Positions 1-64,000 of a stretch of 64,000 bases of DNA are shown here, one piece after another. The stretch's first letter is position 1. The number at the start of each line of letters is the position of its first letter. The notes beneath the pieces were generated by a model that was not told where the DNA came from, made no database searches, and was given only the letters and a program-made list of their open reading frames with translations. Source of the stretch: Oceanihabitans sp. IOP_32 (GTDB lineage Bacteria > Bacteroidota > Bacteroidia > Flavobacteriales > Flavobacteriaceae); assembly GCF_009498295.1 (NCBI RefSeq), contig NZ_CP040813.1, positions 1,805,001 through 1,869,000 on the forward strand, read 5' to 3'. A program made the translations under genes and the position numbers.

Positions 1-194
1 ACCGCTTCGCTTTTAGACGTTAGAACCAAGGCTAGATTCTAACTAGCTGATTGGCAGAAGTGAATTGAATAATAAAACATCTCATCGCACTCTTTATAAT
101 TGTTTTATATAAACAAGGTATCATTTTAAAAGACGCGTCAAGTTCTTTATTTAAAAGAGATTAACGATTATAAAACGTTTTTAGTCGGACACTA
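1..194 (-). repeat. MITE-like repeat family A, copy 1 (cut by window edge)
   Basis: This stretch is the reverse complement of two other intergenic stretches at 19355-19570 and 42422-42638. Its right end (185-194) reads TCGGACACTA, the terminal inverted repeat of the family in opposite orientation. The other end lies outside the window. Shared internal blocks include the reverse complement of CTAAAAGCGAAGCG near position 1 and a stretch matching GATGAGATGTTTTATTA and CAATTCACTTCTGCCAATCAG of copy 2. It contains no open reading frame of note. Confidence 0.75.
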
Positions 195-351
195 ATGTTT
201 AAAAATAGTAAATTGATTAAATTTTGAGGAAAACGCTTTTTTTCTTTTGCTATATTTTATAATTAATTGTCCTTTATATGTCATAAACCTATAAATTAGT
301 AACTTATGATGACATCTTTGTGCCGAAACGACAATAGATATTTATTTTTAT

Positions 352-449
352 TCCGCGTAAATCTGCGGGGTAATTATCCCTTATCTAATATTTGTTTTCT
401 CGCTGATTTCGCAGATGGACGCAGATTTTTTCGTCGTATGACGAAAAAA
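352..449 (-). repeat. Dispersed intergenic repeat family B, copy 1, with perfect hairpin
   Basis: Read on the minus strand this contains the pattern AAAAATCTGCG, then ATCTGCGAAA and CAGCG, which recurs at 44288-44393 and 49870-49950. At its plus-strand end lies a perfect inverted repeat: TTTTTTCGTC (426-435), loop GTAT, GACGAAAAAA (440-449). The T-run is on the 5' side, so it does not look like a terminator for either flanking gene. Confidence 0.5.
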
Positions 450-508
450 GGGACATACAGATATAATTATTAATATGATAGTTATCATATAGTCATAAAA
501 AAATATTA

Positions 509-538
509 TTGTCTTCGTTTTTAAAACACTTATATTTG
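509..538 (+). promoter_or_regulatory. Predicted flavobacterial promoter of the PfkB kinase gene
   Basis: TTG at 509-511 is followed after 19 bases by TATATTTG at 531-538. This matches the Bacteroidota sigma-A promoter pattern (-33 TTG, -7 TAnnTTTG). It ends 19 bases before the start codon, so the 5' untranslated leader would be very short. Confidence 0.7.
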
Positions 539-557
539 CAAAAATTAGAACACCAGT

Positions 558-1484
558 ATGGGTAAATTAGTGATAGTAGGTACAATGGCTTTCGATGCTA
601 TTGAGACACCTTTCGGAAAAACCGATAAAATTCTTGGTGGCGCAGCTACTTTTATTGGGCTTGCAGCCTCTCATTTCGATATCGATGCCGCAGCCGTTTC
701 AATTGTAGGTGGCGATTTTCCTCAAGAGTATTTAGATTTGTTATCAAATAAAAATATTGATCTCTCAGGCGTAGAAATTGTTAAAGATGGTAAAACCTTT
801 TTTTGGAGCGGTCGCTATCATAACGACATGAATTCTCGCGACACTTTAATTACAGAGCTTAATACCTTGGCCCATTTTAATCCCGTTGTTCCAGAAGCTT
901 ATCAAGATGCCGAGGTGGTTATGTTGGGTAATTTGCACCCCATAGTGCAGTCTGCTGTGTTAGATCAAATGCAAACCAAGCCCAAATTGGTTGTTTTAGA
1001 TACGATGAATTTCTGGATGGATTCTGCTCTAGACGACCTCTTAAATGTTATTAAACGCGTCGATGTGATAACTATAAACGACGAGGAGGCCAGGCAGTTA
1101 ACCGGGGAATATTCCCTAGTAGTGGCGGCTAAAAAAATTCATAAAATGGGACCAAAATATGTGGTTATTAAAAAAGGCGAGCACGGTGCTTTGTTATTTA
1201 ATAACGACCAAGTGTTTTATGCTCCAGCTTTACCACTTAAAGAAGTTTTTGATCCTACAGGAGCAGGCGATACGTTTGCAGGGGGCTTCGCGGGGTATAT
1301 GGCTCAAACTGGAGACACCTCGTTCGAAAACATGAAAAATGCGGTTATATTTGGCTCTACTTTAGCCTCGTTTTGTGTAGAAAAATTTGGTACAGAACGC
1401 ATGGTTAATTTACAAAGTGAAGAGGTGCGTAAACGCTTATTACAATTTAAGCAATTAACGCAATTTGAAATAGAATTGTCATAA
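558..1484 (+). CDS. PfkB family carbohydrate/nucleoside kinase
   Basis: This is a 308-residue cytoplasmic kinase of the ribokinase/PfkB superfamily, which phosphorylates a sugar or nucleoside using ATP. The N-terminal substrate region has the Gly-Gly hinge in KILGGAATF (about residues 24-32). The C-terminal PfkB signature DPTGAGDTFAGGF begins at residue 232, with the catalytic base at Asp238. The length is normal for the family. The start is supported by the promoter ending 19 bases upstream. The next gene, 107 bp downstream, is a PurF-like amidophosphoribosyltransferase, which suggests a purine or ribose-phosphate role; this is inference, and the substrate cannot be read from the sequence. 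A terminator hairpin follows at once, so the two genes are probably transcribed separately or with partial read-through. Confidence 0.85.
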   Translation: MGKLVIVGTMAFDAIETPFGKTDKILGGAATFIGLAASHFDIDAAAVSIVGGDFPQEYLDLLSNKNIDLSGVEIVKDGKTFFWSGRYHNDMNSRDTLITELNTLAHFNPVVPEAYQDAEVVMLGNLHPIVQSAVLDQMQTKPKLVVLDTMNFWMDSALDDLLNVIKRVDVITINDEEARQLTGEYSLVVAAKKIHKMGPKYVVIKKGEHGALLFNNDQVFYAPALPLKEVFDPTGAGDTFAGGFAGYMAQTGDTSFENMKNAVIFGSTLASFCVEKFGTERMVNLQSEEVRKRLLQFKQLTQFEIELS

Positions 1485-1488
1485 ATTA

Positions 1489-1515
1489 ACGCGCTCTTAT
1501 TTAGAGTGCGTTTTT
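1489..1515 (+). terminator. Rho-independent terminator after the PfkB kinase gene
   Basis: The stem ACGCGCTCT (1489-1497) pairs with AGAGTGCGT (1503-1511), with one G-U pair and a 5-base loop. A T-rich tail follows. Confidence 0.75.
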
Positions 1516-1590
1516 AATTTTAATAATACTGCTAAGGTAGGAATTCAAAATATTTAAAAATAAGAACTAAAGCGATAACCTTTTATAATT

Positions 1591-3489
1591 ATGAGTGATG
1601 CATTAAAGCACGAATGTGGAATAGCAGTAATTAGACTTTTAAAACCACTAGAATATTATAAAGAAAAATATGGAAGTGCATTTTATGGAGTGAATAAAAT
1701 GTATTTAATGATGGAAAAGCAGCATAACCGCGGTCAAGATGGCGCTGGTTTTGCAAGCATTAAGCTAGATACGAAGCCTGGCGAACGCTATATAAGCCGT
1801 GTGCGCTCTATAGCCCAACAACCCATTCAAGATATTTTTTCACAAATTAACCAACGTATTAATAAAGAGTTTGTTGCGCATCCGGAGTATGTTGATGATG
1901 TGGCTGCGCAAAAAAAGAATATACCATATATTGGCGAAGTGCTTTTAGGGCACGTCCGTTATGGTACATTTGGAAAAAATAGTGTGGAAAGTGTACATCC
2001 CTTTTTAAGGCAAAACAATTGGATGCACAGAAACTTAATAATGGCTGGTAACTTTAATATGACAAACGTTAAAGAGTTATTTAGCAGTTTGATAGATTTA
2101 GGGCAACACCCTAAAGAATATACCGATACTATTACCATTATGGAGAAAATCGGGCATTTTTTAGATGATGCTGTTAGTAAAATTTACAAAGATTTAAAGA
2201 AAGAGGGTTTTTCCAAAAAAGAAGCCTCGCCACTAATTGAAAAGCGACTTAATATCGCCAAAATATTACGACGTGCTGCCAAAAATTGGGATGGTGGTTA
2301 TGCCATGGCTGGTCTTGTTGGGCATGGCGATGCTTTTGTTTTAAGGGATCCAGCAGGGATTCGTCCTACGTATTACTACAAAGACGACGAAGTGGTGGTT
2401 GTAGCTTCAGAGCGACCAGTAATACAGACCGTTTTTAATGTGAATTTTGAAGATGTTAAGGAATTAAAACCTGGACATGCTTTAATTACCAAAAAATCTG
2501 GTAAGGTTAGTATAAAAAAAATATTGGAACCTTTAGAGAAAAAGTCCTGCTCTTTCGAACGTATTTATTTCTCTCGTGGAAGTGATGCTCAAATATATCA
2601 AGAACGTAAAATGTTAGGTAAATTATTAATGCCTAAAGTTCTTAAGGCTATTGATTGTGATACAAAAAACACGGTCTTTTCGTACATTCCAAATACTGCC
2701 GAATCGTCGTTTTTCGGGATGATAGAAACTGTTGAAGACTATTTAAACGAAAAGAAAACAGAAGCTATTTTAAATGGAGGTGGAAAAATGTCTGCCGAGA
2801 AAGTTACCAGAATTTTAGAAGAACGACCACGAATAGAGAAAATTGCCATTAAAGATGTAAAATTACGAACTTTTATTACAGAAGATAGTAGTAGAGACGA
2901 TTTGGTAGCTCATGTTTACGATGTAACCTATGGTGTTATAAAGCCCACCGATAATTTGGTAATTATAGACGATAGTATTGTGCGCGGTACAACACTTGAA
3001 AAGAGTATTCTTAAAATGCTAGATCGACTGCATCCTAAAAAAATAATTGTAGTGTCCTCGGCGCCTCAAATTCGCTACCCAGATTGTTATGGCATTGATA
3101 TGGCAAATCTTGAAACTTTAATAGCCTTTAAATCGGCATTAGCACTATTAAAGGATAGAGGTATGTATCATATAGTAGAAGAGGTTTATAACAAATGTTT
3201 AAGTCAAACCGCGTTAGACGATAAAGATGTAAAGAATTTTGTTAAAGAAATATACGATCCTTTTACAGATGAAGAGATTTCAGATAAAGCTTCAGAGTTG
3301 TTAAGTGATAGTACCTTAAAGGCCGAAGTAAAAATTATTTTTCAATCTGTTGAAAATTTACACAAAGCCTGTCCAGAACACATTGGCGACTGGTATTTTA
3401 CTGGGAATTACCCAACAGCTGGAGGAAATAGAGTAGTAAATAGAGCTTTTATAAACTTTTACGAGGGTAATAAAGAACGTGCGTATTAA
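1591..3489 (+). CDS. Long PurF-like amidophosphoribosyltransferase
   Basis: The protein has 632 residues. It joins an N-terminal class II glutamine amidotransferase domain (N-terminal nucleophile) to a C-terminal phosphoribosyltransferase domain, as in PurF, which makes 5-phosphoribosylamine from PRPP and glutamine. The likely nucleophile is Cys9 in KHECGIAVI, so an 8-residue propeptide would have to be removed. HVRYGTFG at about 121-128 matches the glutamine-binding H-x-R-Y-x-T motif. The PRPP loop VIIDDSIVRGTT lies at about 457-468. Canonical PurF is about 470-510 residues; this protein has extra segments around residues 85-110 and 190-230 and a C-terminal extension. It may be a second, divergent PurF paralogue and not the main purine enzyme, so no symbol is given. 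The PfkB kinase is the upstream neighbour. Confidence 0.85.
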   Translation: MSDALKHECGIAVIRLLKPLEYYKEKYGSAFYGVNKMYLMMEKQHNRGQDGAGFASIKLDTKPGERYISRVRSIAQQPIQDIFSQINQRINKEFVAHPEYVDDVAAQKKNIPYIGEVLLGHVRYGTFGKNSVESVHPFLRQNNWMHRNLIMAGNFNMTNVKELFSSLIDLGQHPKEYTDTITIMEKIGHFLDDAVSKIYKDLKKEGFSKKEASPLIEKRLNIAKILRRAAKNWDGGYAMAGLVGHGDAFVLRDPAGIRPTYYYKDDEVVVVASERPVIQTVFNVNFEDVKELKPGHALITKKSGKVSIKKILEPLEKKSCSFERIYFSRGSDAQIYQERKMLGKLLMPKVLKAIDCDTKNTVFSYIPNTAESSFFGMIETVEDYLNEKKTEAILNGGGKMSAEKVTRILEERPRIEKIAIKDVKLRTFITEDSSRDDLVAHVYDVTYGVIKPTDNLVIIDDSIVRGTTLEKSILKMLDRLHPKKIIVVSSAPQIRYPDCYGIDMANLETLIAFKSALALLKDRGMYHIVEEVYNKCLSQTALDDKDVKNFVKEIYDPFTDEEISDKASELLSDSTLKAEVKIIFQSVENLHKACPEHIGDWYFTGNYPTAGGNRVVNRAFINFYEGNKERAY

Positions 3490-3646
3490 AATTTTAGAAC
3501 CCTTTTCGGCGTAATTATTGGGATATGCGGCGTTTTGACGAATAAAGAAGTAGTTTATCTAAAAAATATTTTTTTTCTACAAATTACATCTACTTTAGTA
3601 AAACCATAACATAAGTAGGTTAAGTTCATGGTAGATTTGGGGTAAG

Positions 3647-3672
3647 AAGGTGAACGAAAGTTCACCTTTTTC
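3647..3672 (+). terminator. Rho-independent terminator with GAAA tetraloop
   Basis: AAGGTGAAC (3647-3655), loop GAAA, then GTTCACCTT (3660-3668) form a perfect 9-bp stem followed by T's. It terminates the PurF-like transcript or a small transcript starting in the gap. Confidence 0.8.
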
Positions 3673-3782
3673 ATTTTAACGAAAGTTTTAAAACTAAGTT
3701 GGTTTTTAGAGTTATAATATCTATCTAAAGGTTTTGCCTAACTTTAAACAACTCAAATATAATCCCTATAGCAACGTGATGA

Positions 3783-3814
3783 AACAAAAAAGCAAACCCT
3801 TTTCAGGATTTGCT
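3783..3814 (-). terminator. Rho-independent terminator of superoxide dismutase
   Basis: On the minus strand AGCAAATCC and GGGTTTGCT pair (plus coordinates 3806-3814 and 3791-3799) with one G-U pair, followed by a run of T's (A-run at 3786-3791 on plus). Confidence 0.75.
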
Positions 3815-3839
3815 TTGGTATGTATTAAATAAAAAACGC

Positions 3840-4448
3840 TTATTTCGCTTCGGCGTAACGTCTTTCTACCTCATTCCAGTTAATTACGTTAAAAAAGGCA
3901 TTAATATAATCTGGACGACGGTTTTGGTAATTCAGGTAATAAGCGTGCTCCCAAACATCTAAACCTAAAATGGGTACACCGCCACAACCTACTCCTGGCA
4001 TTAATGGGTTGTCTTGATTTGGTGTCGAACAAATTTTAACCGTTCCATCTTTATGCACACACAGCCAAGCCCAACCAGAGCCAAAGCGTGTGGCCGCAGC
4101 TTTACTAAATGCAGTAATAAACTCGTCTTTAGAGCCGTAAGCCGCTTCTATAGCATCTTTTAACTCTCCAGACAAATACCCTCTATCTTCTGGGTTCATA
4201 ACGGTCCAAAACAAATTGTGATTGTAATATCCACCACCATTGTTTCTTACGGCTGTATTATCCATGTCCAAATTTGTTAGAATATCTTCAATAGATTTCC
4301 CTTCTAAATCTGTGCCTTTAATAGCATTATTTAAGTTGTTTGTATAACCTTGATGGTGCTTGGTATGGTGTATTTCCATAGTACGAGCATCGATATGAGG
4401 CTCTAAAGCATCGTAAGCATATTGTAATTTCGGTAATTCGAAAGCCAT
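3840..4448 (-). CDS. sodA: Superoxide dismutase, Mn or cambialistic type
   Basis: This 202-residue enzyme converts superoxide to oxygen and hydrogen peroxide. It has no signal peptide, so it is cytoplasmic. The four metal ligands of the Fe/Mn family are visible: His27 in MEIHHTKHH, His77 in [11 protein letters not shown], and Asp164 and His168 in [10 protein letters not shown]. The glycine-rich GGGYYNH stretch and Gln145 in TPNQDNPLM are usual in Mn-type enzymes, whereas Fe-type enzymes usually place the active-site Gln near the second ligand; Mn or cambialistic use is therefore likely. It is a single-gene unit with its own -7 element at 4479-4486 and a terminator at 3783-3814. Confidence 0.93.
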
Positions 4449-4478
4449 AGTTTTATTTTTTTTAAATTAATAGTATTC

Positions 4479-4486
4479 CAAATTTA
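4479..4486 (-). promoter_or_regulatory. Predicted -7 element upstream of sodA
   Basis: On the minus strand this reads TAAATTTG, a match to the Bacteroidota -7 consensus TAnnTTTG, about 30 bases upstream of the start codon. No TTG lies at ideal -33 spacing. Confidence 0.45.
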
Positions 4487-4566
4487 CGGATAAAACACAT
4501 CAATTAAAAATAATATATACTTATGAAATGATTGATAGTTTTTATATTGTGTTTAAATTTGTCTTT

Positions 4567-7500
4567 ATGCAGACTAAACATCCTTTTACTATCTATAATG
4601 CTTCTGCCGGAAGTGGAAAAACCTACACTCTAGTAAAGGCCTATTTAAAAATCCTTTTTAATTCGGATAATCCCTATCTTTTTAAAAACATTTTGGCCAT
4701 CACATTTACTAATAAAGCGGTTGCCGAAATGAAAGATCGTATTATTGAAATGTTAAAAGCCTTTTCAGATAAAAGTGTTTTAGAGTCTGAAGACAACAGT
4801 ATGTTTTATGACATTTGTGAAGACATCAACATGGCACCTGAAGTGCTTTTTGAGAAGTCAGGAAAACTGTTAAACACCATTTTGCACAATTATGCCGCTT
4901 TTGATATTAGCACGATTGATGGTTTTACACATAAACTGATACGCACTTTTGCCTACGATTTGAAAATACCCTTAAATTTCGAAGTCGAATTAGACCAGGA
5001 TTCCCTTTTAAATCAAGCCGTAGACCGTTTAATTGCTAAAGCGGGAACAGACACAGCCTTAACGCGAGTTTTAGTCGATTTTGCGATTGAAAAGGCAGAC
5101 GATGATAAAAGCTGGGATGTCGCTCTCGATTTTAATAAAATTGCAAAATTATTGGTTAACGAGAACGATAAGCCGTTTATTGAAAGCTTAAAGGGTAAAA
5201 GTTTAAAAGATTTTAGTACACTTAAATCACTGTTACAGAAAGAAATCACTCTGGTTGAAAATACATTAACCGAAGGTGCAGAAGGCGTTTTAACCTTAAT
5301 CGAAGAGGCGGGCTTAGCGCCAAACGATTTCTCCAGAGGCTCGCTACCAAAGCATTTTAAAAATCTGGCTATTAAAAATTACGGAATTAAGTTTGACTTG
5401 GTTTGGCAAATCGATCTTTTAGAGGGTAATGGGCTTTACCCGAAACGTGTTAGTGAAGAGGTTGCAGCTATTATTGATAGTATTCAGCCACAGCTCGCCA
5501 AGGCTTTTTCTACCACAAAAAACGCTGTTTTTCATATTAAATTTTTAAAAGCGTTTTATAAAAATGTTACCCCACTTTCTGTTTTAAATGCCATAAATAT
5601 GGAATTAAACGCCTTAAAAGCAGAACAGAATAAAATGCTAATTTCAGAGTTTAATTCTATAATTAGCAAAGAGATAAAAGACCAGCCTACGCCGTTTATA
5701 TACGAACGCATCGGAGAAAAATTTAATCATTATTTTATTGATGAGTTTCAAGACACCTCAAAAATGCAATGGGAGAATTTAATTCCGCTTATAGAAAATG
5801 CGCTCGCTTCCCAAAATGGCAGCGCCATGATTGTTGGCGATGCTAAACAAGCTATTTACCGCTGGCGTGGTGGCAAAGCAGAACAGTTTATAGATTTGTT
5901 TGATCAAAAAACACAACCGTTTCATTGTAAACAAGAGGTTAAAACGCTAGAGGAGAATTATAGGAGTTATAAGGATATTGTAGATTTTAATAATGGCTTT
6001 TTTAAGTTCGTATCACATCAAGTTTTTACCGCCGAAGCTTATAAAACGCTTTACGAAAACGCGCACCAAAACAGCACGAAAACAGAAACTGGCTATGTGT
6101 CGTTAAACTTTTTAGAAATTGAAAAAGATGAAGATAGGGATGAGGTATTTTCGCAATACACTCTAGAAGCCATTAGACAGTGTTTAGAAAACGGTTTCGA
6201 TCTGGCAGACATTTGTATTTTAGTGCGTAAGAAAAAAGACGAAAAAGCTTTAGCTAAATTTCTAGGTACTCAAAAAGATATCAAAATAATTTCTGCTGAT
6301 GGTTTATTGTTAAAAAACGCGCCCGAAGTTAATTTTATAAATAATGTTTTAGCACTTTTAGTTCAGCCAAACAACAACGAAACAAAAATGGCGGTTTTAG
6401 AACATCTAACAACGCTGTTTAATATTGAAAATAAACACGAGTTTTTTACAAATCACATTCAATTAGCAGTGCCAGAACTTTTTAAAAGCTTCGAAGTTTT
6501 TAATATCTATTTAAGTAGTGCAGCCCTATTACAGCTGCCACTTTACGACTTAGCAGAAACTGTAGTGAGAAGTTTTAACTTAGTCGAAAAATCTAATGCT
6601 TATATTCAATTTTATTTAGATGTCGTTTTAGATTTTTCTCAGAAAAAAGGCTCTGATGTTTCCGGGTTTTTAGAGTATTTCGATAAGAAACAGGAAAATT
6701 TAAGTGTCGTTTCGCCACAAGGTCAAAACGCCGTCCAGATTATGACCATCCACAAATCTAAAGGCTTGGAATTTCCTGTGGTTATTTTTCCTTATGCCGA
6801 TTTAAATATTTACGAAGATATTGAACCTAAAGAGTGGTTTGCAACCAATCAAGAAAAATATAATGGCTTTTCTTATGCACTTTTAAATTACAATAAAGAT
6901 TTTGAGTTTTATGGAGACGAAGGCTTGCGTATTTTTAAAACCCACACCGCAGAACAAGAGTTAGATAGCATTAATTTACTTTATGTAACTTTAACAAGAG
7001 CTATAGAGCAATTGCATGTAATTACTACGAAAGACATCTCTTCAAAAGGCGAAGTTAATACAAAAAGATATTCTGGATTATTTATTGAATATTTAAAGCG
7101 TATTAACATCTGGAAAGATTCAGAATTAACGTATAGTTTTGGCAATGCAAAAAGAACGTTTAAAAAAGCAACTATAAAAGACAAGACTCAAATACAGCAA
7201 CAATTTATATCCACAGCAAAAGAAATACATCATATAAAAGTGGTTACAAAATCGGGTTTACTCTGGGATACCAGTCAACAAGACGCCATCGAGAAAGGAA
7301 ATCTTATACATGATATCATGTCTAAAATTGAGATAAGCGACGATGTCGATGCAGCAGTGAACGAGTTTTTAGTGGCATCTTCTATAAATAAAGAACAGGC
7401 CGAAATGTTACAAGAAAGTATACATAGAATTGTTAATCATCCACAATTAAAAAACTATTACAGTCCAATAGGTGCGGTGTATAACGAACGCGATATCATC

Positions 7501-7710
7501 ACAAGTAATGGTGATATTTTACGTCCAGATCGCGTGGTTGTCACGCCTAAAAATGAAGCCGTAATTATAGATTATAAAACGGGGTTCGAAGATTATAAGC
7601 ATCACGAACAATTGCAAGCTTACCAAACGGTATTAGAAGCTATGCACTTAAAAGTGATAAAAAAGTTTATCGTATATATTAATGATGATATTGAAGTAAA
7701 AGACATTTAA
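4567..7710 (+). CDS. AddA/RecB-like UvrD-family helicase-exonuclease
   Basis: This 1047-residue protein is a superfamily 1 helicase fused to a C-terminal PD-(D/E)xK nuclease, as in AddA and RecB, which process double-strand DNA ends for recombination. The Walker A motif ASAGSGKT lies at residues 12-19. The Walker B region FIDEFQDT is near the middle, followed by a later helicase motif MTIHKSKGLEFPVV and LLYVTLTRA. The nuclease motif AVIIDYKTG is near the C-terminus. An in-frame ATG exists 13 codons upstream (4528), but family members normally begin just before the F-T-I-Y-N-A-S-A-G-S-G-K-T block, so the ATG at 4567 was chosen. The likely partner subunit is the AddB-like gene at 10556, unusually separated by kbl and ompA. 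Confidence 0.85.
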   Translation: MQTKHPFTIYNASAGSGKTYTLVKAYLKILFNSDNPYLFKNILAITFTNKAVAEMKDRIIEMLKAFSDKSVLESEDNSMFYDICEDINMAPEVLFEKSGKLLNTILHNYAAFDISTIDGFTHKLIRTFAYDLKIPLNFEVELDQDSLLNQAVDRLIAKAGTDTALTRVLVDFAIEKADDDKSWDVALDFNKIAKLLVNENDKPFIESLKGKSLKDFSTLKSLLQKEITLVENTLTEGAEGVLTLIEEAGLAPNDFSRGSLPKHFKNLAIKNYGIKFDLVWQIDLLEGNGLYPKRVSEEVAAIIDSIQPQLAKAFSTTKNAVFHIKFLKAFYKNVTPLSVLNAINMELNALKAEQNKMLISEFNSIISKEIKDQPTPFIYERIGEKFNHYFIDEFQDTSKMQWENLIPLIENALASQNGSAMIVGDAKQAIYRWRGGKAEQFIDLFDQKTQPFHCKQEVKTLEENYRSYKDIVDFNNGFFKFVSHQVFTAEAYKTLYENAHQNSTKTETGYVSLNFLEIEKDEDRDEVFSQYTLEAIRQCLENGFDLADICILVRKKKDEKALAKFLGTQKDIKIISADGLLLKNAPEVNFINNVLALLVQPNNNETKMAVLEHLTTLFNIENKHEFFTNHIQLAVPELFKSFEVFNIYLSSAALLQLPLYDLAETVVRSFNLVEKSNAYIQFYLDVVLDFSQKKGSDVSGFLEYFDKKQENLSVVSPQGQNAVQIMTIHKSKGLEFPVVIFPYADLNIYEDIEPKEWFATNQEKYNGFSYALLNYNKDFEFYGDEGLRIFKTHTAEQELDSINLLYVTLTRAIEQLHVITTKDISSKGEVNTKRYSGLFIEYLKRINIWKDSELTYSFGNAKRTFKKATIKDKTQIQQQFISTAKEIHHIKVVTKSGLLWDTSQQDAIEKGNLIHDIMSKIEISDDVDAAVNEFLVASSINKEQAEMLQESIHRIVNHPQLKNYYSPIGAVYNERDIITSNGDILRPDRVVVTPKNEAVIIDYKTGFEDYKHHEQLQAYQTVLEAMHLKVIKKFIVYINDDIEVKDI

Positions 7711-7727
7711 ATTAAAAAATTAAAATT

Positions 7728-8921
7728 ATGAAAAGTGATTTAATAGCACATTTAAAAAGAGAAATTGAGGACATTAAAGACCAAGGGCTTTATAAGGAGG
7801 AGCGCATTATAACTTCAGCTCAAGGTACAGAGATCACCTTAAATACTGGGGAAACCGTTTTAAATTTTTGCGCTAATAATTATTTGGGTTTATCGTCGCA
7901 TCCCGATGTTATTCAAGCGGCAAAAGATGTTATGGATACTCACGGTTTTGGTATGTCTTCGGTACGTTTTATTTGCGGAACCCAAGACATTCATAAAACT
8001 TTAGAGAAAAAAATTGCAGATTTTTACCAAACCGAAGATACCATTTTATACGCAGCAGCTTTTGATGCTAATGGTGGTGTTTTTGAGCCTTTGTTAACTA
8101 AAGAAGACGCTATTATTTCAGACTCATTAAATCATGCCTCAATTATAGATGGTGTACGGTTGTGCAAAGCAGCCCGTTATCGATACCAAAATAATGACAT
8201 GCAAGATTTAGAAAATCAACTTATCGAAGGCAATAAGAATGGTGCACGTTTTAAGTTAATAGTTACAGATGGTGTGTTTTCAATGGATGGCTTAGTGGCG
8301 CCACTTGACAAGATATGCGATTTAGCCGATAAGTACGATGCTTTAGTTATGATAGATGAGTGCCACGCCACAGGATTTATAGGCAAGACAGGACGGGGTA
8401 CTCTTGAAGAAAAAAACGTCATGAATCGTATAGATATTATTACAGGTACTTTAGGAAAAGCCTTAGGAGGCGCTATGGGTGGGTATACCACAGGTAAAAA
8501 AGAAATCATTCAAATGCTACGCCAGCGATCAAGACCTTATCTGTTTTCAAATTCCTTAGCGCCTGCCCTTGTTGGCGGAGCTATTAAAGTTTTTGAAATG
8601 CTTGAAAACAATACTGAACTTAGAGACCAACTGGAATGGAATACCAAGTATTTTAAAAAAGGAATAAAGGCAGCTGGTTTTGATATTATTGATGGAGAAT
8701 CGGCCATAGTACCGGTAATGCTTTATGATGCCAAATTGTCGCAGAACATGGCAAATATGTTATTAAAAAAAGGTATTTATGTTATAGGATTCTTTTTTCC
8801 AGTGGTTCCAAAAGGGCAGGCTAGAATTCGAGTTCAGTTATCTGCAGCTCATACAAAAAGTCAGCTAGATCAGGCTATTACTGCCTTTACTGAGGTAGGA
8901 AAAGAATTAAAAATCATATAA
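7728..8921 (+). CDS. kbl: Glycine C-acetyltransferase (2-amino-3-ketobutyrate CoA ligase)
   Basis: This 397-residue pyridoxal-phosphate enzyme of the alpha-oxoamine synthase family cleaves 2-amino-3-oxobutanoate with CoA to give glycine and acetyl-CoA, the second step of threonine degradation. The PLP lysine is Lys244 in GTLGKALGG. The cofactor-binding Asp210 and His213 are in [10 protein letters not shown]. Length and motifs match Escherichia coli Kbl. It starts 17 bp after the AddA-like gene, so it may be co-transcribed with it, although no functional link is known. No threonine dehydrogenase is in the window. Related enzymes such as serine palmitoyltransferase share the fold, but the overall match favours Kbl. 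Confidence 0.9.
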
Positions 8922-9000
8922 AAAAAATCGGTTAAGCAAATGAGTTAATTTATTCATGGAATGAACCTGACAGAACGCTTAATATTTTATACATTTGGCT

Positions 9001-9030
9001 TTGTTATTATAATTTAACAACTTACTTTTG
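9001..9030 (+). promoter_or_regulatory. Predicted strong promoter of the OmpA porin gene
   Basis: TTG (9001-9003), 19 bases, then TACTTTTG (9023-9030) match the Bacteroidota promoter consensus. It lies 35 bases upstream of the start codon, consistent with a highly expressed outer membrane protein. Confidence 0.7.
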
Positions 9031-9065
9031 CATTTATAAACTTTTAAAACTTAAACTTTTTAAAT

Positions 9066-10451
9066 ATGAAAAATCTTAGCAGATTATTGTTCGCTATGTT
9101 GCTAGTACTCGGTTTTAGCAACGTAAACGCACAAGACGAAAACAATCCATGGCAAATTACCATTGGAGTTAACGCTGTAGATGCCTATCCAAACGGTGAT
9201 GGTGGTTTATTTAGCGAAACTATTTTTGACGAATATTTTAACGCTGAAGATCACTGGAACATTCTACCTTCGTTATCTACCATTACAGTATCTAGATATT
9301 TAGGAGATGGTTTCTCTCTTGGTGTTACAGGATCTCTTAACAAAATCGATAAGTGGGGAGATAGTAGTAAAGGCCCAGATGTAACTAATACGGTAGACGA
9401 TTTGTCTTACTATGGTTTAGATGGTACAGTTAAATACAGCTTTAGAGATATACTTAACACCAAAACTTTAGATCCGTACTTAGGTGCAGGTGGTGGTTAC
9501 ACTTGGATTGATGAAATTGGTGCTGGTACTTTAAATGGTACTTTAGGTTTAAATGTTTGGTTTAACGATAACATTGCCTTAACCCTTCAAACAGGTTACA
9601 AGCACGCTTTCGAAGATTACTTAGATTCTCACTTCCAACATTCGGCTGGTATTTCTATCAAATTTGGTGGAAAAGATACAGATGGCGATGGCATCTATGA
9701 TAAAGATGATGAGTGTCCAGACGTTCCTGGTTTAGCTGAGTTTAACGGTTGTCCAGACACCGATGGTGATGGTATTCCAGATCACTTAGATGATTGTCCA
9801 GATGTTGCTGGTTTAGCTGAGTTTAACGGTTGTCCTGATACCGATGGAGATGGTATTCCAGATCATTTAGATGAGTGTCCTACAGTGTTTGGTTTAAAAG
9901 CCTTAAACGGTTGTCCTGATGCTGATGGTGACGGTGTTCCAGATCATTTAGATAAATGTCCTAACGAAGCAGGTCCTGCAGCTAACAACGGTTGCCCATG
10001 GCCAGATAGAGATGGTGATGGTGTTCCAGATAAGGATGATAACTGTCCAGATGTAAAAGGTACTGTTGCTAACAACGGATGTCCAGAAGTATCTGAGGCT
10101 GTTCAAAAAACACTTAACGAGTACGCTAAAACGATTTTATTTGATACCGGTAAATCTTCAATCAAGGCCGAGTCGGCTCAGGTTTTAAACGATATTACTG
10201 CAATCTTAAAAGAGTATACTAATGCTAAGTTTACCGTTGAAGGACATACAGATAGTACGGGTAGTGCAAAATTAAATCAAACATTATCAGAAGCTAGAGC
10301 TCTTTCTGTGAAAGAATACCTAGTAAATAATGGTATTGATGAATTTAGATTATCTGCGCTTGGATATGGAAAAGATAGACCTATCGACACTAACAAAACT
10401 AGAAAAGGTAGAGCTAATAACAGACGTGTTGAAATTAACTTAGTAAAGTAA
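9066..10451 (+). CDS. OmpA family outer membrane protein with thrombospondin type 3 repeats
   Basis: This is a 461-residue major outer membrane protein. Residues 1-22 form a signal peptide ending NVNA before QDEN. A beta-barrel domain of about 180 residues follows. Residues 204-346 hold five calcium-binding thrombospondin type 3 repeats with DxDGDGxxDxxDxCP signatures. The C-terminal OmpA domain (about 355-461) has [18 protein letters not shown] and the NNRRVEI end, which bind peptidoglycan. It is monocistronic, with its own promoter and a strong terminator. The repeats are nearly identical at DNA level around 9724-9760 and 9802-9838, so the repeat number could vary by recombination. Confidence 0.92.
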
Positions 10452-10483
10452 ATACTTTATAATAGTTTCAAACAAAAGCCAAA

Positions 10484-10515
10484 AACGCTTCGGAAATTCC
10501 GAAGCGTTTTTTATT
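10484..10515 (+). terminator. Rho-independent terminator of the OmpA gene
   Basis: AACGCTTCGG (10484-10493) pairs with CCGAAGCGTT (10499-10508) over a short AAATT loop, followed by a T-run. Confidence 0.85.
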
Positions 10516-10555
10516 TTTATAACATACCAAATTACACCAAAGCCCACGTCTCAGT

Positions 10556-13315
10556 ATGTCTACTTTTATTTTCGATGTTTTAAAAGATCTTCAAAAGAAA
10601 AATAAACCATTCTCCGAAATCACCTTTATATTACCCAGCAAAAGAGCTGGTTTGTTCTTAAAAAATCAACTTTATAAAGTCAGTCAGCAAACAATTTTTG
10701 CGCCTCAAATTATTAGTATAGAAGAGTTTGTTCAAGACATTGCTCAGCTTACACCAATTTCGAATACCGAGCTTTTATTTGAGTTTTATAACAGCTATTT
10801 AAGCATGACCGATAAAGAAAACGTCGAGTCTTTCGAATCGTTTTCCAAATGGGCGCAAATACTATTACAAGATTTTAATGAGATAGATCGATACCTTATT
10901 CCTCAAGAAAAAATTTTTAATTATCTGGGTGAAATTCAAGAGGTAAATCATTGGTATTTAGAAAAAGAGAAAACAGATTTTGTTAAAAACTATTTGAAAT
11001 TTTGGTCTAAACTCCATGAGTACTACAACCATTTCTCTAAGCGGCTTAAAGCTAAAAACCTGGGTTATCAAGGTTTAATATACCGGGAGGCCGTTGTTAA
11101 TTTGGAGTCTTATGCCCAGAGTAACAGAGAAAATAACTACGTGTTTTTGGGTTTTAATGCCCTTAATACCGCTGAAGAAACCATAATACAGTACTTACTT
11201 GAACATAACACGGCAGATATTTATTGGGATATCGACACCCATTTTTTTAACGATTTAAAACACGACGCAGCTTGGTTTCTTAGACAACACAAGACCAACT
11301 GGAATTATTTCGATACCAATCCTTTTAATTGGATTACCAATCACTATGCTGAAGATAAAAGCATTTCCATTTTTGGGGTTCCAAAAAATATCGGGCAATC
11401 AAAACATATTGGTACACTTTTAAAGCAATTAAGTGAAGAAGATAAGTCTTTAAAAAGTACAGCTGTTGTTTTAGGCGATGAGAACCTGCTTATACCAGTG
11501 TTAAATTCGCTGCCTTCAAACATCGACGCACTTAATATTACAATGGGTTTTCCACTAAAATCTATTCCCTTGGCATCGCTTTTTGAAAGCTTATTTAATC
11601 TGCATAAAAACCCCTCAAAATCTTTTTATTATAAAGAGGTAATAAATATCATTTCGCACCCTTTTATACGACCATTATTTTATGGTGATGCTACAGATTA
11701 TGCATCTGTAATAATCGAAACCATCCAAACTAATAATATTATATACTTAAATGAGGTTAGATTAAAAGAAATCGCTAATAAATGTCATCATATTATAGAT
11801 GTACTTTTTACAGATTGGGATGTTTCGATAGATAAAGTTTTAGATAATTGTGGGCAATTAATTGTAATAATCAAAAACGATCTGAGTAAAAATAAGGCTT
11901 CAAATGTTTTATCTTTAGAGTATTTATTTCGTTTTAACAGCTTATTTAATGAGTTAATTCGTTTAAACAGTGCGTATAATCATATTAAAGATGTTTCAAC
12001 TTTATTTACTGTTTACAAAGAGCTTTTAAGTAGTGAAACTCTCGATTTTCAAGGCGAGCCCTTACAAGGCTTGCAAGTTATGGGGATGTTGGAGTCTCGT
12101 GTTTTGGATTTTGAAACCGTAATTATTTCGTCTGTAAACGAAGGTATCTTGCCGTCTGGAAAAAGTAACAATTCTTTTATTCCTTTTGATGTGAAAGTGG
12201 AGAATAACTTACCAACGTATAAAGAGAAAGATGCCGTTTATACCTATCATTTTTACAGGCTGTTGCAACGCGCAAAACGCGTTTATATTTTATATAATAC
12301 AGAAGCCGATGTTTTAACTGGTGGCGAAAAAAGTAGATTTATAACACAATTACTTTTAAGGAATAAGCACGATATAAACCATTGTTTAATAACACCTCAA
12401 GTGCCTGTAATACCACCTACTTTAAAAGCAATAGACAAAACACCTGAGCTTTTAAATGAAATTGCTGCGGTGGCAAATAAAGGGTTTTCACCGTCCTCAC
12501 TTACCAATTACATTAGAAATCCTATAGTTTTTTATTATCAGAAAATTTTAAAAATTAAGGAGCATGATGAGGCTGAAGAAACCGTAGCAGCCAATACCTT
12601 GGGTACCGTTGTGCATAATACACTAGAAGATTTTTATAGACCCTTTATCGGTACATTTTTAACGGTGGAAAAGCTTCAAAATTTGAAATCAAAAATTAGT
12701 GAAAGAGTGGGGTACCACTTTTCTAATGAATATAAAGAGGGTGATATAACCAGTGGTAAAAACCTTATAATTTTTGAAATAGCAAAGCGTTTTGTCACCA
12801 ATTTTTTAAATTTAGAACTAGAAGAACTACGTGCAGGTAACGACATAAAAATTTTATCTATTGAGACAGAAAACAGCATTGTATTGGATATACCTGAATT
12901 AAATTTTCCTGTTAAATTAACTGGAAAAGTAGACAGAGTTGATGAATACAATGGGGTAACGAGAATTATTGATTACAAAACGGGTCAGGTTACCCAAGCC
13001 AATGTAGAAGTAGTAGATTGGGATGCTATTACCACAGACTACAAGAAATACAGTAAAAGTTTTCAGGTACTTAGTTATGCTCTATTGATGCAGCAATCTG
13101 GAGAAATAAAAGGGGCTGTGGAGGCTGGAATTTTTTCGTTCAAAAATTTAAGTAGTGGTTTTTTAAAATTCGCTAAAAAAGAAAAGTCTGGTAATTCTGC
13201 TAAAAAAGAGGTGTTAATAACTGAAGAGACTTTAAAAATGTTCAGTGAGCAACTTAAGAAGCTCATTGTTGAAATTTGTGATATCGAAACGCCTTTCATT
13301 GAAAAAGAAGTGTAA
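10556..13315 (+). CDS. AddB-like PD-(D/E)xK nuclease family protein
   Basis: This 919-residue protein resembles the AddB subunit of AddAB recombination nucleases. Its N-terminal part has a degenerate helicase fold beginning ILPSKRAGLFLKNQL (about residues 23-37). The C-terminal nuclease domain contains GKVDRVDEYNG and RIIDYKTGQV near residues 790-810. AddB of Bacillus holds an iron-sulfur cluster through four cysteines around the nuclease; the corresponding stretch here (SLTNYIRNPIVFYYQKIL) has no cysteine, so the cluster appears absent. It probably works with the AddA-like protein at 4567. The start follows the ompA terminator by 40 bp. Confidence 0.8.
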   Translation: MSTFIFDVLKDLQKKNKPFSEITFILPSKRAGLFLKNQLYKVSQQTIFAPQIISIEEFVQDIAQLTPISNTELLFEFYNSYLSMTDKENVESFESFSKWAQILLQDFNEIDRYLIPQEKIFNYLGEIQEVNHWYLEKEKTDFVKNYLKFWSKLHEYYNHFSKRLKAKNLGYQGLIYREAVVNLESYAQSNRENNYVFLGFNALNTAEETIIQYLLEHNTADIYWDIDTHFFNDLKHDAAWFLRQHKTNWNYFDTNPFNWITNHYAEDKSISIFGVPKNIGQSKHIGTLLKQLSEEDKSLKSTAVVLGDENLLIPVLNSLPSNIDALNITMGFPLKSIPLASLFESLFNLHKNPSKSFYYKEVINIISHPFIRPLFYGDATDYASVIIETIQTNNIIYLNEVRLKEIANKCHHIIDVLFTDWDVSIDKVLDNCGQLIVIIKNDLSKNKASNVLSLEYLFRFNSLFNELIRLNSAYNHIKDVSTLFTVYKELLSSETLDFQGEPLQGLQVMGMLESRVLDFETVIISSVNEGILPSGKSNNSFIPFDVKVENNLPTYKEKDAVYTYHFYRLLQRAKRVYILYNTEADVLTGGEKSRFITQLLLRNKHDINHCLITPQVPVIPPTLKAIDKTPELLNEIAAVANKGFSPSSLTNYIRNPIVFYYQKILKIKEHDEAEETVAANTLGTVVHNTLEDFYRPFIGTFLTVEKLQNLKSKISERVGYHFSNEYKEGDITSGKNLIIFEIAKRFVTNFLNLELEELRAGNDIKILSIETENSIVLDIPELNFPVKLTGKVDRVDEYNGVTRIIDYKTGQVTQANVEVVDWDAITTDYKKYSKSFQVLSYALLMQQSGEIKGAVEAGIFSFKNLSSGFLKFAKKEKSGNSAKKEVLITEETLKMFSEQLKKLIVEICDIETPFIEKEV

Positions 13316-13441
13316 AACATAAGTGTTTAAAGATGCTGGAAAACCCCTTGTTTGTGGTCTCGGAGTACCAAAAAACACGTTTAACTACTGGAGTTAAATA
13401 CCATAAGAAGGGAATACAGCTGCTTTTTAAATGGCTTTGTT

Positions 13442-14734
13442 TTATTTTTTTAAAACACGTAAGGCAGTGGTGTTTTTAAAAAAGAATAAGGCGTCGTAAC
13501 GCAATGGGACAATAGTGGGTACAAATTGTCTTTGATCTCTTCTCGGGTTGTACACGACACCAACGGCTCTATTGCCTATGGGTTTTAGGTTTTTGCCTTT
13601 TCGATCTTCTGGATTGAATATGAGATAGAATTTATCCTCATTAATTTCATTCAATTTGTATTCTATACTATTTGGAATGGCTGGAGGGATGGTCATTTTT
13701 CTCATAGGAGCGCCCCAACTAGAGCCCGCCATAACTTGGCCTTCATAGGTTGTAAAACCCACTAAAAAAACATTGTTTTCTCCAAGCTCATTCCGTGTAA
13801 GCTGGCCAATATTTTCATTACCACTATTTCGCATGTTGGTATATTCTGCATCTCCAATATGGGTATTATGTGCCCAAACAATACCTTTTGAATTGTCACC
13901 ATAAAGTTCTAATAAATTTTGAACAGTACCGTGCATATGATTTACTCTAGAATTCCACGATACCGAGCTTTTTGAGAGCACACTCTCCCTGTAAAATTCT
14001 TCGGCATGATGTACTACAATAGTATTTTGTAGTAAGTAAAAATAATCATCGTCATTAAGTTCTGGGAAGTTATTTCGATTGTTTTTAACAAAATTCACAA
14101 CGTTTAGAGTCGCGGAGGCACAATCTTTTTTTCCAGCTTTAACGGCATGAGCATACCGCCAACTATCACCTTTATGAGGATCAAAGCAACGGTATTGCTC
14201 TTTAACGTAGGTGTAAGCTGTTCTATTGGTTGATTCAAGTAGTTCTAAAACCACTTTTTTAGAGTTCCATTCATCGTAAACATCCATGCCATAAAAGCCT
14301 ACTTTTTTGTCTTGTGATAATGAGTCGTTGTGCTTACGAAGCCATTCCGCTAGCACTACTACCTCTTCATTGGCCCACATCCAAGTGGGCCACCTGTCGA
14401 GTTTTAACAAAACCTCCTTTGCAGATGATCCTGCACCGTCTAGATTTTTTACATAACGATTAAGGTGATATAAACTAGCGAAATCGCCCTCTACTGCAAT
14501 AAAACTAAAATGGTGCTCTGTTATTAGGCGCCTACTTATTTTATCTCGCCAAAAGTAGTATTCGTGAGTACCGTGACTGGCCTCTCCTAATAACACCAAT
14601 TCTTTGTTTGCAGCAGCTGAAATTAGCTGATCTAAGCTCGCACTCCCTTCTAACGGAATGGCTTTTTGTTTTATATTTTGAGTTGAAGTATACATGCTTG
14701 TAAAAAACAATAAAAATCCTAAAAAGGTTTTCAT
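13442..14734 (-). CDS. Exported erythromycin esterase family protein
   Basis: This 430-residue protein belongs to the erythromycin esterase (EreA/EreB) superfamily, a metal-independent hydrolase fold that also includes many enzymes of unknown substrate. An N-terminal signal-like segment (about 1-19, ending TSTQN) suggests export. The family signature GEASHGTHEYYFWRDK is at about residues 50-65, containing the Glu and His that act in Ere enzymes, followed by IAVEGDFASLY. AHNTHIGDA near residue 290 matches the second conserved His region. Chromosomal, exported members in Bacteroidota are not established macrolide-resistance proteins, so no resistance is claimed. It stands alone, with convergent and divergent neighbours. 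Confidence 0.85.
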   Translation of the reverse strand: MKTFLGFLLFFTSMYTSTQNIKQKAIPLEGSASLDQLISAAANKELVLLGEASHGTHEYYFWRDKISRRLITEHHFSFIAVEGDFASLYHLNRYVKNLDGAGSSAKEVLLKLDRWPTWMWANEEVVVLAEWLRKHNDSLSQDKKVGFYGMDVYDEWNSKKVVLELLESTNRTAYTYVKEQYRCFDPHKGDSWRYAHAVKAGKKDCASATLNVVNFVKNNRNNFPELNDDDYFYLLQNTIVVHHAEEFYRESVLSKSSVSWNSRVNHMHGTVQNLLELYGDNSKGIVWAHNTHIGDAEYTNMRNSGNENIGQLTRNELGENNVFLVGFTTYEGQVMAGSSWGAPMRKMTIPPAIPNSIEYKLNEINEDKFYLIFNPEDRKGKNLKPIGNRAVGVVYNPRRDQRQFVPTIVPLRYDALFFFKNTTALRVLKK

Positions 14735-15041
14735 AATTAACGGAATTATAGAGAAGCTAAGGTACTTAAAATTAATGAGTTAGTCAAGTGGTGTTTTTGT
14801 TATGAGGATAAGCTAAATAAACTGTAAAGAAGGGTTTGCCCTAGAAGAATAATACCAATTTAATTTTGAAATGCCGTATTGTTAATTTGGCATAAAGGCT
14901 CAAAATAAACACTTCTAAAAAATACAATAGATAGCTTTTTAAAACTAATTTTTTTAAAAATTATGTCAGAGCTTATAGGTCGTTTATAAACAGAATATCC
15001 TGGTGTAGAACTCAATTTATGGCTTTAGAGAATTAGACTTT
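14735..15041. other. Intergenic region with repeat family C copy
   Basis: These 307 bp separate two minus-strand genes and hold one copy of the palindromic family C repeat (14851-14894). I see no other gene or clear terminator. Confidence 0.6.
14851..14894 (+). repeat. Small palindromic repeat family C, copy 1
   Basis: This 44-bp unit differs at only three positions from the unit at 49957-50000. Its ends are inverted repeats: ATACCAATTTAA on the left and TTAATTTGGCAT on the right. A diverged copy is at 44418-44460. Confidence 0.7.
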
Positions 15042-15911
15042 CTACACGTTGAAATTATTTTTAGCAATGCGATTTCGTGTTGTTTCATAGCCCAAAACAA
15101 TTAAATCTTCAGCTCTGTAGAAGTCGTAAATATTACAGAAATTGCGAGATATTTCGATTAAAACATCTGGAGGATCAATTTCAAGGTAAAGCTTAACCAA
15201 TTGATCTCTCATCATTTCGTAAGATTTGTTCATTATGTCGAAATAGCCCAAGCTATTCTTATTATCTGTTGGTAGTAATTTGTGTATGCTCTTATTAAAA
15301 CTATTTAAAAGATTTTGGTATTTAAAGTCTTCCTTTACTTCAGGCTCGTTTTTCTTCGGAATAGGAACATTGGCGTTAACATTAACTGCGATTAAAACAT
15401 CTTCGGCAATTCGTTTGGCATGATTAATAGGGATGTTATTAACGACGCCTCCATCAACAAGAATAGCATCGTTGTTTTTTACGGGAGTAAAAACGCTAGG
15501 TATCGATACCGATGCTCTAATAGCGCTTAATAAATTACCTTCTGTAAAGACAATTTCTTGCCTGTTTGTTATGTCGGTTGCTGTTGCCGCATATTTAATA
15601 TCTAAGTCTTCGATATTAATATCTGGTATAAATGTTTTTAGTTCATTAAAAACTCTATCTCCTTTAACAAATCCGTTACCAATTAACGTAAAATCTATGA
15701 GTTTAAACACATCGACTTTGTCAAGATTGATTATCCATTCTTTAAAGGCCTTTAAATTTCCTGCGGCGTAAACGCCACCTATTAAAGCACCCATTGAGGT
15801 GCCTGTAATGGCGTGTATGTTATAGTTTTGGTTCTCTAAGGCTTCAATAACTCCTATGTGTGCAAGACCTCTTGCTCCTCCACCTGACAATACTAAAGAT
15901 ACGTTTTTCAT
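15042..15911 (-). CDS. Cytoplasmic patatin-like phospholipase
   Basis: This 289-residue patatin family lipid acyl hydrolase uses a Ser-Asp dyad. From the chosen start it begins MKNVSLVLSGGGARG, giving the oxyanion glycine motif at once. The nucleophile is in GTSMGALIG, and the Asp is in the DGGVVNNIP motif. There is no signal peptide or barrel, so it is cytoplasmic or membrane-peripheral. The frame stays open upstream to 16028, but that stretch overlaps the terminator of the next gene and is not patatin-like, so the ATG at 15911 is preferred. A second patatin protein, with a barrel, is at 57698. Confidence 0.88.
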   Translation of the reverse strand: MKNVSLVLSGGGARGLAHIGVIEALENQNYNIHAITGTSMGALIGGVYAAGNLKAFKEWIINLDKVDVFKLIDFTLIGNGFVKGDRVFNELKTFIPDINIEDLDIKYAATATDITNRQEIVFTEGNLLSAIRASVSIPSVFTPVKNNDAILVDGGVVNNIPINHAKRIAEDVLIAVNVNANVPIPKKNEPEVKEDFKYQNLLNSFNKSIHKLLPTDNKNSLGYFDIMNKSYEMMRDQLVKLYLEIDPPDVLIEISRNFCNIYDFYRAEDLIVLGYETTRNRIAKNNFNV

Positions 15912-15943
15912 GTTTTTATTTCTTTGTGCTTTACTTCCAATAC

Positions 15944-15974
15944 AAAAGGAAGCGTTGTTGTAGCGCTTCCTTTT
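15944..15974 (-). terminator. Hairpin terminator after the BNR-repeat protein gene
   Basis: AAAAGGAAGCG (15944-15954) pairs with CGCTTCCTTTT (15964-15974). Read on the minus strand it follows the gene ending at 16043 and is followed by T-rich sequence. It lies inside the longer, rejected version of the patatin frame. Confidence 0.7.
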
Positions 15975-16042
15975 TGTTTTTTGAGAGAGAATGTTTGTTA
16001 TTTCAATTATTTTAATGAACAAACCCAATTTAGTTTTCTCGC

Positions 16043-19000
16043 TTAGTCTTCAACAAACAAATAATTTAATTGCTTAGCATTAAAAGTGATATTAAAAGCT
16101 TTAACCTCTTCACTTAAAATGGTATTAAAGGTGGTGAGCTGCTTTTCAATTTTAGCGGTTAATTCATTTTTTACAGCAATATCTTGTTCTGTTGGAGCAA
16201 AATCACCCATGGCCACTAAAGCATTTAAATGTCCTAATTTGTTGGTTAACTTTATCGGGAAATTTAAAGGGTCTTGGGCGCTTCGGTTTTTAGTTTGGTA
16301 TAATTTCTTTTCAATATTAGACAGCTGCTCTTCTAGAGCTTTAGCCTTTTCTAACAATGCCTTAACCTGATTGTCACCTTTATATTGTTTTTGAAATGCG
16401 CCTAATTGTTTATTTATACGTCTTATTTTTTTAATGGACTTATGGGCTTGGTCCATAGTTTTGTTTACGTCTTGTATGAAATCAAATTGCGTTTGCATAT
16501 CTGCCAATGTGCTTTCTGCTCTTGGGTCTGCTAGTATTTTAAAGGGCTGCGAGAGTTCAACTGTATTAAGCGACAATGAATCTTCAATTTTTAAACTTAC
16601 CTTATAATCTCCTGGAACTGCTTTAGGGCCTTTTAAACTTGCCCACCATAAAATCATGCCTGGTAAACGCTCTGCGCCATCATATGTCATATCCCACACA
16701 AATTGATTGCCGCCTTTTTTAACGGTAAGTTTGTTCTTTTTATCGGCGTTTGTAAAGGTTTTAATAGTGTCTCCTTTCGCATCGAAATAGGTTAAAGACA
16801 CTTTGTCGTTTTCTTTTAAATCTTTTAAATTGAAATAGGTTATAACCCCATTTGGATGGTTTGTACCCTCAGTTTTGCTAGCTTTTTTGCTACTGCCTCG
16901 CATTCTGTAAGAGTCTTTTGGCTTAAACAAAACATCCTGACTCAAATCGGCATTGTACAATTGATGCATAACTGTTAAGTCATCTATCATCCAGATGCTT
17001 CGCCCTTGTGTAGCCACAATAAGATTGTCTTCTTTAATAGTTAAATCTGTAATGGGTACAATGGGTAAATTTAACTGAAATGGTTTCCAGTCTTTACCGT
17101 CATTAAAGGAAATATACATGCCAGTTTCTGTACCTGCATACAATAGACCTTTTCGCTTTGGGTCTTCCCGAAGCACACGTGTAAAGTGCTCCTTGTGAAT
17201 ACCGTTGGTTATTTTTGTCCAAGTTTTACCATAATTGGTGGTTTTGTATAAATAGGGTTCAAAATCACCTGTTTTGTATTTTGTTCCAGCCACGTAGCAA
17301 GTGCCTTTATCAAAAGCACTAGGCTCAATACTGTTAATCATCATCCAATCTGGCATGCCTTTGGGCGTTACGTTGTCCCATGTTTTACCGCCATCTTTGG
17401 TTAGGTGAATTAACCCATCGTCGCTACCCACCCAGAGTAAACCTTCTTGTAATGGGGATTCGTTAGCCGCAAAAATAGTACAGTAATATTCTACCGAGGT
17501 ATTATCTTGAGTAATGGGACCTCCCGACGATTTTAGCTTTTCGGGGTCGTTTCTTGTTAAATCTGGGCTAATAATTTTCCAAGATTGTCCTTCGTTTTCA
17601 GTAACATGAACGTGTTGAGAGAAAGTGTAAAGTTTATTTGGATTGTGTTTTGAAAACATAATAGGGAAATTCCATTGGAAGCGGTATTTCATGCCTTCGG
17701 CACCATGCCCCATGGGGTTGTCCGGCCAAACGTTTATGGCTCTAACCGTTCCTGTTTTATGATTTTTTCGGGTTAAAAAACCGTGATAACTTCCGCCGTA
17801 AACAATGTCATTATTTTTCGGATCTACAGCAATATGTGCCGATTCACCTCCAGCTGTACTTTCCCAGTCGTCTTCGGTAATGGCGCTGCCATCCGTTCGG
17901 TGTGAAATTCTTAGCGTAGAGTTATCTTGCTGGGCAACATAAATGCGATACGGGAACGCATTGTCTGTAGTGACGCGATAAAATTGAGCTGTGGGTTGGT
18001 TGTGGTAGGTGCTCCAAGTTTCGCCACCGTCGTAACTCACTTGAGCACCACCGTCGTCGCCAATAATCATACGTTTTGGATTTTCAGGGGCAATCCATAA
18101 ATCGTGATGATCGACATGTGGTGCATTGAAGCTTTTAAACGTTTCTCCGCCATCGGTACTTTTGTGGTAACTTACATTTAAAACATAAACAGTGTTTACA
18201 TCTTCGGTGTCGGCATACACACGTGTATAGTACCATGCACGTTGGCGCAGTTTACGTTCGTTATTCACTTCTACCCATGAGGCTCCACCATCATCACTAC
18301 GGTACAGTCCGCCAGCCTCTTTATTTTCTACAATGGCCCAAAGCCGTTGGTTATTAAGCGGTGATACGGTAATGCCCATAATACCGAGAATACCCTCTGG
18401 GAAACCTTTGTTTGTCGAGATTTCTGTCCAAGTTTCGCCACTATCGGTACTTTTCCATAGGGCAGAACCTTCACCACCAGAATTTAAGCTGTAAGGTGTC
18501 CTATTAACCCGCCAGGTAGAGGCGTAAAGAATACGTGGATTTGTGGGATCCATTATTAAATCGACCACACCCGCATGTGGGTTTACAAATAGTGTTTTTT
18601 TCCATGATTTACCGCCGTCAATACTTTTATAAACACCACGCTCTTGAGTGGGTTTATAGATATTTCCCATAACCGCAGCGTAAACCATATTGTGATTCGT
18701 TGGGTGAATAGCAATGCGTGGCACATGTCTGGAGTTTTCTAAACCCGATGCTGTCCATGTTTTACCAGCATCTACACTTTTCCAGATGCCATAACCCGAC
18801 GATACGTTACCACGAACGGTTTTTTCGCCGCCACCTACATAAATGACGTTGGGATCACTTTTAGACACACTTATTGCACCAATACTTCCGCCAAAATAGC
18901 CATCAGAAATGTTTTCCCATTCACGACCGCCATTGGTTGTTTTCCAAATGCCACCACCAGTAGCGCCAAAATAATATAAATTGGGTTGGTTTGGTACCCC

Positions 19001-19147
19001 TGTTACAGTAGCACTTCGGCCACCACGAAAGGGACCTACGAGCCTGTATTCCAAAGCCTCATAATGAGATTCCTCAAAGGTTTGTGTGTAACTATTTAAA
19101 CTGAAAAGAGTGAGTAGAACAACCGAAAATAATTTTATAGGACGCAT
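16043..19147 (-). CDS. Large exported BNR/sortilin-type beta-propeller protein
   Basis: This protein has 1034 residues from the chosen start, MRPIKLFSVVLLTL, which gives a good signal peptide ending SYTQT. Most of the protein consists of beta-propeller blades of the BNR/VPS10 (sortilin) type, with repeated motifs such as S-x-D-x-G-x-T-W (SVDAGKTW, SIDGGKSW, STDSGETW, SYDGGETW). The last 250 residues are alpha-helical and rich in charged residues. Such proteins in Bacteroidota are annotated as glycosyl hydrolase-like or WD40/YVTN-like; the biochemical role is unknown and no catalytic site can be assigned. The frame is open to 19213, but the -7 element at 19171-19178 lies inside that extension, which supports the ATG at 19147. 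Confidence 0.85.
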   Translation of the reverse strand: MRPIKLFSVVLLTLFSLNSYTQTFEESHYEALEYRLVGPFRGGRSATVTGVPNQPNLYYFGATGGGIWKTTNGGREWENISDGYFGGSIGAISVSKSDPNVIYVGGGEKTVRGNVSSGYGIWKSVDAGKTWTASGLENSRHVPRIAIHPTNHNMVYAAVMGNIYKPTQERGVYKSIDGGKSWKKTLFVNPHAGVVDLIMDPTNPRILYASTWRVNRTPYSLNSGGEGSALWKSTDSGETWTEISTNKGFPEGILGIMGITVSPLNNQRLWAIVENKEAGGLYRSDDGGASWVEVNNERKLRQRAWYYTRVYADTEDVNTVYVLNVSYHKSTDGGETFKSFNAPHVDHHDLWIAPENPKRMIIGDDGGAQVSYDGGETWSTYHNQPTAQFYRVTTDNAFPYRIYVAQQDNSTLRISHRTDGSAITEDDWESTAGGESAHIAVDPKNNDIVYGGSYHGFLTRKNHKTGTVRAINVWPDNPMGHGAEGMKYRFQWNFPIMFSKHNPNKLYTFSQHVHVTENEGQSWKIISPDLTRNDPEKLKSSGGPITQDNTSVEYYCTIFAANESPLQEGLLWVGSDDGLIHLTKDGGKTWDNVTPKGMPDWMMINSIEPSAFDKGTCYVAGTKYKTGDFEPYLYKTTNYGKTWTKITNGIHKEHFTRVLREDPKRKGLLYAGTETGMYISFNDGKDWKPFQLNLPIVPITDLTIKEDNLIVATQGRSIWMIDDLTVMHQLYNADLSQDVLFKPKDSYRMRGSSKKASKTEGTNHPNGVITYFNLKDLKENDKVSLTYFDAKGDTIKTFTNADKKNKLTVKKGGNQFVWDMTYDGAERLPGMILWWASLKGPKAVPGDYKVSLKIEDSLSLNTVELSQPFKILADPRAESTLADMQTQFDFIQDVNKTMDQAHKSIKKIRRINKQLGAFQKQYKGDNQVKALLEKAKALEEQLSNIEKKLYQTKNRSAQDPLNFPIKLTNKLGHLNALVAMGDFAPTEQDIAVKNELTAKIEKQLTTFNTILSEEVKAFNITFNAKQLNYLFVED

Positions 19148-19170
19148 AGTAAAGAAGTTTAGTTGTTTAC

Positions 19171-19178
19171 CAAATATA
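19171..19178 (-). promoter_or_regulatory. Predicted -7 element of the BNR-protein gene
   Basis: On the minus strand this reads TATATTTG, matching TAnnTTTG, 23 bases upstream of the chosen start codon. It decides between the two possible starts of that gene. Confidence 0.5.
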
Positions 19179-19354
19179 AGGATTTTACTAAAACATATAC
19201 TTTGCTCACTCAAGTTATATCAAACTTTAAAAGATAAATTAACTCTCGAAATTGCATTTTGAAATATGTTCATAGAGGCACCATGGCTTGTAGTAGCAGT
19301 CATATTTACAACAATGCTTCCAAACGAATTGATTTCTTATTAGGTTCATATCAT

Positions 19355-19570
19355 TTGTGTCCGACAAAAACGTTTTAGCATCATCAATTTCTTTAAAATA
19401 AAGAACTATACACCTCTTTTAAAATGACACTTTATTTTTCTAAAACGTTTATAACGCGTTCGATGAGATGTTTTATTAATCAATTCACTTCTGCCAATCA
19501 GTTAGTTATAATCTAGTCTTGGTTCTAATGTCTAAAAGCGAAGCGTTCTTATGTCTTTTATCGGACATTA
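19355..19570 (+). repeat. MITE-like repeat family A, copy 2
   Basis: This 216-bp element begins TTGTGTCCGAC and ends TCGGACATTA, giving terminal inverted repeats around TGTCCGA. It is homologous along its length to copy 1 (reverse complement of 1-194) and, most clearly over the right third, to copy 3 (42422-42638), including CTAAAAGCGAAGCG and TCTTATGTCTTT near the right end. It carries no coding capacity. It fills most of the 436-bp gap between the BNR-protein start and the P1 peptidase stop. Confidence 0.8.
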
Positions 19571-19583
19571 ATATATTTACATA

Positions 19584-20759
19584 CTAATTAAGCGCGTTAT
19601 ATTGCTTTAAAATCTTTAAAGTGGCATCAATAGGTAAAGCTTTCATTTCTCGACCTTGTTTTCCTTTGGTATCTGTGGCCATAAATAACGAATTATATAT
19701 GGCTTCTTCAGTAGCTTCTACAACCGCTAAAAATAGCGGTGACATAGCACTGTTTTTTAAATCGGGCTTTAAACTTACGAGCATGTCATTGGTATTGGAT
19801 ATTCTACAATCGGCGTTTGTGCTAAAAGCAATCACATAATCGCCACTTCCATTTGAGGCAAACGATCCCACTCGCGCTAAGGCCATAAAAGCACGTTTTG
19901 ATAAACGCTCTAAATTTCTTGAAGATAAAGGCGCATCTGTAGCTACAATAACCATAATAGATCCATCTACATCGTAAGGCACATGAGTTGCCATATAATG
20001 ATTTTTCATTTCTTCGCCCACGGGTGCACCATTAATGGTTAAAATACCACCAAAATTTGACTGTACTAATACCCCTATGGTATAGCCGCCATCTTTTTCA
20101 GGTAGGACTCTCGATGAGCTCCCAATGCCTCCTTTAAAACCTAGGCATTTTGTGCCTACACCTGCACCAACACAACCTTCTTCTACAATCCCGCTTTTAC
20201 TGTTTTCTAATGCGTAATATACATGTTGTTTTTCTACGTGTTTGCCTCTTATGTCATTTAGCCAACCATCATTGGTTTCACCAACTACCGGATTTATAGA
20301 GCCTACTTCTTCATTGCCCTTTAGCGATAGCATATAATCTGATAGAGCATCTGCAACTTTAGGTGCGTTTAAGGTGTTTGTTAAGGCAATAGGTGTTTCA
20401 ATATTGCCCAATTCTTTAATTTGAGTTGTGCCAATAGCTTTACCAAAACCATTGCCTACAAAAATGGCAGCAGGTACTTTCTCTTGAAAAATATTTCCTC
20501 CATGTGGTTTTATTACCGTAACTCCTGTTCTAATGGAATCGCCTTCTATCACCGATGAATGACCTACAGTAACGCCTTTTACATCGGTTATATTATTCCA
20601 TTTTCCTGGCGTTAGAATTCCAGGCTTTATTCCATAATCTCTCACTCTCTTGCGCGCTTCTATTTCTGTTTGAGCAGGGCAAGTCTGACTAAAAATAAGC
20701 AGGCTAAATAGAATAAGATTTTTACCGAAGAAGCGACTTGCTGAATTGAAATATTTCAT
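19584..20759 (-). CDS. P1 family peptidase (DmpA/L-aminopeptidase type)
   Basis: This 391-residue member of the DmpA/BapA family comprises self-cleaving N-terminal nucleophile hydrolases that remove N-terminal residues from peptides, often D- or beta-amino acids. A signal peptide of about 29 residues ends QTCPAQ, so it is probably periplasmic. The family features ITDVKGVTVGH, NPVVGETNDGWLND and the autocleavage/nucleophile site in GGIGSSSRVL are present. The start is 2 bp from the stop of the upstream Asp/Glu racemase gene, so the two form an operon. Together they suggest handling of peptides or amino acids containing D-residues, which is inference. Confidence 0.88.
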   Translation of the reverse strand: MKYFNSASRFFGKNLILFSLLIFSQTCPAQTEIEARKRVRDYGIKPGILTPGKWNNITDVKGVTVGHSSVIEGDSIRTGVTVIKPHGGNIFQEKVPAAIFVGNGFGKAIGTTQIKELGNIETPIALTNTLNAPKVADALSDYMLSLKGNEEVGSINPVVGETNDGWLNDIRGKHVEKQHVYYALENSKSGIVEEGCVGAGVGTKCLGFKGGIGSSSRVLPEKDGGYTIGVLVQSNFGGILTINGAPVGEEMKNHYMATHVPYDVDGSIMVIVATDAPLSSRNLERLSKRAFMALARVGSFASNGSGDYVIAFSTNADCRISNTNDMLVSLKPDLKNSAMSPLFLAVVEATEEAIYNSLFMATDTKGKQGREMKALPIDATLKILKQYNALN

Positions 20760-20761
20760 AG

Positions 20762-21529
20762 TTATTGTAGTTTATTTTTATCGAATTCAAGGATTAATGC
20801 TCTTGCTAACACCCAATTGGGATCGATTAAAACGGTGTTTCCAATTTGTTTTTCTGTTATAGCCAATGGTATCTCTGTACATCCTAAAATGATAACCTCA
20901 GCGCCTTCTGCTATAAGCATATTTAAGGCCTTTTTAAGCTTTTTAGTCGCTATTGGATGTATTTCTGGACTGGTTATTTTTATGCCATATTCCGGATTAT
21001 AAATACTAGCATGAACTAACGATTCTTGCCATGCTTTTGGCATCCGAATAGCTTTTAATCCCGCATTTTTAATAAATTTCTCATACAATTGAAACGTATA
21101 AGTCCCACTGGTAGATAAAACCCCCACTTTATTCAAATGAGGATGACATTCTTTGATGAAATTTATGGTAGCCTCAACAATGTGCACCAATTTTATTTGG
21201 AATCCGGAATTTAACAACTTTTCTTTTACAGCGGAATATATTTTGGGAACATGAGCGGTATTACAAGCAATTGCAGCAACTGAAACACCTACTTTGGCCA
21301 TGCGCTCGATAACATGAAATAGAGCATCGGCTGGGTTTTCTTTAATATGTTCGAGTAAATATTCTGTTCTGTCAGGAATAGTATTGGCATAAGATAAAAG
21401 GGTAATTGGGAGATGGTCTTGCTCTGTTTTAATACTAGTTTGTTTAAGTATTTTAGACATTAAATCTAGACCTGCATAAGGTCCAACACCTCCTATAATT
21501 CCAATGGATTTTCCGTTGTAGTTGCTCAT
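20762..21529 (-). CDS. Aspartate/glutamate racemase family protein
   Basis: This 255-residue cytoplasmic, cofactor-independent racemase has two catalytic cysteines, in AIACNTAHVP and VILGCTEIPLA, which act on opposite faces of the substrate. The N-terminus GIIGGVGPYAGLDL is typical of aspartate racemases in the family. It interconverts L- and D-aspartate or a related amino acid; the exact substrate is not determined by sequence. It is first in a two-gene operon with the P1 peptidase. Confidence 0.85.
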   Translation of the reverse strand: MSNYNGKSIGIIGGVGPYAGLDLMSKILKQTSIKTEQDHLPITLLSYANTIPDRTEYLLEHIKENPADALFHVIERMAKVGVSVAAIACNTAHVPKIYSAVKEKLLNSGFQIKLVHIVEATINFIKECHPHLNKVGVLSTSGTYTFQLYEKFIKNAGLKAIRMPKAWQESLVHASIYNPEYGIKITSPEIHPIATKKLKKALNMLIAEGAEVIILGCTEIPLAITEKQIGNTVLIDPNWVLARALILEFDKNKLQ

Positions 21530-21846
21530 TTCACATGGTAATAAAATCCTTCATTTGTTTTAGCCTGATTTCACTCTCAACTTTGGTGTGTTTACTATAT
21601 TTTTTGCATAGCATTCTAAACAAACCATAAGTTTTTGGAGTAATAGGAAGGTAATTTAAGCATTTTATAAATATTATGCTAAACGACATGACATCAAAAT
21701 AGTCGAGGTCTGTTTTATGCTTTAAACGATAAACACGTTAAAACAAAATAGAATAGACCAGCAAATCCGATTAAAAAACTTTTATCGCGTTAATTTAATT
21801 GCTGACCATGGTAGCAAGTTATAAGCTCAAGAAGATTCGAGATTTG
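21530..21846. other. Intergenic region upstream of the racemase operon
   Basis: These 317 bp lie between radA (stop at 21847) and the racemase start. I see no convincing gene, terminator or repeat. A weak imperfect inverted repeat pairs GGTCTGTTTT near 21708 with a sequence ending AATAGACC near 21759. Confidence 0.5.
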
Positions 21847-23205
21847 TTACACCACAAAGCCAACCAAATCCTCAATTTTAGAAATTAATTGAATTTTAAT
21901 AGTGGTGTTTTTAAGAGAGATTTTATTGTATTTAGACACAAAAATAGTTGAAAACCCTAGTTTTTCGGCCTCTAGGATACGTTGTTCTACACGCTGTACC
22001 GGTCTAATTTCACCAGATAGACCAACCTCGGCAGCAAAGCAAAAGTCTTTTTGAAGAGCCATATCTTCATTAGAGGATAAAATAGCAGCGACCACTGCCA
22101 AATCGATTGCTGGGTCGTCTACGGTAATCCCTCCGGTAATGTTTAAAAACACATCTTTTGCACCAAGTTTAAAACCAGCTCTTTTTTCTAGAACAGCCAA
22201 TAGCATGTTTAATCGTTTGGCATTAAAACCTGTGGCACTTCGTTGTGGTGTGCCATAAACTGCGGTACTTACCAAGGCTTGAACCTCGATCATTAAAGGG
22301 CGCATGCCCTCCAGAGTGGCTGCAATAGCGTTTCCAGATAGCTCTTCGTCTTTTTGGGAAATTAACAATTCGGAAGGATTTGAAACTTCGCGTAGCCCCG
22401 AGCCTTGCATTTCGTAAATGCCGAGTTCGTTGGTAGATCCAAAGCGGTTTTTGTGTGCTCGTAAAATTCTAAATACATGATTGCGATCACCTTCAAATTG
22501 TAAAACCGTGTCGACCATATGTTCTAATATTTTTGGGCCTGCAATATGACCGTCTTTTGTGATGTGGCCTATTAATAGTACGGGGGTCGAGGTTTCTTTG
22601 GCAAATTTTATAAGCTCGGTGGTGCATTCTTTTATTTGTGAAATACTTCCCGCGGAAGCTTCAATATAATCGCTATGAAGCGTTTGAATAGAATCTATAA
22701 TAACAATATCCGGTTCTAAATTTTCAATTTGTTTAAATATGTTTTGAGTCTTGGTTTCTGTTAGAATGTAGCAATTACTATTACTGGGATTAATGCGTTC
22801 TGCACGCATTTTTATTTGTTTCTGGCTTTCTTCACCCGAAACATATAAGGTTTTATAAGGGAGTTTTAAGGATATTTGAAGCATTAAGGTACTTTTTCCA
22901 ATACCAGGTTCACCCCCTAAAAGTGTTAAGGATCCCGGTACAATACCGCCACCTAAAACACGATTTAATTCGCCATCAAAAGTATCTAACCTAGCTTCTT
23001 TTGTGCTGTCTATGTCGTTAATTCGTAATGGTACGGCCGCACGTTTTTTAGTTGATGTTGGTGTTTTCCAATCGCTTTTTTCAGGCTTTTGTAACACTTC
23101 TTCAACAATCGTATTCCATGCTTTGCACACGGTACATTGGCCTTGCCACTTTGCAAATTGGTTGCCACAACTTTGACAGAAAAATGTTGTTTTTAGTTTT
23201 GCCAT
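21847..23205 (-). CDS. radA: DNA repair protein RadA
   Basis: This 452-residue RecA-like ATPase promotes branch migration of recombination intermediates. An N-terminal C4 zinc finger uses Cys10, Cys13, Cys24 and Cys27. Walker A GGEPGIGKST is at 97-106. The RadA-specific KNRFG motif appears in RAHKNRFGSTNELG. The C-terminal Lon-protease-like domain lacks protease function in this family. All hallmarks and the length are normal. It starts 33 bp downstream of the esterase-fold gene, so the two are probably co-transcribed. Confidence 0.96.
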   Translation of the reverse strand: MAKLKTTFFCQSCGNQFAKWQGQCTVCKAWNTIVEEVLQKPEKSDWKTPTSTKKRAAVPLRINDIDSTKEARLDTFDGELNRVLGGGIVPGSLTLLGGEPGIGKSTLMLQISLKLPYKTLYVSGEESQKQIKMRAERINPSNSNCYILTETKTQNIFKQIENLEPDIVIIDSIQTLHSDYIEASAGSISQIKECTTELIKFAKETSTPVLLIGHITKDGHIAGPKILEHMVDTVLQFEGDRNHVFRILRAHKNRFGSTNELGIYEMQGSGLREVSNPSELLISQKDEELSGNAIAATLEGMRPLMIEVQALVSTAVYGTPQRSATGFNAKRLNMLLAVLEKRAGFKLGAKDVFLNITGGITVDDPAIDLAVVAAILSSNEDMALQKDFCFAAEVGLSGEIRPVQRVEQRILEAEKLGFSTIFVSKYNKISLKNTTIKIQLISKIEDLVGFVV

Positions 23206-23238
23206 ATTTATTTTCCGCGAAAGCGTTATTGTTTTTAA

Positions 23239-24387
23239 TTAATAGCCAAAATCGGTTTTTATTAAATCGGCTTTTTCTAGCAGTAATTCTTGCGTAATAC
23301 CTCCAATTTCACTTAGCGAATAAGCCGACTGATAGATGTGCATCGCTTTTTTAGGCTTTCCCGTTTCCTCGTAAAAGCGCCCTAAGTAATAATGACTTAA
23401 TATTGTTTTAGGATATTCTTGACCTGCCATTTTTGCGAGATCTTCATAATATTCAAAGCTTTGGTTTTTTTCTATGGCTGCAGAAATCGCATTAAAATCG
23501 TTAACAAGTATTGGCTTTTCAATTCTATAGACGTCTGTAATATTTTGATATTTTTCTTGAAGATAGGCCACAGGGGACGACTCTAATTTAAGAATAACCT
23601 CTAAATATTCTTTTTTACTTATGGGCTGGTAGGCATAAAAAATGTGCTCTAAGGCTTTGGGTAAAGCATATGTTGGAACGGCGTAATGCGATGGGTTATC
23701 GAAACTATTATAGCTGTAAAGTATATTTTCGTTTTTTAAAGCCGATATCTCTTTATGTAAGGCCTTTGTCATTACTGTTACTGCAGGCCTATCTTTGGCC
23801 GTATGGGCTAAATAATAAAAGGTTTTAGACTCTATTTCTTTTAATCGCTGTGGGATGTAATTGAGCATGTCTGGTGCTAATTCTGGGCTAATTACCACAT
23901 AGGCTTGAAATAGGGGTTGTGGTTTTAATAAAAAATAGTTAATAAAATTGGCGGTTTCGTCGTGGCCAATGGCTACTTTAAAATTGGCGGTTCTATATGT
24001 TTTTTCGATGTATGGAATAAGTTCGAGGCCTATAAACTCGTAAAAGGCTGCTCCAGTATCGATTGGTAGTGAGTTTTGCTCGGAATACATACAGTCGTCA
24101 TATCGTTTATCCAGTTGATTAACACCAACAACAATGGCCTCGGGCATTTCTTCCCAATAGGCGTAATAATCTACATTTCCAGCAACGGCTTCAAATAAGT
24201 AGTCGCCGTCTAAGACAATAAATATTGGGTATGATTTATCGTCATTATAGGAGTAGCTCCTCGGTAATTGTATTTTAAGTTCGCGAGTTTCTTTTAGTTT
24301 AGTCGATTCAAAGCTTTCGTATTTTACTTGTGCGTTAATAGAATTTATAATAAGTAGTATTAATAAAAAAATAGTTGATTTTTTCAT
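23239..24387 (-). CDS. Exported esterase-fold protein lacking the serine nucleophile
   Basis: This protein has 382 residues from the chosen start. A signal peptide (MKKSTIFLL to INAQ) precedes an esterase D/enterochelin-esterase-like alpha/beta hydrolase domain, with the family landmarks YPIFIVLDGDYLF and AIVVGVNQ. The nucleophile elbow, normally G-x-S-x-G, reads G-H-D-E-T at residues 141-145; the codon at 23959-23961 is GAC, Asp. The C-terminal 100 residues look like TPR-type helices (YYLGRFYEETGKPKKAMHIY). It may be a non-catalytic binding protein, or it may use another residue. An in-frame ATG ten codons upstream (24417) is less likely because it would interrupt the signal peptide. Confidence 0.8.
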   Translation of the reverse strand: MKKSTIFLLILLIINSINAQVKYESFESTKLKETRELKIQLPRSYSYNDDKSYPIFIVLDGDYLFEAVAGNVDYYAYWEEMPEAIVVGVNQLDKRYDDCMYSEQNSLPIDTGAAFYEFIGLELIPYIEKTYRTANFKVAIGHDETANFINYFLLKPQPLFQAYVVISPELAPDMLNYIPQRLKEIESKTFYYLAHTAKDRPAVTVMTKALHKEISALKNENILYSYNSFDNPSHYAVPTYALPKALEHIFYAYQPISKKEYLEVILKLESSPVAYLQEKYQNITDVYRIEKPILVNDFNAISAAIEKNQSFEYYEDLAKMAGQEYPKTILSHYYLGRFYEETGKPKKAMHIYQSAYSLSEIGGITQELLLEKADLIKTDFGY

Positions 24388-24491
24388 TTTAAGTAGGTTT
24401 GGGGTTTGAGCTTGCAAGGTAATAAATTAAGAGAACCTTTAAAAAGCTGTTCTCGATACTTTTTAATGTTCAGAAAAATAGAAGCTAATTT

Positions 24492-25472
24492 TTAACTGTC
24501 GTCTTCGTCTTCTTTTAAAACCGTAATTCTGTTGTAAATAGGCAAGTAAATTAAAGATAAGCCACCAAAAACTATAATCATTAGGGTTTGAGACGACCAC
24601 ATAATCCAACCAAAAGCAATACTCGGTGCTTCGGCAATACCGAAAATTGAAAAGGCAGCGTATATGGCTAGGGGATAAGAGCCAATACCGCCATTGGTAG
24701 CTGCAATACTAAAACTGGCTGCAATAAATCCTATTAGCAGAGCTGTAAACGGAATATTTTTGGTGTCTTCTAGTGAAAAAGATGTCACATAAAACATTAA
24801 GACATACATCGACCATATAAACAGGGTATGAAAAATAAACGCCCATTTTTTTTTCATCTTAAAAATGCTTAAGGCACCTTCAAATAGACCGTTTACAAAG
24901 CCTTTAATCTTTTGTGCTAGTTTTGATTGGCTTCTTTTTACATATCTAAAAAAAACTAGGACTAAAATTAGAAATCCTGCCAGAATGATGCTGGTTTTTA
25001 GGAAATTAAATTTTGCGAATAGGAAATTATATATAAAATCGAATTCAAGAAAAAGTGTAATCGCAATAATGCATAGCATGACTAGGGTGTCTGCAACTCG
25101 TTCGGCCACAATGGTGCCAAAACCTTTTTCGAAGGGCACATTTTCATAATTTGTAAGCAAAGATGCTCTGGCCACTTCACCAGCTCTTGGAATGGTATAA
25201 TTAATTAAATAGGTAACAAAAACGGCCATAATACTATTGCCTAATTTAATGTTGTAACCTAAGGGTTCCAATTGAAAGCGCCAACGATAGGCACGCGACA
25301 AATGACTTAAAAGGCCTAAAAATAAACCTAGAACTATATAGGTGTAATTGGAGTTTTGGGCGTAAATTAATAGCTCTTTCACAGAGACTTTAGACAATGA
25401 ATACCAGACTAAAAAAACTCCCAGAATTAGTGGGAGTAATGTTTTTAGTATTCTTTTTGTCTTTGCGCTCAA
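24492..25472 (-). CDS. UPF0104 / lysylphosphatidylglycerol synthase-type membrane protein
   Basis: This 326-residue inner membrane protein has about eight hydrophobic segments and belongs to the family that contains the flippase domain of MprF (lysylphosphatidylglycerol synthase transmembrane region). The soluble aminoacyl transferase domain of MprF is absent. Landmarks are YLINYTIPRAGEVARASLL near residues 90-110 and GGIGSYPLA near residue 262. A role in lipid or polyprenyl-lipid movement is inferred from the family. It starts 4 bp after panD and so belongs to the panC-panD unit. Confidence 0.82.
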   Translation of the reverse strand: MSAKTKRILKTLLPLILGVFLVWYSLSKVSVKELLIYAQNSNYTYIVLGLFLGLLSHLSRAYRWRFQLEPLGYNIKLGNSIMAVFVTYLINYTIPRAGEVARASLLTNYENVPFEKGFGTIVAERVADTLVMLCIIAITLFLEFDFIYNFLFAKFNFLKTSIILAGFLILVLVFFRYVKRSQSKLAQKIKGFVNGLFEGALSIFKMKKKWAFIFHTLFIWSMYVLMFYVTSFSLEDTKNIPFTALLIGFIAASFSIAATNGGIGSYPLAIYAAFSIFGIAEAPSIAFGWIMWSSQTLMIIVFGGLSLIYLPIYNRITVLKEDEDDS

Positions 25473-25476
25473 AGCT

Positions 25477-25827
25477 TTAGTTTAACAAGTTTGTAGCTTC
25501 ATTTGGAAACACTAAGGCGGGTTTAAAGCCTTTCGCTTCTTCTATGTCCATGGTGGCATAGGTGATTAAAATTAGCGTGTCGCCAACCGAAACCTTTCTA
25601 GCAGCAGCACCGTTTAAGGTGATTTCTCCGCTATTGCGAGGCCCAGGAATACAATAGGTTTCTAAACGTTCGCCATTATCGTTGTTAACAATTTGGACTT
25701 TTTCGCCTTGTATAATGTTGGCAGCATCCATTAAATCTTCGTCAATAGTGATGCTTCCAATGTAGTTAAGTTCGGCTCCCGTGCACTTAACTCTGTGAAT
25801 TTTAGATTTTACGACTTGAATTTGCAT
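25477..25827 (-). CDS. panD: Aspartate 1-decarboxylase
   Basis: This 116-residue pyruvoyl enzyme makes beta-alanine from L-aspartate for pantothenate. The self-cleavage site Gly24-Ser25 is visible in NYIGSITID; Ser25 becomes the pyruvoyl group. The size and the [19 protein letters not shown] segment are typical. It is co-transcribed with panC 12 bp upstream and the UPF0104 protein 4 bp downstream. Confidence 0.96.
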
Positions 25828-25839
25828 GTGTAAAGATAA

Positions 25840-26691
25840 TTAATTTAGAGCAATATTATCTATTAATCTAATATCGCCGGCATACACAGCTATAAATGCT
25901 CTATATGTTTTTTTGTTTGTTGTTTTAGTTATAGGTTTTAAGGTCTCGATGTCTGCAATAGTGAAATATTCTAATTTTAATAAGTCATGATTGGCAAAGG
26001 CTTTTTCAACGCCCTCAATAATTTTATCTGCACTTTTTGTGCCAAACTCGTTTTTAGCTTCTAATAAAGTTTTATAAATAAAAGGCGCAGCGTTTTGATA
26101 GTCTTGCTCTAATAATGTATTTCTTGAGCTCATGGCCAGACCGCTAGCCTCTCGATAAATTGGACACCCTATTATAGTGACAGGAATATGGTGTTTTTCT
26201 ACTAATTTTTTTATAATCGCTAATTGCTGATAGTCTTTTTCGCCAAAATAAGCCCTATCTGGTTTTATAATGTCGAATAAACGTTTTACTATAGTGCCCA
26301 CACCATCAAAATGTCCGGTTCTAAATTTGCCTTCCATTTCGAGCTCTAAACCGTCAAAATCAAAGTTTTGTGCTACGATATCGTTCTGGTAAATATCTTG
26401 TATCGTTGGGGCGTATACTACAATTTTATCTTCAGACAGTGTTTTTAACAAGGCAATATCGCTGTCTAATGTCCTTGGGTAGTTTGTTAAATCGTCTTTA
26501 TTATCAAATTGAGTTGGATTTACAAAAATACTTACAACAACGACATCATTTTCGTTTAAAGCTTTTTGTACCAAAGCTAAATGGCCTTGATGAAGGGCAC
26601 CCATGGTTGGCACTAGACCTACCGAGAGTTGCTTGTTTTTTAAGTGGTTTAGGGCAGCTGTGATTTCTGATTTTTTAGCAAAAAGCTTCAT
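25840..26691 (-). CDS. panC: Pantoate-beta-alanine ligase (pantothenate synthetase)
   Basis: This 283-residue enzyme joins pantoate and beta-alanine with ATP to form pantothenate, the coenzyme A precursor. The nucleotide-binding PTMGALHQGH is at 28-37. VVSIFVNPTQF and FGEKDYQQL, with the KMSKS-like AMSSRN later, are present. It is the first gene of the panC-panD-UPF0104 operon, so the enzymes that make and use beta-alanine are adjacent. It is divergent from the glycogen-synthase-like gene. Confidence 0.96.
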   Translation of the reverse strand: MKLFAKKSEITAALNHLKNKQLSVGLVPTMGALHQGHLALVQKALNENDVVVVSIFVNPTQFDNKDDLTNYPRTLDSDIALLKTLSEDKIVVYAPTIQDIYQNDIVAQNFDFDGLELEMEGKFRTGHFDGVGTIVKRLFDIIKPDRAYFGEKDYQQLAIIKKLVEKHHIPVTIIGCPIYREASGLAMSSRNTLLEQDYQNAAPFIYKTLLEAKNEFGTKSADKIIEGVEKAFANHDLLKLEYFTIADIETLKPITKTTNKKTYRAFIAVYAGDIRLIDNIALN

Positions 26692-26715
26692 GGTTTAATA
26701 AAAGTTTAACGGGTG

Positions 26716-26723
26716 CAAACTTA
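26716..26723 (-). promoter_or_regulatory. Predicted -7 element of the panC operon
   Basis: On the minus strand this reads TAAGTTTG, 24 bases before the panC start codon. No well-spaced TTG is seen. Confidence 0.4.
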
Positions 26724-26754
26724 ATATTTTACTGGCAATTAGCATAAAATTTTG

Positions 26755-26762
26755 TATTTTTG
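26755..26762 (+). promoter_or_regulatory. Predicted -7 element of the glycogen-synthase-like gene
   Basis: TATTTTTG matches TAnnTTTG and is followed by a 72-base leader. A CTG at 26732-26734 sits at about the right -33 spacing. Confidence 0.4.
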
Positions 26763-26834
26763 CGTGTTTTTTATTTTGAATTTTCAAAAGCTACTCAATA
26801 ATGTAGCCATTAAAAAAACATCAAAAACTTAAAT

Positions 26835-27644
26835 ATGAAAGATAAGAGGGTATTGTACGTATCATCTGAAGTAGTGCCTTATTTGCCAGAGACTGAAATT
26901 TCTTCAATGTCTTTTGAGGCGCCTAGATTAGTAAACCAACAAGGAGGGCAAATTAGAATTTTTATGCCTAGGTACGGTAATATAAATGAAAGAAGACACC
27001 AGTTACACGAAGTTATTAGATTATCTGGTATAAATCTTGTGATTAACGACCTAGATATGCCACTTATTATTAAGGTGGCCTCAATACCAAAAGAGCGTAT
27101 TCAAGTTTATTTTATTGATAACGACGAGTATTTTAAGCGCAAAGCTACACTAACGGACGAGAATGGGGAGTTATTTCCAGATAACGACGAGCGCGCTATT
27201 TTCTTCGCAAAAGGCGTTGTAGAGACCGTAAAAAAATTAAATTGGGCACCAGATGTTATTCACGTTCATGGGTGGTTAGCCTCGCTATTGCCGCTCTATT
27301 TAAAACAGTTTTATAAAGACGAACCTCTCTTTACCGAAAGTAAAATTGTGACCTCGGTATACAATCAAAGCTTCGAAGGTTCGTTAAACAAAGACATGAT
27401 TAACAAAATTAAGTTTGATAAAATTGATGAAGCCGTTATTAAAACTTTAAAAGATCCAACGTATAACAATTTGATGAAAATTGCAATTGATCATTCTGAT
27501 GCTGTTATTATTGGTTCTGAAGATATTCCTGAAAACATTGCATCTCATATAAAAGCTTCAGAAAAACCTGTTTTAGAGTATAAAAGTAAAGATGAATTTG
27601 GCGATGCTTACACCGCTTTTTTTAATACAGAGGTTTGTGTTTAG
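26835..27644 (+). CDS. One-domain glycogen/starch synthase-like protein (GT5 N-terminal half)
   Basis: This 269-residue protein matches only the N-terminal Rossmann half of glycogen synthase (GT5, usually about 470-490 residues). It starts KRVLYVSSEVVPYL and includes RIFMPRYG and DVIHVHGWLASLLPLYLK, as in GlgA. The ADP-glucose-binding K-x-G-G-L motif near the N-terminus is replaced by ETEISSMSFEAPRLV, and the entire C-terminal GT-B half is missing, so glucosyl transfer is unlikely. The stop codon is followed by intergenic sequence and the DUF4270 gene, with no remnant of the second half, so it appears to be a stable short form rather than a recent truncation. Its role is unknown. Confidence 0.75.
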   Translation: MKDKRVLYVSSEVVPYLPETEISSMSFEAPRLVNQQGGQIRIFMPRYGNINERRHQLHEVIRLSGINLVINDLDMPLIIKVASIPKERIQVYFIDNDEYFKRKATLTDENGELFPDNDERAIFFAKGVVETVKKLNWAPDVIHVHGWLASLLPLYLKQFYKDEPLFTESKIVTSVYNQSFEGSLNKDMINKIKFDKIDEAVIKTLKDPTYNNLMKIAIDHSDAVIIGSEDIPENIASHIKASEKPVLEYKSKDEFGDAYTAFFNTEVCV

Positions 27645-27714
27645 AAACCTGAACTCGATACGGTAAAATAGATAATTAAACACGAAAAAACGTCACAGTA
27701 ATATACTAAAATTA

Positions 27715-29397
27715 ATGAAAAAAACATTTAAAAACCTAAGAGTTTCTGGCATTTTATTACTAGTTATGGCACTGTTTCTTGCCTGCGATGAAGAGTTTAA
27801 CAGTATTGAAAGTGATGTTTTAGGTAAAAACAATGCTAATTTTAACACCAATACGTTAGATTATCCCATAGTGGCATACAACAAGAAATTAGCCGCCCTG
27901 AAAATTAACGACTTGTCGTCCAACTTGCTTGGTGTTTTTAACGATCCTGCTTATGGTCAAACTGCTGCAAGTGTTATTACCCAAGTGATTCCTGCCTCAA
28001 CAAGTCCTAATTTTGGAACTAATCCGGTTATTGACTCTGTAGTTTTAAACATACCGTATTACAGCAAAGAAGTGGGTTTTGAAACAGGGACTTCTAATGC
28101 CATATATTCAATAAAAGATTCTGTTTATGGGAGTGATCCCGTTAAATTAACTATTTACAGGAGTAATTATTTTTTGAGGGATTTCGATCCGAACTCACAG
28201 TTTAACGATCCTCAAAACTACTATTCCAATGCGAGTAGCTCGGTAAACTATGTCCTTGATGGTACCAGTACGGTAAATTTTGACGACCATATTTTGGCAA
28301 CTTTAAAAGATACCGTTTTTACCCCAAGTTCTGCACCCATTATTACCACAACGGGAACAGGTGCTGATAGCGTAAATGAGCGGTCGGCACCGGCGTTTAG
28401 AACGTTATTAGACAATTCCTACTGGAAAACTGTAATTTTAGATCAAGAAAATTCACCTTTTTTAAGTAGTGCAAATAATTTTAAAGATTATTTTAGAGGA
28501 TTGTATTTTAAAACCGAGGCAGTCAATGGCTCTGGTAGTATGATGCTTTTAAATTTTGCGAATGCCAATATTACTATCTATTACTCCAAAGATTCGGCTG
28601 TAAGTGGTGAGCGAGATCAAGATACCTATGTGTTAAACTTTGTTAGTAACAGTACGTCTGTAATACGCTTAAATACCTTTATAAATAATTTTAATATAAC
28701 GCTAGCCGATGGTGATAAAAACTTAGGCGACAACAAGCTGTATTTAAAAGGCACCGAAGGATCAATGGCTGTAGTAGACCTGTTTGGAGGTATGGTAGAT
28801 TGTAATGGTACTTTAGAAACAGCACTTGATTGTTTTAAAAAAACTTACAGAAAATTGGATGACAACGGAAACTATTTACCTAAGGAAAACGGAAACTATC
28901 CTATTAAAAGACTTATAAACGAAGCGAATCTTGTAATTTATGAAGATGAAACTATGGCCACTGGCGGAGATTCTGATTTTCATAAGTACGACAGGATATA
29001 TGCTTACGATATTAAAAACAACATTCCAACTATCGATTACGCGCTTTTCGACGAGACGGAAGATACGTCTAACCCTTTATTTTCTAAATTCCAAAGTCTG
29101 GGGGTTCGTTCAAAAGATGAAAACGATAATTTTAGATATAAAATACGACTTACAGAGCATTTAAATAACATTTTATTAAAAGATTCAACCAATACAAAGC
29201 TGGGATTGGTGTTATCTACAAATGTTAATGTAACGCGTACAGTCAATATTCTGGATAGTCAAGATGAGGTTACTCAAGTGCCTTCTACGGCGTTGTTAGC
29301 ACCTAGAGGAACTATTTTGTACGGTTCGAATGTGGCTGCGCCAAATGAATCGAAAAAAATGAGACTTGAAATCTTTTTTACAGAGCCAAACTTATAA
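27715..29397 (+). CDS. DUF4270 lipoprotein
   Basis: This 560-residue protein is anchored by a lipoprotein signal peptide: MKKTFKNLRVSG, a hydrophobic stretch, and the lipobox LFLAC with Cys near residue 24, followed by DEE. The acidic residues after Cys are common on Bacteroidota lipoproteins. The rest resembles DUF4270, a Bacteroidota-specific family of unknown function rich in beta structure (repeated xDSVVLNIPYY-like strands). It starts 70 bp after the glycogen-synthase-like gene and ends in its own terminator. It is probably on the outer membrane; no enzymatic motif is seen. Confidence 0.8.
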   Translation: MKKTFKNLRVSGILLLVMALFLACDEEFNSIESDVLGKNNANFNTNTLDYPIVAYNKKLAALKINDLSSNLLGVFNDPAYGQTAASVITQVIPASTSPNFGTNPVIDSVVLNIPYYSKEVGFETGTSNAIYSIKDSVYGSDPVKLTIYRSNYFLRDFDPNSQFNDPQNYYSNASSSVNYVLDGTSTVNFDDHILATLKDTVFTPSSAPIITTTGTGADSVNERSAPAFRTLLDNSYWKTVILDQENSPFLSSANNFKDYFRGLYFKTEAVNGSGSMMLLNFANANITIYYSKDSAVSGERDQDTYVLNFVSNSTSVIRLNTFINNFNITLADGDKNLGDNKLYLKGTEGSMAVVDLFGGMVDCNGTLETALDCFKKTYRKLDDNGNYLPKENGNYPIKRLINEANLVIYEDETMATGGDSDFHKYDRIYAYDIKNNIPTIDYALFDETEDTSNPLFSKFQSLGVRSKDENDNFRYKIRLTEHLNNILLKDSTNTKLGLVLSTNVNVTRTVNILDSQDEVTQVPSTALLAPRGTILYGSNVAAPNESKKMRLEIFFTEPNL

Positions 29398-29498
29398 TAA
29401 GTCAAGATTACCAATAGGTTATTTTCATATTGTACATTGGCGGACTTTGAAAAGGGTTTGTTAATGATAAATAATAACCTGGTTATCGCGTGAAATAC

Positions 29499-29551
29499 AA
29501 AAACCTTTTACAGTAAATTTTCTGCATTGAAAACTCTGTAAAAGGTTTTTT
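29499..29551 (+). terminator. Rho-independent terminator after the DUF4270 gene
   Basis: AAAAACCTTTTACAG (29499-29513) pairs with CTGTAAAAGGTTTTT (29536-29550) with a 22-base loop, followed by more T's. Confidence 0.75.
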
Positions 29552-29712
29552 TGTTTTTGTTATGGTGTTTTTAAAACAAACCATTTAGGTTCTCATACGT
29601 TAAAAAGCGCTGAGGTGCGTTATAAAAAACATGAAGTTCCTGTGCTATTTTGTTATTAGTTCTTAATTTTATCAGATATTTGTTAAGTTTTAAATAAAAT
29701 TAAATTTTTGTT
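29552..29712. other. Remainder of the DUF4270-glmS intergenic region
   Basis: The whole gap is 29398-29712 (315 bp). Beyond the terminator I see AT-rich sequence that must carry the glmS promoter. No glmS ribozyme core or other RNA element is recognised. Confidence 0.4.
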
Positions 29713-31560
29713 ATGTGTGGAATTGTTGGATATATAGGACATAGAGAGGCTTACCCTATTATTATTTCGGGGCTTAAGCGTTTAGAGTACAGAGGGTATG
29801 ATAGTGCTGGAATTGCATTATATGATGGTAATGATCTTAAAGTCGCTAAAACAAAAGGTAAAGTCTCAGATCTTATAGAAAAATCCTCAAAAGAAATTAC
29901 TAAGACAGGATCTATTGGTATTGGTCATACAAGATGGGCAACCCATGGTGCTCCAAACGATGTAAACTCACATCCGCACGCTTCAAATTCGGGCGATTTG
30001 GTTATCGTTCATAACGGTATTATTGAAAATTACGAAGGCCTTAAAAAGGAGCTGATGGCCCGAGGTTATACTTTTAAATCGGATACAGATACCGAGGTTT
30101 TAATTAATTTAATTGAAGACGTAAAAAAGAAGGAAAACGTAAAATTAGGCAAGGCTGTGCAGATTGCCCTAAATCAAGTAATAGGTGCCTATGCCATTGT
30201 TGTTTTCGATAAAAACAAACCCAACGAATTTGTTATTGCACGCTTAGGTAGTCCCTTAGCTGTTGGGATTGGAAAGGACGAGTTTTTTATTGCAAGTGAT
30301 GCCTCCCCGTTTTTAGAATATACTAAAAATGCCATTTATCTAGAAGATGAAGAAATGGCCATTGTTAGACCAGGAAAGGAAATAAAGGTTAGAAAAATTA
30401 AAGATGATTCCTTAGTTGTGCCTTACGTACAAGAGCTTCAAATGAATCTTGAGGAAATTGAAAAAGGGGGTTACGAGCATTTCATGTTAAAAGAAATTCA
30501 CGAACAACCAAGAGCGATAAGGGATACTTACAGAGGTCGATTATTGAGTAATGAGGGCATTATAAAAATGGCTGGTGTTGAAGATAACATGAAAACCTTT
30601 TTAAACGCCAATCGAATCATCATAATAGCCTGCGGAACCTCTTGGCATGCCGGGTTGGTTGCCGAGTATATTTTTGAAGAATTTACGAGAATTCCAGTAG
30701 AAGTAGAGTATGCGTCTGAGTTTCGTTACAGAAATCCTGTAATTTATGAAAATGATGTGGTTATTGCCATATCACAATCGGGTGAAACGGCCGATACCTT
30801 AGCGGCTATTAAATTAGCAAAATCTAAAGGGGCTTTTGTTTTCGGAGTTTGTAATGTTGTGGGATCTTCTATTGCTAGAGAAACACATGCTGGGGCATAT
30901 ACCCATGCTGGTCCAGAAATTGGTGTAGCCTCAACTAAAGCGTTCACAACTCAAATTACGGTGTTAACGCTTATGGCTTTGCGTTTAGCTCGAGCTAAAG
31001 GCACCATGTCTAGTTCAGTTTTTAGAAGTTATTTATACGAATTAGAACTTATTCCTCAAAAAATTGAAGAACTTTTAAAGGTTGACGAGCACGTAAAAAA
31101 CATAGCTAAACAATATTTGCTTTCTACCAATTGTTTATACTTGGGTAGAGGTTATAACTTTCCGGTGGCTCTCGAAGGCGCCCTAAAATTAAAGGAGATA
31201 TCTTACATACATGCTGAAGGCTATCCTGCAGCCGAAATGAAACACGGTCCTATTGCTTTAATTGACGATAGAATGCCCGTAATTGTCATTGCACCTAGTA
31301 AAGGGCATTACGAGAAAGTGGTTAGTAATATTCAAGAGATTAAATCCAGAAAAGGTAAAATTATTGCCATTGTAACCGAAGGGGATACAGCGGTAAAAGA
31401 AATTGCCGATCATGTTATTGAAATTCCAGATACCGAAGAGGCACTATCACCGCTATTAGCGACCATACCTTTACAATTAATATCCTATTATATTGCCGTA
31501 ATGCGTAATTGTAATGTGGATCAGCCTAGAAATTTGGCTAAATCTGTAACGGTTGAATAA
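29713..31560 (+). CDS. glmS: Glutamine-fructose-6-phosphate aminotransferase (isomerizing)
   Basis: This 615-residue enzyme makes glucosamine-6-phosphate from fructose-6-phosphate and glutamine, the first step to peptidoglycan and lipopolysaccharide amino sugars. Cys2 of MCGIVGYIG is the N-terminal nucleophile of the glutaminase domain, with HTRWATHG and GDLVIVHNGIIENY following. Two SIS sugar-isomerase domains fill the rest (ACGTSWHAG, SQSGETADT, STKAFTTQ), and the C-terminus PRNLAKSVTVE is typical. It is a single gene between terminators and the TonB receptor gene. Confidence 0.97.
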   Translation: MCGIVGYIGHREAYPIIISGLKRLEYRGYDSAGIALYDGNDLKVAKTKGKVSDLIEKSSKEITKTGSIGIGHTRWATHGAPNDVNSHPHASNSGDLVIVHNGIIENYEGLKKELMARGYTFKSDTDTEVLINLIEDVKKKENVKLGKAVQIALNQVIGAYAIVVFDKNKPNEFVIARLGSPLAVGIGKDEFFIASDASPFLEYTKNAIYLEDEEMAIVRPGKEIKVRKIKDDSLVVPYVQELQMNLEEIEKGGYEHFMLKEIHEQPRAIRDTYRGRLLSNEGIIKMAGVEDNMKTFLNANRIIIIACGTSWHAGLVAEYIFEEFTRIPVEVEYASEFRYRNPVIYENDVVIAISQSGETADTLAAIKLAKSKGAFVFGVCNVVGSSIARETHAGAYTHAGPEIGVASTKAFTTQITVLTLMALRLARAKGTMSSSVFRSYLYELELIPQKIEELLKVDEHVKNIAKQYLLSTNCLYLGRGYNFPVALEGALKLKEISYIHAEGYPAAEMKHGPIALIDDRMPVIVIAPSKGHYEKVVSNIQEIKSRKGKIIAIVTEGDTAVKEIADHVIEIPDTEEALSPLLATIPLQLISYYIAVMRNCNVDQPRNLAKSVTVE

Positions 31561-31777
31561 TTAAAATTCTCGGGCAATCTTGGATTTGATGCTGGACACT
31601 TATTTTTGATGAGATGCCCTCTTTAGTCCGTAATTTTTTCAAGACCATAATTTTAATATTTATTAGTATATGTCAAATTCATCTAAATTTATTGCATATT
31701 TTTTTATGATTTCATGAGGAAATCATATTTTATATTTTTATATTGCTTACTTAACCAATTAAATTAAATCTTATTAA

Positions 31778-34543
31778 ATGAAAACTATACTCCCGTATTT
31801 ACTATTGTTATGTTTTGGATTGTCTTATTCCCAAACTACAATATCCGGATCAGTTAACGACGATAGTGGCCAGCCGCTTCCCGGAGCAAACCTTATTGTT
31901 GCTAACACCTCTATAGGAACTGTAACCGATTTTGACGGTAGATTTACACTTAACGTAAATCAAAGCCTACCCTTTACTGTACAAGCCAGTATGGTTGGTT
32001 TTGAAACTGTTAGTATTACCGTTACCAGAAACAATCAGGTATTAAATTTTGTTCTCAAAGAGGGAACAGCACTAGATGAGGTAGTAATATCTGCATCTAG
32101 AACCCCAGAACGTATTTTCGAATCGCCAGTAACGGTAGAGCGTTTTGGATTAAAAGAAATTCGAAATACAGCATCCTCTAATTTTTATGGTGGTTTAGCC
32201 AATTTAAAAGGCGTGGATGTAAATACGAGTAGTTTAACCTTTAATTCTGTAAACACTAGGGGTTTTGCGACAACGGCTAACACCCGTTTTATGCAGCTTG
32301 TAGATGGTATGGATAATTCCACACCGGCCCTAAACTTTCCAATAGGTAATTTAGTGGGTTTAACAGAAACCGATGTTTTAAGTGTAGAATTACTCCCAGG
32401 AGCATCTTCAGCTTTATATGGAGCTAATGCCTTTAATGGTATTCTTTTTATGCGTAGTAAAAACCCTTTCGATCATCAAGGTATTAGTGCTTCCATCAAA
32501 CAGGGAATCACATCTCAGGAGGCTGCGGGCGATAATCCTTATACAGATGTTAGTATTCGTGCTGCTTATAAATTTAGCGATAAGTTTGCAGGTAAGGTCA
32601 ATTTTGGCTACTTAGACGGTACCGATTGGGCGGCAACTAGCGAGGTAGATAGCGACAGGTTTGGAGGTACAAGAGCTACCAATACAAATTACAATGGAAT
32701 TAATGTTTACGGAGATGAGGTGTCTACGAATCTTAGAGCGGTAATTGAAAATCCTGATTTTTTAGCACAATTACCTAATCCAGCTCTAGTGAGTTTGGTG
32801 CCTTTAGTTAATGTGAGTAGAACGGGTTACAACGAAAAATTCTTAACCGACAATAAAGCCCAAAGTATCAAAGCAGATTGGGGATTGTATTACCGCCCTA
32901 TAACAGATAGTAATTTTGAAGTGTCTTATGTTGGTAAAGTAGGTACTGGTACAACCATATATCAAGGTACCAACCGTTACAATATAGATCGCTTCTTTCA
33001 AGAACAACATAAACTAGAATTTAAAAACGATAATTATTTTGTAAGAGGTTATGTAGTTTCAGATAAAGCGGGCGACTCTTACGATATGGTATTTACTGGA
33101 ATTAATATTAACAGGTCTTGGAAACCTGATAATGTTTGGTTTGGTGAATACACAGGAGCATTAATAAATGCGACACTTGGAGGCGCTACTCAAGACGAAG
33201 CACATGCCATTGCCAGAGCGACAGCCGATACGGGTAGACTCGTGCCAGGCACCGCCGAGTTTGAAAATGCTTTCAATAGGGTTATTGGTAATCCAGATTT
33301 GGCTTCAGGCTCAAAATTCCAAGATGCCTCTAAGTATTATCATGCCGATGGGAACTACAACTTTAGCCATTTAATAGACTTTGCAGACATTCAAGTTGGT
33401 GGATCTTTTAGACAATACGATTTGAACTCTTTTGGATCTATTTATACAGATTACGATGGAAATATCAATTACAACGAGTTTGGTGTTTATACACAAATAC
33501 AGAAAGATGTGGAGTTAAATGACATTATGGATTTAAAAATAACGGCTTCAGCGCGTTACGATAAATCGGAGTTTTTTAAAGGTTTTGTGTCGCCTAGATT
33601 GTCTTTAGGATTAACTCTAAACGAAAATCATAACATTCGAGCTTCGGCACAAACCGGATTCAGAAACCCAACCACACAAGATTTATTTATTGGTTTAGAT
33701 GCTGGAAGAGCCATATTAGTAGGTTCGGCACCAGATAATTTAGATCGATACTCACGTGAATTTGAAGCTGCTAACGGTACAATTTACACGCAAACGGGTG
33801 CAGCGGCATATAACAATTCATATACAGCATCTTCTGTACAACAATTGGCTGCAACTGGAGACCCAACTGTTTTAGAAGTGGCTAATCCAAACCTTGTAAC
33901 GCCAGAAAAAGTAACATCGGTAGAGATAGGATATCGTGGTAAGTTTAGTAATATTATTGTAGACTTTAGTACTTATTACAATAGTTACAAAGATTTTATT
34001 TCTTCAGAAGTTGTTATTGCACCATTATATGGTTCGGTAACCGATGGTTCTGCAATTCCGGCAATTGCTACAGGCGATTTTAAAACTTATAGTGCTTATA
34101 CTAATTCTGATGTTAATGTAAATTCTTATGGAGCGTCTATAGGCTTGTCAACAAAAATATTTGGAGATTTTGACCTAGGAGGAAGCTATACCTTTACCAA
34201 GCAAGATTTTGATCAAGCGGCAAATCCAAATTTTGAGACTAACTTTAATACCCCAGAGCATAAATTTAAAGCCTCTTTTGGGAATACCGAATTGGTTAAG
34301 AATTTAGGCTTTAATGTGTCGTACAGATTTAGTGATGATTTTTTCTGGCAAGCCACCTTCGGTGATGGTATTGTTCCAGAATTTCATACGGTCGATGCAC
34401 AAATTAATTATAAAATTCCAAGTTTAAAATCTGTCTTTAAAATAGGAGGGACAAACATAGGGGGTAAAGAATATTTCACGGTATTTGGTTCAGGCTTTAT
34501 AGGCTCAATGTATTACGCTTCTTGGACCATTAACAACTTATAA
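31778..34543 (+). CDS. TonB-dependent receptor with carboxypeptidase-like N-terminal domain
   Basis: This 921-residue outer membrane transporter has a signal peptide ending SYSQT. Residues about 22-105 form a CarboxypepD_reg-like domain (ISGSVNDDSGQPLPGANLIV through VVISASRTPE), then a plug domain with PGASSALYGANAFNGILF, and a long beta-barrel. There is no SusD partner; instead an SGNH-fold lipoprotein starts 10 bp downstream, so the pair may take up or process an ester-linked or lipid substrate (inference). The substrate cannot be deduced. Confidence 0.9.
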   Translation: MKTILPYLLLLCFGLSYSQTTISGSVNDDSGQPLPGANLIVANTSIGTVTDFDGRFTLNVNQSLPFTVQASMVGFETVSITVTRNNQVLNFVLKEGTALDEVVISASRTPERIFESPVTVERFGLKEIRNTASSNFYGGLANLKGVDVNTSSLTFNSVNTRGFATTANTRFMQLVDGMDNSTPALNFPIGNLVGLTETDVLSVELLPGASSALYGANAFNGILFMRSKNPFDHQGISASIKQGITSQEAAGDNPYTDVSIRAAYKFSDKFAGKVNFGYLDGTDWAATSEVDSDRFGGTRATNTNYNGINVYGDEVSTNLRAVIENPDFLAQLPNPALVSLVPLVNVSRTGYNEKFLTDNKAQSIKADWGLYYRPITDSNFEVSYVGKVGTGTTIYQGTNRYNIDRFFQEQHKLEFKNDNYFVRGYVVSDKAGDSYDMVFTGININRSWKPDNVWFGEYTGALINATLGGATQDEAHAIARATADTGRLVPGTAEFENAFNRVIGNPDLASGSKFQDASKYYHADGNYNFSHLIDFADIQVGGSFRQYDLNSFGSIYTDYDGNINYNEFGVYTQIQKDVELNDIMDLKITASARYDKSEFFKGFVSPRLSLGLTLNENHNIRASAQTGFRNPTTQDLFIGLDAGRAILVGSAPDNLDRYSREFEAANGTIYTQTGAAAYNNSYTASSVQQLAATGDPTVLEVANPNLVTPEKVTSVEIGYRGKFSNIIVDFSTYYNSYKDFISSEVVIAPLYGSVTDGSAIPAIATGDFKTYSAYTNSDVNVNSYGASIGLSTKIFGDFDLGGSYTFTKQDFDQAANPNFETNFNTPEHKFKASFGNTELVKNLGFNVSYRFSDDFFWQATFGDGIVPEFHTVDAQINYKIPSLKSVFKIGGTNIGGKEYFTVFGSGFIGSMYYASWTINNL

Positions 34544-34553
34544 AATTAGCAAA

Positions 34554-36041
34554 ATGAAGAATAATATAAAATACATATTACTATCTGCTGTTCTAATAGG
34601 ATTTACGGCCTGTAATGATGAAGCAGATTTTGAAGAATTATTAGACAACCCAACTCAAGAAATAGCCTTGCCAGAGCTCACAGCTGGTACGGCAGATTTT
34701 TCTAATTATGTTGCTGTAGGGGCATCGTTTACCGCGGGTTATACCGATGGCGGACTGTTTATTGCTGGTCAAGAAAACTCGTTTCCTAGTATCTTAGCCA
34801 AAAAATTTGAAGGCGTAGGAAACGCCGGTTTTTCCCAGCCATTAATGAGCGATAATACGGGTGGTATTCTTGTTGGCGGCACAGTGGCTAGAGGACATAG
34901 ATTGGTTTTTGGAGGTTCTGGTCCCGTTCCTTTAGATGTCTTTTTAACCAGTATAAGTGCACCCGTGCCACCAATAACAACCGAGGCTGGAGTAAATATA
35001 GGAAGCGACTTTAATAATTTCGGTATCCCTGGAGCCAAAAGTTTTCATTTAACAGCTCCTGGTTATGCAGCTGCGAACCCTTTTTATGCTCGAGTGGCAT
35101 CTTCTGGATCTGCAACGGTATTAAGTGATGCTGTGGCCCAAAATCCAACATTTTTTACCTTATCTGAAGTTGGAGGAAACGATGTTTTAGGTTATGCCCT
35201 TTCTGGTGGCGATGGTACAAATCCAATTACACCAACACCACAGTTTGATGCCGCTCTTAATGCCATAGTAGACGGCCTAACGGCGAATGGCGCTAAAGGT
35301 GCCATTGGTAACTTACCAAATATTACAAGTTTATCGCACTTTACAACAGTGCCACATAACCCAGTGCCTTTAGACGCTGCAACAGCTGGAGCTCTTAATC
35401 AAGGGTATGCGCAATATAATGGAGGCATTCAACAGGCGCTTGCTGCCTTGGCTGGCACAGGATTATTTACAGCTGAGGAAGCGGCAGCAAGAACCATAAC
35501 TTTTGCTGCTGGCACAAACAACGCTCTAGTGATTATAGACGAAAACTTAACCGACTTGGGAGCAATTAACCCTGCTTTTTCTGGATTACCTAAATTTAGA
35601 CAAGCGACTGAAAATGATTTATTTGTACTGCCACTTTCGGCTTTAATACCTCAAGGCTATGGGACTCAAATTCAATTAGAAGACAAATGGGTTTTAACAC
35701 CCGAAGAGCAACAAGAAATTGCCATGGCAACTCAGGCCTATAATGCTAGTATATCTGACGTAGCAGCCAATCACGGTTTAGCACTAGTAGATTTAAATGC
35801 TATTTTAGTCGAAGCTTCTACAACAGGTATTCAGTTTGATGCCTATGTTATGACTACAGATTTAGTAACTGGCGGTCTTATTAGTCTCGATGGCGTACAC
35901 CCAACGTCTAGAGGGTATGCCTTAATGGCCAGTAGTTTCTTAAAAGCTATAGATGCTACTTATGGTAGTAACTTTGAAGCCTCAGGTAATTTACCAAAGG
36001 CGGGAGATTATCCTACAAATTATAGCCCAACACTACCATAA
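34554..36041 (+). CDS. SGNH/GDSL-family lipoprotein
   Basis: This 495-residue protein has a lipoprotein signal (lipobox GFTAC, Cys at about residue 20). The SGNH hydrolase blocks are recognisable: block I VAVGASFTAGYTDG, block III SEVGGNDVLGY, and block V DGVHPTSRGY carrying the Asp-x-x-His pair. In block I the usual G-D-S-L is G-A-S-F: the serine is present, the aspartate is not. It is probably an esterase/lipase-like protein facing the periplasm or the cell surface. The TonB-dependent receptor is 10 bp upstream, so both are likely one operon ended by the terminator at 36065-36094. Confidence 0.85.
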   Translation: MKNNIKYILLSAVLIGFTACNDEADFEELLDNPTQEIALPELTAGTADFSNYVAVGASFTAGYTDGGLFIAGQENSFPSILAKKFEGVGNAGFSQPLMSDNTGGILVGGTVARGHRLVFGGSGPVPLDVFLTSISAPVPPITTEAGVNIGSDFNNFGIPGAKSFHLTAPGYAAANPFYARVASSGSATVLSDAVAQNPTFFTLSEVGGNDVLGYALSGGDGTNPITPTPQFDAALNAIVDGLTANGAKGAIGNLPNITSLSHFTTVPHNPVPLDAATAGALNQGYAQYNGGIQQALAALAGTGLFTAEEAAARTITFAAGTNNALVIIDENLTDLGAINPAFSGLPKFRQATENDLFVLPLSALIPQGYGTQIQLEDKWVLTPEEQQEIAMATQAYNASISDVAANHGLALVDLNAILVEASTTGIQFDAYVMTTDLVTGGLISLDGVHPTSRGYALMASSFLKAIDATYGSNFEASGNLPKAGDYPTNYSPTLP

Positions 36042-36063
36042 TATACCGTTTTATATTATAAAG

Positions 36064-36094
36064 AAAAACACGCTCGGAAAGAGCGTGTTTTTTT
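36064..36094 (+). terminator. Rho-independent terminator after the SGNH lipoprotein gene
   Basis: AAAAACACGCTC (36064-36075) pairs with GAGCGTGTTTTT (36081-36092) over the loop GGAAA, with a T-run. It separates the receptor operon from atpD. Confidence 0.85.
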
Positions 36095-36143
36095 ATGCTT
36101 AAAAAAGCTTGATAAACAACTTTCTTATTTAAATTAAATCTTC

Positions 36144-36151
36144 TATATTTG
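36144..36151 (+). promoter_or_regulatory. Predicted -7 element of atpD
   Basis: TATATTTG matches the Bacteroidota -7 consensus, 60 bases upstream of the atpD start. A clear -33 TTG is not seen. Confidence 0.5.
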
Positions 36152-36208
36152 CACGCGAAAACTTCAAGTGTTTTCATACAAGTAAAACGCATAATATTAA
36201 ACACATAA

Positions 36209-37720
<1,512 letters not shown>

Positions 37721-37784
37721 TATTTACTAGTGCCGAACTTATATCAGTAGGCATCCCAATGGAGTTAAGATAAATAATAAAAAG

Positions 37785-37805
37785 ACCCTGAATTAAATTC
37801 AGGGT
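37785..37805 (+). promoter_or_regulatory. Hairpin without U-tract between atpD and atpC
   Basis: ACCCTGAAT (37785-37793), loop TAA, ATTCAGGGT (37797-37805) form a perfect 9-bp stem, but AGTTAAAC follows instead of T's. It cannot be a classic terminator. It may stabilise or process the atpD-atpC message and set their ratio; this is inference. Confidence 0.5.
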
Positions 37806-37823
37806 AGTTAAACAAGTTTAACT

Positions 37824-38102
37824 ATGTATTTAGAAATAGTATCGCCCGAAGCCACTTTATTTAGTGGAGAAGTAACAAGTATAGCGGTTCCTGGGGTAAA
37901 CGGTGAGTTCGAGATGCTTAAAAATCACGCACCTATAATATCACTTTTAACTGAAGGTAACGTTAAAATTTACGGGTCTATTTCCCTAGATGAGGAAATA
38001 GCGTCTAAGTTTACCAAACCTAGCGATAAGGTGACATGGTTACCTATTAGCTCTGGGGTTTTAGAAATGATTGATAATAAGGCCATAGTTTTAGTCGATT
38101 AA
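37824..38102 (+). CDS. atpC: F1 ATP synthase subunit epsilon, beta-sandwich domain only
   Basis: This 92-residue protein holds only the N-terminal beta-sandwich of epsilon (MYLEIVSPEATLFSGEVTSI, GEFEMLKNHAPIISLL). Escherichia coli epsilon has about 139 residues, the last 50 forming an alpha-helical hairpin that can inhibit ATP hydrolysis. That hairpin is absent here; the protein ends at KAIVLVD. A short epsilon is common among Bacteroidota, so this is a family trait and not damage. It lies 103 bp after atpD. Confidence 0.93.
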   Translation: MYLEIVSPEATLFSGEVTSIAVPGVNGEFEMLKNHAPIISLLTEGNVKIYGSISLDEEIASKFTKPSDKVTWLPISSGVLEMIDNKAIVLVD

Positions 38103-38122
38103 ACGATCTCCTTATACAGAAT

Positions 38123-38165
38123 AAAAAAAGCCGCCTCATTGAACTAAATGAGGCGGCTTTTTTAT
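38123..38165. terminator. Bidirectional terminator between atpC and the UmuD-like gene
   Basis: AAAAAAAGCCGCCTCATT pairs with AATGAGGCGGCTTTTTTT over GAACTA. The stem is 18 bp with A's on one side and T's on the other, so it works for both convergent genes. Confidence 0.9.
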
Positions 38166-38192
38166 AATATAAAACATGAATATTTTAAAACA

Positions 38193-38633
38193 TCATACTT
38201 TTTTAATCACGTTGGTAACAATACCCCAGATAACAAAATCATTCTGGTTAGTAATTTTTATAATAGGATAATCCGTATTTTCGGGTTGTAGCCAGATGCC
38301 TTCAGCATTAACTTTTAATCGTTTTACGGTAAATTCTCCATCTAGAAAACATACTGCTATTTTATTGTGCGCGGGCTCTAAGCTGCGATCAATTACCAAT
38401 AAGTCATTATCATTGAGACCGGCACCAATCATCGATTGTCCGCTTACCCGTGCAAAAAACGTGGTTTCTTTATTTTTAACAAGTGTATGGTCTAGAGATA
38501 AACGATGTTCACTAAAATCATCTGCTGGTGATGGAAAGCCAGCCGAAATTCCAGTATCAAAAAATGCTGCTCCAGAATTTTTTAAAATTTCGGGTTTAAA
38601 AAGAGTGAGTGCTTTCGATTTATAAGTTTTCAT
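38193..38633 (-). CDS. umuD: UmuD-like S24 family self-cleaving protein
   Basis: This 146-residue LexA/UmuD-type protein is cut after RecA activation in the SOS response; the shortened form then helps the error-prone polymerase UmuC. The likely cleavage site is Ala31-Gly32 in ISAGFPSP. The catalytic dyad is Ser67 (SGQSMIGAG) and Lys104 (FTVKRL). There is no DNA-binding domain, so it is UmuD rather than LexA. UmuD is normally followed by umuC, but here the gene ends at a terminator facing atpC and no umuC is in the window. It might act with a distant umuC or have another role. Confidence 0.85.
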   Translation of the reverse strand: MKTYKSKALTLFKPEILKNSGAAFFDTGISAGFPSPADDFSEHRLSLDHTLVKNKETTFFARVSGQSMIGAGLNDNDLLVIDRSLEPAHNKIAVCFLDGEFTVKRLKVNAEGIWLQPENTDYPIIKITNQNDFVIWGIVTNVIKKV

Positions 38634-39331
38634 GTATTGTTTTATTTTATTGAGTTATTAACAAGCCATAGGGATTATACTATAATGTACATACTTTTGG
38701 CAAGAACGCAATAGCTTAAACTAGACGTTCTAAAATTAGGTTTAATTTACGAGATATTTACGTATCCGTCATTTTATTTTCCAATGTTATAACGCAGCTT
38801 TACAGATGTTTTTGTTCTGATAATTATATCGTTATTTTTTTGTCACTAATATGTGATAATCTGGGGTTTCATAGTTCTTATGTTATAAGGTTTTATCGTC
38901 GGTATTTTTCGTTTTGTTTAATGTACAGAAATAAGTTTAACACTAGTTTTAGGGTCAAAAATCATTTCAAAATCATTGATTACACGTGTTTTAGTGCTCT
39001 TTTAAACTCTAAATTTTTTGTAAACTTTTCACGGCACCTCAATAAACAAAATACTGTTTGTCAATGTTTTATAAAAAATATCTGTAAACTTCTAGTTCTA
39101 AGCGATATAATTTATTTGTTGAAAACTTGTTCATAATCTTTTTAGAACACCGTTATTTTTGTGATAAGAATTAACAATATTTGTGTGTATTTTAGATGGT
39201 AAAACTGCTATTTCTGCAAGACATGCGCTAGAGATAGTTTGTAGTTTATTTGTAGTCACCGACTTTTCCCTTAACAGTTGTCGTGTGTCTAAAAGCGTGT
39301 CACACAATTAGCTAAAAACAAATCAGAAGTT
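38634..39331. other. Long intergenic region between the UmuD-like gene and nrdB
   Basis: These 698 bp must hold the promoters of the UmuD-like gene (minus) and nrdAB (plus). A 98-codon open frame at 38840-39136 looks spurious. I see no DnaA-box cluster, tRNA or repeat. ACAATATTTGTGTG near 39174 faintly resembles half of an NrdR box, without a second copy at fixed spacing. The nrdB leader would be about 160 bases. Confidence 0.5.
39154..39161 (+). promoter_or_regulatory. Possible -7 element of nrdBA
   Basis: TATTTTTG matches TAnnTTTG. The nearest TTG (39127-39129) gives a spacing of 24 bases, longer than ideal. It lies about 170 bases before nrdB. Confidence 0.35.
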
Positions 39332-40606
39332 ATGCAAATTACACAAATTATTAAAAGAGATTATGAAACAAGTCCTTTTGTTTTAAACAAGATCTCTAAA
39401 GCTATAGAAAAAGCAATGCTTTCTGTTGGTAATGGAACAAAAGAAGACGCCAACTTAATTTCAATTAACGTTTTAAATGCCTTGTTGGATAGAAAACAAA
39501 AAGATAATAATTATACACCAACAGTAGAGCAGGTTCAAGATCTTGTTGAGGAGAAACTCATGCAAAGCGCATTTCATGATGTTGCTAAGGCCTATATTTT
39601 ATACAGGGACGAGCAAGCAAGAAATAGAAGAACTAATATTTTTGAAAAGCGTATAAATTTAAAACCTTACGAGTACCCGGCGCTTAATGAATATGTAGAT
39701 GCCATTAGGCATTCGTATTGGATCCACTCGGAGTTTAATTTTACGAGCGATATTCAAGATTTTAAAACAAAGCTCACAACTCAAGAACAAAATGCTATTA
39801 AAAACACGATGCTTGCTATTTCGCAGATTGAGGTGGCGGTTAAAACGTTTTGGGGCGATTTGTACAATAAAATGCCTAAACCAGAAATTGGCTCTGTAGG
39901 GGCAACTTTTGCTGAAAGTGAAGTGCGTCATCACGATGCTTATTCCCATTTGTTAGAAATTCTCGGGTTGAACAATGAGTTTAAAAATTTAAAAAAGCAA
40001 CCCGTTATTATGCGTCGTGTTCATTATTTGGAAACGGCTTTAAAAAACGCTAAAAGTGAAGATAATAAGGAGTTTGCAGAGTCCATTTTATTATTCTCGT
40101 TATTTATTGAACATGTGTCTTTGTTTTCTCAGTTTTTAATCATAATGGCTTTTAACAAGCATAAAAACATGCTTAAAGGAATTTCTAATGTGGTAGAGGC
40201 TACATCTAAGGAGGAGCAAATTCATGGGGATTTTGGTATCGACGTGATTAAAATAATAAAAGATGAAAACCCGACTTGGTTTGATGAGGATCACACCATT
40301 TTAGTACAGAATTTATGTCGGGATGCCTTTCAGTCTGAAAGTGAGATTATCGATTGGATTTTTGAAGAAGGAGAATTAGACTTCTTGCCAAAAGATGTTA
40401 TTAATGAGTTTATTAAGAATCGCTTTAATAATTCTTTAGAAAGTATTGGTATTGAAAAAGTATTTGAGGTTAACCAAGAATTAGTTGAAAAAACAGAATG
40501 GTTTGACGATGAAATTATCGGAACAAAACATGGCGATTTCTTTGTGAAGCGCTCTATAAACTACAGTAAAAGAACAAAAAGTATAACCAGCGACGATCTA
40601 TTTTAA
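39332..40606 (+). CDS. nrdB: Ribonucleotide reductase small subunit with N-terminal ATP-cone
   Basis: This 424-residue radical-generating beta subunit of an aerobic ribonucleotide reductase supplies dNTPs. Residues 1-96 form an ATP-cone (QIIKRDYETSPFVLNKISKAI, TPTVEQVQDLVEEKL), an allosteric dATP/ATP-binding domain normally found on the large subunit. The ferritin-like core follows, with metal ligands Glu197 and His200 and a tyrosine at 204 at the radical position (EVRHHDAY), then Glu260 and Glu295-x-x-His298. The C-terminal SDDLF tail docks on NrdA. The same arrangement, and a manganese-containing cofactor, has been described in Leeuwenhoekiella blandensis. nrdA starts after a single base. 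Confidence 0.93.
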   Translation: MQITQIIKRDYETSPFVLNKISKAIEKAMLSVGNGTKEDANLISINVLNALLDRKQKDNNYTPTVEQVQDLVEEKLMQSAFHDVAKAYILYRDEQARNRRTNIFEKRINLKPYEYPALNEYVDAIRHSYWIHSEFNFTSDIQDFKTKLTTQEQNAIKNTMLAISQIEVAVKTFWGDLYNKMPKPEIGSVGATFAESEVRHHDAYSHLLEILGLNNEFKNLKKQPVIMRRVHYLETALKNAKSEDNKEFAESILLFSLFIEHVSLFSQFLIIMAFNKHKNMLKGISNVVEATSKEEQIHGDFGIDVIKIIKDENPTWFDEDHTILVQNLCRDAFQSESEIIDWIFEEGELDFLPKDVINEFIKNRFNNSLESIGIEKVFEVNQELVEKTEWFDDEIIGTKHGDFFVKRSINYSKRTKSITSDDLF

Positions 40607-40607
40607 T

Positions 40608-42401
40608 ATGAGCAATTACACAAAACACCACAGCGAAGAAGACTTAAGTCAACAGAGTAAAGCGTCAAATTACGACGAAATGATTAAGGCTAGACATGAA
40701 GCCAGAGGCGAAGCTGCTAAAAAGCCCGAAATAGAATGGCTCACAGAAAATAGTCGTAAATTTTTATCTTCTGGATATCTTACTGAAGGAACAACACCAG
40801 AGGTTAGGATAAGAGAAATAGCCGATAGAGCCGAAGAAATTTTAAAAATAGATGGTTTTGCCGATAAGTTTTATGGCTATATGGCCGCGGGTTATTACTC
40901 GTTAGCTTCTCCTGTTTGGTCTAACTTTGGTAAAAAAAGAGGCCTGCCAATTAGCTGTTTTGGTTCTCATATTGACGATGATATGGGCGATATATTATAT
41001 GGCCAATCTGAAGTTGGTATGATGTCTAAATTAGGAGGAGGTACTTCTGGGTACTTTGGCAAATTAAGACATAGAGGAGCTCCCGTGAAAAATAATGGAG
41101 AATCGTCTGGGGCGGTTCATATTATGCAACTTTTTGAGAAGATGGTCGATGTTGTTAGTCAGGGTTCTGTTAGGCGTGGTCGTTTTTCACCGTATTTACC
41201 AATTGATCATAAAGATATTCATGAGTTTTTAGAAATTGGGACCGAAGGGAATCCAATTCAAGAATTAACCCATGGGGTGACCGTTGGAAACCAGTGGATG
41301 CAAGACATGATAGATGGCGACCAAGATAAAAGAGCTATTTGGGCAAAAGTATTACAACGTCGTGGTGAGATTGGCTATCCTTATATTTTCTTTAAAGATA
41401 ATGCGAATAATAATGCGGCAGATGTTTATAAAGACAAAAACATGGAGATTTATGCCAGTAACTTATGCACAGAAATCATGCTTCCTACTAACAATAGGTG
41501 GTCTTTCGTGTGTGTGCTATCTTCAATAAATTTACTGCATTATGATAAATGGAAAGATACAGATGCTGTAGAGACCATGGTGTACTTTTTAGACGCTGTT
41601 TTAGAAGAATTTGTTACCAAATTAGAAGCGTATAGAGATTCTACAAACAGAGACGATAAACAAACTTTTCTATTTATGGAAAAGGCTTATAATTTTGCGA
41701 AAGAGAACAGAGCTCTAGGTTTGGGTGCTCTGGGATGGCACTCTTTATTACAGTCTAAAATGCTAGCTTTCGATAGTCAAGAGGCTTTTAATTTAAACAG
41801 TGAGATATTTAAAACAATACACGAGAAATCTAAAAAAGCTTCAGAAGAATTAGCAAAACTATTTGGTGAGCCTGAAGTATTAAAGGGGTACGGAAGACGT
41901 AACACTACAGTAAATGCTGTGGCACCAACAACCTCTTCAGCGTTTATTTTAGGACAAGTGTCTCAAGGTATTGAGCCTATTTGGTCTAACAGCTATGTAA
42001 AAGATATTGCAAAAATAAAAACGACGATAAAAAATCCGTTTTTAGAAAACTTGTTAGAAGAAAAAGGATTAAATACAAGTGCTATTTGGAAGAGTATTCG
42101 CGATTACGATGGTTCTGTTCAGCATTTAGAAGAGCTCACCGATCACGAACGTGAGGTATTTAAAACCTATTCTGAAATCGATCAAATGAGTATTATTTAT
42201 CAAGCCGCAAATAGGCAAAACCACATAGACCAAGGGCAGTCTTTAAACATTATGGTACATCCGGATATGCCAGTAAAGGATATTAATAAGTTGTATGTTA
42301 CAGCCTGGAAACTGGGCTTAAAGTCACTTTACTACCAGCATAGCATGAACGCCGCACAAAAATTTAAGCAAAAGAAGGATTGTGTGAGTTGTGAAGCTTA
42401 G
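40608..42401 (+). CDS. nrdA: Ribonucleotide reductase large subunit without ATP-cone
   Basis: This 597-residue catalytic alpha subunit reduces ribonucleoside diphosphates. The active-site cysteines appear in LPISCFGSH and in ASNLCTEIMLP, with NLL/SSINL and the glycyl-rich GGGTSGYFG loop; the C-terminal redox pair is in DCVSCEA. At 597 residues it is shorter than Escherichia coli NrdA (about 760) because there is no N-terminal ATP-cone; the region before NSRKFL is only a short linker. Overall activity regulation must therefore act through the ATP-cone of NrdB. A MITE-like element lies about 20 bp past the stop, before the terminator. Confidence 0.95.
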   Translation: MSNYTKHHSEEDLSQQSKASNYDEMIKARHEARGEAAKKPEIEWLTENSRKFLSSGYLTEGTTPEVRIREIADRAEEILKIDGFADKFYGYMAAGYYSLASPVWSNFGKKRGLPISCFGSHIDDDMGDILYGQSEVGMMSKLGGGTSGYFGKLRHRGAPVKNNGESSGAVHIMQLFEKMVDVVSQGSVRRGRFSPYLPIDHKDIHEFLEIGTEGNPIQELTHGVTVGNQWMQDMIDGDQDKRAIWAKVLQRRGEIGYPYIFFKDNANNNAADVYKDKNMEIYASNLCTEIMLPTNNRWSFVCVLSSINLLHYDKWKDTDAVETMVYFLDAVLEEFVTKLEAYRDSTNRDDKQTFLFMEKAYNFAKENRALGLGALGWHSLLQSKMLAFDSQEAFNLNSEIFKTIHEKSKKASEELAKLFGEPEVLKGYGRRNTTVNAVAPTTSSAFILGQVSQGIEPIWSNSYVKDIAKIKTTIKNPFLENLLEEKGLNTSAIWKSIRDYDGSVQHLEELTDHEREVFKTYSEIDQMSIIYQAANRQNHIDQGQSLNIMVHPDMPVKDINKLYVTAWKLGLKSLYYQHSMNAAQKFKQKKDCVSCEA

Positions 42402-42406
42402 AGAAA

Positions 42407-42418
42407 ATCATAAACAAA
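42407..42418 (+). repeat. Direct repeat flanking MITE-like copy 3 (left)
   Basis: The 12 bases ATCATAAACAAA occur here and again at 42639-42650, on the two sides of the element, and look like a target-site duplication. Three extra bases (CAC/ACT edge) separate it from the inverted repeat. Confidence 0.65.
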
Positions 42419-42421
42419 CAC

Positions 42422-42638
42422 TAGTGTCCGATTAAAAATATTATAATGCTGTCAATCCTTTTAAAATTAAGAGCTTTGCACGTTTTTTAAAATGTCACCT
42501 TGCTTATTTGAAATAATTATTAAGATTTAAAGGAGCTATTTTGTTAATTAAAGCACTTCTGTTTATCAGTTAGTTAGAATCAAGTCTTGGTTCTTATGTC
42601 TATTAGCGAAGCGGTCTTATGTCTTTTGTCGGACATTA
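42422..42638 (+). repeat. MITE-like repeat family A, copy 3
   Basis: This 217-bp element starts TAGTGTCCGA and ends TCGGACATTA, which are inverted repeats of each other apart from one base. The right third matches copy 2 closely (CACTTCTG, CAGTTAGTTA, AGTCTTGGTTCT, AGCGAAGCG, TCTTATGTCTTTTGTCGGAC); the middle is more diverged. It has no coding capacity. It sits between nrdA and the terminator at 42648-42685, so nrdBA transcripts probably read through it. Confidence 0.8.
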
Positions 42639-42650
42639 ATCATAAACAAA
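42639..42650 (+). repeat. Direct repeat flanking MITE-like copy 3 (right)
   Basis: ATCATAAACAAA is identical to 42407-42418. It is the second half of the presumed target-site duplication. Confidence 0.65.
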
Positions 42651-42685
42651 TTAAAAAGCACCTCAATCTAGGTGCTTTTTAATTT
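42648..42685. terminator. Bidirectional terminator between nrdA and the DUF3109 gene
   Basis: AAATTAAAAAGCACCT (42648-42663) pairs with AGGTGCTTTTTAATTT (42670-42685) over CAATCT. It serves both convergent genes. Confidence 0.85.
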
Positions 42686-42718
42686 ATCTCTGGACTACAA
42701 CAACTCGTGTTCTATGTC

Positions 42719-43282
42719 TTATAGTTTGTCTGCAACTTTTTCTAATTCTAAATACCAGTCTTCTCCAAACTTGCGTATTAAAGCCTCTTTCACAAACTTA
42801 TAAACCGGCACTTGCAGTTCTTTTCCTAGAGAGCAAGCATCATCACAGATGTCCCATTTATCGTAATTCACGGCCGAAAATTCGGAGTATTCCTTAATTC
42901 GAATGGGGTACAAATGGCAAGACACTGGTTTTTTCCAAGAAATCTCACCCTGATTATAAGCTTCTTCAATGGCGCAAAGGGCTGTGTTTTTATCATCAAA
43001 AATAACGTAAGCACAATCGGCACCATCAATTAAAGGCGTTTCGAACTCTCCAAAATCTGTCGTAATATAAGTGCCTTGTTGCTCAATAGCATCAATTCCC
43101 GCTGGTCTTAAAAAAGGTTTTACTTTGGGATAAACAGAATTTAGAATTTGAATCTCTTGCTCATCAAGCGGAGCTCCAGCGTCGCCATCAATACAACAGG
43201 CCCCTTTACAGGCCGATAAGTTACATACAAAATCTTTTTTTATAATATCTTCCGATACTATGGTTTTTCCTATTTGAAACAT
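42719..43282 (-). CDS. DUF3109 family cysteine-rich protein
   Basis: This 187-residue cytoplasmic protein belongs to DUF3109, which is common in Bacteroidota and related to cysteine-rich YkgJ-type proteins thought to bind metal or an iron-sulfur cluster. Conserved cysteines occur in VCNLSACKGACCIDGD, DGADCAYV, TALCAIEEAYNQG, KKPVSCHLYPIRI and DICDDAC. The SCHLYPIRI and CCIDGDAGAPL blocks are family signatures. The function is not known. It is a single gene. Confidence 0.85.
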   Translation of the reverse strand: MFQIGKTIVSEDIIKKDFVCNLSACKGACCIDGDAGAPLDEQEIQILNSVYPKVKPFLRPAGIDAIEQQGTYITTDFGEFETPLIDGADCAYVIFDDKNTALCAIEEAYNQGEISWKKPVSCHLYPIRIKEYSEFSAVNYDKWDICDDACSLGKELQVPVYKFVKEALIRKFGEDWYLELEKVADKL

Positions 43283-43601
43283 ACTTTATTACTTCTAAAA
43301 TATTCGTGCTTAATAACGCATAATTAAAATACCACTTAGTGTATTGTAGTTTTACAGTTTAAGCCGTAATTCAACGCTCTAATATATCAGATTATTTAAG
43401 CACTAAATTGCGTTTGCAAAAATAGACAAACTTTTACTCAAATTTATGTTAGAAATAATTATTAATCATCTACTTTTGCCGAAAAATTAAGAATTTCAAT
43501 ATTATGAGCTTTTATTTTTTTTAAAAGGCTCGCTTTTGTGAGAATATTGAAAAAATCAATTAACACAGCTAGAACTGTTAAACCTTTAAAATTTACAAAA
43601 A
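43283..43601. other. Divergent intergenic region, DUF3109 gene / marC
   Basis: This holds a likely -7 element for marC (TACTTTTG, 43471-43478) and one on the minus strand for the DUF3109 gene (TATTTTTG, complement of 43417-43424). GAGCTTTTA (43506-43514) can pair with TAAAAGGCTC (43522-43531) in the marC leader with a one-base bulge. Confidence 0.45.
43471..43478 (+). promoter_or_regulatory. Predicted -7 element of marC
   Basis: TACTTTTG matches TAnnTTTG and is identical to the ompA -7 element. TTA, not TTG, lies at -33 spacing. The leader would be about 120 bases. Confidence 0.45.
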
Positions 43602-44189
43602 ATGCAATTCGATTTAAAAGAGATTTTCACCGCTTTTATGGTGCTATTTGCGGTAATTGATATTATTGGGAACATCCCAATTATAATCGATTTACGAAAA
43701 AAAGCAGGTCATATACAAAGTGAAAAAGCCGCTATTATTGCTGGTTTTATTTTAATTTTATTTCTTTTTTTAGGAACTAGCATCCTTAATTTAATTGGTA
43801 TCGATGTCAATTCGTTTGCGGTAGCTGGTGCTTTTATCTTATTTTTTATCGCCTTAGAAATGATTTTAGGTATTACACTATACAAACAGGAGGATCACGA
43901 CTCTATGACAACTGCGGTATTTCCTTTGGCATTTCCGCTTATTGCAGGACCAGGAAGTTTAACCACCTTACTTTCATTAAGGGCAGAGTTTAGTATAGAA
44001 AATATTATTGTGGCCGTGTTGTTAAATGTTATAATCATTTATATTGTGCTTAAAACCTCTTCTAGAATAGAGCGCCTTTTGGGGAAAAACGGTATAAATA
44101 TTATCCGTAAAATATTTGGTGTGATATTATTGGCTATTGCAGTAAAATTATTTGCTCATAATATTAAAGCGCTTTTTGATCTGGTGTGA
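43602..44189 (+). CDS. MarC family integral membrane protein
   Basis: This 195-residue inner membrane protein has about six hydrophobic helices and belongs to the MarC/UPF0056 family, once linked to multiple antibiotic resistance but now of unknown function. Landmarks are FAVIDIIGNIPIIIDL near the N-terminus and AVFPLAFPLIAGPGSLTTLLSL around residues 105-125. It is monocistronic and has its own promoter. Confidence 0.88.
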   Translation: MQFDLKEIFTAFMVLFAVIDIIGNIPIIIDLRKKAGHIQSEKAAIIAGFILILFLFLGTSILNLIGIDVNSFAVAGAFILFFIALEMILGITLYKQEDHDSMTTAVFPLAFPLIAGPGSLTTLLSLRAEFSIENIIVAVLLNVIIIYIVLKTSSRIERLLGKNGINIIRKIFGVILLAIAVKLFAHNIKALFDLV

Positions 44190-44287
44190 TTTTTAAAAAA
44201 ATAGTTTAAACGCAATGCCGTTTTTAAGGCTTTATTGCATTTGTTAAATTATTTTTTAGCTAAGACTAAATAAGATTAGAAATTGTA

Positions 44288-44393
44288 CATCCGTTTTTAG
44301 TCTTACAAGATAAAAATCTGCGTTACCTGCCTGTCTGCAGGCAGGTCTGCGTAATCTGCGAAAAAGAACTGCGAAGCACATCACGAACACCTA
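44288..44393 (+). repeat. Dispersed intergenic repeat family B, copy 2, with CCTGCC palindrome
   Basis: This contains ATCCGTTTTT, TAAAAATCTGCG, AATCTGCGAAAAAG and AACTGCGAAGCACATC, shared in order with 49870-49950 and, inverted, partly with 352-433. In its middle CCTGCC (44326-44331 area) and GGCAGG form a hairpin around TGTCTGCA. It is not followed by T's, so it is not a terminator. Confidence 0.55.
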
Positions 44394-44417
44394 TTTATAA
44401 AATAGAAAGATGTGAGT

Positions 44418-44460
44418 AAACCAATTATATGCGATATTATATGGTTAATTTGGTATGATA
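44418..44460 (+). repeat. Small palindromic repeat family C, copy 3 (diverged)
   Basis: It starts AAACCAATTATAT and ends GGTTAATTTGGTATGATA. The ends match copies 1 and 2; the centre is diverged. It lies 25 bp after a family B repeat, the same order as at 49870-50000. Confidence 0.5.
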
Positions 44461-44705
44461 ATACAGTAGAGAATTGTTCCACAAATCACGTCGATTTACG
44501 CAGAATGAAAACAAAAATTTGTTTTCGTTAATGAAATAGAAGAGCCCCTATATCGCAATAAATGATGAATTTAAAATACTTTAGGAACAATCATTTTAGA
44601 AAACATATTTTCTCTTAGACTTGTAATTATAAACACTAAATTGGTTTTGGTGTAACAAGAAATAATTTTATTCTTGTTATATTTACAGGTCTTGAAATAA
44701 AAAAT

Positions 44706-44909
44706 ATGAAAATATTAACCTTAGTATTAAGCCTTATAGCTTTAGGATTTATTGTTTTTAATGCCACAAAACTCGATTTTAATGCGCCTTTAGAGGGCGA
44801 TAGTATAGTGGCTTTAATTACTATTGTCGCCTCTTTATGTGTTATCTTAATGATGCGTATTTTACAAATTTCTAAACGTATTGAGCAAAAAGTAAATCAA
44901 AATAAATAG
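44706..44909 (+). CDS. Small two-helix membrane protein
   Basis: This 67-residue protein has two hydrophobic segments (about 2-20 and 33-50) and a basic C-terminus rich in Lys and Gln. No family is recognised. Its TAG stop overlaps the GTG start of the next gene by one base (TAGTG), a sign of translational coupling, so it is likely a real gene. Confidence 0.6.
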   Translation: MKILTLVLSLIALGFIVFNATKLDFNAPLEGDSIVALITIVASLCVILMMRILQISKRIEQKVNQNK

Positions 44910-45508
44910 TGCTGGATGTCTTAATATTAGGAGGGGGTGCGGCAGGTATGTCTTGTGCTTTGGTTTTAGGTTCGGCTAAAAATAAACCTTTTGCCGAAAA
45001 TAAGCGTATTGCAATTATAATGCATCAAAGGGCCTCACATTTGCAAACCGCTGTTTTTAATAATGTTTTAGGATTAAAACCAGGTACAACGGGTAAATCT
45101 ATTTTAGAAAACGGTAAGCAACAATTACAAAGTCTTTATGCGCACATTAACCAGATTGAGAACGAAAAAGTCACTGCGATCTCAAATCTTACAGAAGGTT
45201 TTAAAGTAGAAACCAATAAAAACACGTACAAAATTAAATGTGTTGTTATTGCTGTGGGTTACACCAGTTTACTTCGTATTAAAGGCTTAGAAGCCTACAT
45301 TGAGCCACACCCTCGAGCAACCCCTAAAAAGAAACGCGTTTGGTTGAGAAACCAAGACCATCGTATTAAAGAAAACCTGTACGTCGCAGGAACACTTGCG
45401 GGATGGCGTAGTCAATTTGCTATAGCATCTGGGAGTGGTGCCCATGTGGCTACAGATATTTTAACCCATTGGAATCAAGGGGAAGATGTACACGTTCATG
45501 ATAAATAG
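44909..45508 (+). CDS. Short thioredoxin-reductase-like FAD protein
   Basis: This 199-residue protein has an FAD-binding N-terminus LILGGGAAGMSCALVLG and a C-terminal FAD segment NLYVAGTLAGWRSQFAIASGSG, as in thioredoxin-reductase-like oxidoreductases. The NAD(P)H-binding domain and the redox CxxC of true thioredoxin reductase (about 310 residues) are missing. It may need a separate electron donor. It begins with GTG; the one-base overlap with the stop of the small membrane protein supports this start. The C-terminus is His-rich (DVHVHDK). The specific reaction is unknown. Confidence 0.75.
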   Translation: MLDVLILGGGAAGMSCALVLGSAKNKPFAENKRIAIIMHQRASHLQTAVFNNVLGLKPGTTGKSILENGKQQLQSLYAHINQIENEKVTAISNLTEGFKVETNKNTYKIKCVVIAVGYTSLLRIKGLEAYIEPHPRATPKKKRVWLRNQDHRIKENLYVAGTLAGWRSQFAIASGSGAHVATDILTHWNQGEDVHVHDK

Positions 45509-45998
45509 ATCTTCCATAAATCCGTAATTAATCTGGGTTTTTGCTATTTTGTGAGTTTGGTTAAAATAATATTGTAAAACCTTCGAGACACTTTTATGGT
45601 GTTTTCTATTTGCGGGCAGAAGACTATAGGAGCAGATTTGCGGTCTTCTAAACTTGGCTACCTTAACAATAGTCATCAATATTACGAGGTAAAAGTTTAA
45701 TTTAAGAGATTTTCTTGTCGTCTCTTAATAAATCACGACTTCTAATTCGGTCTCAAAATCATCAGAAAAGACTGTAATAAAATTAGAAACAACACCGATG
45801 TTTAGTGAAATACATTCCCCATATTGTGGTTGTATTATGCTGTTTAGCCTTGTGAAAATTATAAAATGTTGAGCTAGAATAAACAAAAGGTCAAGGGTTT
45901 GTATTTTAACTTCAGCATACTTCAGCTTTTTCGACGTAATCGCACCGCTATTTTCCTAAAATTATGTAAATTCGCGAACTGATAAGAAACGATAATAA
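45509..45998. other. Intergenic region upstream of ileS
   Basis: These 490 bp are AT-rich with no gene that I can support. A weak -7-like TAAATTCG at 45967-45974 lies 25 bases before ileS. No T-box leader is seen and none is expected in this phylum. Confidence 0.4.
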
Positions 45999-48900
45999 AT
46001 GAGCGCTAAATTTCCTGAATACAAAGGACTTGACTTAACAAAAGTAGCAAACGAAATATTGCAGTACTGGCAAGAAAACAACATTTTTGAAAAAAGTGTT
46101 TCTACTAGAGAAGGTAAAAAACCATATGTGTTTTATGAAGGGCCTCCTTCTGCAAACGGGCTTCCTGGAGTGCATCATGTTTTAGCACGTGCCATTAAAG
46201 ATATTTTTCCACGATATAAAACCATGAAAGGCTACCAAGTTAAACGTAAAGCAGGTTGGGATACGCATGGTTTACCTATAGAGTTGGGTGTAGAAAAAGA
46301 ACTGGGAATAACTAAAGAAGATATTGGCAAAACCATTTCGGTAGAAGATTACAATGCTGCTTGTCGTAAAGCCGTGATGCGTTATACCGATGTTTGGAAC
46401 GACCTAACAAAAAAAATGGGCTATTGGGTAGATATGGATAATCCGTACATCACCTACGAGCCTAAATATATGGAGTCTGTTTGGTGGCTTTTAAAACAAA
46501 TTTATAACAAATCGTTAATTTATAAAGGTTATACCATACAGCCATATTCTCCAAAAGCTGGAACAGGATTAAGCTCGCATGAGTTAAATCAACCAGGAAC
46601 CTATCAAGATGTTACCGATACAACGGTTGTTGCCCAATTTAAAGCGAATGAAAATTCGTTGCCAGAGTTCTTAAAAAATGAAGGCGATATTTATTTCTTA
46701 GCATGGACAACCACACCTTGGACGTTGCCTAGTAACACCGCTTTAACCGTGGGGCCAAAAATTGATTATGTTTTGGTTGAAACTTATAATCAATACACTT
46801 TCGAGCCTATACATGTGGTTTTGGCCAAAGCATTGGTTGCCAAACAGTTTGCAGGAAAATTTGTTGAAGTTCAAGAAAAATCGGAAGTTTTAAGCTATAA
46901 ATCTGAAGATAAAAAAATACCCTACAGAATAGTTAAAGAATTTAAAGGAAAAGATTTAGTAGGAATAACTTACGAGCAACTTTTAAAATTTGCACTTCCA
47001 AATGATAACCCAGAAAATGCCTTTCGTGTAATTTCTGGAGATTTCGTAACGACTGAAGATGGTACGGGTATAGTACATACCGCACCAACTTTTGGAGCCG
47101 ATGATGCTTTGGTAGCTAAACAAGCCACTCCAGAAGTGCCTCCTATGTTGGTAAAAGATGCACAAGGTAATTTGGTGCCTTTAGTAGATTTACAAGGTCG
47201 TTTTCGTCCAGAAATGGGCGACTATGCTGGCAAATACGTAAAGAATGAGTATTACGACGAAGGAGAAGCACCCGAGCGTTCGGTAGATGTCGAGTTGGCC
47301 ATTCAATTAAAAACCGAAAACAAAGCCTTTAAGGTTGAAAAATATAAACACAGCTATCCAAATTGTTGGCGTACCGATAAACCTATTCTGTACTATCCTT
47401 TAGATTCTTGGTTTATTAAAATTACAGAGGTTAAAGATCGCATGTACGCGTTAAACCAAACTATAAATTGGAAACCAAAAAGTACAGGTGAGGGTCGTTT
47501 TGGAAACTGGTTAGCCAATGCAAACGATTGGAATTTATCTCGTTCTCGGTACTGGGGAATCCCGTTGCCAATTTGGAGGACCGAAGATGGTAAGGAAGAG
47601 ATTTGTATCGGTTCGGTTGAAGAGTTAAAGAATGAAATGCAAAAGGCGATTGTAGCCGGTGTTCTTGATAAAGATATATTTGAAGATTTTGAAATAGGAA
47701 ACCTTTCTGATGAAAATTACGCCAAAATCGATTTGCATAAAAATATTGTAGATGACATTGTTCTCGTGTCTGAAACGGGTCAAAAAATGTTCCGCGAAAG
47801 CGATTTAATCGATGTTTGGTTCGATTCTGGCAGTATGCCTTATGCACAGTGGCATTATCCATTCGAAAACAGTGATCTAATCGATAAAGGTATTACATTT
47901 CCGGCCGATTTTATTGCCGAAGGTGTCGACCAAACAAGGGGCTGGTTTTATACCTTGCACGCTATAGCCACTATGGTATTCGATTCTGTGGCCTATAAAA
48001 ACGTGGTGTCTAACGGGTTAGTATTGGATAAAAACGGACAAAAAATGTCGAAACGTTTAGGTAATGCTGTCGATCCGTTTGAAACCTTAGCAGATTATGG
48101 CGCCGATGCCACACGTTGGTACATGATTAGTAACGCCAACCCTTGGGATAATTTAAAATTTGATTTAGAGGGTATTGAGGAAGTAAAACGCAAGTTCTTT
48201 GGAACGCTTTACAATACCTATTCTTTTTTTCAGTTGTACGCCAATTTAGATAATTTTACCTATGCTGAAGCTGATATTCCTCTGGAAGAACGACCAGAAA
48301 TAGACCGCTGGATCCTTTCTGAATTGCATACTCTAATTGAAAAAGTAGATGCCTACTACGCCGACTATGAGCCTACAAAGGCAGCACGTGCCATTTCAAA
48401 CTTTACCCAAGATTATGTAAGCAATTGGTTTGTGCGTTTAAGCAGAAGGCGTTTCTGGAAAGGCGATTACGGGCAAGATAAAATTTCGGCATACCAAACG
48501 CTCTACAACTGTATGGAGACCATTGCAAAGTTAAGTGCACCAATAGCACCTTTCTTTATGGATAAGTTGTATTTAGATCTCAATTTGGTAACCAAAAAAG
48601 AGACTTTTGAGAGTGTCCACCTAACCGATTTCCCTGTTTTCGATCCCGCCTTTGTCGATAAAAGCTTGGAGCGTAAAATGGAAGCCGCTCAAACAATATC
48701 GTCTTTAGTTTTATCGTTAAGAGCTAAAGAAAAGATAAAAGTGAGACAGCCGCTGCAAAAAATTATGATACCGGTTACTAATGCACAACAAAAAGAGGAA
48801 CTTTTAGCCGTTTCAAATTTAATCAAGCACGAGGTAAACGTTAAAGATATTGAGCTTTTAGAAGATGCCTCAGAAATTTTAGTGAAGCAAATAAAACCCA

Positions 48901-49403
48901 ATTTTAAAGTGCTTGGGCCACGTTTTGGTAAAGATATGAAAGCCATAGCAAGTGTGGTAAACCAGTTTGGTGCAAAGGATATTGACAAAATTGAGCAAAA
49001 TGGTCATTTAGAGGTTGAAGTTAACGGAAAAATGATTATTTTAGAGTTGGGAGATGTAGAGATTACATCGCAAGATATTGAGGGCTGGTTAGTGGCCAAT
49101 GAGGGGGCACTAACAGTAGCTTTAGATGTTACGATTTCTGAAGACCTTAGAAATGAAGGGGTGGCAAGAGAACTTGTAAATCGAATACAGAACCTACGAA
49201 AAGATTCTGGATATGAAGTAACAGATAGAATTGAAGTTAAGCTTCAAAAAGACCGTAATATTGAAAATGCAGTAATTAATAATATTGATTATATTAAAAC
49301 AGAAACCCTAACAGAAAACCTTGAATTTATTGACCGAGTAGAGAGTGGTATAGAAATTGTTTTTGATAATGTAAATACCAAATTGTTTATTAAAAAACAC
49401 TAA
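45999..49403 (+). CDS. ileS: Isoleucyl-tRNA synthetase, type 2 (IleRS2-like)
   Basis: This 1134-residue class I synthetase charges tRNA-Ile. The N-terminal signature, HIGH in most enzymes, reads G57-V58-H59-H60 within ANGLPGVHHVLA. The KMSKS loop is in NGQKMSKRLGN. The CP1 editing domain contains AWTTTPWTLPSNTAL and the GTGIVHTAPTFGADD segment. The C-terminus lacks the zinc-binding tail of bacterial type 1 enzymes and is longer, as in the eukaryote-like IleRS2 group. IleRS2 enzymes tolerate mupirocin, and the G-x-H-H version has been reported to be hyper-resistant. The DksA-like gene follows after 4 bp. Confidence 0.95.
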   Translation: MSAKFPEYKGLDLTKVANEILQYWQENNIFEKSVSTREGKKPYVFYEGPPSANGLPGVHHVLARAIKDIFPRYKTMKGYQVKRKAGWDTHGLPIELGVEKELGITKEDIGKTISVEDYNAACRKAVMRYTDVWNDLTKKMGYWVDMDNPYITYEPKYMESVWWLLKQIYNKSLIYKGYTIQPYSPKAGTGLSSHELNQPGTYQDVTDTTVVAQFKANENSLPEFLKNEGDIYFLAWTTTPWTLPSNTALTVGPKIDYVLVETYNQYTFEPIHVVLAKALVAKQFAGKFVEVQEKSEVLSYKSEDKKIPYRIVKEFKGKDLVGITYEQLLKFALPNDNPENAFRVISGDFVTTEDGTGIVHTAPTFGADDALVAKQATPEVPPMLVKDAQGNLVPLVDLQGRFRPEMGDYAGKYVKNEYYDEGEAPERSVDVELAIQLKTENKAFKVEKYKHSYPNCWRTDKPILYYPLDSWFIKITEVKDRMYALNQTINWKPKSTGEGRFGNWLANANDWNLSRSRYWGIPLPIWRTEDGKEEICIGSVEELKNEMQKAIVAGVLDKDIFEDFEIGNLSDENYAKIDLHKNIVDDIVLVSETGQKMFRESDLIDVWFDSGSMPYAQWHYPFENSDLIDKGITFPADFIAEGVDQTRGWFYTLHAIATMVFDSVAYKNVVSNGLVLDKNGQKMSKRLGNAVDPFETLADYGADATRWYMISNANPWDNLKFDLEGIEEVKRKFFGTLYNTYSFFQLYANLDNFTYAEADIPLEERPEIDRWILSELHTLIEKVDAYYADYEPTKAARAISNFTQDYVSNWFVRLSRRRFWKGDYGQDKISAYQTLYNCMETIAKLSAPIAPFFMDKLYLDLNLVTKKETFESVHLTDFPVFDPAFVDKSLERKMEAAQTISSLVLSLRAKEKIKVRQPLQKIMIPVTNAQQKEELLAVSNLIKHEVNVKDIELLEDASEILVKQIKPNFKVLGPRFGKDMKAIASVVNQFGAKDIDKIEQNGHLEVEVNGKMIILELGDVEITSQDIEGWLVANEGALTVALDVTISEDLRNEGVARELVNRIQNLRKDSGYEVTDRIEVKLQKDRNIENAVINNIDYIKTETLTENLEFIDRVESGIEIVFDNVNTKLFIKKH

Positions 49404-49407
49404 AATT

Positions 49408-49785
49408 ATGAACTTAGATACAGTAAAGTATTCAGATAAAGATTTATCTGAATTTAAAGTGCTAATCTTAGAAAAAATTGAGAAAGCAAAACGCGATTTA
49501 GAGCTTATCCAGAGCGCATACATGAACGACCATAACAATGGTACCGAAGACACTGCCCCACAATTTAAAGCTTTTGAAGAGGGGAGTAACGTGATGAGCA
49601 AAGAATCGAATTCCCAATTGGCTATTCGTCAAGAAAAATTTATTCGCGATTTAAAAAATGCCTTAATTAGAATTGAAAACAAAAGCTATGGCGTTTGTAG
49701 AGTTACTGGCAAGCTTATTAATAAAGAGCGTTTAAAATTAGTACCTCATGCAACTTTAAGTATTGAGGCTAAAAATATGCAGTAA
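49408..49785 (+). CDS. TraR/DksA family protein with degenerate zinc finger
   Basis: This 125-residue DksA-like protein begins with a coiled coil (about 12-90), which in DksA reaches into the RNA polymerase secondary channel. The C-terminal finger keeps the YGVCRVTGKLINKERL and VPHAT pattern but only one of the four zinc cysteines: Cys97 is present, and the others are Thr100, Ser118 and Ala121. It may fold without zinc. It lies 4 bp after ileS and 270 bp before lspA, a gene order common in Bacteroidota. A terminator follows at once. Confidence 0.85.
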   Translation: MNLDTVKYSDKDLSEFKVLILEKIEKAKRDLELIQSAYMNDHNNGTEDTAPQFKAFEEGSNVMSKESNSQLAIRQEKFIRDLKNALIRIENKSYGVCRVTGKLINKERLKLVPHATLSIEAKNMQ

Positions 49786-49807
49786 TAGATAAAATATTTT
49801 AAATTTG

Positions 49808-49838
49808 AACGTCTCGATTTAAATCGAGACGTTTTTTT
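49808..49838 (+). terminator. Rho-independent terminator after ileS and the DksA-like gene
   Basis: AACGTCTCGATTT pairs with AAATCGAGACGTT (49808-49832) as a perfect palindrome, followed by a T-run. Confidence 0.9.
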
Positions 49839-49869
49839 TATTTACTGTAATGGTTGTCTGGTAATTGTG

Positions 49870-49950
49870 GATCCGTTTTTTGCCATAAAATTTAAAAATC
49901 TGTGATTGTCTGCGACCCTTGCAACAGCGAACTGGCGAAGCAAATCTGCT
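49870..49950 (+). repeat. Dispersed intergenic repeat family B, copy 3
   Basis: It shares ATCCGTTTTT, TTAAAAATCTG, TGTCTGCGA and GAACTGGCGAAGCAAATC in the same order with 44288-44393. It lies 6 bp before family C copy 2. Confidence 0.5.
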
Positions 49951-49956
49951 GAAAAT

Positions 49957-50000
49957 AATACCAATGTAATTTTGAAATGTCGTATTGTTAATTTGGTATA
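49957..50000 (+). repeat. Small palindromic repeat family C, copy 2
   Basis: It is 44 bp long and differs from 14851-14894 at three positions. The arms ATACCAATGTAA and TTAATTTGGTAT are near-perfect inverted repeats. Confidence 0.7.
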
Positions 50001-50054
50001 ATACCATGCGGGCCAGTGCTATAGTAATGTATCTTATCAAGTAATTTTTTAAAA

Positions 50055-50675
50055 ATGCCATTAAAAAAAACCGTTTTACTGATAGTAATAATTTTACTTA
50101 TCGATCAAGTAAGTAAATTTTATATTAAAACTCATTTTGCACTCCAGGACAGTATTGAGGTTTTTAAATGGTTTAAAATCTACTTTATTGAAAACGATGG
50201 GATGGCATGGGGTACTAAAATAAGCGATTTTTTACCATCTCTAAACGATAGAGCGGCCAAAGTGGCCTTAACTTTATTTAGAATGGTTGCTATTTTTGGT
50301 ATTGGTTATTGGCTTCTAGAGGCTACCAAAAAGAAAAGCGCTAAAGTACTAATCGTGGCCATTGCTTTAATTTTTGCCGGTGCTTTGGGTAATATTATCG
50401 ACTCTGTTTTTTATGGTGTTTTGTTTAACGATAGCTTTGGCCAAGTTGCTACATTTTTACCTCAATCAGGGGGGTACGACTCGCTTTTATATGGTAAAGT
50501 TGTAGATATGTTATATTTTCCACTGTGGTCTGGGTATTTACCAGAATGGATACCTTTTGTAGGAGGGGACTACTTTACCTTTTTCGAGCCTGTTTTTAAT
50601 ATTGCGGATATGGCTATAAGTACAGGCTTTTTAATGCTAATTATTTTTAACAGAAAGGCATTTCCTAAAAATTAG
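50055..50675 (+). CDS. lspA: Lipoprotein signal peptidase (signal peptidase II)
   Basis: This 206-residue inner membrane aspartyl protease cuts the signal peptide of diacylglyceryl-prolipoproteins such as the DUF4270 and SGNH lipoproteins in this window. It has four hydrophobic helices. The catalytic aspartates are Asp151 in YGKVVDMLYF and Asp185 in VFNIADMAIS; LGNIIDS around 111-117 is the second family motif. It is about 40 residues longer than Escherichia coli LspA because of extra loops around 128-145 and 156-175, usual in Bacteroidota. Confidence 0.93.
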   Translation: MPLKKTVLLIVIILLIDQVSKFYIKTHFALQDSIEVFKWFKIYFIENDGMAWGTKISDFLPSLNDRAAKVALTLFRMVAIFGIGYWLLEATKKKSAKVLIVAIALIFAGALGNIIDSVFYGVLFNDSFGQVATFLPQSGGYDSLLYGKVVDMLYFPLWSGYLPEWIPFVGGDYFTFFEPVFNIADMAISTGFLMLIIFNRKAFPKN

Positions 50676-50765
50676 ATAAAATCACGATAATTATGTGTAA
50701 GTATTTTTCTATGTGATACAAATTGGTTAACTTTATGGATGAAGCGAATTCTAAAAGCCTGATCC

Positions 50766-52649
50766 ATGAAAGTAAAGTATTTGTTGTTAGTAATTTGTTC
50801 AGTATTTGTTTCTATAAAGGCCTTTACACAGGAGACCTTCGGTATTATTTTTAATGCACAGGACAGAGACCAAAAGTGTAAACCCTGTACTCGTGCGTTT
50901 AATAAACGCTCTAATGGCGTAAGATATGCTATTAAAGAAATGGATGGCTATCTTTATCTAAGCATAAACGATAGAGACTGGTTTAATAATGTGTTTAAAA
51001 ATCCAGATGATGGTATCGCCATAGATATTGTTTCAAAAACACGATACAAATGCATTTTAGAGTCTATTAATAAAACTCAAATAAAAGGGCATTTACTTAA
51101 ACCGATATATGCCCAAGAATTAAAACAGGGGCTAAGGCAACTTGCAGACAATATTTACAAGGTTAAACTAGGAAAAGTGCCCAATCATCTTCTTAATCAA
51201 GATGTGGAATACAATATATTACTTATTGGAAATAAAAATCTTTGTCAGTACTTAGTGACCTACGACTTAGATTATTACTCCTGGGATTTACTAGATATGG
51301 GGATGTATTTAGACGATTTAACTTATGATGTAAAAAAAATACAATCGACAGATAAGGCTGAATATGTTGTAAAAAACAAAAAATTAAAATTTATTATACC
51401 CTTTAAAAAGAATAAATCTAAGTATTCTCAAGCCTCCATTAAACCGCTTTACGATTCTTTAAGATTAACAAATTACGATATTGTAAGATTGAATATTAAG
51501 GCGTATTCTTCTATTGAAGGGATTTCGAAACGTAATTTCGAGTTGCAAGAAGAGCGTGCTAACAGTGTCGTTAATGCTTTACAAACCTATCAAAAGCCAA
51601 CCATTAAGACTACAGTTTCAACCTCAGAAAACTGGGTAGAGTTTTTTAATGATATTGAAGGAACTAAATTTGAGTATTTAAACTCCTGTAGTAAAAATGA
51701 AGTTAAAGAGGCCATTGCTGGAGCGGTTTCTAGAGAAATGGAGTATATTCTTGAAAATCACCGTAAAGCGGTTGTTGAGCTAGAATTGGAACATAAAGAA
51801 AAAAATAATAAGGCTACGAGTCTTATTCTAGCCGAATTTAATAAGGCCATTACTCAACGTCAATGGGAAGTGGCGAATACGAAGCAAAATTCAATTTTCA
51901 AAAAAATAGATGCTGGAGAAGAGTCTGTAGATGTTTTACAAAAAATGAATATTCCAAGACAGGCTAAGTACGCCGAGTTTTTAATTAAAAATGCAGCGTA
52001 TAAATATATGTTAGACGACAGAGACGCCCTAAATGTTCATGCTGAATTGTTGGATATTCAAGAATTAGTTCCAAATAACACCAATTTAAAGTATAACATT
52101 TTAGCCATTGAATTGTTGTTATGGCGCTATAACGCATTAGACATTGAGGACTCGAAATTATTAAAAAAAATCCGTCAGTTAGAAGACGATGGAATCCCTG
52201 AAAGTCTCGTTTCAAGAATGCTGGTGAATTACAATATGGTGTTAGCTCATAGACTAATGAGAGCTGGAGACTTTGATAAAAAGGATAAACGCGTATTTTA
52301 TGTGGATAAAAACCATAAGAATTTTCCTTTGTCAGATTATGATTATTCCAGTTTAGCTCAGTTTTTTTCTATTTATGGTAATTCTGATTTGGCTGCAAAG
52401 CTATTAGGAAAGAAGGCTAGAACTATAGATATCGATGAAGATTTATTATTCTATTATTTGAATTTAACATTGGTAAATAAGACCTTAACAAAAAAGTTGG
52501 ATTACAGAACCATCATGTTAAACGCCATAAACATGAATAAAACGCGTTTTTGTAATTTGTTTAATAGTGTCGAAAATGGTGGGGTGACTTTTCAGTTATT
52601 AGAAGACGATTATCTTAGAAAAACATTTTGCGAGAACTGTAAGGATTAA
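50766..52649 (+). CDS. Exported protein with OmpA-like domain, function unknown
   Basis: This 627-residue protein has a signal peptide (about 1-22, ending KAFTQ). Residues about 207-290 resemble an OmpA/MotB peptidoglycan-binding module (a distal SIEGISKRNFELQEERANSVV segment corresponds to the GxxSxxGxxxxNxxLSxxRA motif). Cys38 and Cys41 form a CxxC pair near the N-terminus. The C-terminal half is helical, TPR-like, and has no recognisable catalytic motif. No precise family is recognised. It starts about 90 bp after lspA and its TAA stop overlaps the stop of the convergent cyclo-ligase gene within TTAA. Confidence 0.7.
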   Translation: MKVKYLLLVICSVFVSIKAFTQETFGIIFNAQDRDQKCKPCTRAFNKRSNGVRYAIKEMDGYLYLSINDRDWFNNVFKNPDDGIAIDIVSKTRYKCILESINKTQIKGHLLKPIYAQELKQGLRQLADNIYKVKLGKVPNHLLNQDVEYNILLIGNKNLCQYLVTYDLDYYSWDLLDMGMYLDDLTYDVKKIQSTDKAEYVVKNKKLKFIIPFKKNKSKYSQASIKPLYDSLRLTNYDIVRLNIKAYSSIEGISKRNFELQEERANSVVNALQTYQKPTIKTTVSTSENWVEFFNDIEGTKFEYLNSCSKNEVKEAIAGAVSREMEYILENHRKAVVELELEHKEKNNKATSLILAEFNKAITQRQWEVANTKQNSIFKKIDAGEESVDVLQKMNIPRQAKYAEFLIKNAAYKYMLDDRDALNVHAELLDIQELVPNNTNLKYNILAIELLLWRYNALDIEDSKLLKKIRQLEDDGIPESLVSRMLVNYNMVLAHRLMRAGDFDKKDKRVFYVDKNHKNFPLSDYDYSSLAQFFSIYGNSDLAAKLLGKKARTIDIDEDLLFYYLNLTLVNKTLTKKLDYRTIMLNAINMNKTRFCNLFNSVENGGVTFQLLEDDYLRKTFCENCKD

Positions 52650-53209
52650 AACTTATAAATTTTATTTGGCGTAATACAATAATCCAGCGGAATGTCTCCT
52701 TGGTGAATGTCTTCAATATGATCTTCAGCATCAAAAAACGAGAGCCCTATTTTTATGGTTTGGGGTCTGCATTTTGCTAAAAAATCATCATAAAATCCTT
52801 TGCCATAACCTACGCGATGGCCTGTTTTATCGAAGGCTAGAAGCGGTACAAAAACCACATCAATTTTCTTGTCGTCCATTTCTATACCATCAACAGGCTC
52901 AGGAATACCCCAGCTGTTCTTCTTTATTATCGTATTGTCGGTTAATAAAAAATGAGTTAGTGAGTTGTTGGTAAAATTAGATTTAGAAATAACTGCGTTT
53001 TTGTCCTTACCTGTTATAATGCTTAATATATAACCCGTATTAATTTCTGTATGTTCTTCAATCGTTAAAAAAATATGATAATTCAAAACGTTCCAAACCG
53101 GAAGTTCAAGTGTTTGGTTTGCAATAGCTATACTTAAATCATCTATTTGCTTTTGCGATAAATTTTTTCGTAGTGTCTTATATTTTTTTCTTAATTCGGC
53201 CTTAGTCAT
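52646..53209 (-). CDS. 5-formyltetrahydrofolate cyclo-ligase
   Basis: This 187-residue enzyme converts 5-formyltetrahydrofolate to 5,10-methenyltetrahydrofolate with ATP. The N-terminus AELRKKYKTLRKNL and the C-terminal VPLLAFDKTGHRVGYGKGFYDDFL with GLSFF are family signatures. It is close to the RimK cassette, 38 bp downstream of the M14-type gene, so it may be the last gene of that minus-strand operon. The stop overlaps the stop of the opposing gene by three bases. Confidence 0.93.
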   Translation of the reverse strand: MTKAELRKKYKTLRKNLSQKQIDDLSIAIANQTLELPVWNVLNYHIFLTIEEHTEINTGYILSIITGKDKNAVISKSNFTNNSLTHFLLTDNTIIKKNSWGIPEPVDGIEMDDKKIDVVFVPLLAFDKTGHRVGYGKGFYDDFLAKCRPQTIKIGLSFFDAEDHIEDIHQGDIPLDYCITPNKIYKF

Positions 53210-53247
53210 ATGGTATATAGTTTTTAGAAATGCTAAAATTTAAATAT

Positions 53248-54219
53248 TTAGGCTTCCAGTTTGGTGGATATATTAAAAAGGGCATCACCTTGATAAACTG
53301 TTGGAGATTCGTTAATAGTAATAACATAGCCAGAAACGTCTGCTTTTACAAAATAATTCATTTTGCCATAAGGGTCGGTTATGTAGCCCAAAAGATCTCC
53401 TTTTAGTGCTTTAGAACCTATATTAACAGCGACTTTAAACATGCCCGAGTATTTAGCGCGAATCCATTTGCTTTCGGCAATCATAACACAATCGGTTTTT
53501 GGTGCAAATACGACAAACTTCGAGTTTAACATGCCTAAATGGTCCAGTACACGTTTAGAACCAACAACACCGTGGTTGGTTATAACCTCGTCTATATGAA
53601 TAGATTTACCACCTTCAAAAAGCAACAAAGGTTTTCCTAATTTATTGCAGGAGCTTCTAAACGATTTTTTAATATATTTTGAATGTAATATAAATGGTGC
53701 CCCAAAAACTCTTGCTAGAGTATTGAGTTGACTATCTGATTTTTCAATACGTATTTGGGGTGCATTAAAGCGACCAGAACCACCGGTGTGAAAATCTATG
53801 ATATAATCGACATGTGGTATAATTTCGGTCATTAATTTATATGCTACCCGACTTGCTAAAGATCCGTTTTTAGAGCCGGGAAAAACCCGGTTTAAATCAC
53901 GGCCGTCTGGAAATTCTCGTTTTAAATTTAAAAATCCGAAAATATTTATAATGGGGATACAGATAATGGTTCCAGATTTAGGTTTATTAATGCCTTTAGC
54001 AATAAGCTGTCTAACAATTTCTACACCATTAACTTCGTCGCCATGAACCCCTGCCGTAAACAATACGGTGGGTCCAGGGGTTTTAGAACGCTCTATAATA
54101 ATAGGGACATTTACAGCAGATGCTGTGTGTAAATGGGCGACATCAAAATCTACTTCTTTACTTTCTCCAGGCTTAATCTCATGGCCTAAAATGTTTAGTG
54201 TATTATTAGCGGTACTCAT
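53248..54219 (-). CDS. Succinylglutamate desuccinylase/aspartoacylase (M14-like) zinc enzyme
   Basis: This 323-residue member of the AstE/aspartoacylase branch of the carboxypeptidase A fold includes enzymes that hydrolyse N-acyl amino acids or glutamyl groups. The zinc ligands are visible: His59 and Glu62 in GVHGDEVNG and His145 in IDFHTGGSG. The C-terminal segment YFVKADVSGYVITINE resembles a biotinyl-lipoyl-like barrel found in these proteins. It starts 25 bp after rimK. In this context it may remove or edit glutamates added by RimK, or modify another peptide; this is inference. Confidence 0.82.
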   Translation of the reverse strand: MSTANNTLNILGHEIKPGESKEVDFDVAHLHTASAVNVPIIIERSKTPGPTVLFTAGVHGDEVNGVEIVRQLIAKGINKPKSGTIICIPIINIFGFLNLKREFPDGRDLNRVFPGSKNGSLASRVAYKLMTEIIPHVDYIIDFHTGGSGRFNAPQIRIEKSDSQLNTLARVFGAPFILHSKYIKKSFRSSCNKLGKPLLLFEGGKSIHIDEVITNHGVVGSKRVLDHLGMLNSKFVVFAPKTDCVMIAESKWIRAKYSGMFKVAVNIGSKALKGDLLGYITDPYGKMNYFVKADVSGYVITINESPTVYQGDALFNISTKLEA

Positions 54220-54244
54220 AAAAACAATCTAAAGTTATTTAAAT

Positions 54245-55120
54245 TTAATTCGTGTTGCGCTCAATAAAACGAATAATCGATGCGGCAATATCTTTACCTG
54301 TAGCGTCTTCAATACCTTCCAGTCCTGGTGTAGAGTTAACTTCCAACAATAAAGGGCCACGTGCCGATTGTAGCATGTCTACACCGCAAACAGGCAGTTT
54401 TAAAACTTTAGCAGCACTTAAAGCGACTTTTAGTTCTTCGTCGTCTAATGTAATAATATTTGCCGAACCACCGCGGTGTAAATTAGATCGAAATTCACCT
54501 GCTTTACCTTGGCGTTTCATAGCGCCAACAACTTGACCATCTACAACTAAAGCACGTAAATCTGCACCTTTTGCTTCTTTTATAAACTCTTGCACAATCA
54601 CTCTAGCTTGTAAACCATTAAAGGCTTCTAAAACAGATTGCGCGGCATTTTGAGTTTCGGCTAAAACCACCCCTAAGCCTTGGGTGCCCTCCAATAGTTT
54701 TATAATTAAAGGTGTCCCTCCAACATGCTCTATAACTTCTTCAATATCTCTAGAATAGTTTGTAAATACGGTTTTAGGCATGCCTATTCCAGCTTTACTT
54801 AGGCTTTGTAAGCTGCGTAGTTTATCTCTAGATTTTAAAATAGAATCTGATGGAGAAATGGTAAAAACGCCCATTTCTTCAAACTGTCTAACTACAGCAC
54901 AACCATAAAAGGTGATAGATGCACCAATTCTTGGAATAATGGCATCTACATAATCAAGGTATCGGTCTTTATAATAAATAGAAGGCTTTTCCTTTTCTAT
55001 GATAATATCACATTTTAAAGGGTCGATAATTTCAACTTTATGACCTCTGTTTTCAGCCGCTTCAACAAGACGCTTTGTAGAGTATAGGGAGGCGTTTCTT
55101 GATAAAATTACGATATTCAT
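54245..55120 (-). CDS. rimK: RimK-like ATP-grasp glutamate ligase
   Basis: This 291-residue ATP-grasp enzyme is related to RimK, which adds glutamates to the C-terminus of ribosomal protein S6. The segments [51 protein letters not shown] and [14 protein letters not shown] are the ATP- and magnesium-binding blocks. The N-terminal region from [15 protein letters not shown] is also RimK-like. It overlaps the upstream protease gene by 4 bp (ATGA), showing tight coupling. Confidence 0.93.
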
Positions 55121-55539
55121 TTTAGTTTGTTTTTATAAGATTCATTTACAGCATCAACATCTATAAGAAACTTTTTACTTAAAAATTGCCGACCTATAAG
55201 TACTGGGTATTTCATGTTGTCTCTTGTGGTAAGCGTTAAATAAATGGTATATGTTTTACCAAATAATACGGTTTTTGTTTTTATTTTATAACGCTGCTCT
55301 TTCTGGCCGTTACTGCTTTTTACAACGGTACGGGAGAAGGTCTTAAAAACAATGTTCTTACTATTAAAATTGGGGTGCTTTTTACTGCTAAACGTACATT
55401 TTAAAGCATCGTGCTCTTCAATAATTTCTGAGCAGTGTATGGCAGAAGTATAGGCTCCGGAATCAATTTTTGCACCAATATTCCAAAGATCTAACTCTGG
55501 AAAATCTATGAGGTCTGTTCGACCAATTATTTTTTTCAT
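55117..55539 (-). CDS. RimB-like retropepsin-fold protease (ATP-dependent zinc protease family)
   Basis: This 140-residue protein has the aspartyl protease motif D-S-G-A at residues 26-29 in [13 protein letters not shown], as in the PF05618 family once called ATP-dependent zinc protease and in RimB of Pseudomonas RimABK. RimB-type enzymes are reported to remove glutamates from S6. The chosen start [10 protein letters not shown] is four codons inside the longest frame (55551). It precedes rimK with a 4-bp overlap. Pairing of a ligase and a protease suggests reversible protein glutamylation. Confidence 0.82.
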
Positions 55540-55612
55540 TATTCCAAACAATTATAGGGCTGCAAGGTAACGATAAACTACATTTATGAGATGACTTTTT
55601 AATAGTAATTAC

Positions 55613-55620
55613 TACCTTTG
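55613..55620 (+). promoter_or_regulatory. Predicted -7 element of uvrC
   Basis: TACCTTTG fits TAnnTTTG but lies only 5 bases before the ATG, so a nearly leaderless transcript would result. No -33 TTG is seen. Confidence 0.35.
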
Positions 55621-55625
55621 AGGCA

Positions 55626-57425
55626 ATGAGCAAACCAAGTTTAGAAATACAATTAAAAACACTACCAGAATCTCCAGGGGTATATCAATACTTTGATGCA
55701 GACGATACCATTATATATGTAGGTAAAGCGAAAAACTTAAAAAAAAGAGTGAGCTCATACTTTACTAAAACGCACGACAATGGTAAAACCCGAGTGTTGG
55801 TAAAAAAAATTGCCCATATAAAACACATTGTTGTCAAGACGGAGACCGATGCCTTATTGCTTGAAAATAATTTAATAAAAAAGCATAAACCACGGTACAA
55901 TGTGCTGTTAAAGGACGATAAGTCCTACCCGTGGATTTGCATAAAAAACGAACGCTTTCCTAGAGTGTTTTCTACACGACGCGTGTATAAAGGTGGTGGC
56001 GAGTATTTTGGACCGTACACAAGTCGCAAAACCGTAAATACCTTGCTAGATTTAATACGAGGTCTCTACAGTTTACGAACCTGTAATTATCATTTATCTG
56101 AAGAGAAGATTGATGCCAACAAGTATAAAGTTTGTTTAGAATATCATTTAGGGAATTGCAAAGGGCCTTGTGAAGGTTTGGAAACCGAGCAGGAATACAA
56201 CACGAATATTAAAGCCATTCGGGAAATATTAAAAGGTAATTTTAAAGATTCATTACAGCAGTTTAAAGCGCAAATGAAACAGTTAGCTGTTGACTTGCAA
56301 TTTGAAGAAGCTCAAAAAATAAAAGAAAAAATTGAGGTTTTAGAAAACTACCAAGCCAAGTCTACTGTCGTAAACCCCAATATAAGTAATGTCGATGTGT
56401 TTTCTATTATTAGCGACGAGAGCTATGGTTATATTAATTTTTTACAACTGTCTTACGGTGCTATTATTCGGTCGCACACCTTAGAGATTAAAAAGAAGCT
56501 AGACGAAACCGATTTGCAATTATTAGAGCTCGCCATTACAGAAATACGACAGCGTTTTCACTCTAAGTCTAAGGAAGTTTACGTGCCTTTTAAAGTGAAT
56601 TTAGGAAGCGATATTAAGGTAACGGTACCAAAATTAGGAGATAAAAAACACATCTTAGACTTATCTATACGAAATGCGAAGTACTTTAGAATGGAGCGTT
56701 TTAAACAAGATAAAATAGTAGATCCAGATAGGCATGTTAATCGAATTATGGCGCAAATGAAAGCCGATTTGCGACTCTCTGAAGAGCCCCGTCATATTGA
56801 GTGTTTCGATAATAGTAATATACAAGGCACGCATCCTGTGGCCGCTTGTGTGGTGTTTAAAAACGGGAAGCCCAGCAAAAAAGATTACAGACATTTTAAT
56901 ATAAAAACCGTAGAAGGGCCAGACGATTTTGCATCGATGGAAGAAGTGGTTTACAGACGATATAAGCGCTTACGTGATGAAAACCAACCACTACCGCAAT
57001 TAATTATTATCGATGGTGGTAAAGGGCAGTTATCGTCGGCTTTAAAAAGTTTAGATGCACTGGGCTTAAGAGGAAAAATTGCAATTATAGGTATCGCCAA
57101 GCGTTTAGAAGAGCTGTTTTATCCAGACGATCCCATTCCGTTGTATTTAGATAAAAAAAGTGAGACCTTAAAAATTATTCAGCATTTACGAAATGAAGCA
57201 CATCGATTTGGTATTGAGCACCACAGGAATAGACGCAGTAAAACGGCCTTAAATACCGAGCTTGAAACTATTGATGGTATTGGCCAAAAAACGGTTTTAG
57301 AATTATTAAAACACTTTAAGTCAGCCAAACGTGTGGCAAATGCTAAGTTAGATGAATTGGAAGCTGTTATTGGCGTGTCGAGAGCCAAAAAGATTTACAA
57401 TTATTTTCACAAGGAGTCATTATAA
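55626..57425 (+). CDS. uvrC: Excinuclease ABC subunit C
   Basis: This 599-residue nucleotide excision repair nuclease incises on both sides of a lesion with UvrB. The N-terminal GIY-YIG nuclease is SPGVYQYFDADDTIIYVGKAKN (about 16-38). A UvrB-interacting UVR motif (QQFKAQMKQLAVDLQFEEAQKIKEKI) is near residue 215. The RNase H-like second nuclease has ECFDNSNIQGTHPVA and IIDGGKGQL. A helix-hairpin-helix is at the end (IDGIGQKTVLELL, VIGVSRAKKIYNYF). The length is complete. Confidence 0.96.
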   Translation: MSKPSLEIQLKTLPESPGVYQYFDADDTIIYVGKAKNLKKRVSSYFTKTHDNGKTRVLVKKIAHIKHIVVKTETDALLLENNLIKKHKPRYNVLLKDDKSYPWICIKNERFPRVFSTRRVYKGGGEYFGPYTSRKTVNTLLDLIRGLYSLRTCNYHLSEEKIDANKYKVCLEYHLGNCKGPCEGLETEQEYNTNIKAIREILKGNFKDSLQQFKAQMKQLAVDLQFEEAQKIKEKIEVLENYQAKSTVVNPNISNVDVFSIISDESYGYINFLQLSYGAIIRSHTLEIKKKLDETDLQLLELAITEIRQRFHSKSKEVYVPFKVNLGSDIKVTVPKLGDKKHILDLSIRNAKYFRMERFKQDKIVDPDRHVNRIMAQMKADLRLSEEPRHIECFDNSNIQGTHPVAACVVFKNGKPSKKDYRHFNIKTVEGPDDFASMEEVVYRRYKRLRDENQPLPQLIIIDGGKGQLSSALKSLDALGLRGKIAIIGIAKRLEELFYPDDPIPLYLDKKSETLKIIQHLRNEAHRFGIEHHRNRRSKTALNTELETIDGIGQKTVLELLKHFKSAKRVANAKLDELEAVIGVSRAKKIYNYFHKESL

Positions 57426-57697
57426 ATAAACAGATTAAGAAATTTATCTTTTTAGAATACTGTGGTTTTTGCTTATCGTAGAAAATGCCTAAACGTGAGA
57501 GCCTTTAAAGTTTAGCTACAATATTTTTTATGAAGAGGTGACCATAATATTTTTTAATTGTATGAATGATTTGTAATTTTATAAATTATGAAAGTCCAAT
57601 TTTTTAAAATTATTAAAGATGTATTGTGGCAGGAATAATTACAGTGTTACTATCAGGTAGTTTAAAATTTAATTACAAATAAAAAACAGTTAGTCGC

Positions 57698-59938
57698 GTG
57701 CAAAAAAAAACAACAATTTTATTGATTTGGTTTTTGCTTTGTTTTTTTTCCGCGAAAGCGCAAAATAAAGATAGCGTGCCTAACCAGGCAAAAGTAGGCT
57801 TGGTTTTAAGTGGGGGTGGCGCTAAGGGGCTAGCTCATATTGGCGTACTTAAGGTTATCGATAGTTTAGGTGTAAAAGTAGATTATGTTGCGGGCACAAG
57901 TATGGGGGCCATTATAGGGTCGCTATATGCTGTGGGATACTCGGGCAAGCAACTAGATTCTATCTTTAAAGAGGTTGATTTTGATAAGATACTAAGCGAT
58001 AATTTACCCCGCTCTTCTAAAGCTTTATACGAGCGTGAGAACTCAGAAAAATACGCTGTAACACTACCTTTTGATAGGTTTAAAATTGCATTACCATCTG
58101 CACTTTCTAGAGGTCAAAATACCTACAGTCTCCTCTCACGCTTAACCTTGCATGTAAGCGATATAAACGATTTTAGTAAGTTGCCAATTCCTTTTTTTTG
58201 TATCGGTACTAATATTGAAACGGGGGCTACTGTTATGTTAGATCAAGGCGATTTAACACAGGCAGTAATGGCCAGCGCGACCCTACCTTCTTTATTTCAA
58301 CCTATAATAGTGGGCGACCAAGTGTTAGTTGATGGGGGTGTAACCAACAACTACCCAATAGACGAATTAAGAGCAAAGGGAATGGATGTTATTGTTGGTG
58401 TGGATGTGCAGTCTAATTTGGCCAATAGAGACCAATTGGTCTCGGCGCCCAGTATACTCATGCAGATTAGTAATTTTCGAACAATTAAAGATATGCAACA
58501 AAAGGCCGAGAAAACCGACGTTTATATAAAGCCTGAAATTTCAGATTTTTCGGTAGTTTCTTTTGGAGATGGGAAGCAAATTATAGAGAGTGGCGTTGCG
58601 GCTGCCAGTTCGAAAATAGAATTGTTAGAGCAATTACCCAAATACAACACAATAAAGCCTTCATATAGGAAACATCTCCAAAAGCGTGATTCTATAACCA
58701 TTAATTCGTTTTCATTACACGGAAATAACCGGTATACTCGCGCTTATATTCTGGGAAAGTTGAGGTTAAAATTAAACGAAAAGATTGCTGTAAAAGATTT
58801 TTATAAGGGCGTCGATAATTTAATTGCAACCAATAATTTTCACTCGGTACAATATAAATTTAGTACCTCCGATAATAATAAGGCACTCAATTTGTCTACC
58901 ACAGTAAAAGAGACCGATAATACGACCTTTTTAAAATTAGCAGTACATTACGATCGCTTGTATAAAAGTGGGGCTTTGATTAATGTCACTAAAAAACGCT
59001 TATTCGTAGATAACGATGTGTCGTCTTTAGACTTAGTATTGGGCGATAATATTCGCTATAATTTCGAATACTTAATTGATAATGGATTTTATTGGAGTGT
59101 AGGCATACGTTCTAGATTAAATAAATTTAGTAAAAACGTAAATGCCAAGTTGTTTTTTGATGAAACTGAAATAACTACCACAGGATTAAACAAGATTGAT
59201 ATCGATTATCAGGACCAAACTAATCAGGTATATTTACAAACACTGCTTAAAAAATATTTTGCCTTAAGTATGGGTCTAGAGCATAAGCGCCTTAAAATAA
59301 AGTCTGAGACAATTTTAACAAATAACGAAGAGTTTAAATTGGATAACACCGATTATTTTAGCGTATTTGGCAATATAAAACTAGATACTTACGATAATAA
59401 GTATTTTCCTAAAAGAGGTGTGTATTTTGATGGGAATTTGCACATGTACCTACATGCCTCTAAATTTAATATCGAATTTGATAAGTTTTCTATAGTTAAA
59501 GCCAATATGGGTTATGCTTTTAGTATTACCGATAAGTTCGCATTACAACTCACAACCAGTGGGGGGTTTAAAATAGGGGATAAATCGACTCAATCTTTAG
59601 ATTTCGTTCTTGGAGGTTATGGCAATAATTTAATAAATAATTTTATACCTTTTTTGGGCTACGATTTCTTGACCTTAACAGGCAATAGTTACGTAAAAGC
59701 ATATTTAGGTGGAAATTACGAGGTTTTTAAAAATCATTATATATCTGTAGAAGGAAACTGGGCCAATATTAGTAATGATATTTTTGAAAATAAGGAGTGG
59801 TTCTCACTTCCAGATTATAATGGTTATGCTTTGGGTTATTCTGTAGACACGCTAATAGGTCCCATTCAAGCCAAGTATAGTTATTCGCCAGACACTAAAG
59901 ATAGCGTTTGGTTTCTCAATCTGGGATTCTGGTTTTAA
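57698..59938 (+). CDS. Patatin-like phospholipase with POTRA and beta-barrel (PlpD-like)
   Basis: This 746-residue outer membrane protein resembles type Vd secretion proteins such as Pseudomonas PlpD. A signal peptide of about 21 residues ends SAKAQN. The patatin domain (about 30-250) has GLVLSGGGAKG, nucleophile GTSMGAIIG and DGGVTNNYP. A POTRA-like stretch follows (SITINSFSLHGNNRYTRAYIL), then a 16-strand-type barrel of the BamA/Omp85 superfamily ending LNLGFWF. The start is GTG, fixed by the signal peptide. It may cleave phospholipids at the cell surface. The 272 bp upstream show nothing clear. Confidence 0.88.
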   Translation: MQKKTTILLIWFLLCFFSAKAQNKDSVPNQAKVGLVLSGGGAKGLAHIGVLKVIDSLGVKVDYVAGTSMGAIIGSLYAVGYSGKQLDSIFKEVDFDKILSDNLPRSSKALYERENSEKYAVTLPFDRFKIALPSALSRGQNTYSLLSRLTLHVSDINDFSKLPIPFFCIGTNIETGATVMLDQGDLTQAVMASATLPSLFQPIIVGDQVLVDGGVTNNYPIDELRAKGMDVIVGVDVQSNLANRDQLVSAPSILMQISNFRTIKDMQQKAEKTDVYIKPEISDFSVVSFGDGKQIIESGVAAASSKIELLEQLPKYNTIKPSYRKHLQKRDSITINSFSLHGNNRYTRAYILGKLRLKLNEKIAVKDFYKGVDNLIATNNFHSVQYKFSTSDNNKALNLSTTVKETDNTTFLKLAVHYDRLYKSGALINVTKKRLFVDNDVSSLDLVLGDNIRYNFEYLIDNGFYWSVGIRSRLNKFSKNVNAKLFFDETEITTTGLNKIDIDYQDQTNQVYLQTLLKKYFALSMGLEHKRLKIKSETILTNNEEFKLDNTDYFSVFGNIKLDTYDNKYFPKRGVYFDGNLHMYLHASKFNIEFDKFSIVKANMGYAFSITDKFALQLTTSGGFKIGDKSTQSLDFVLGGYGNNLINNFIPFLGYDFLTLTGNSYVKAYLGGNYEVFKNHYISVEGNWANISNDIFENKEWFSLPDYNGYALGYSVDTLIGPIQAKYSYSPDTKDSVWFLNLGFWF

Positions 59939-60111
59939 AAACGCTTATAATTAGGTTTCTCTTGAGAAGACAGTCTTAAAAAACCTTTGTGTAGATGTGG
60001 GCTTACTTTTTTCTAAAAAAAGAAATCTTTAATAAATAAGTATTTTGTATCTTTAACTCAGGCTTATAGCGATTTACAGGTGTAAGCGAATAATTTTTAA
60101 AATACAAAAAG

Positions 60112-61269
60112 ATGCCCTTTTATCATAAACTAGGAAACATTCCGCCCAAGCGCCACACACAATTTAGAAAACCAGATGGTAGTTTGTATGCCGAGCAACT
60201 CTTTGGAACAATTGGTTTCGACGGTATGTCTACAAACAGTTATCACGAGCAACGCCCAACCCAGGTAAAAGAAATTAGAAAACAATACAGTGTAGCCCCA
60301 AAAATTGCATTAAAAAATAATATAAAATCATACCGGCTAAAAGGATTTCAAGTTAAGCCAGAAAACGATTATTTAGAAAGTCGAAAAACCATATTAATAA
60401 ACAGCGATTGTGCTATTATTTTAGCCGCACCAAAACAATTAACTCAATCTTATTTTTATAAAAACACCGATGCAGACGAGCTCATTTTTATCCATAAAGG
60501 CACTGGGAAATTGCGTACTATGTTGGGGAATCTCGATTTTAAATATGGCGATTATCTTCTAATTCCGCGCGGTATTATTTATAAAATTGATTTTGATACC
60601 GAAGACAACAGACTTTTTATAGTCGAGTCGCGCCATCCTATTTACACGCCAAAACGCTATCGAAATTGGTTTGGGCAACTTCTTGAACACGCCCCATTTT
60701 GTGAGCGGGATATTCGCCAGCCTCAAGAATTAGAAACCTATAACGAAAATGGCGATTTCCTTATAAAAGTAAAAAAGCAAGACGATATAATCGAGATGGT
60801 TTATGCATCGCACCCCTTCGACGTTGTGGGCTACGATGGGTTTAACTATCCTTACGCTTTTTCAATACACGATTTCGAGCCCATTACAGGACGTATCCAT
60901 CAACCGCCACCAGTGCATCAAACCTTCGAGACCAGCGCTTTTGTGGTTTGTAGTTTTGTTCCGCGTTTGTACGATTACCACCCGCTATCTATCCCAGCAC
61001 CGTACAATCACAGTAATATTGATAGCGATGAGGTTTTGTATTATGTAGACGGCGATTTTATGAGCCGTAACGACGTTGAAGCTGGACATATTTCGCTTCA
61101 TCCGGCCGGCATACCACATGGGCCTCATCCAGGAGCAACAGAGCGTAGTATTGGCAAAACAAAAACCGACGAGCTCGCTGTAATGGTCGATACGTTTAAA
61201 CCTTTGATGGTTACCGAAGAAGGCATGAAAATTGCCGATGAAAGCTACTATAAATCATGGCTGGAGTAA
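60112..61269 (+). CDS. hmgA: Homogentisate 1,2-dioxygenase
   Basis: This 385-residue iron(II) dioxygenase opens the ring of homogentisate to maleylacetoacetate in tyrosine degradation. The cupin-fold iron region contains PPPVHQTFETSAFV and HPAGIPHGPHPGATERSIG near the C-terminus. It is shorter than the human/Pseudomonas enzyme (about 435-445), as is usual in Bacteroidota. hppD, which makes homogentisate, follows 236 bp downstream, so the two form a tyrosine catabolic cluster; maleylacetoacetate isomerase and fumarylacetoacetase are not in the window. Confidence 0.93.
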   Translation: MPFYHKLGNIPPKRHTQFRKPDGSLYAEQLFGTIGFDGMSTNSYHEQRPTQVKEIRKQYSVAPKIALKNNIKSYRLKGFQVKPENDYLESRKTILINSDCAIILAAPKQLTQSYFYKNTDADELIFIHKGTGKLRTMLGNLDFKYGDYLLIPRGIIYKIDFDTEDNRLFIVESRHPIYTPKRYRNWFGQLLEHAPFCERDIRQPQELETYNENGDFLIKVKKQDDIIEMVYASHPFDVVGYDGFNYPYAFSIHDFEPITGRIHQPPPVHQTFETSAFVVCSFVPRLYDYHPLSIPAPYNHSNIDSDEVLYYVDGDFMSRNDVEAGHISLHPAGIPHGPHPGATERSIGKTKTDELAVMVDTFKPLMVTEEGMKIADESYYKSWLE

Positions 61270-61505
61270 TTTAGAGCTGCGAATCAAGACCTAGGCCTAA
61301 CGGGTTTTAAAATCTGTTAGGTCTTCGCAAGAATAAAATATAACAAACCAATAGCGCGGTGTTTGTGCGCTAAGCGTTTGTTGTTTACTTAAAAAAATAA
61401 TGAAACAAACCCGAAGGAAAAATAGCAGAGTTTTAAAATAGGACAATGGGTTTTCAAAACAAACCCAGTCTTTCCTCTCTATTCTAACTTCTCTATTCAA
61501 TAACA

Positions 61506-62666
61506 ATGAGTAAAAACATAAAATCAGTAAACTACGGTTTAGAAAAAATATTTGAAGGCGCGAAAGACTTTTTGCCACTTTTAGGAACAGACTATGTAGA
61601 GTTTTATGTAGGCAATGCTAAACAAGCGGCGCATTTTTATAAAACGGCATTTGGTTTTCAATCTTACGCTTATAAAGGATTAGAGACTGGTTCTAAAGAC
61701 ACGGTGAGTTACGTGTTAAAACAAGATAAAATCCGTTTAGTATTAACCTCTCCATTACACAGTAAATCTCCGCTAAACAATCATATTGTAAAGCATGGCG
61801 ATGGTGTAAAGGTTATTGCACTTTGGGTAGATGATGCTACAAAAGCGTATAAAGAAACCACTAGTAGAGGTGCGAAATCATATATGGAACCCGTGGTAGA
61901 AAAAGATGAACACGGCGAAGTGGTGCGCTCTGGCATTTATACTTACGGTGAAACCGTGCATATATTTGTTGAGCGTAAACATTATAAGGGCGTATTTTTG
62001 CCCGGTTTTGGCGAGTGGAAATCCGATTATAATCCAACCGCCGTCGGTTTAAAGTATATAGACCATATGGTAGGTAATGTGGGCTGGGGAGAAATGAATA
62101 CTTGGGTGAAATGGTATGAAGATGTTATGGGTTTTGAGAATTTCTTGTCTTTTGACGATAAGCAAATCCATACCGAATATTCTGCACTTATGAGTAAAGT
62201 AATGAGTAATGGGAATGGACGTATAAAATTTCCAATTAACGAACCAGCTAAAGGAAAAAAGAAATCGCAAATTGAAGAGTATCTTGATTTTTATGAAGGC
62301 CCAGGTGTGCAACACATCGCTGTGGCTACAGACGACATTATTGAAACGGTAACCCAATTAAGAGCTCGGGGTATTGAATTCTTGTCTAAACCACCAGAAG
62401 CTTACTACAAAGCCGTGCCAGGGCGTTTAGAAACTTACAGTCATAAATTAAGAGAAGACATCGAGATGCTTAAAAATTTAGGCATCATGATTGATGCCGA
62501 TGAAGAGGGGTATTTATTGCAAATATTCACAAAACCTTTACAAGATCGTCCAACCCTGTTTTTTGAAATCATACAACGTATGGGGGCACGTGGTTTTGGA
62601 GCTGGAAACTTTAAAGCGCTTTTCGAATCTATTGAGCGCGAACAAGCTAACAGAGGAACGCTTTAA
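61506..62666 (+). CDS. hppD: 4-Hydroxyphenylpyruvate dioxygenase
   Basis: This 386-residue vicinal-oxygen-chelate iron(II) enzyme converts 4-hydroxyphenylpyruvate to homogentisate. The three iron ligands are His187 (YIDHMVGN), His270 (GVQHIAVAT) and Glu354 (LFFEIIQR). The order (hmgA then hppD), with DUF3108 and tryptophan dioxygenase genes next, is a Flavobacteriaceae aromatic amino acid degradation cluster. The length and motifs are complete. Confidence 0.96.
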   Translation: MSKNIKSVNYGLEKIFEGAKDFLPLLGTDYVEFYVGNAKQAAHFYKTAFGFQSYAYKGLETGSKDTVSYVLKQDKIRLVLTSPLHSKSPLNNHIVKHGDGVKVIALWVDDATKAYKETTSRGAKSYMEPVVEKDEHGEVVRSGIYTYGETVHIFVERKHYKGVFLPGFGEWKSDYNPTAVGLKYIDHMVGNVGWGEMNTWVKWYEDVMGFENFLSFDDKQIHTEYSALMSKVMSNGNGRIKFPINEPAKGKKKSQIEEYLDFYEGPGVQHIAVATDDIIETVTQLRARGIEFLSKPPEAYYKAVPGRLETYSHKLREDIEMLKNLGIMIDADEEGYLLQIFTKPLQDRPTLFFEIIQRMGARGFGAGNFKALFESIEREQANRGTL

Positions 62667-62694
62667 TAAAAATATCCTTTTATAATCTGGTTAT

Positions 62695-62726
62695 ACGACA
62701 CGTTTACAGTTTTGTAAGCGTGTTGT
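62695..62726 (+). terminator. Weak hairpin after hppD
   Basis: ACGACACGTTTAC (62695-62707) pairs with GTAAGCGTGTTGT (62714-62726) with one G-U mismatch and a short loop; the tail TATTTA is only moderately T-rich. Confidence 0.4.
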
Positions 62727-62961
62727 TATTTACTAATTGAAAGCCATTGTTGTTATTGATTGCTTAATGAATGCTTTAATTTGAATACCTCTTAAAATGC
62801 TGCAGTTTATCTTTTTAAATTTACAAACGCAAATTGGTCTTAACAATTATTATGGAATCGCTAAAAAGAAATTTCATATTTTTGGAACGGTAATTGTTTG
62901 TCGTAATATTTAACAATAAAAGTAGACTAAACAAGTTAGCATATCTACGACCCATTATAGC

Positions 62962-63741
62962 ATGAAAAACACCATAATATTTTTGTCGTTAATCTTTATA
63001 CAGCTGTCCTTTGCTCAGCAAGAGTCAGCATTTGCCGATGGCGAATGGTTTAAATTTAGAATGAGTTATAGTAATTGGCTAAAGGCGGGCGAAGCTACAC
63101 TTACAGTTAAAGAAACTAAATTAAAGAACAAAGAGGTATATCATGTCGTAGGTAAAGGCAAAACAACCGGAATGATAAAATGGTTTTTTAAGGTTAAGGA
63201 TCGTTATGAAAGTTTTTTTGACAAAAAGACCATATTGCCCTATAAATTTATTAGAGATATTAACGAAGGCGGCCACACGAAAGATATTGAAATAGAATTC
63301 GACCAAAGAAACCACAAAGCACACGTTAACGATAAAAAACACAATAAACAAACGGTCATAGATACCAAGCCGAATATTCAAGATATGGTGTCTACGTACT
63401 ATTATTTAAGAAACAAAATTGATATAAATACCTTAAAAATTGGTGACGAGATTAAAACCTATATGTTTTTCGATGAAGAAAACTACGGTTTTAAATTAAA
63501 GTATTTGGGAGAAGAAATTATTACTACGAAGTTTGGTAGAGTGAAGACGCTTAAATTTAGACCGTATGTTATGGCGGGGCGTGTTTTTAAAGAAGAAGAA
63601 AGTTTAACGCTTTGGGTATCTAAAGACAAAAATAAAGTACCTTTGCGAATTAAAGCAGATTTAGCGGTGGGTTCGCTAAGGTCAGATTTAGAGGCTTTTA
63701 AGGGGTTAAAACATCCGTTTACTATAATTTTTGATAATTAA
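62962..63741 (+). CDS. DUF3108 periplasmic protein
   Basis: This 259-residue exported protein has a signal peptide (about 1-18, ending SFAQQ). It then has a DUF3108 beta-rich domain with FKFRMSYSNWLKAGEATLTV and KTLKFRPYVMAGRVFKEEESLTLWVSKDKNKVPLRIKADLAVGSLRSDL, hallmarks of this family in Bacteroidota. The role is unknown; an envelope or outer membrane function is likely. It ends 13 bp before the tryptophan dioxygenase gene, so they are probably co-transcribed. Confidence 0.85.
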   Translation: MKNTIIFLSLIFIQLSFAQQESAFADGEWFKFRMSYSNWLKAGEATLTVKETKLKNKEVYHVVGKGKTTGMIKWFFKVKDRYESFFDKKTILPYKFIRDINEGGHTKDIEIEFDQRNHKAHVNDKKHNKQTVIDTKPNIQDMVSTYYYLRNKIDINTLKIGDEIKTYMFFDEENYGFKLKYLGEEIITTKFGRVKTLKFRPYVMAGRVFKEEESLTLWVSKDKNKVPLRIKADLAVGSLRSDLEAFKGLKHPFTIIFDN

Positions 63742-63754
63742 AGGCATTTTAAAA

Positions 63755-64000
63755 TTGAGTATACACGATAAACTTAAAGAAAAATATAATCTATTGGACC
63801 AAGATCTAGAGGTTCATTTAGAAGGTTTGTTGTATAGTAAGCCTTTAAATTATTGGGATTATATTCAAACCGATGCCTTATTAAATCTTCAAACACAACG
63901 CAGCACTTTGCCAGACGAGATGGTTTTTATACTATATCATCAAATAAATGAGTTGTTGTTTAAAATGGTGCTTGGCGAAATTGAACAGGTTGCGAAACAA
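63755..64000 (+). CDS. kynA: Tryptophan 2,3-dioxygenase (5' part, cut by window edge)
   Basis: The visible 82 codons resemble the N-terminus of heme-dependent tryptophan 2,3-dioxygenase, which opens the indole ring to N-formylkynurenine. The key stretch is LNYWDYIQTDALLNLQTQ followed by FILYHQINELLFKMVLGEIEQ, matching the conserved F-x-x-x-H-Q-x-x-E-L-x-x-K block with the substrate-pocket region. The start is taken as TTG at 63755 because there is no ATG before the conserved region; this is uncertain. It follows the DUF3108 gene by 13 bp, within the tyrosine/tryptophan degradation cluster. Confidence 0.82.
   Translation, partial: MSIHDKLKEKYNLLDQDLEVHLEGLLYSKPLNYWDYIQTDALLNLQTQRSTLPDEMVFILYHQINELLFKMVLGEIEQVAKQ

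Follow-up and report, generated by a model that had tools for sequence, protein, structure and literature searches.

The three homologous intergenic stretches found in the window (the whole stretch of 64,000 nucleotides from Oceanihabitans sp. IOP_32 that was analysed) are members of a MITE family that was very probably moved in trans by an insertion sequence (IS) of the IS4 family. The family comprises dozens of copies with fixed ends and 9-bp target duplications, which lie at AT-rich intergenic sites and contain no gene, and autonomous elements in related bacteria share the type of ends and the duplication length. Mobility of the MITE itself is what we infer from these sequence features.

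The three copies in the window

The initial annotation had proposed three homologous, non-coding stretches of about 217 bp with inverted ends around TGTCCGA. All three are present (Table 1), with full-length identities to copy 1 of 87% (copy 2) and 79% (copy 3). Their inverted ends are real, but the boundaries had been placed 3 bases too far in on each side: the true ends, CAYTARTGTCCGAY...RTCGGACATTAATG, comprise more than TGTCCGA, and the true length of the element is about 223 bp. The terminal inverted repeats are CACTAGTGTCCGATTAAAA and CATTAATGTCCGACAAAAG. Perfect 9-bp target duplications were found at copies 1 and 3, that of copy 1 reading ATTTTTAAA (9/9 positions identical in the flank comparison). 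Copy 2, under whose position (19355-19570) the family had been listed, is homologous but diverged; it is nearest to the second subfamily, and its flanks agree at 5/9 positions, with no clear target duplication.

Table 1. Features of the MITE family in the 64-kb window.
Feature	Position in window	Strand	Remarks
MITE copy 1, second subfamily	1..197	-	genome 1804975-1805197; locus L010
Right end of MITE copy 1 and 26 more bases	before window start	-	alignment coordinates
Target duplication at left end of copy 1	198..206	.	flank comparison; partner copy before window
MITE copy 2, diverged	19352..19573	+	locus L048; 1 mismatch in each end
Right-end block of copy 2, AGCGAAGCGTTCT	19537..19549	+	block search
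Target duplication ATAAACAAA left of copy 3	42410..42418	.	flank comparison
MITE copy 3, main subfamily	42419..42641	+	locus L019; 99% identity to consensus
Right-end block of copy 3, AGCGAAGCGGTCT, mini-hairpin core GCGAAGC	42605..42617	+	block search
Target duplication ATAAACAAA right of copy 3	42642..42650	.	flank comparison

Two other kinds of repeat were noted in the window: a 48-base repeat in two copies (14848-14895 and 49954-50001; 94% identical and 35 kb apart), and 81-base coding repeats at 9674-10084 within the ORF 9066-10451, which by eye are of the DxDGDG type.

Copy number, ends and target duplications

The genome of Oceanihabitans sp. IOP_32 consists of one contig of 3.48 Mb and carries at least 47 dispersed copies of the MITE. 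A genome search yielded 40 scored matches from 88 first-look candidates, and a search with the end pattern added eight loci (L069-L073, L075, L076 and the undelimited L107) as well as a solo right end (L074). With up to three mismatches, this pattern occurred at 90 genome sites, compared with 4 for a reversed control. A script using the ends CAYTARTGTCCGAY...RTCGGACATTAATG delimited 44 of 48 loci (all except L044, L069, L073, and L107), and the length of 42 of these 44 copies was 219-228 bp, the other two measuring 243 bp (L075) and 432 bp (L071).

The 9-bp AT-rich duplications flanking the delimited copies agreed at 8 or 9 positions in 41/44 cases, the exceptions being L029 (7 matching positions), L047 (4), and L048 (5). 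Perfect duplications were present at 25/44 copies, whereas 300 re-pairings of the flanks gave 0.2 on average and never more than 2, and the mean 9-bp flank identity was 0.93 vs. 0.52 for flanks from different copies. When lengths from 4 to 15 were compared over the 44 copies, nothing comparable to the 9-bp duplication was seen at 4-8 or 10-15. The majority sequence of the targets is the AT-rich ATTTAAAAT. A lack of further genomic copies and variation of the ends had been named at the outset as observations that would speak against the family; the copy number given above contradicts the former, and the latter was tested for and not seen.

Coding content and subfamilies

The description of the elements as non-coding was borne out: when ORFs of at least 90 aa were picked greedily, 0/44 delimited copies overlapped a picked ORF by more than 30 bases. 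Stop-free runs within the copies averaged 33.2 aa, below the 43.3 aa of shuffled copies, and the longest measured 59 aa.

A reading of the repeat as a conserved gene for a non-coding RNA, or as a regulatory element that multiplied otherwise than by transposition, is very unlikely. In its favour, just 7/200 shuffles of the plus strand of copy 3 fold at least as well as the real sequence (z -2.13), and strong conservation across genera is seen in one part of the element. However, this fold pairs the two inverted ends, which is expected for any such element, the fold of the minus strand is unremarkable (z -0.48), and target duplications accompany nearly all delimited copies (41/44). The orientation of these copies relative to their neighbours (16 +/+, 10 -/-, 9 +/-, 8 -/+, and 1 open) revealed no clear rule either. 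No Rfam match at the gathering score was found within the window, and with the folds being unconvincing the RNA-gene reading was rejected. The intergenic location, the multiple copies and the hairpin motif would also suit palindromic repeats of the REP/BIME type, which a Y1 (RAYT) transposase moves; such an identity is nevertheless extremely unlikely, as the MITE has inverted ends that are long and duplicates 9 bp of its target, features that to our knowledge are lacking in REP elements.

A main subfamily contains 27 of the 42 aligned copies, with >0.93 identity to the consensus and a mean pairwise identity of 0.968. The second subfamily consists of L009-L013 (0.935) and includes copy 1 of the window (L010), and the remaining aligned copies are more diverged. 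L026 and L032 are identical in sequence and located at different sites. The spread of the MITE in this genome, in at least two subfamilies, was fairly recent, with no sign that it is continuing.

Several loci also contain other repetitive structures. At L106, which was found by the block search, positions 3045-5037 (genome ~1220044-1222036) hold a 172-bp unit, made of a partial MITE with one right-end block, that is repeated 11.6 times in tandem. A 212-base insert within the MITE copy of L071 (2382-2593) is a second dispersed repeat, which is 87% identical to positions 277-462 of the window, beside MITE copy 1, and 81% identical to part of L042. Another insert, in the MITE copy of L073 (~2031-2181), has ends of the type TATAATGTCG / CGACATTATA; it is related to sequences in L107 and L046 and perhaps belongs to a third small element family. 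Inside the MITE copy of L069 lies an IS3-family element (positions 1481-2953, genome 3282480-3283952) with an apparent GTCT duplication.

IS4-family insertion sequences in related genomes

The initial annotation had attributed mobilisation to an "unknown transposase", and this putative partner can be assigned to the IS4 family with good confidence. The annotation had foreseen neither the likely IS4-family partner, nor that it was not found in the genome of Oceanihabitans sp. IOP_32, nor the spread of the MITE over many genera. Relatives carry insertion sequences of 1.3-1.5 kb (1316-1461 bp) that have like ends and 9-bp duplications and encode a transposase of the IS4 family. The exact end pattern was present in 9 of 299 sampled genomes of the family Flavobacteriaceae, including that of Oceanihabitans sp. 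IOP_32. The IS of genome G103 (L097/L110) is 1383 bp long and has an intact gene for a 398-aa transposase and a 9/9 duplication (ATAAAATAT), that of G141 (L096/L112) has a gene with one stop codon and an 8/9 duplication, that of G177 (L090/L113) has an incomplete gene and no clear duplication, and similar IS with 9/9 duplications are present in G072 and G271. The MITE ends agree with the IS of these five genomes over ~14-19 bases; beyond ~20 bases, 7/9 MITE or IS subterminal regions are by eye not alike.

The transposase scored 214.9 bits against the NCBIfam IS4 model NF033592 (cut-off 115) and 91.3 bits against PF01609 (DDE_Tnp_1; cut-off 23), and also matched DUF4372; no PDB chain matched it by sequence at E 0.001. 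Its translation contains by eye a YREK-like stretch, YKHRWQIETMFKRLK, which may by its spacing correspond to the YREK motif. A generic search for inverted ends with a 9-bp duplication (threshold 8 of 9) was successful at 12/15 transposase loci, with 9/9 matching positions in 11 and 8/9 in one; in a control with re-paired flanks, any pair was found in 8/60 cases and the lowest observed score (19) was reached in 1/60. Most IS ends read CAnnnnTGTCC (CANTnnTGTCC), exceptions being L120 (TAGTGCTGG) and L134; together with the 9-bp duplications this agrees with the IS4 family, in which ends start with 5'-CA and duplications measure ~10 bp. Plasmids yielded distant transposase relatives only (122 records, all <60% identity). 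In G305:C50, two deleted IS4 copies (L123 and L139) are located ~3 kb apart and share a flanking sequence, ATTTACAAA, which lies to the right of one and to the left of the other; recombination or composite transposition would leave such a pattern.

The IS4Sa subgroup has ends of the form CA------T, duplications of 8-10 bp, and a size of 1150-1750 bp (PMC2266710). With CAYTARTGT ends, a 9-bp duplication and 1316-1461 bp, the partner IS resembles this subgroup in ends, size, and duplication length. The MITE differs from the IS4 family in its lack of a transposase gene and its length of about 223 bp.

Neither a PF01609 match nor an IS4-protein match was obtained in the genome of Oceanihabitans sp. 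IOP_32, where the MITE copies therefore look orphaned; the same PF01609 search gave matches in 9/14 control genomes. Among the end sites of this genome that were looked over, the sole facing end pair at IS distance with a gene between was that of L069 (3282480-3283952). It was rejected as the parent since the gene belongs to the inserted IS3-family element, the pair thus being a MITE copy split by that element.

Host range and co-occurrence with the transposase

A sequence model of the MITE was built from 13 copies and applied with strict filters and at most 7 scored matches per genome. Matches at E 1e-6 or better were found in 24/299 genomes of the family, and 14/299 contained full-length relatives, defined as matches extending from model position ≤4 to ≥215 by a criterion that was set after inspection of the table. 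Of 38 relatives from other genomes, 34 were delimited (L227, at a contig edge, wrongly), and duplications with 8 or 9 of 9 matching positions were present in 18/34, whereas 500 re-pairings gave 0.7 on average and at most 4. In G013, such duplications flanked 15/18 distinct copies. A contig scan that left out the Oceanihabitans sp. IOP_32 genome detected one MITE-like copy each in Polaribacter sp. IC066 and P. filamentus, with no parent IS at either locus. At L102 (G013:C15, 463.2-464.0 kb), three MITE copies are arranged head to tail with a 253-base spacing, and neighbours apparently share the 9-bp sequence ATTCATAAT.

The transposase was detected in 23/299 genomes at E 1e-20. It was present in 7/14 genomes with a full-length MITE (Fisher p 1.5e-5) and in 9/24 model-matched genomes (p 1.2e-5), p-values that are somewhat too good because G103 and G306, both in the overlap, share one genus. 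Conversely, the transposase was absent from 7/14 full-length MITE genomes and a full-length MITE from 16/23 transposase genomes. The lack of the transposase in half of the genomes with a full-length MITE fits orphaned families, yet it limits the evidence from co-occurrence.

The same observation would also be in keeping with MITE ends that merely resemble IS4 ends and a mover from another transposase family that also produces 9-bp duplications: half of the full-length MITE genomes, that of Oceanihabitans sp. IOP_32 included, have no IS4-protein match, and the homology between the MITE interior and the IS is marginal (see below). We consider such a mover unlikely, as the ends agree over ~14-19 bases with IS4 elements of five genomes, the duplication length agrees too, MITE and IS4 transposase co-occur above chance, and no non-IS4 insertion sequence with these ends was encountered among the facing end pairs found.

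Origin of the interior and mode of movement

Positions ~70-90 of the MITE consensus hold AAATGACACCTTGCTT, similar to the sequence around the IS stop codon (in G177, for instance, TTTTAATGACCCCCTTGCTATT). A profile of the IS tail matched one Polaribacter copy with 7.2 bits, above the maximum of 5.2 among 960 shuffled decoys, whereas all other MITE copies stayed below the best decoy. In the reverse direction, a MITE profile matched the IS of G141 at the stop-codon region with 9.0 bits vs. 7.8 in 1000 decoys, the other IS scoring ≤1.8. When 30 MITE-IS pairs were aligned, most were non-significant and many were matched by >50/200 shuffles. The lowest counts were 1/200 shuffles for the main copy of Oceanihabitans sp. 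IOP_32 against the IS of G103, though with the alignment in mid-gene, away from the gene end, and 2/200 for Polaribacter against both G141 and G177, at the gene end. The apparent interior homology between MITE and IS is thus marginal. Descent of the MITE from the IS by internal deletion is possible, and the middle of the MITE may keep a remnant of the transposase gene end.

Elements of the IS4 family transpose by a cut-and-paste mechanism. For an IS4-driven MITE we infer that the IS transposase would recognise the CAYTARTGTCCGAY ends, excise the MITE, and insert it into AT-rich 9-bp targets (ATTTAAAAT), which would be duplicated in the process. The MITE family is probably old within its bacterial family. 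As the transposase is no longer found in Oceanihabitans sp. IOP_32, the copies in this genome are at present probably immobile.

The right-end block

Just inside the right end lies a block, AGCGNAGCGG-TCTTNNN. Across genera, in a set of 20 copies (13 genomes plus the two Polaribacter), this block, there AGCGAAGCGGTCTT, matches the left end in conservation and surpasses the right end. With a uniform background, the mean information per position was 1.60 bits for the block, 1.48 for the left end, and 1.23 for the right end, and the best 15-base stretches of block and left end reached 1.54 vs. 1.53 bits; with AT-rich background weights the block had 1.70 vs. 1.44 bits for the left end and exceeded every other stretch. 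The copies had been found and delimited with their ends and with a model that included the block, which favours ends and block alike.

The 13-mer AGCGMAGCGGTCT was found in 67/299 genomes, compared with 12 for a reversed control counted by hand. It occurred in five or more copies (up to 65) in 14 genomes, six of which (G065, G091, G095, G150, G194, and G239) lacked a full-length match to the MITE. Among 247 genomes sampled across the phylum, more than three copies of AGCGNAGCGGTCT were present only within the own family (G000, G140, and G172). In genomes without a full-length MITE the block resides mostly in intergenic-looking sequence, although a few hits look coding, and blocks without MITE ends are often found among heptamer units TCTTNNN or their reverse (e.g., L172-L191). 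Solo blocks sometimes occur in tandem with a 23- or 30-base spacing. Like the block, the TAACTGA heptamer repeats are intergenic, have a 7-nt period, and occur in some Bacteroidetes (PMC4679880), but TAACTGA is a fixed heptamer whereas the block here consists of degenerate TCTTNNN units around AGCGNAGCGG.

The core of the block, GCGNAGC, is identical to the sequence of the GNA-loop DNA mini-hairpin, and all four bases occur at N. The d(GCGNAGC) mini-hairpin is treated as a synthetic and structural motif of very high stability, for which at least two G-C pairs are stated as necessary (PMC4686876). Variants of the block with an inner T-A pair, e.g., GTGAAAC, have one G-C pair, fall outside this rule (PMC4686876) and therefore argue against a hairpin. 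Outside G073, whose 64 T-A copies were excluded as probably one lineage, the inner stem pair among the rows listed was C-G in 70 cases, T-G in 9, T-A in 6, and C-A in 1 (Fisher p 7e-5; counted by hand over the rows up to the first of G201, so that the other G201 rows and those of G103, G306, G172, G065, G194, and G095 are not included, and with copies within one genome not being independent). This pairing suggests a putative hairpin, albeit with few independent events and with the less stable T-A variants.

We know of no requirement for such a hairpin in IS4 transposition, so that the block may be cargo, a site for a host factor, or a passenger from host intergenic repeats. Tentatively, and with considerable doubt, the MITE could be regarded as a vehicle for a functional module, the block being a signal peculiar to this bacterial family that would form a GNA-loop mini-hairpin when its DNA is single-stranded or when it is transcribed into RNA. 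On this speculative account, taken as a whole, the block would be kept as strictly as the ends recognised by the transposase because it serves the host or the element, for example as the binding site of a host protein or other factor that enhances transposition, or in the termination or processing of transcripts. Its distribution over the genomes of the bacterial family would then be due to IS4-driven spread, tandem amplification, and solo copies.

Comparison with known elements and significance

MITECca01 of Cardinium is a gene-less element of ~240 bp that is mostly intergenic, has many copies and derives from an IS982-family element, and an eroded relative of it retains a piece of the transposase gene from the 3' end (PMC9769881). 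It thus shares with the MITE described here the size class, the lack of a gene, the intergenic location, and the multicopy state, but belongs to another IS family and is reported, with its partner still present, from one strain only (PMC9769881), whereas the present MITE is spread over many genera and its partner was not found in Oceanihabitans sp. IOP_32. BrickBuilt of Porphyromonas gingivalis is likewise a MITE of the Bacteroidota, always intergenic and with short repeats inside; it differs in its 23-nt tandem minisatellite core, its restriction to one species, and its measured promoter activity (PMC4596501). In the listed titles and abstracts of the literature on flavobacterial or Polaribacter MITEs, the IS4 family, heptanucleotide repeats, mini-hairpins, and the block sequence, no description of the present family was found.

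The family appears to be ordinary in its mechanism, widely spread, and orphaned in Oceanihabitans sp. IOP_32. With exact ends, a target rule, a likely IS4 partner, and a host range, an anonymous repeat becomes a defined MITE family, and within it the block equals the left end in conservation and is present in multiple copies in several genomes without a full-length MITE.
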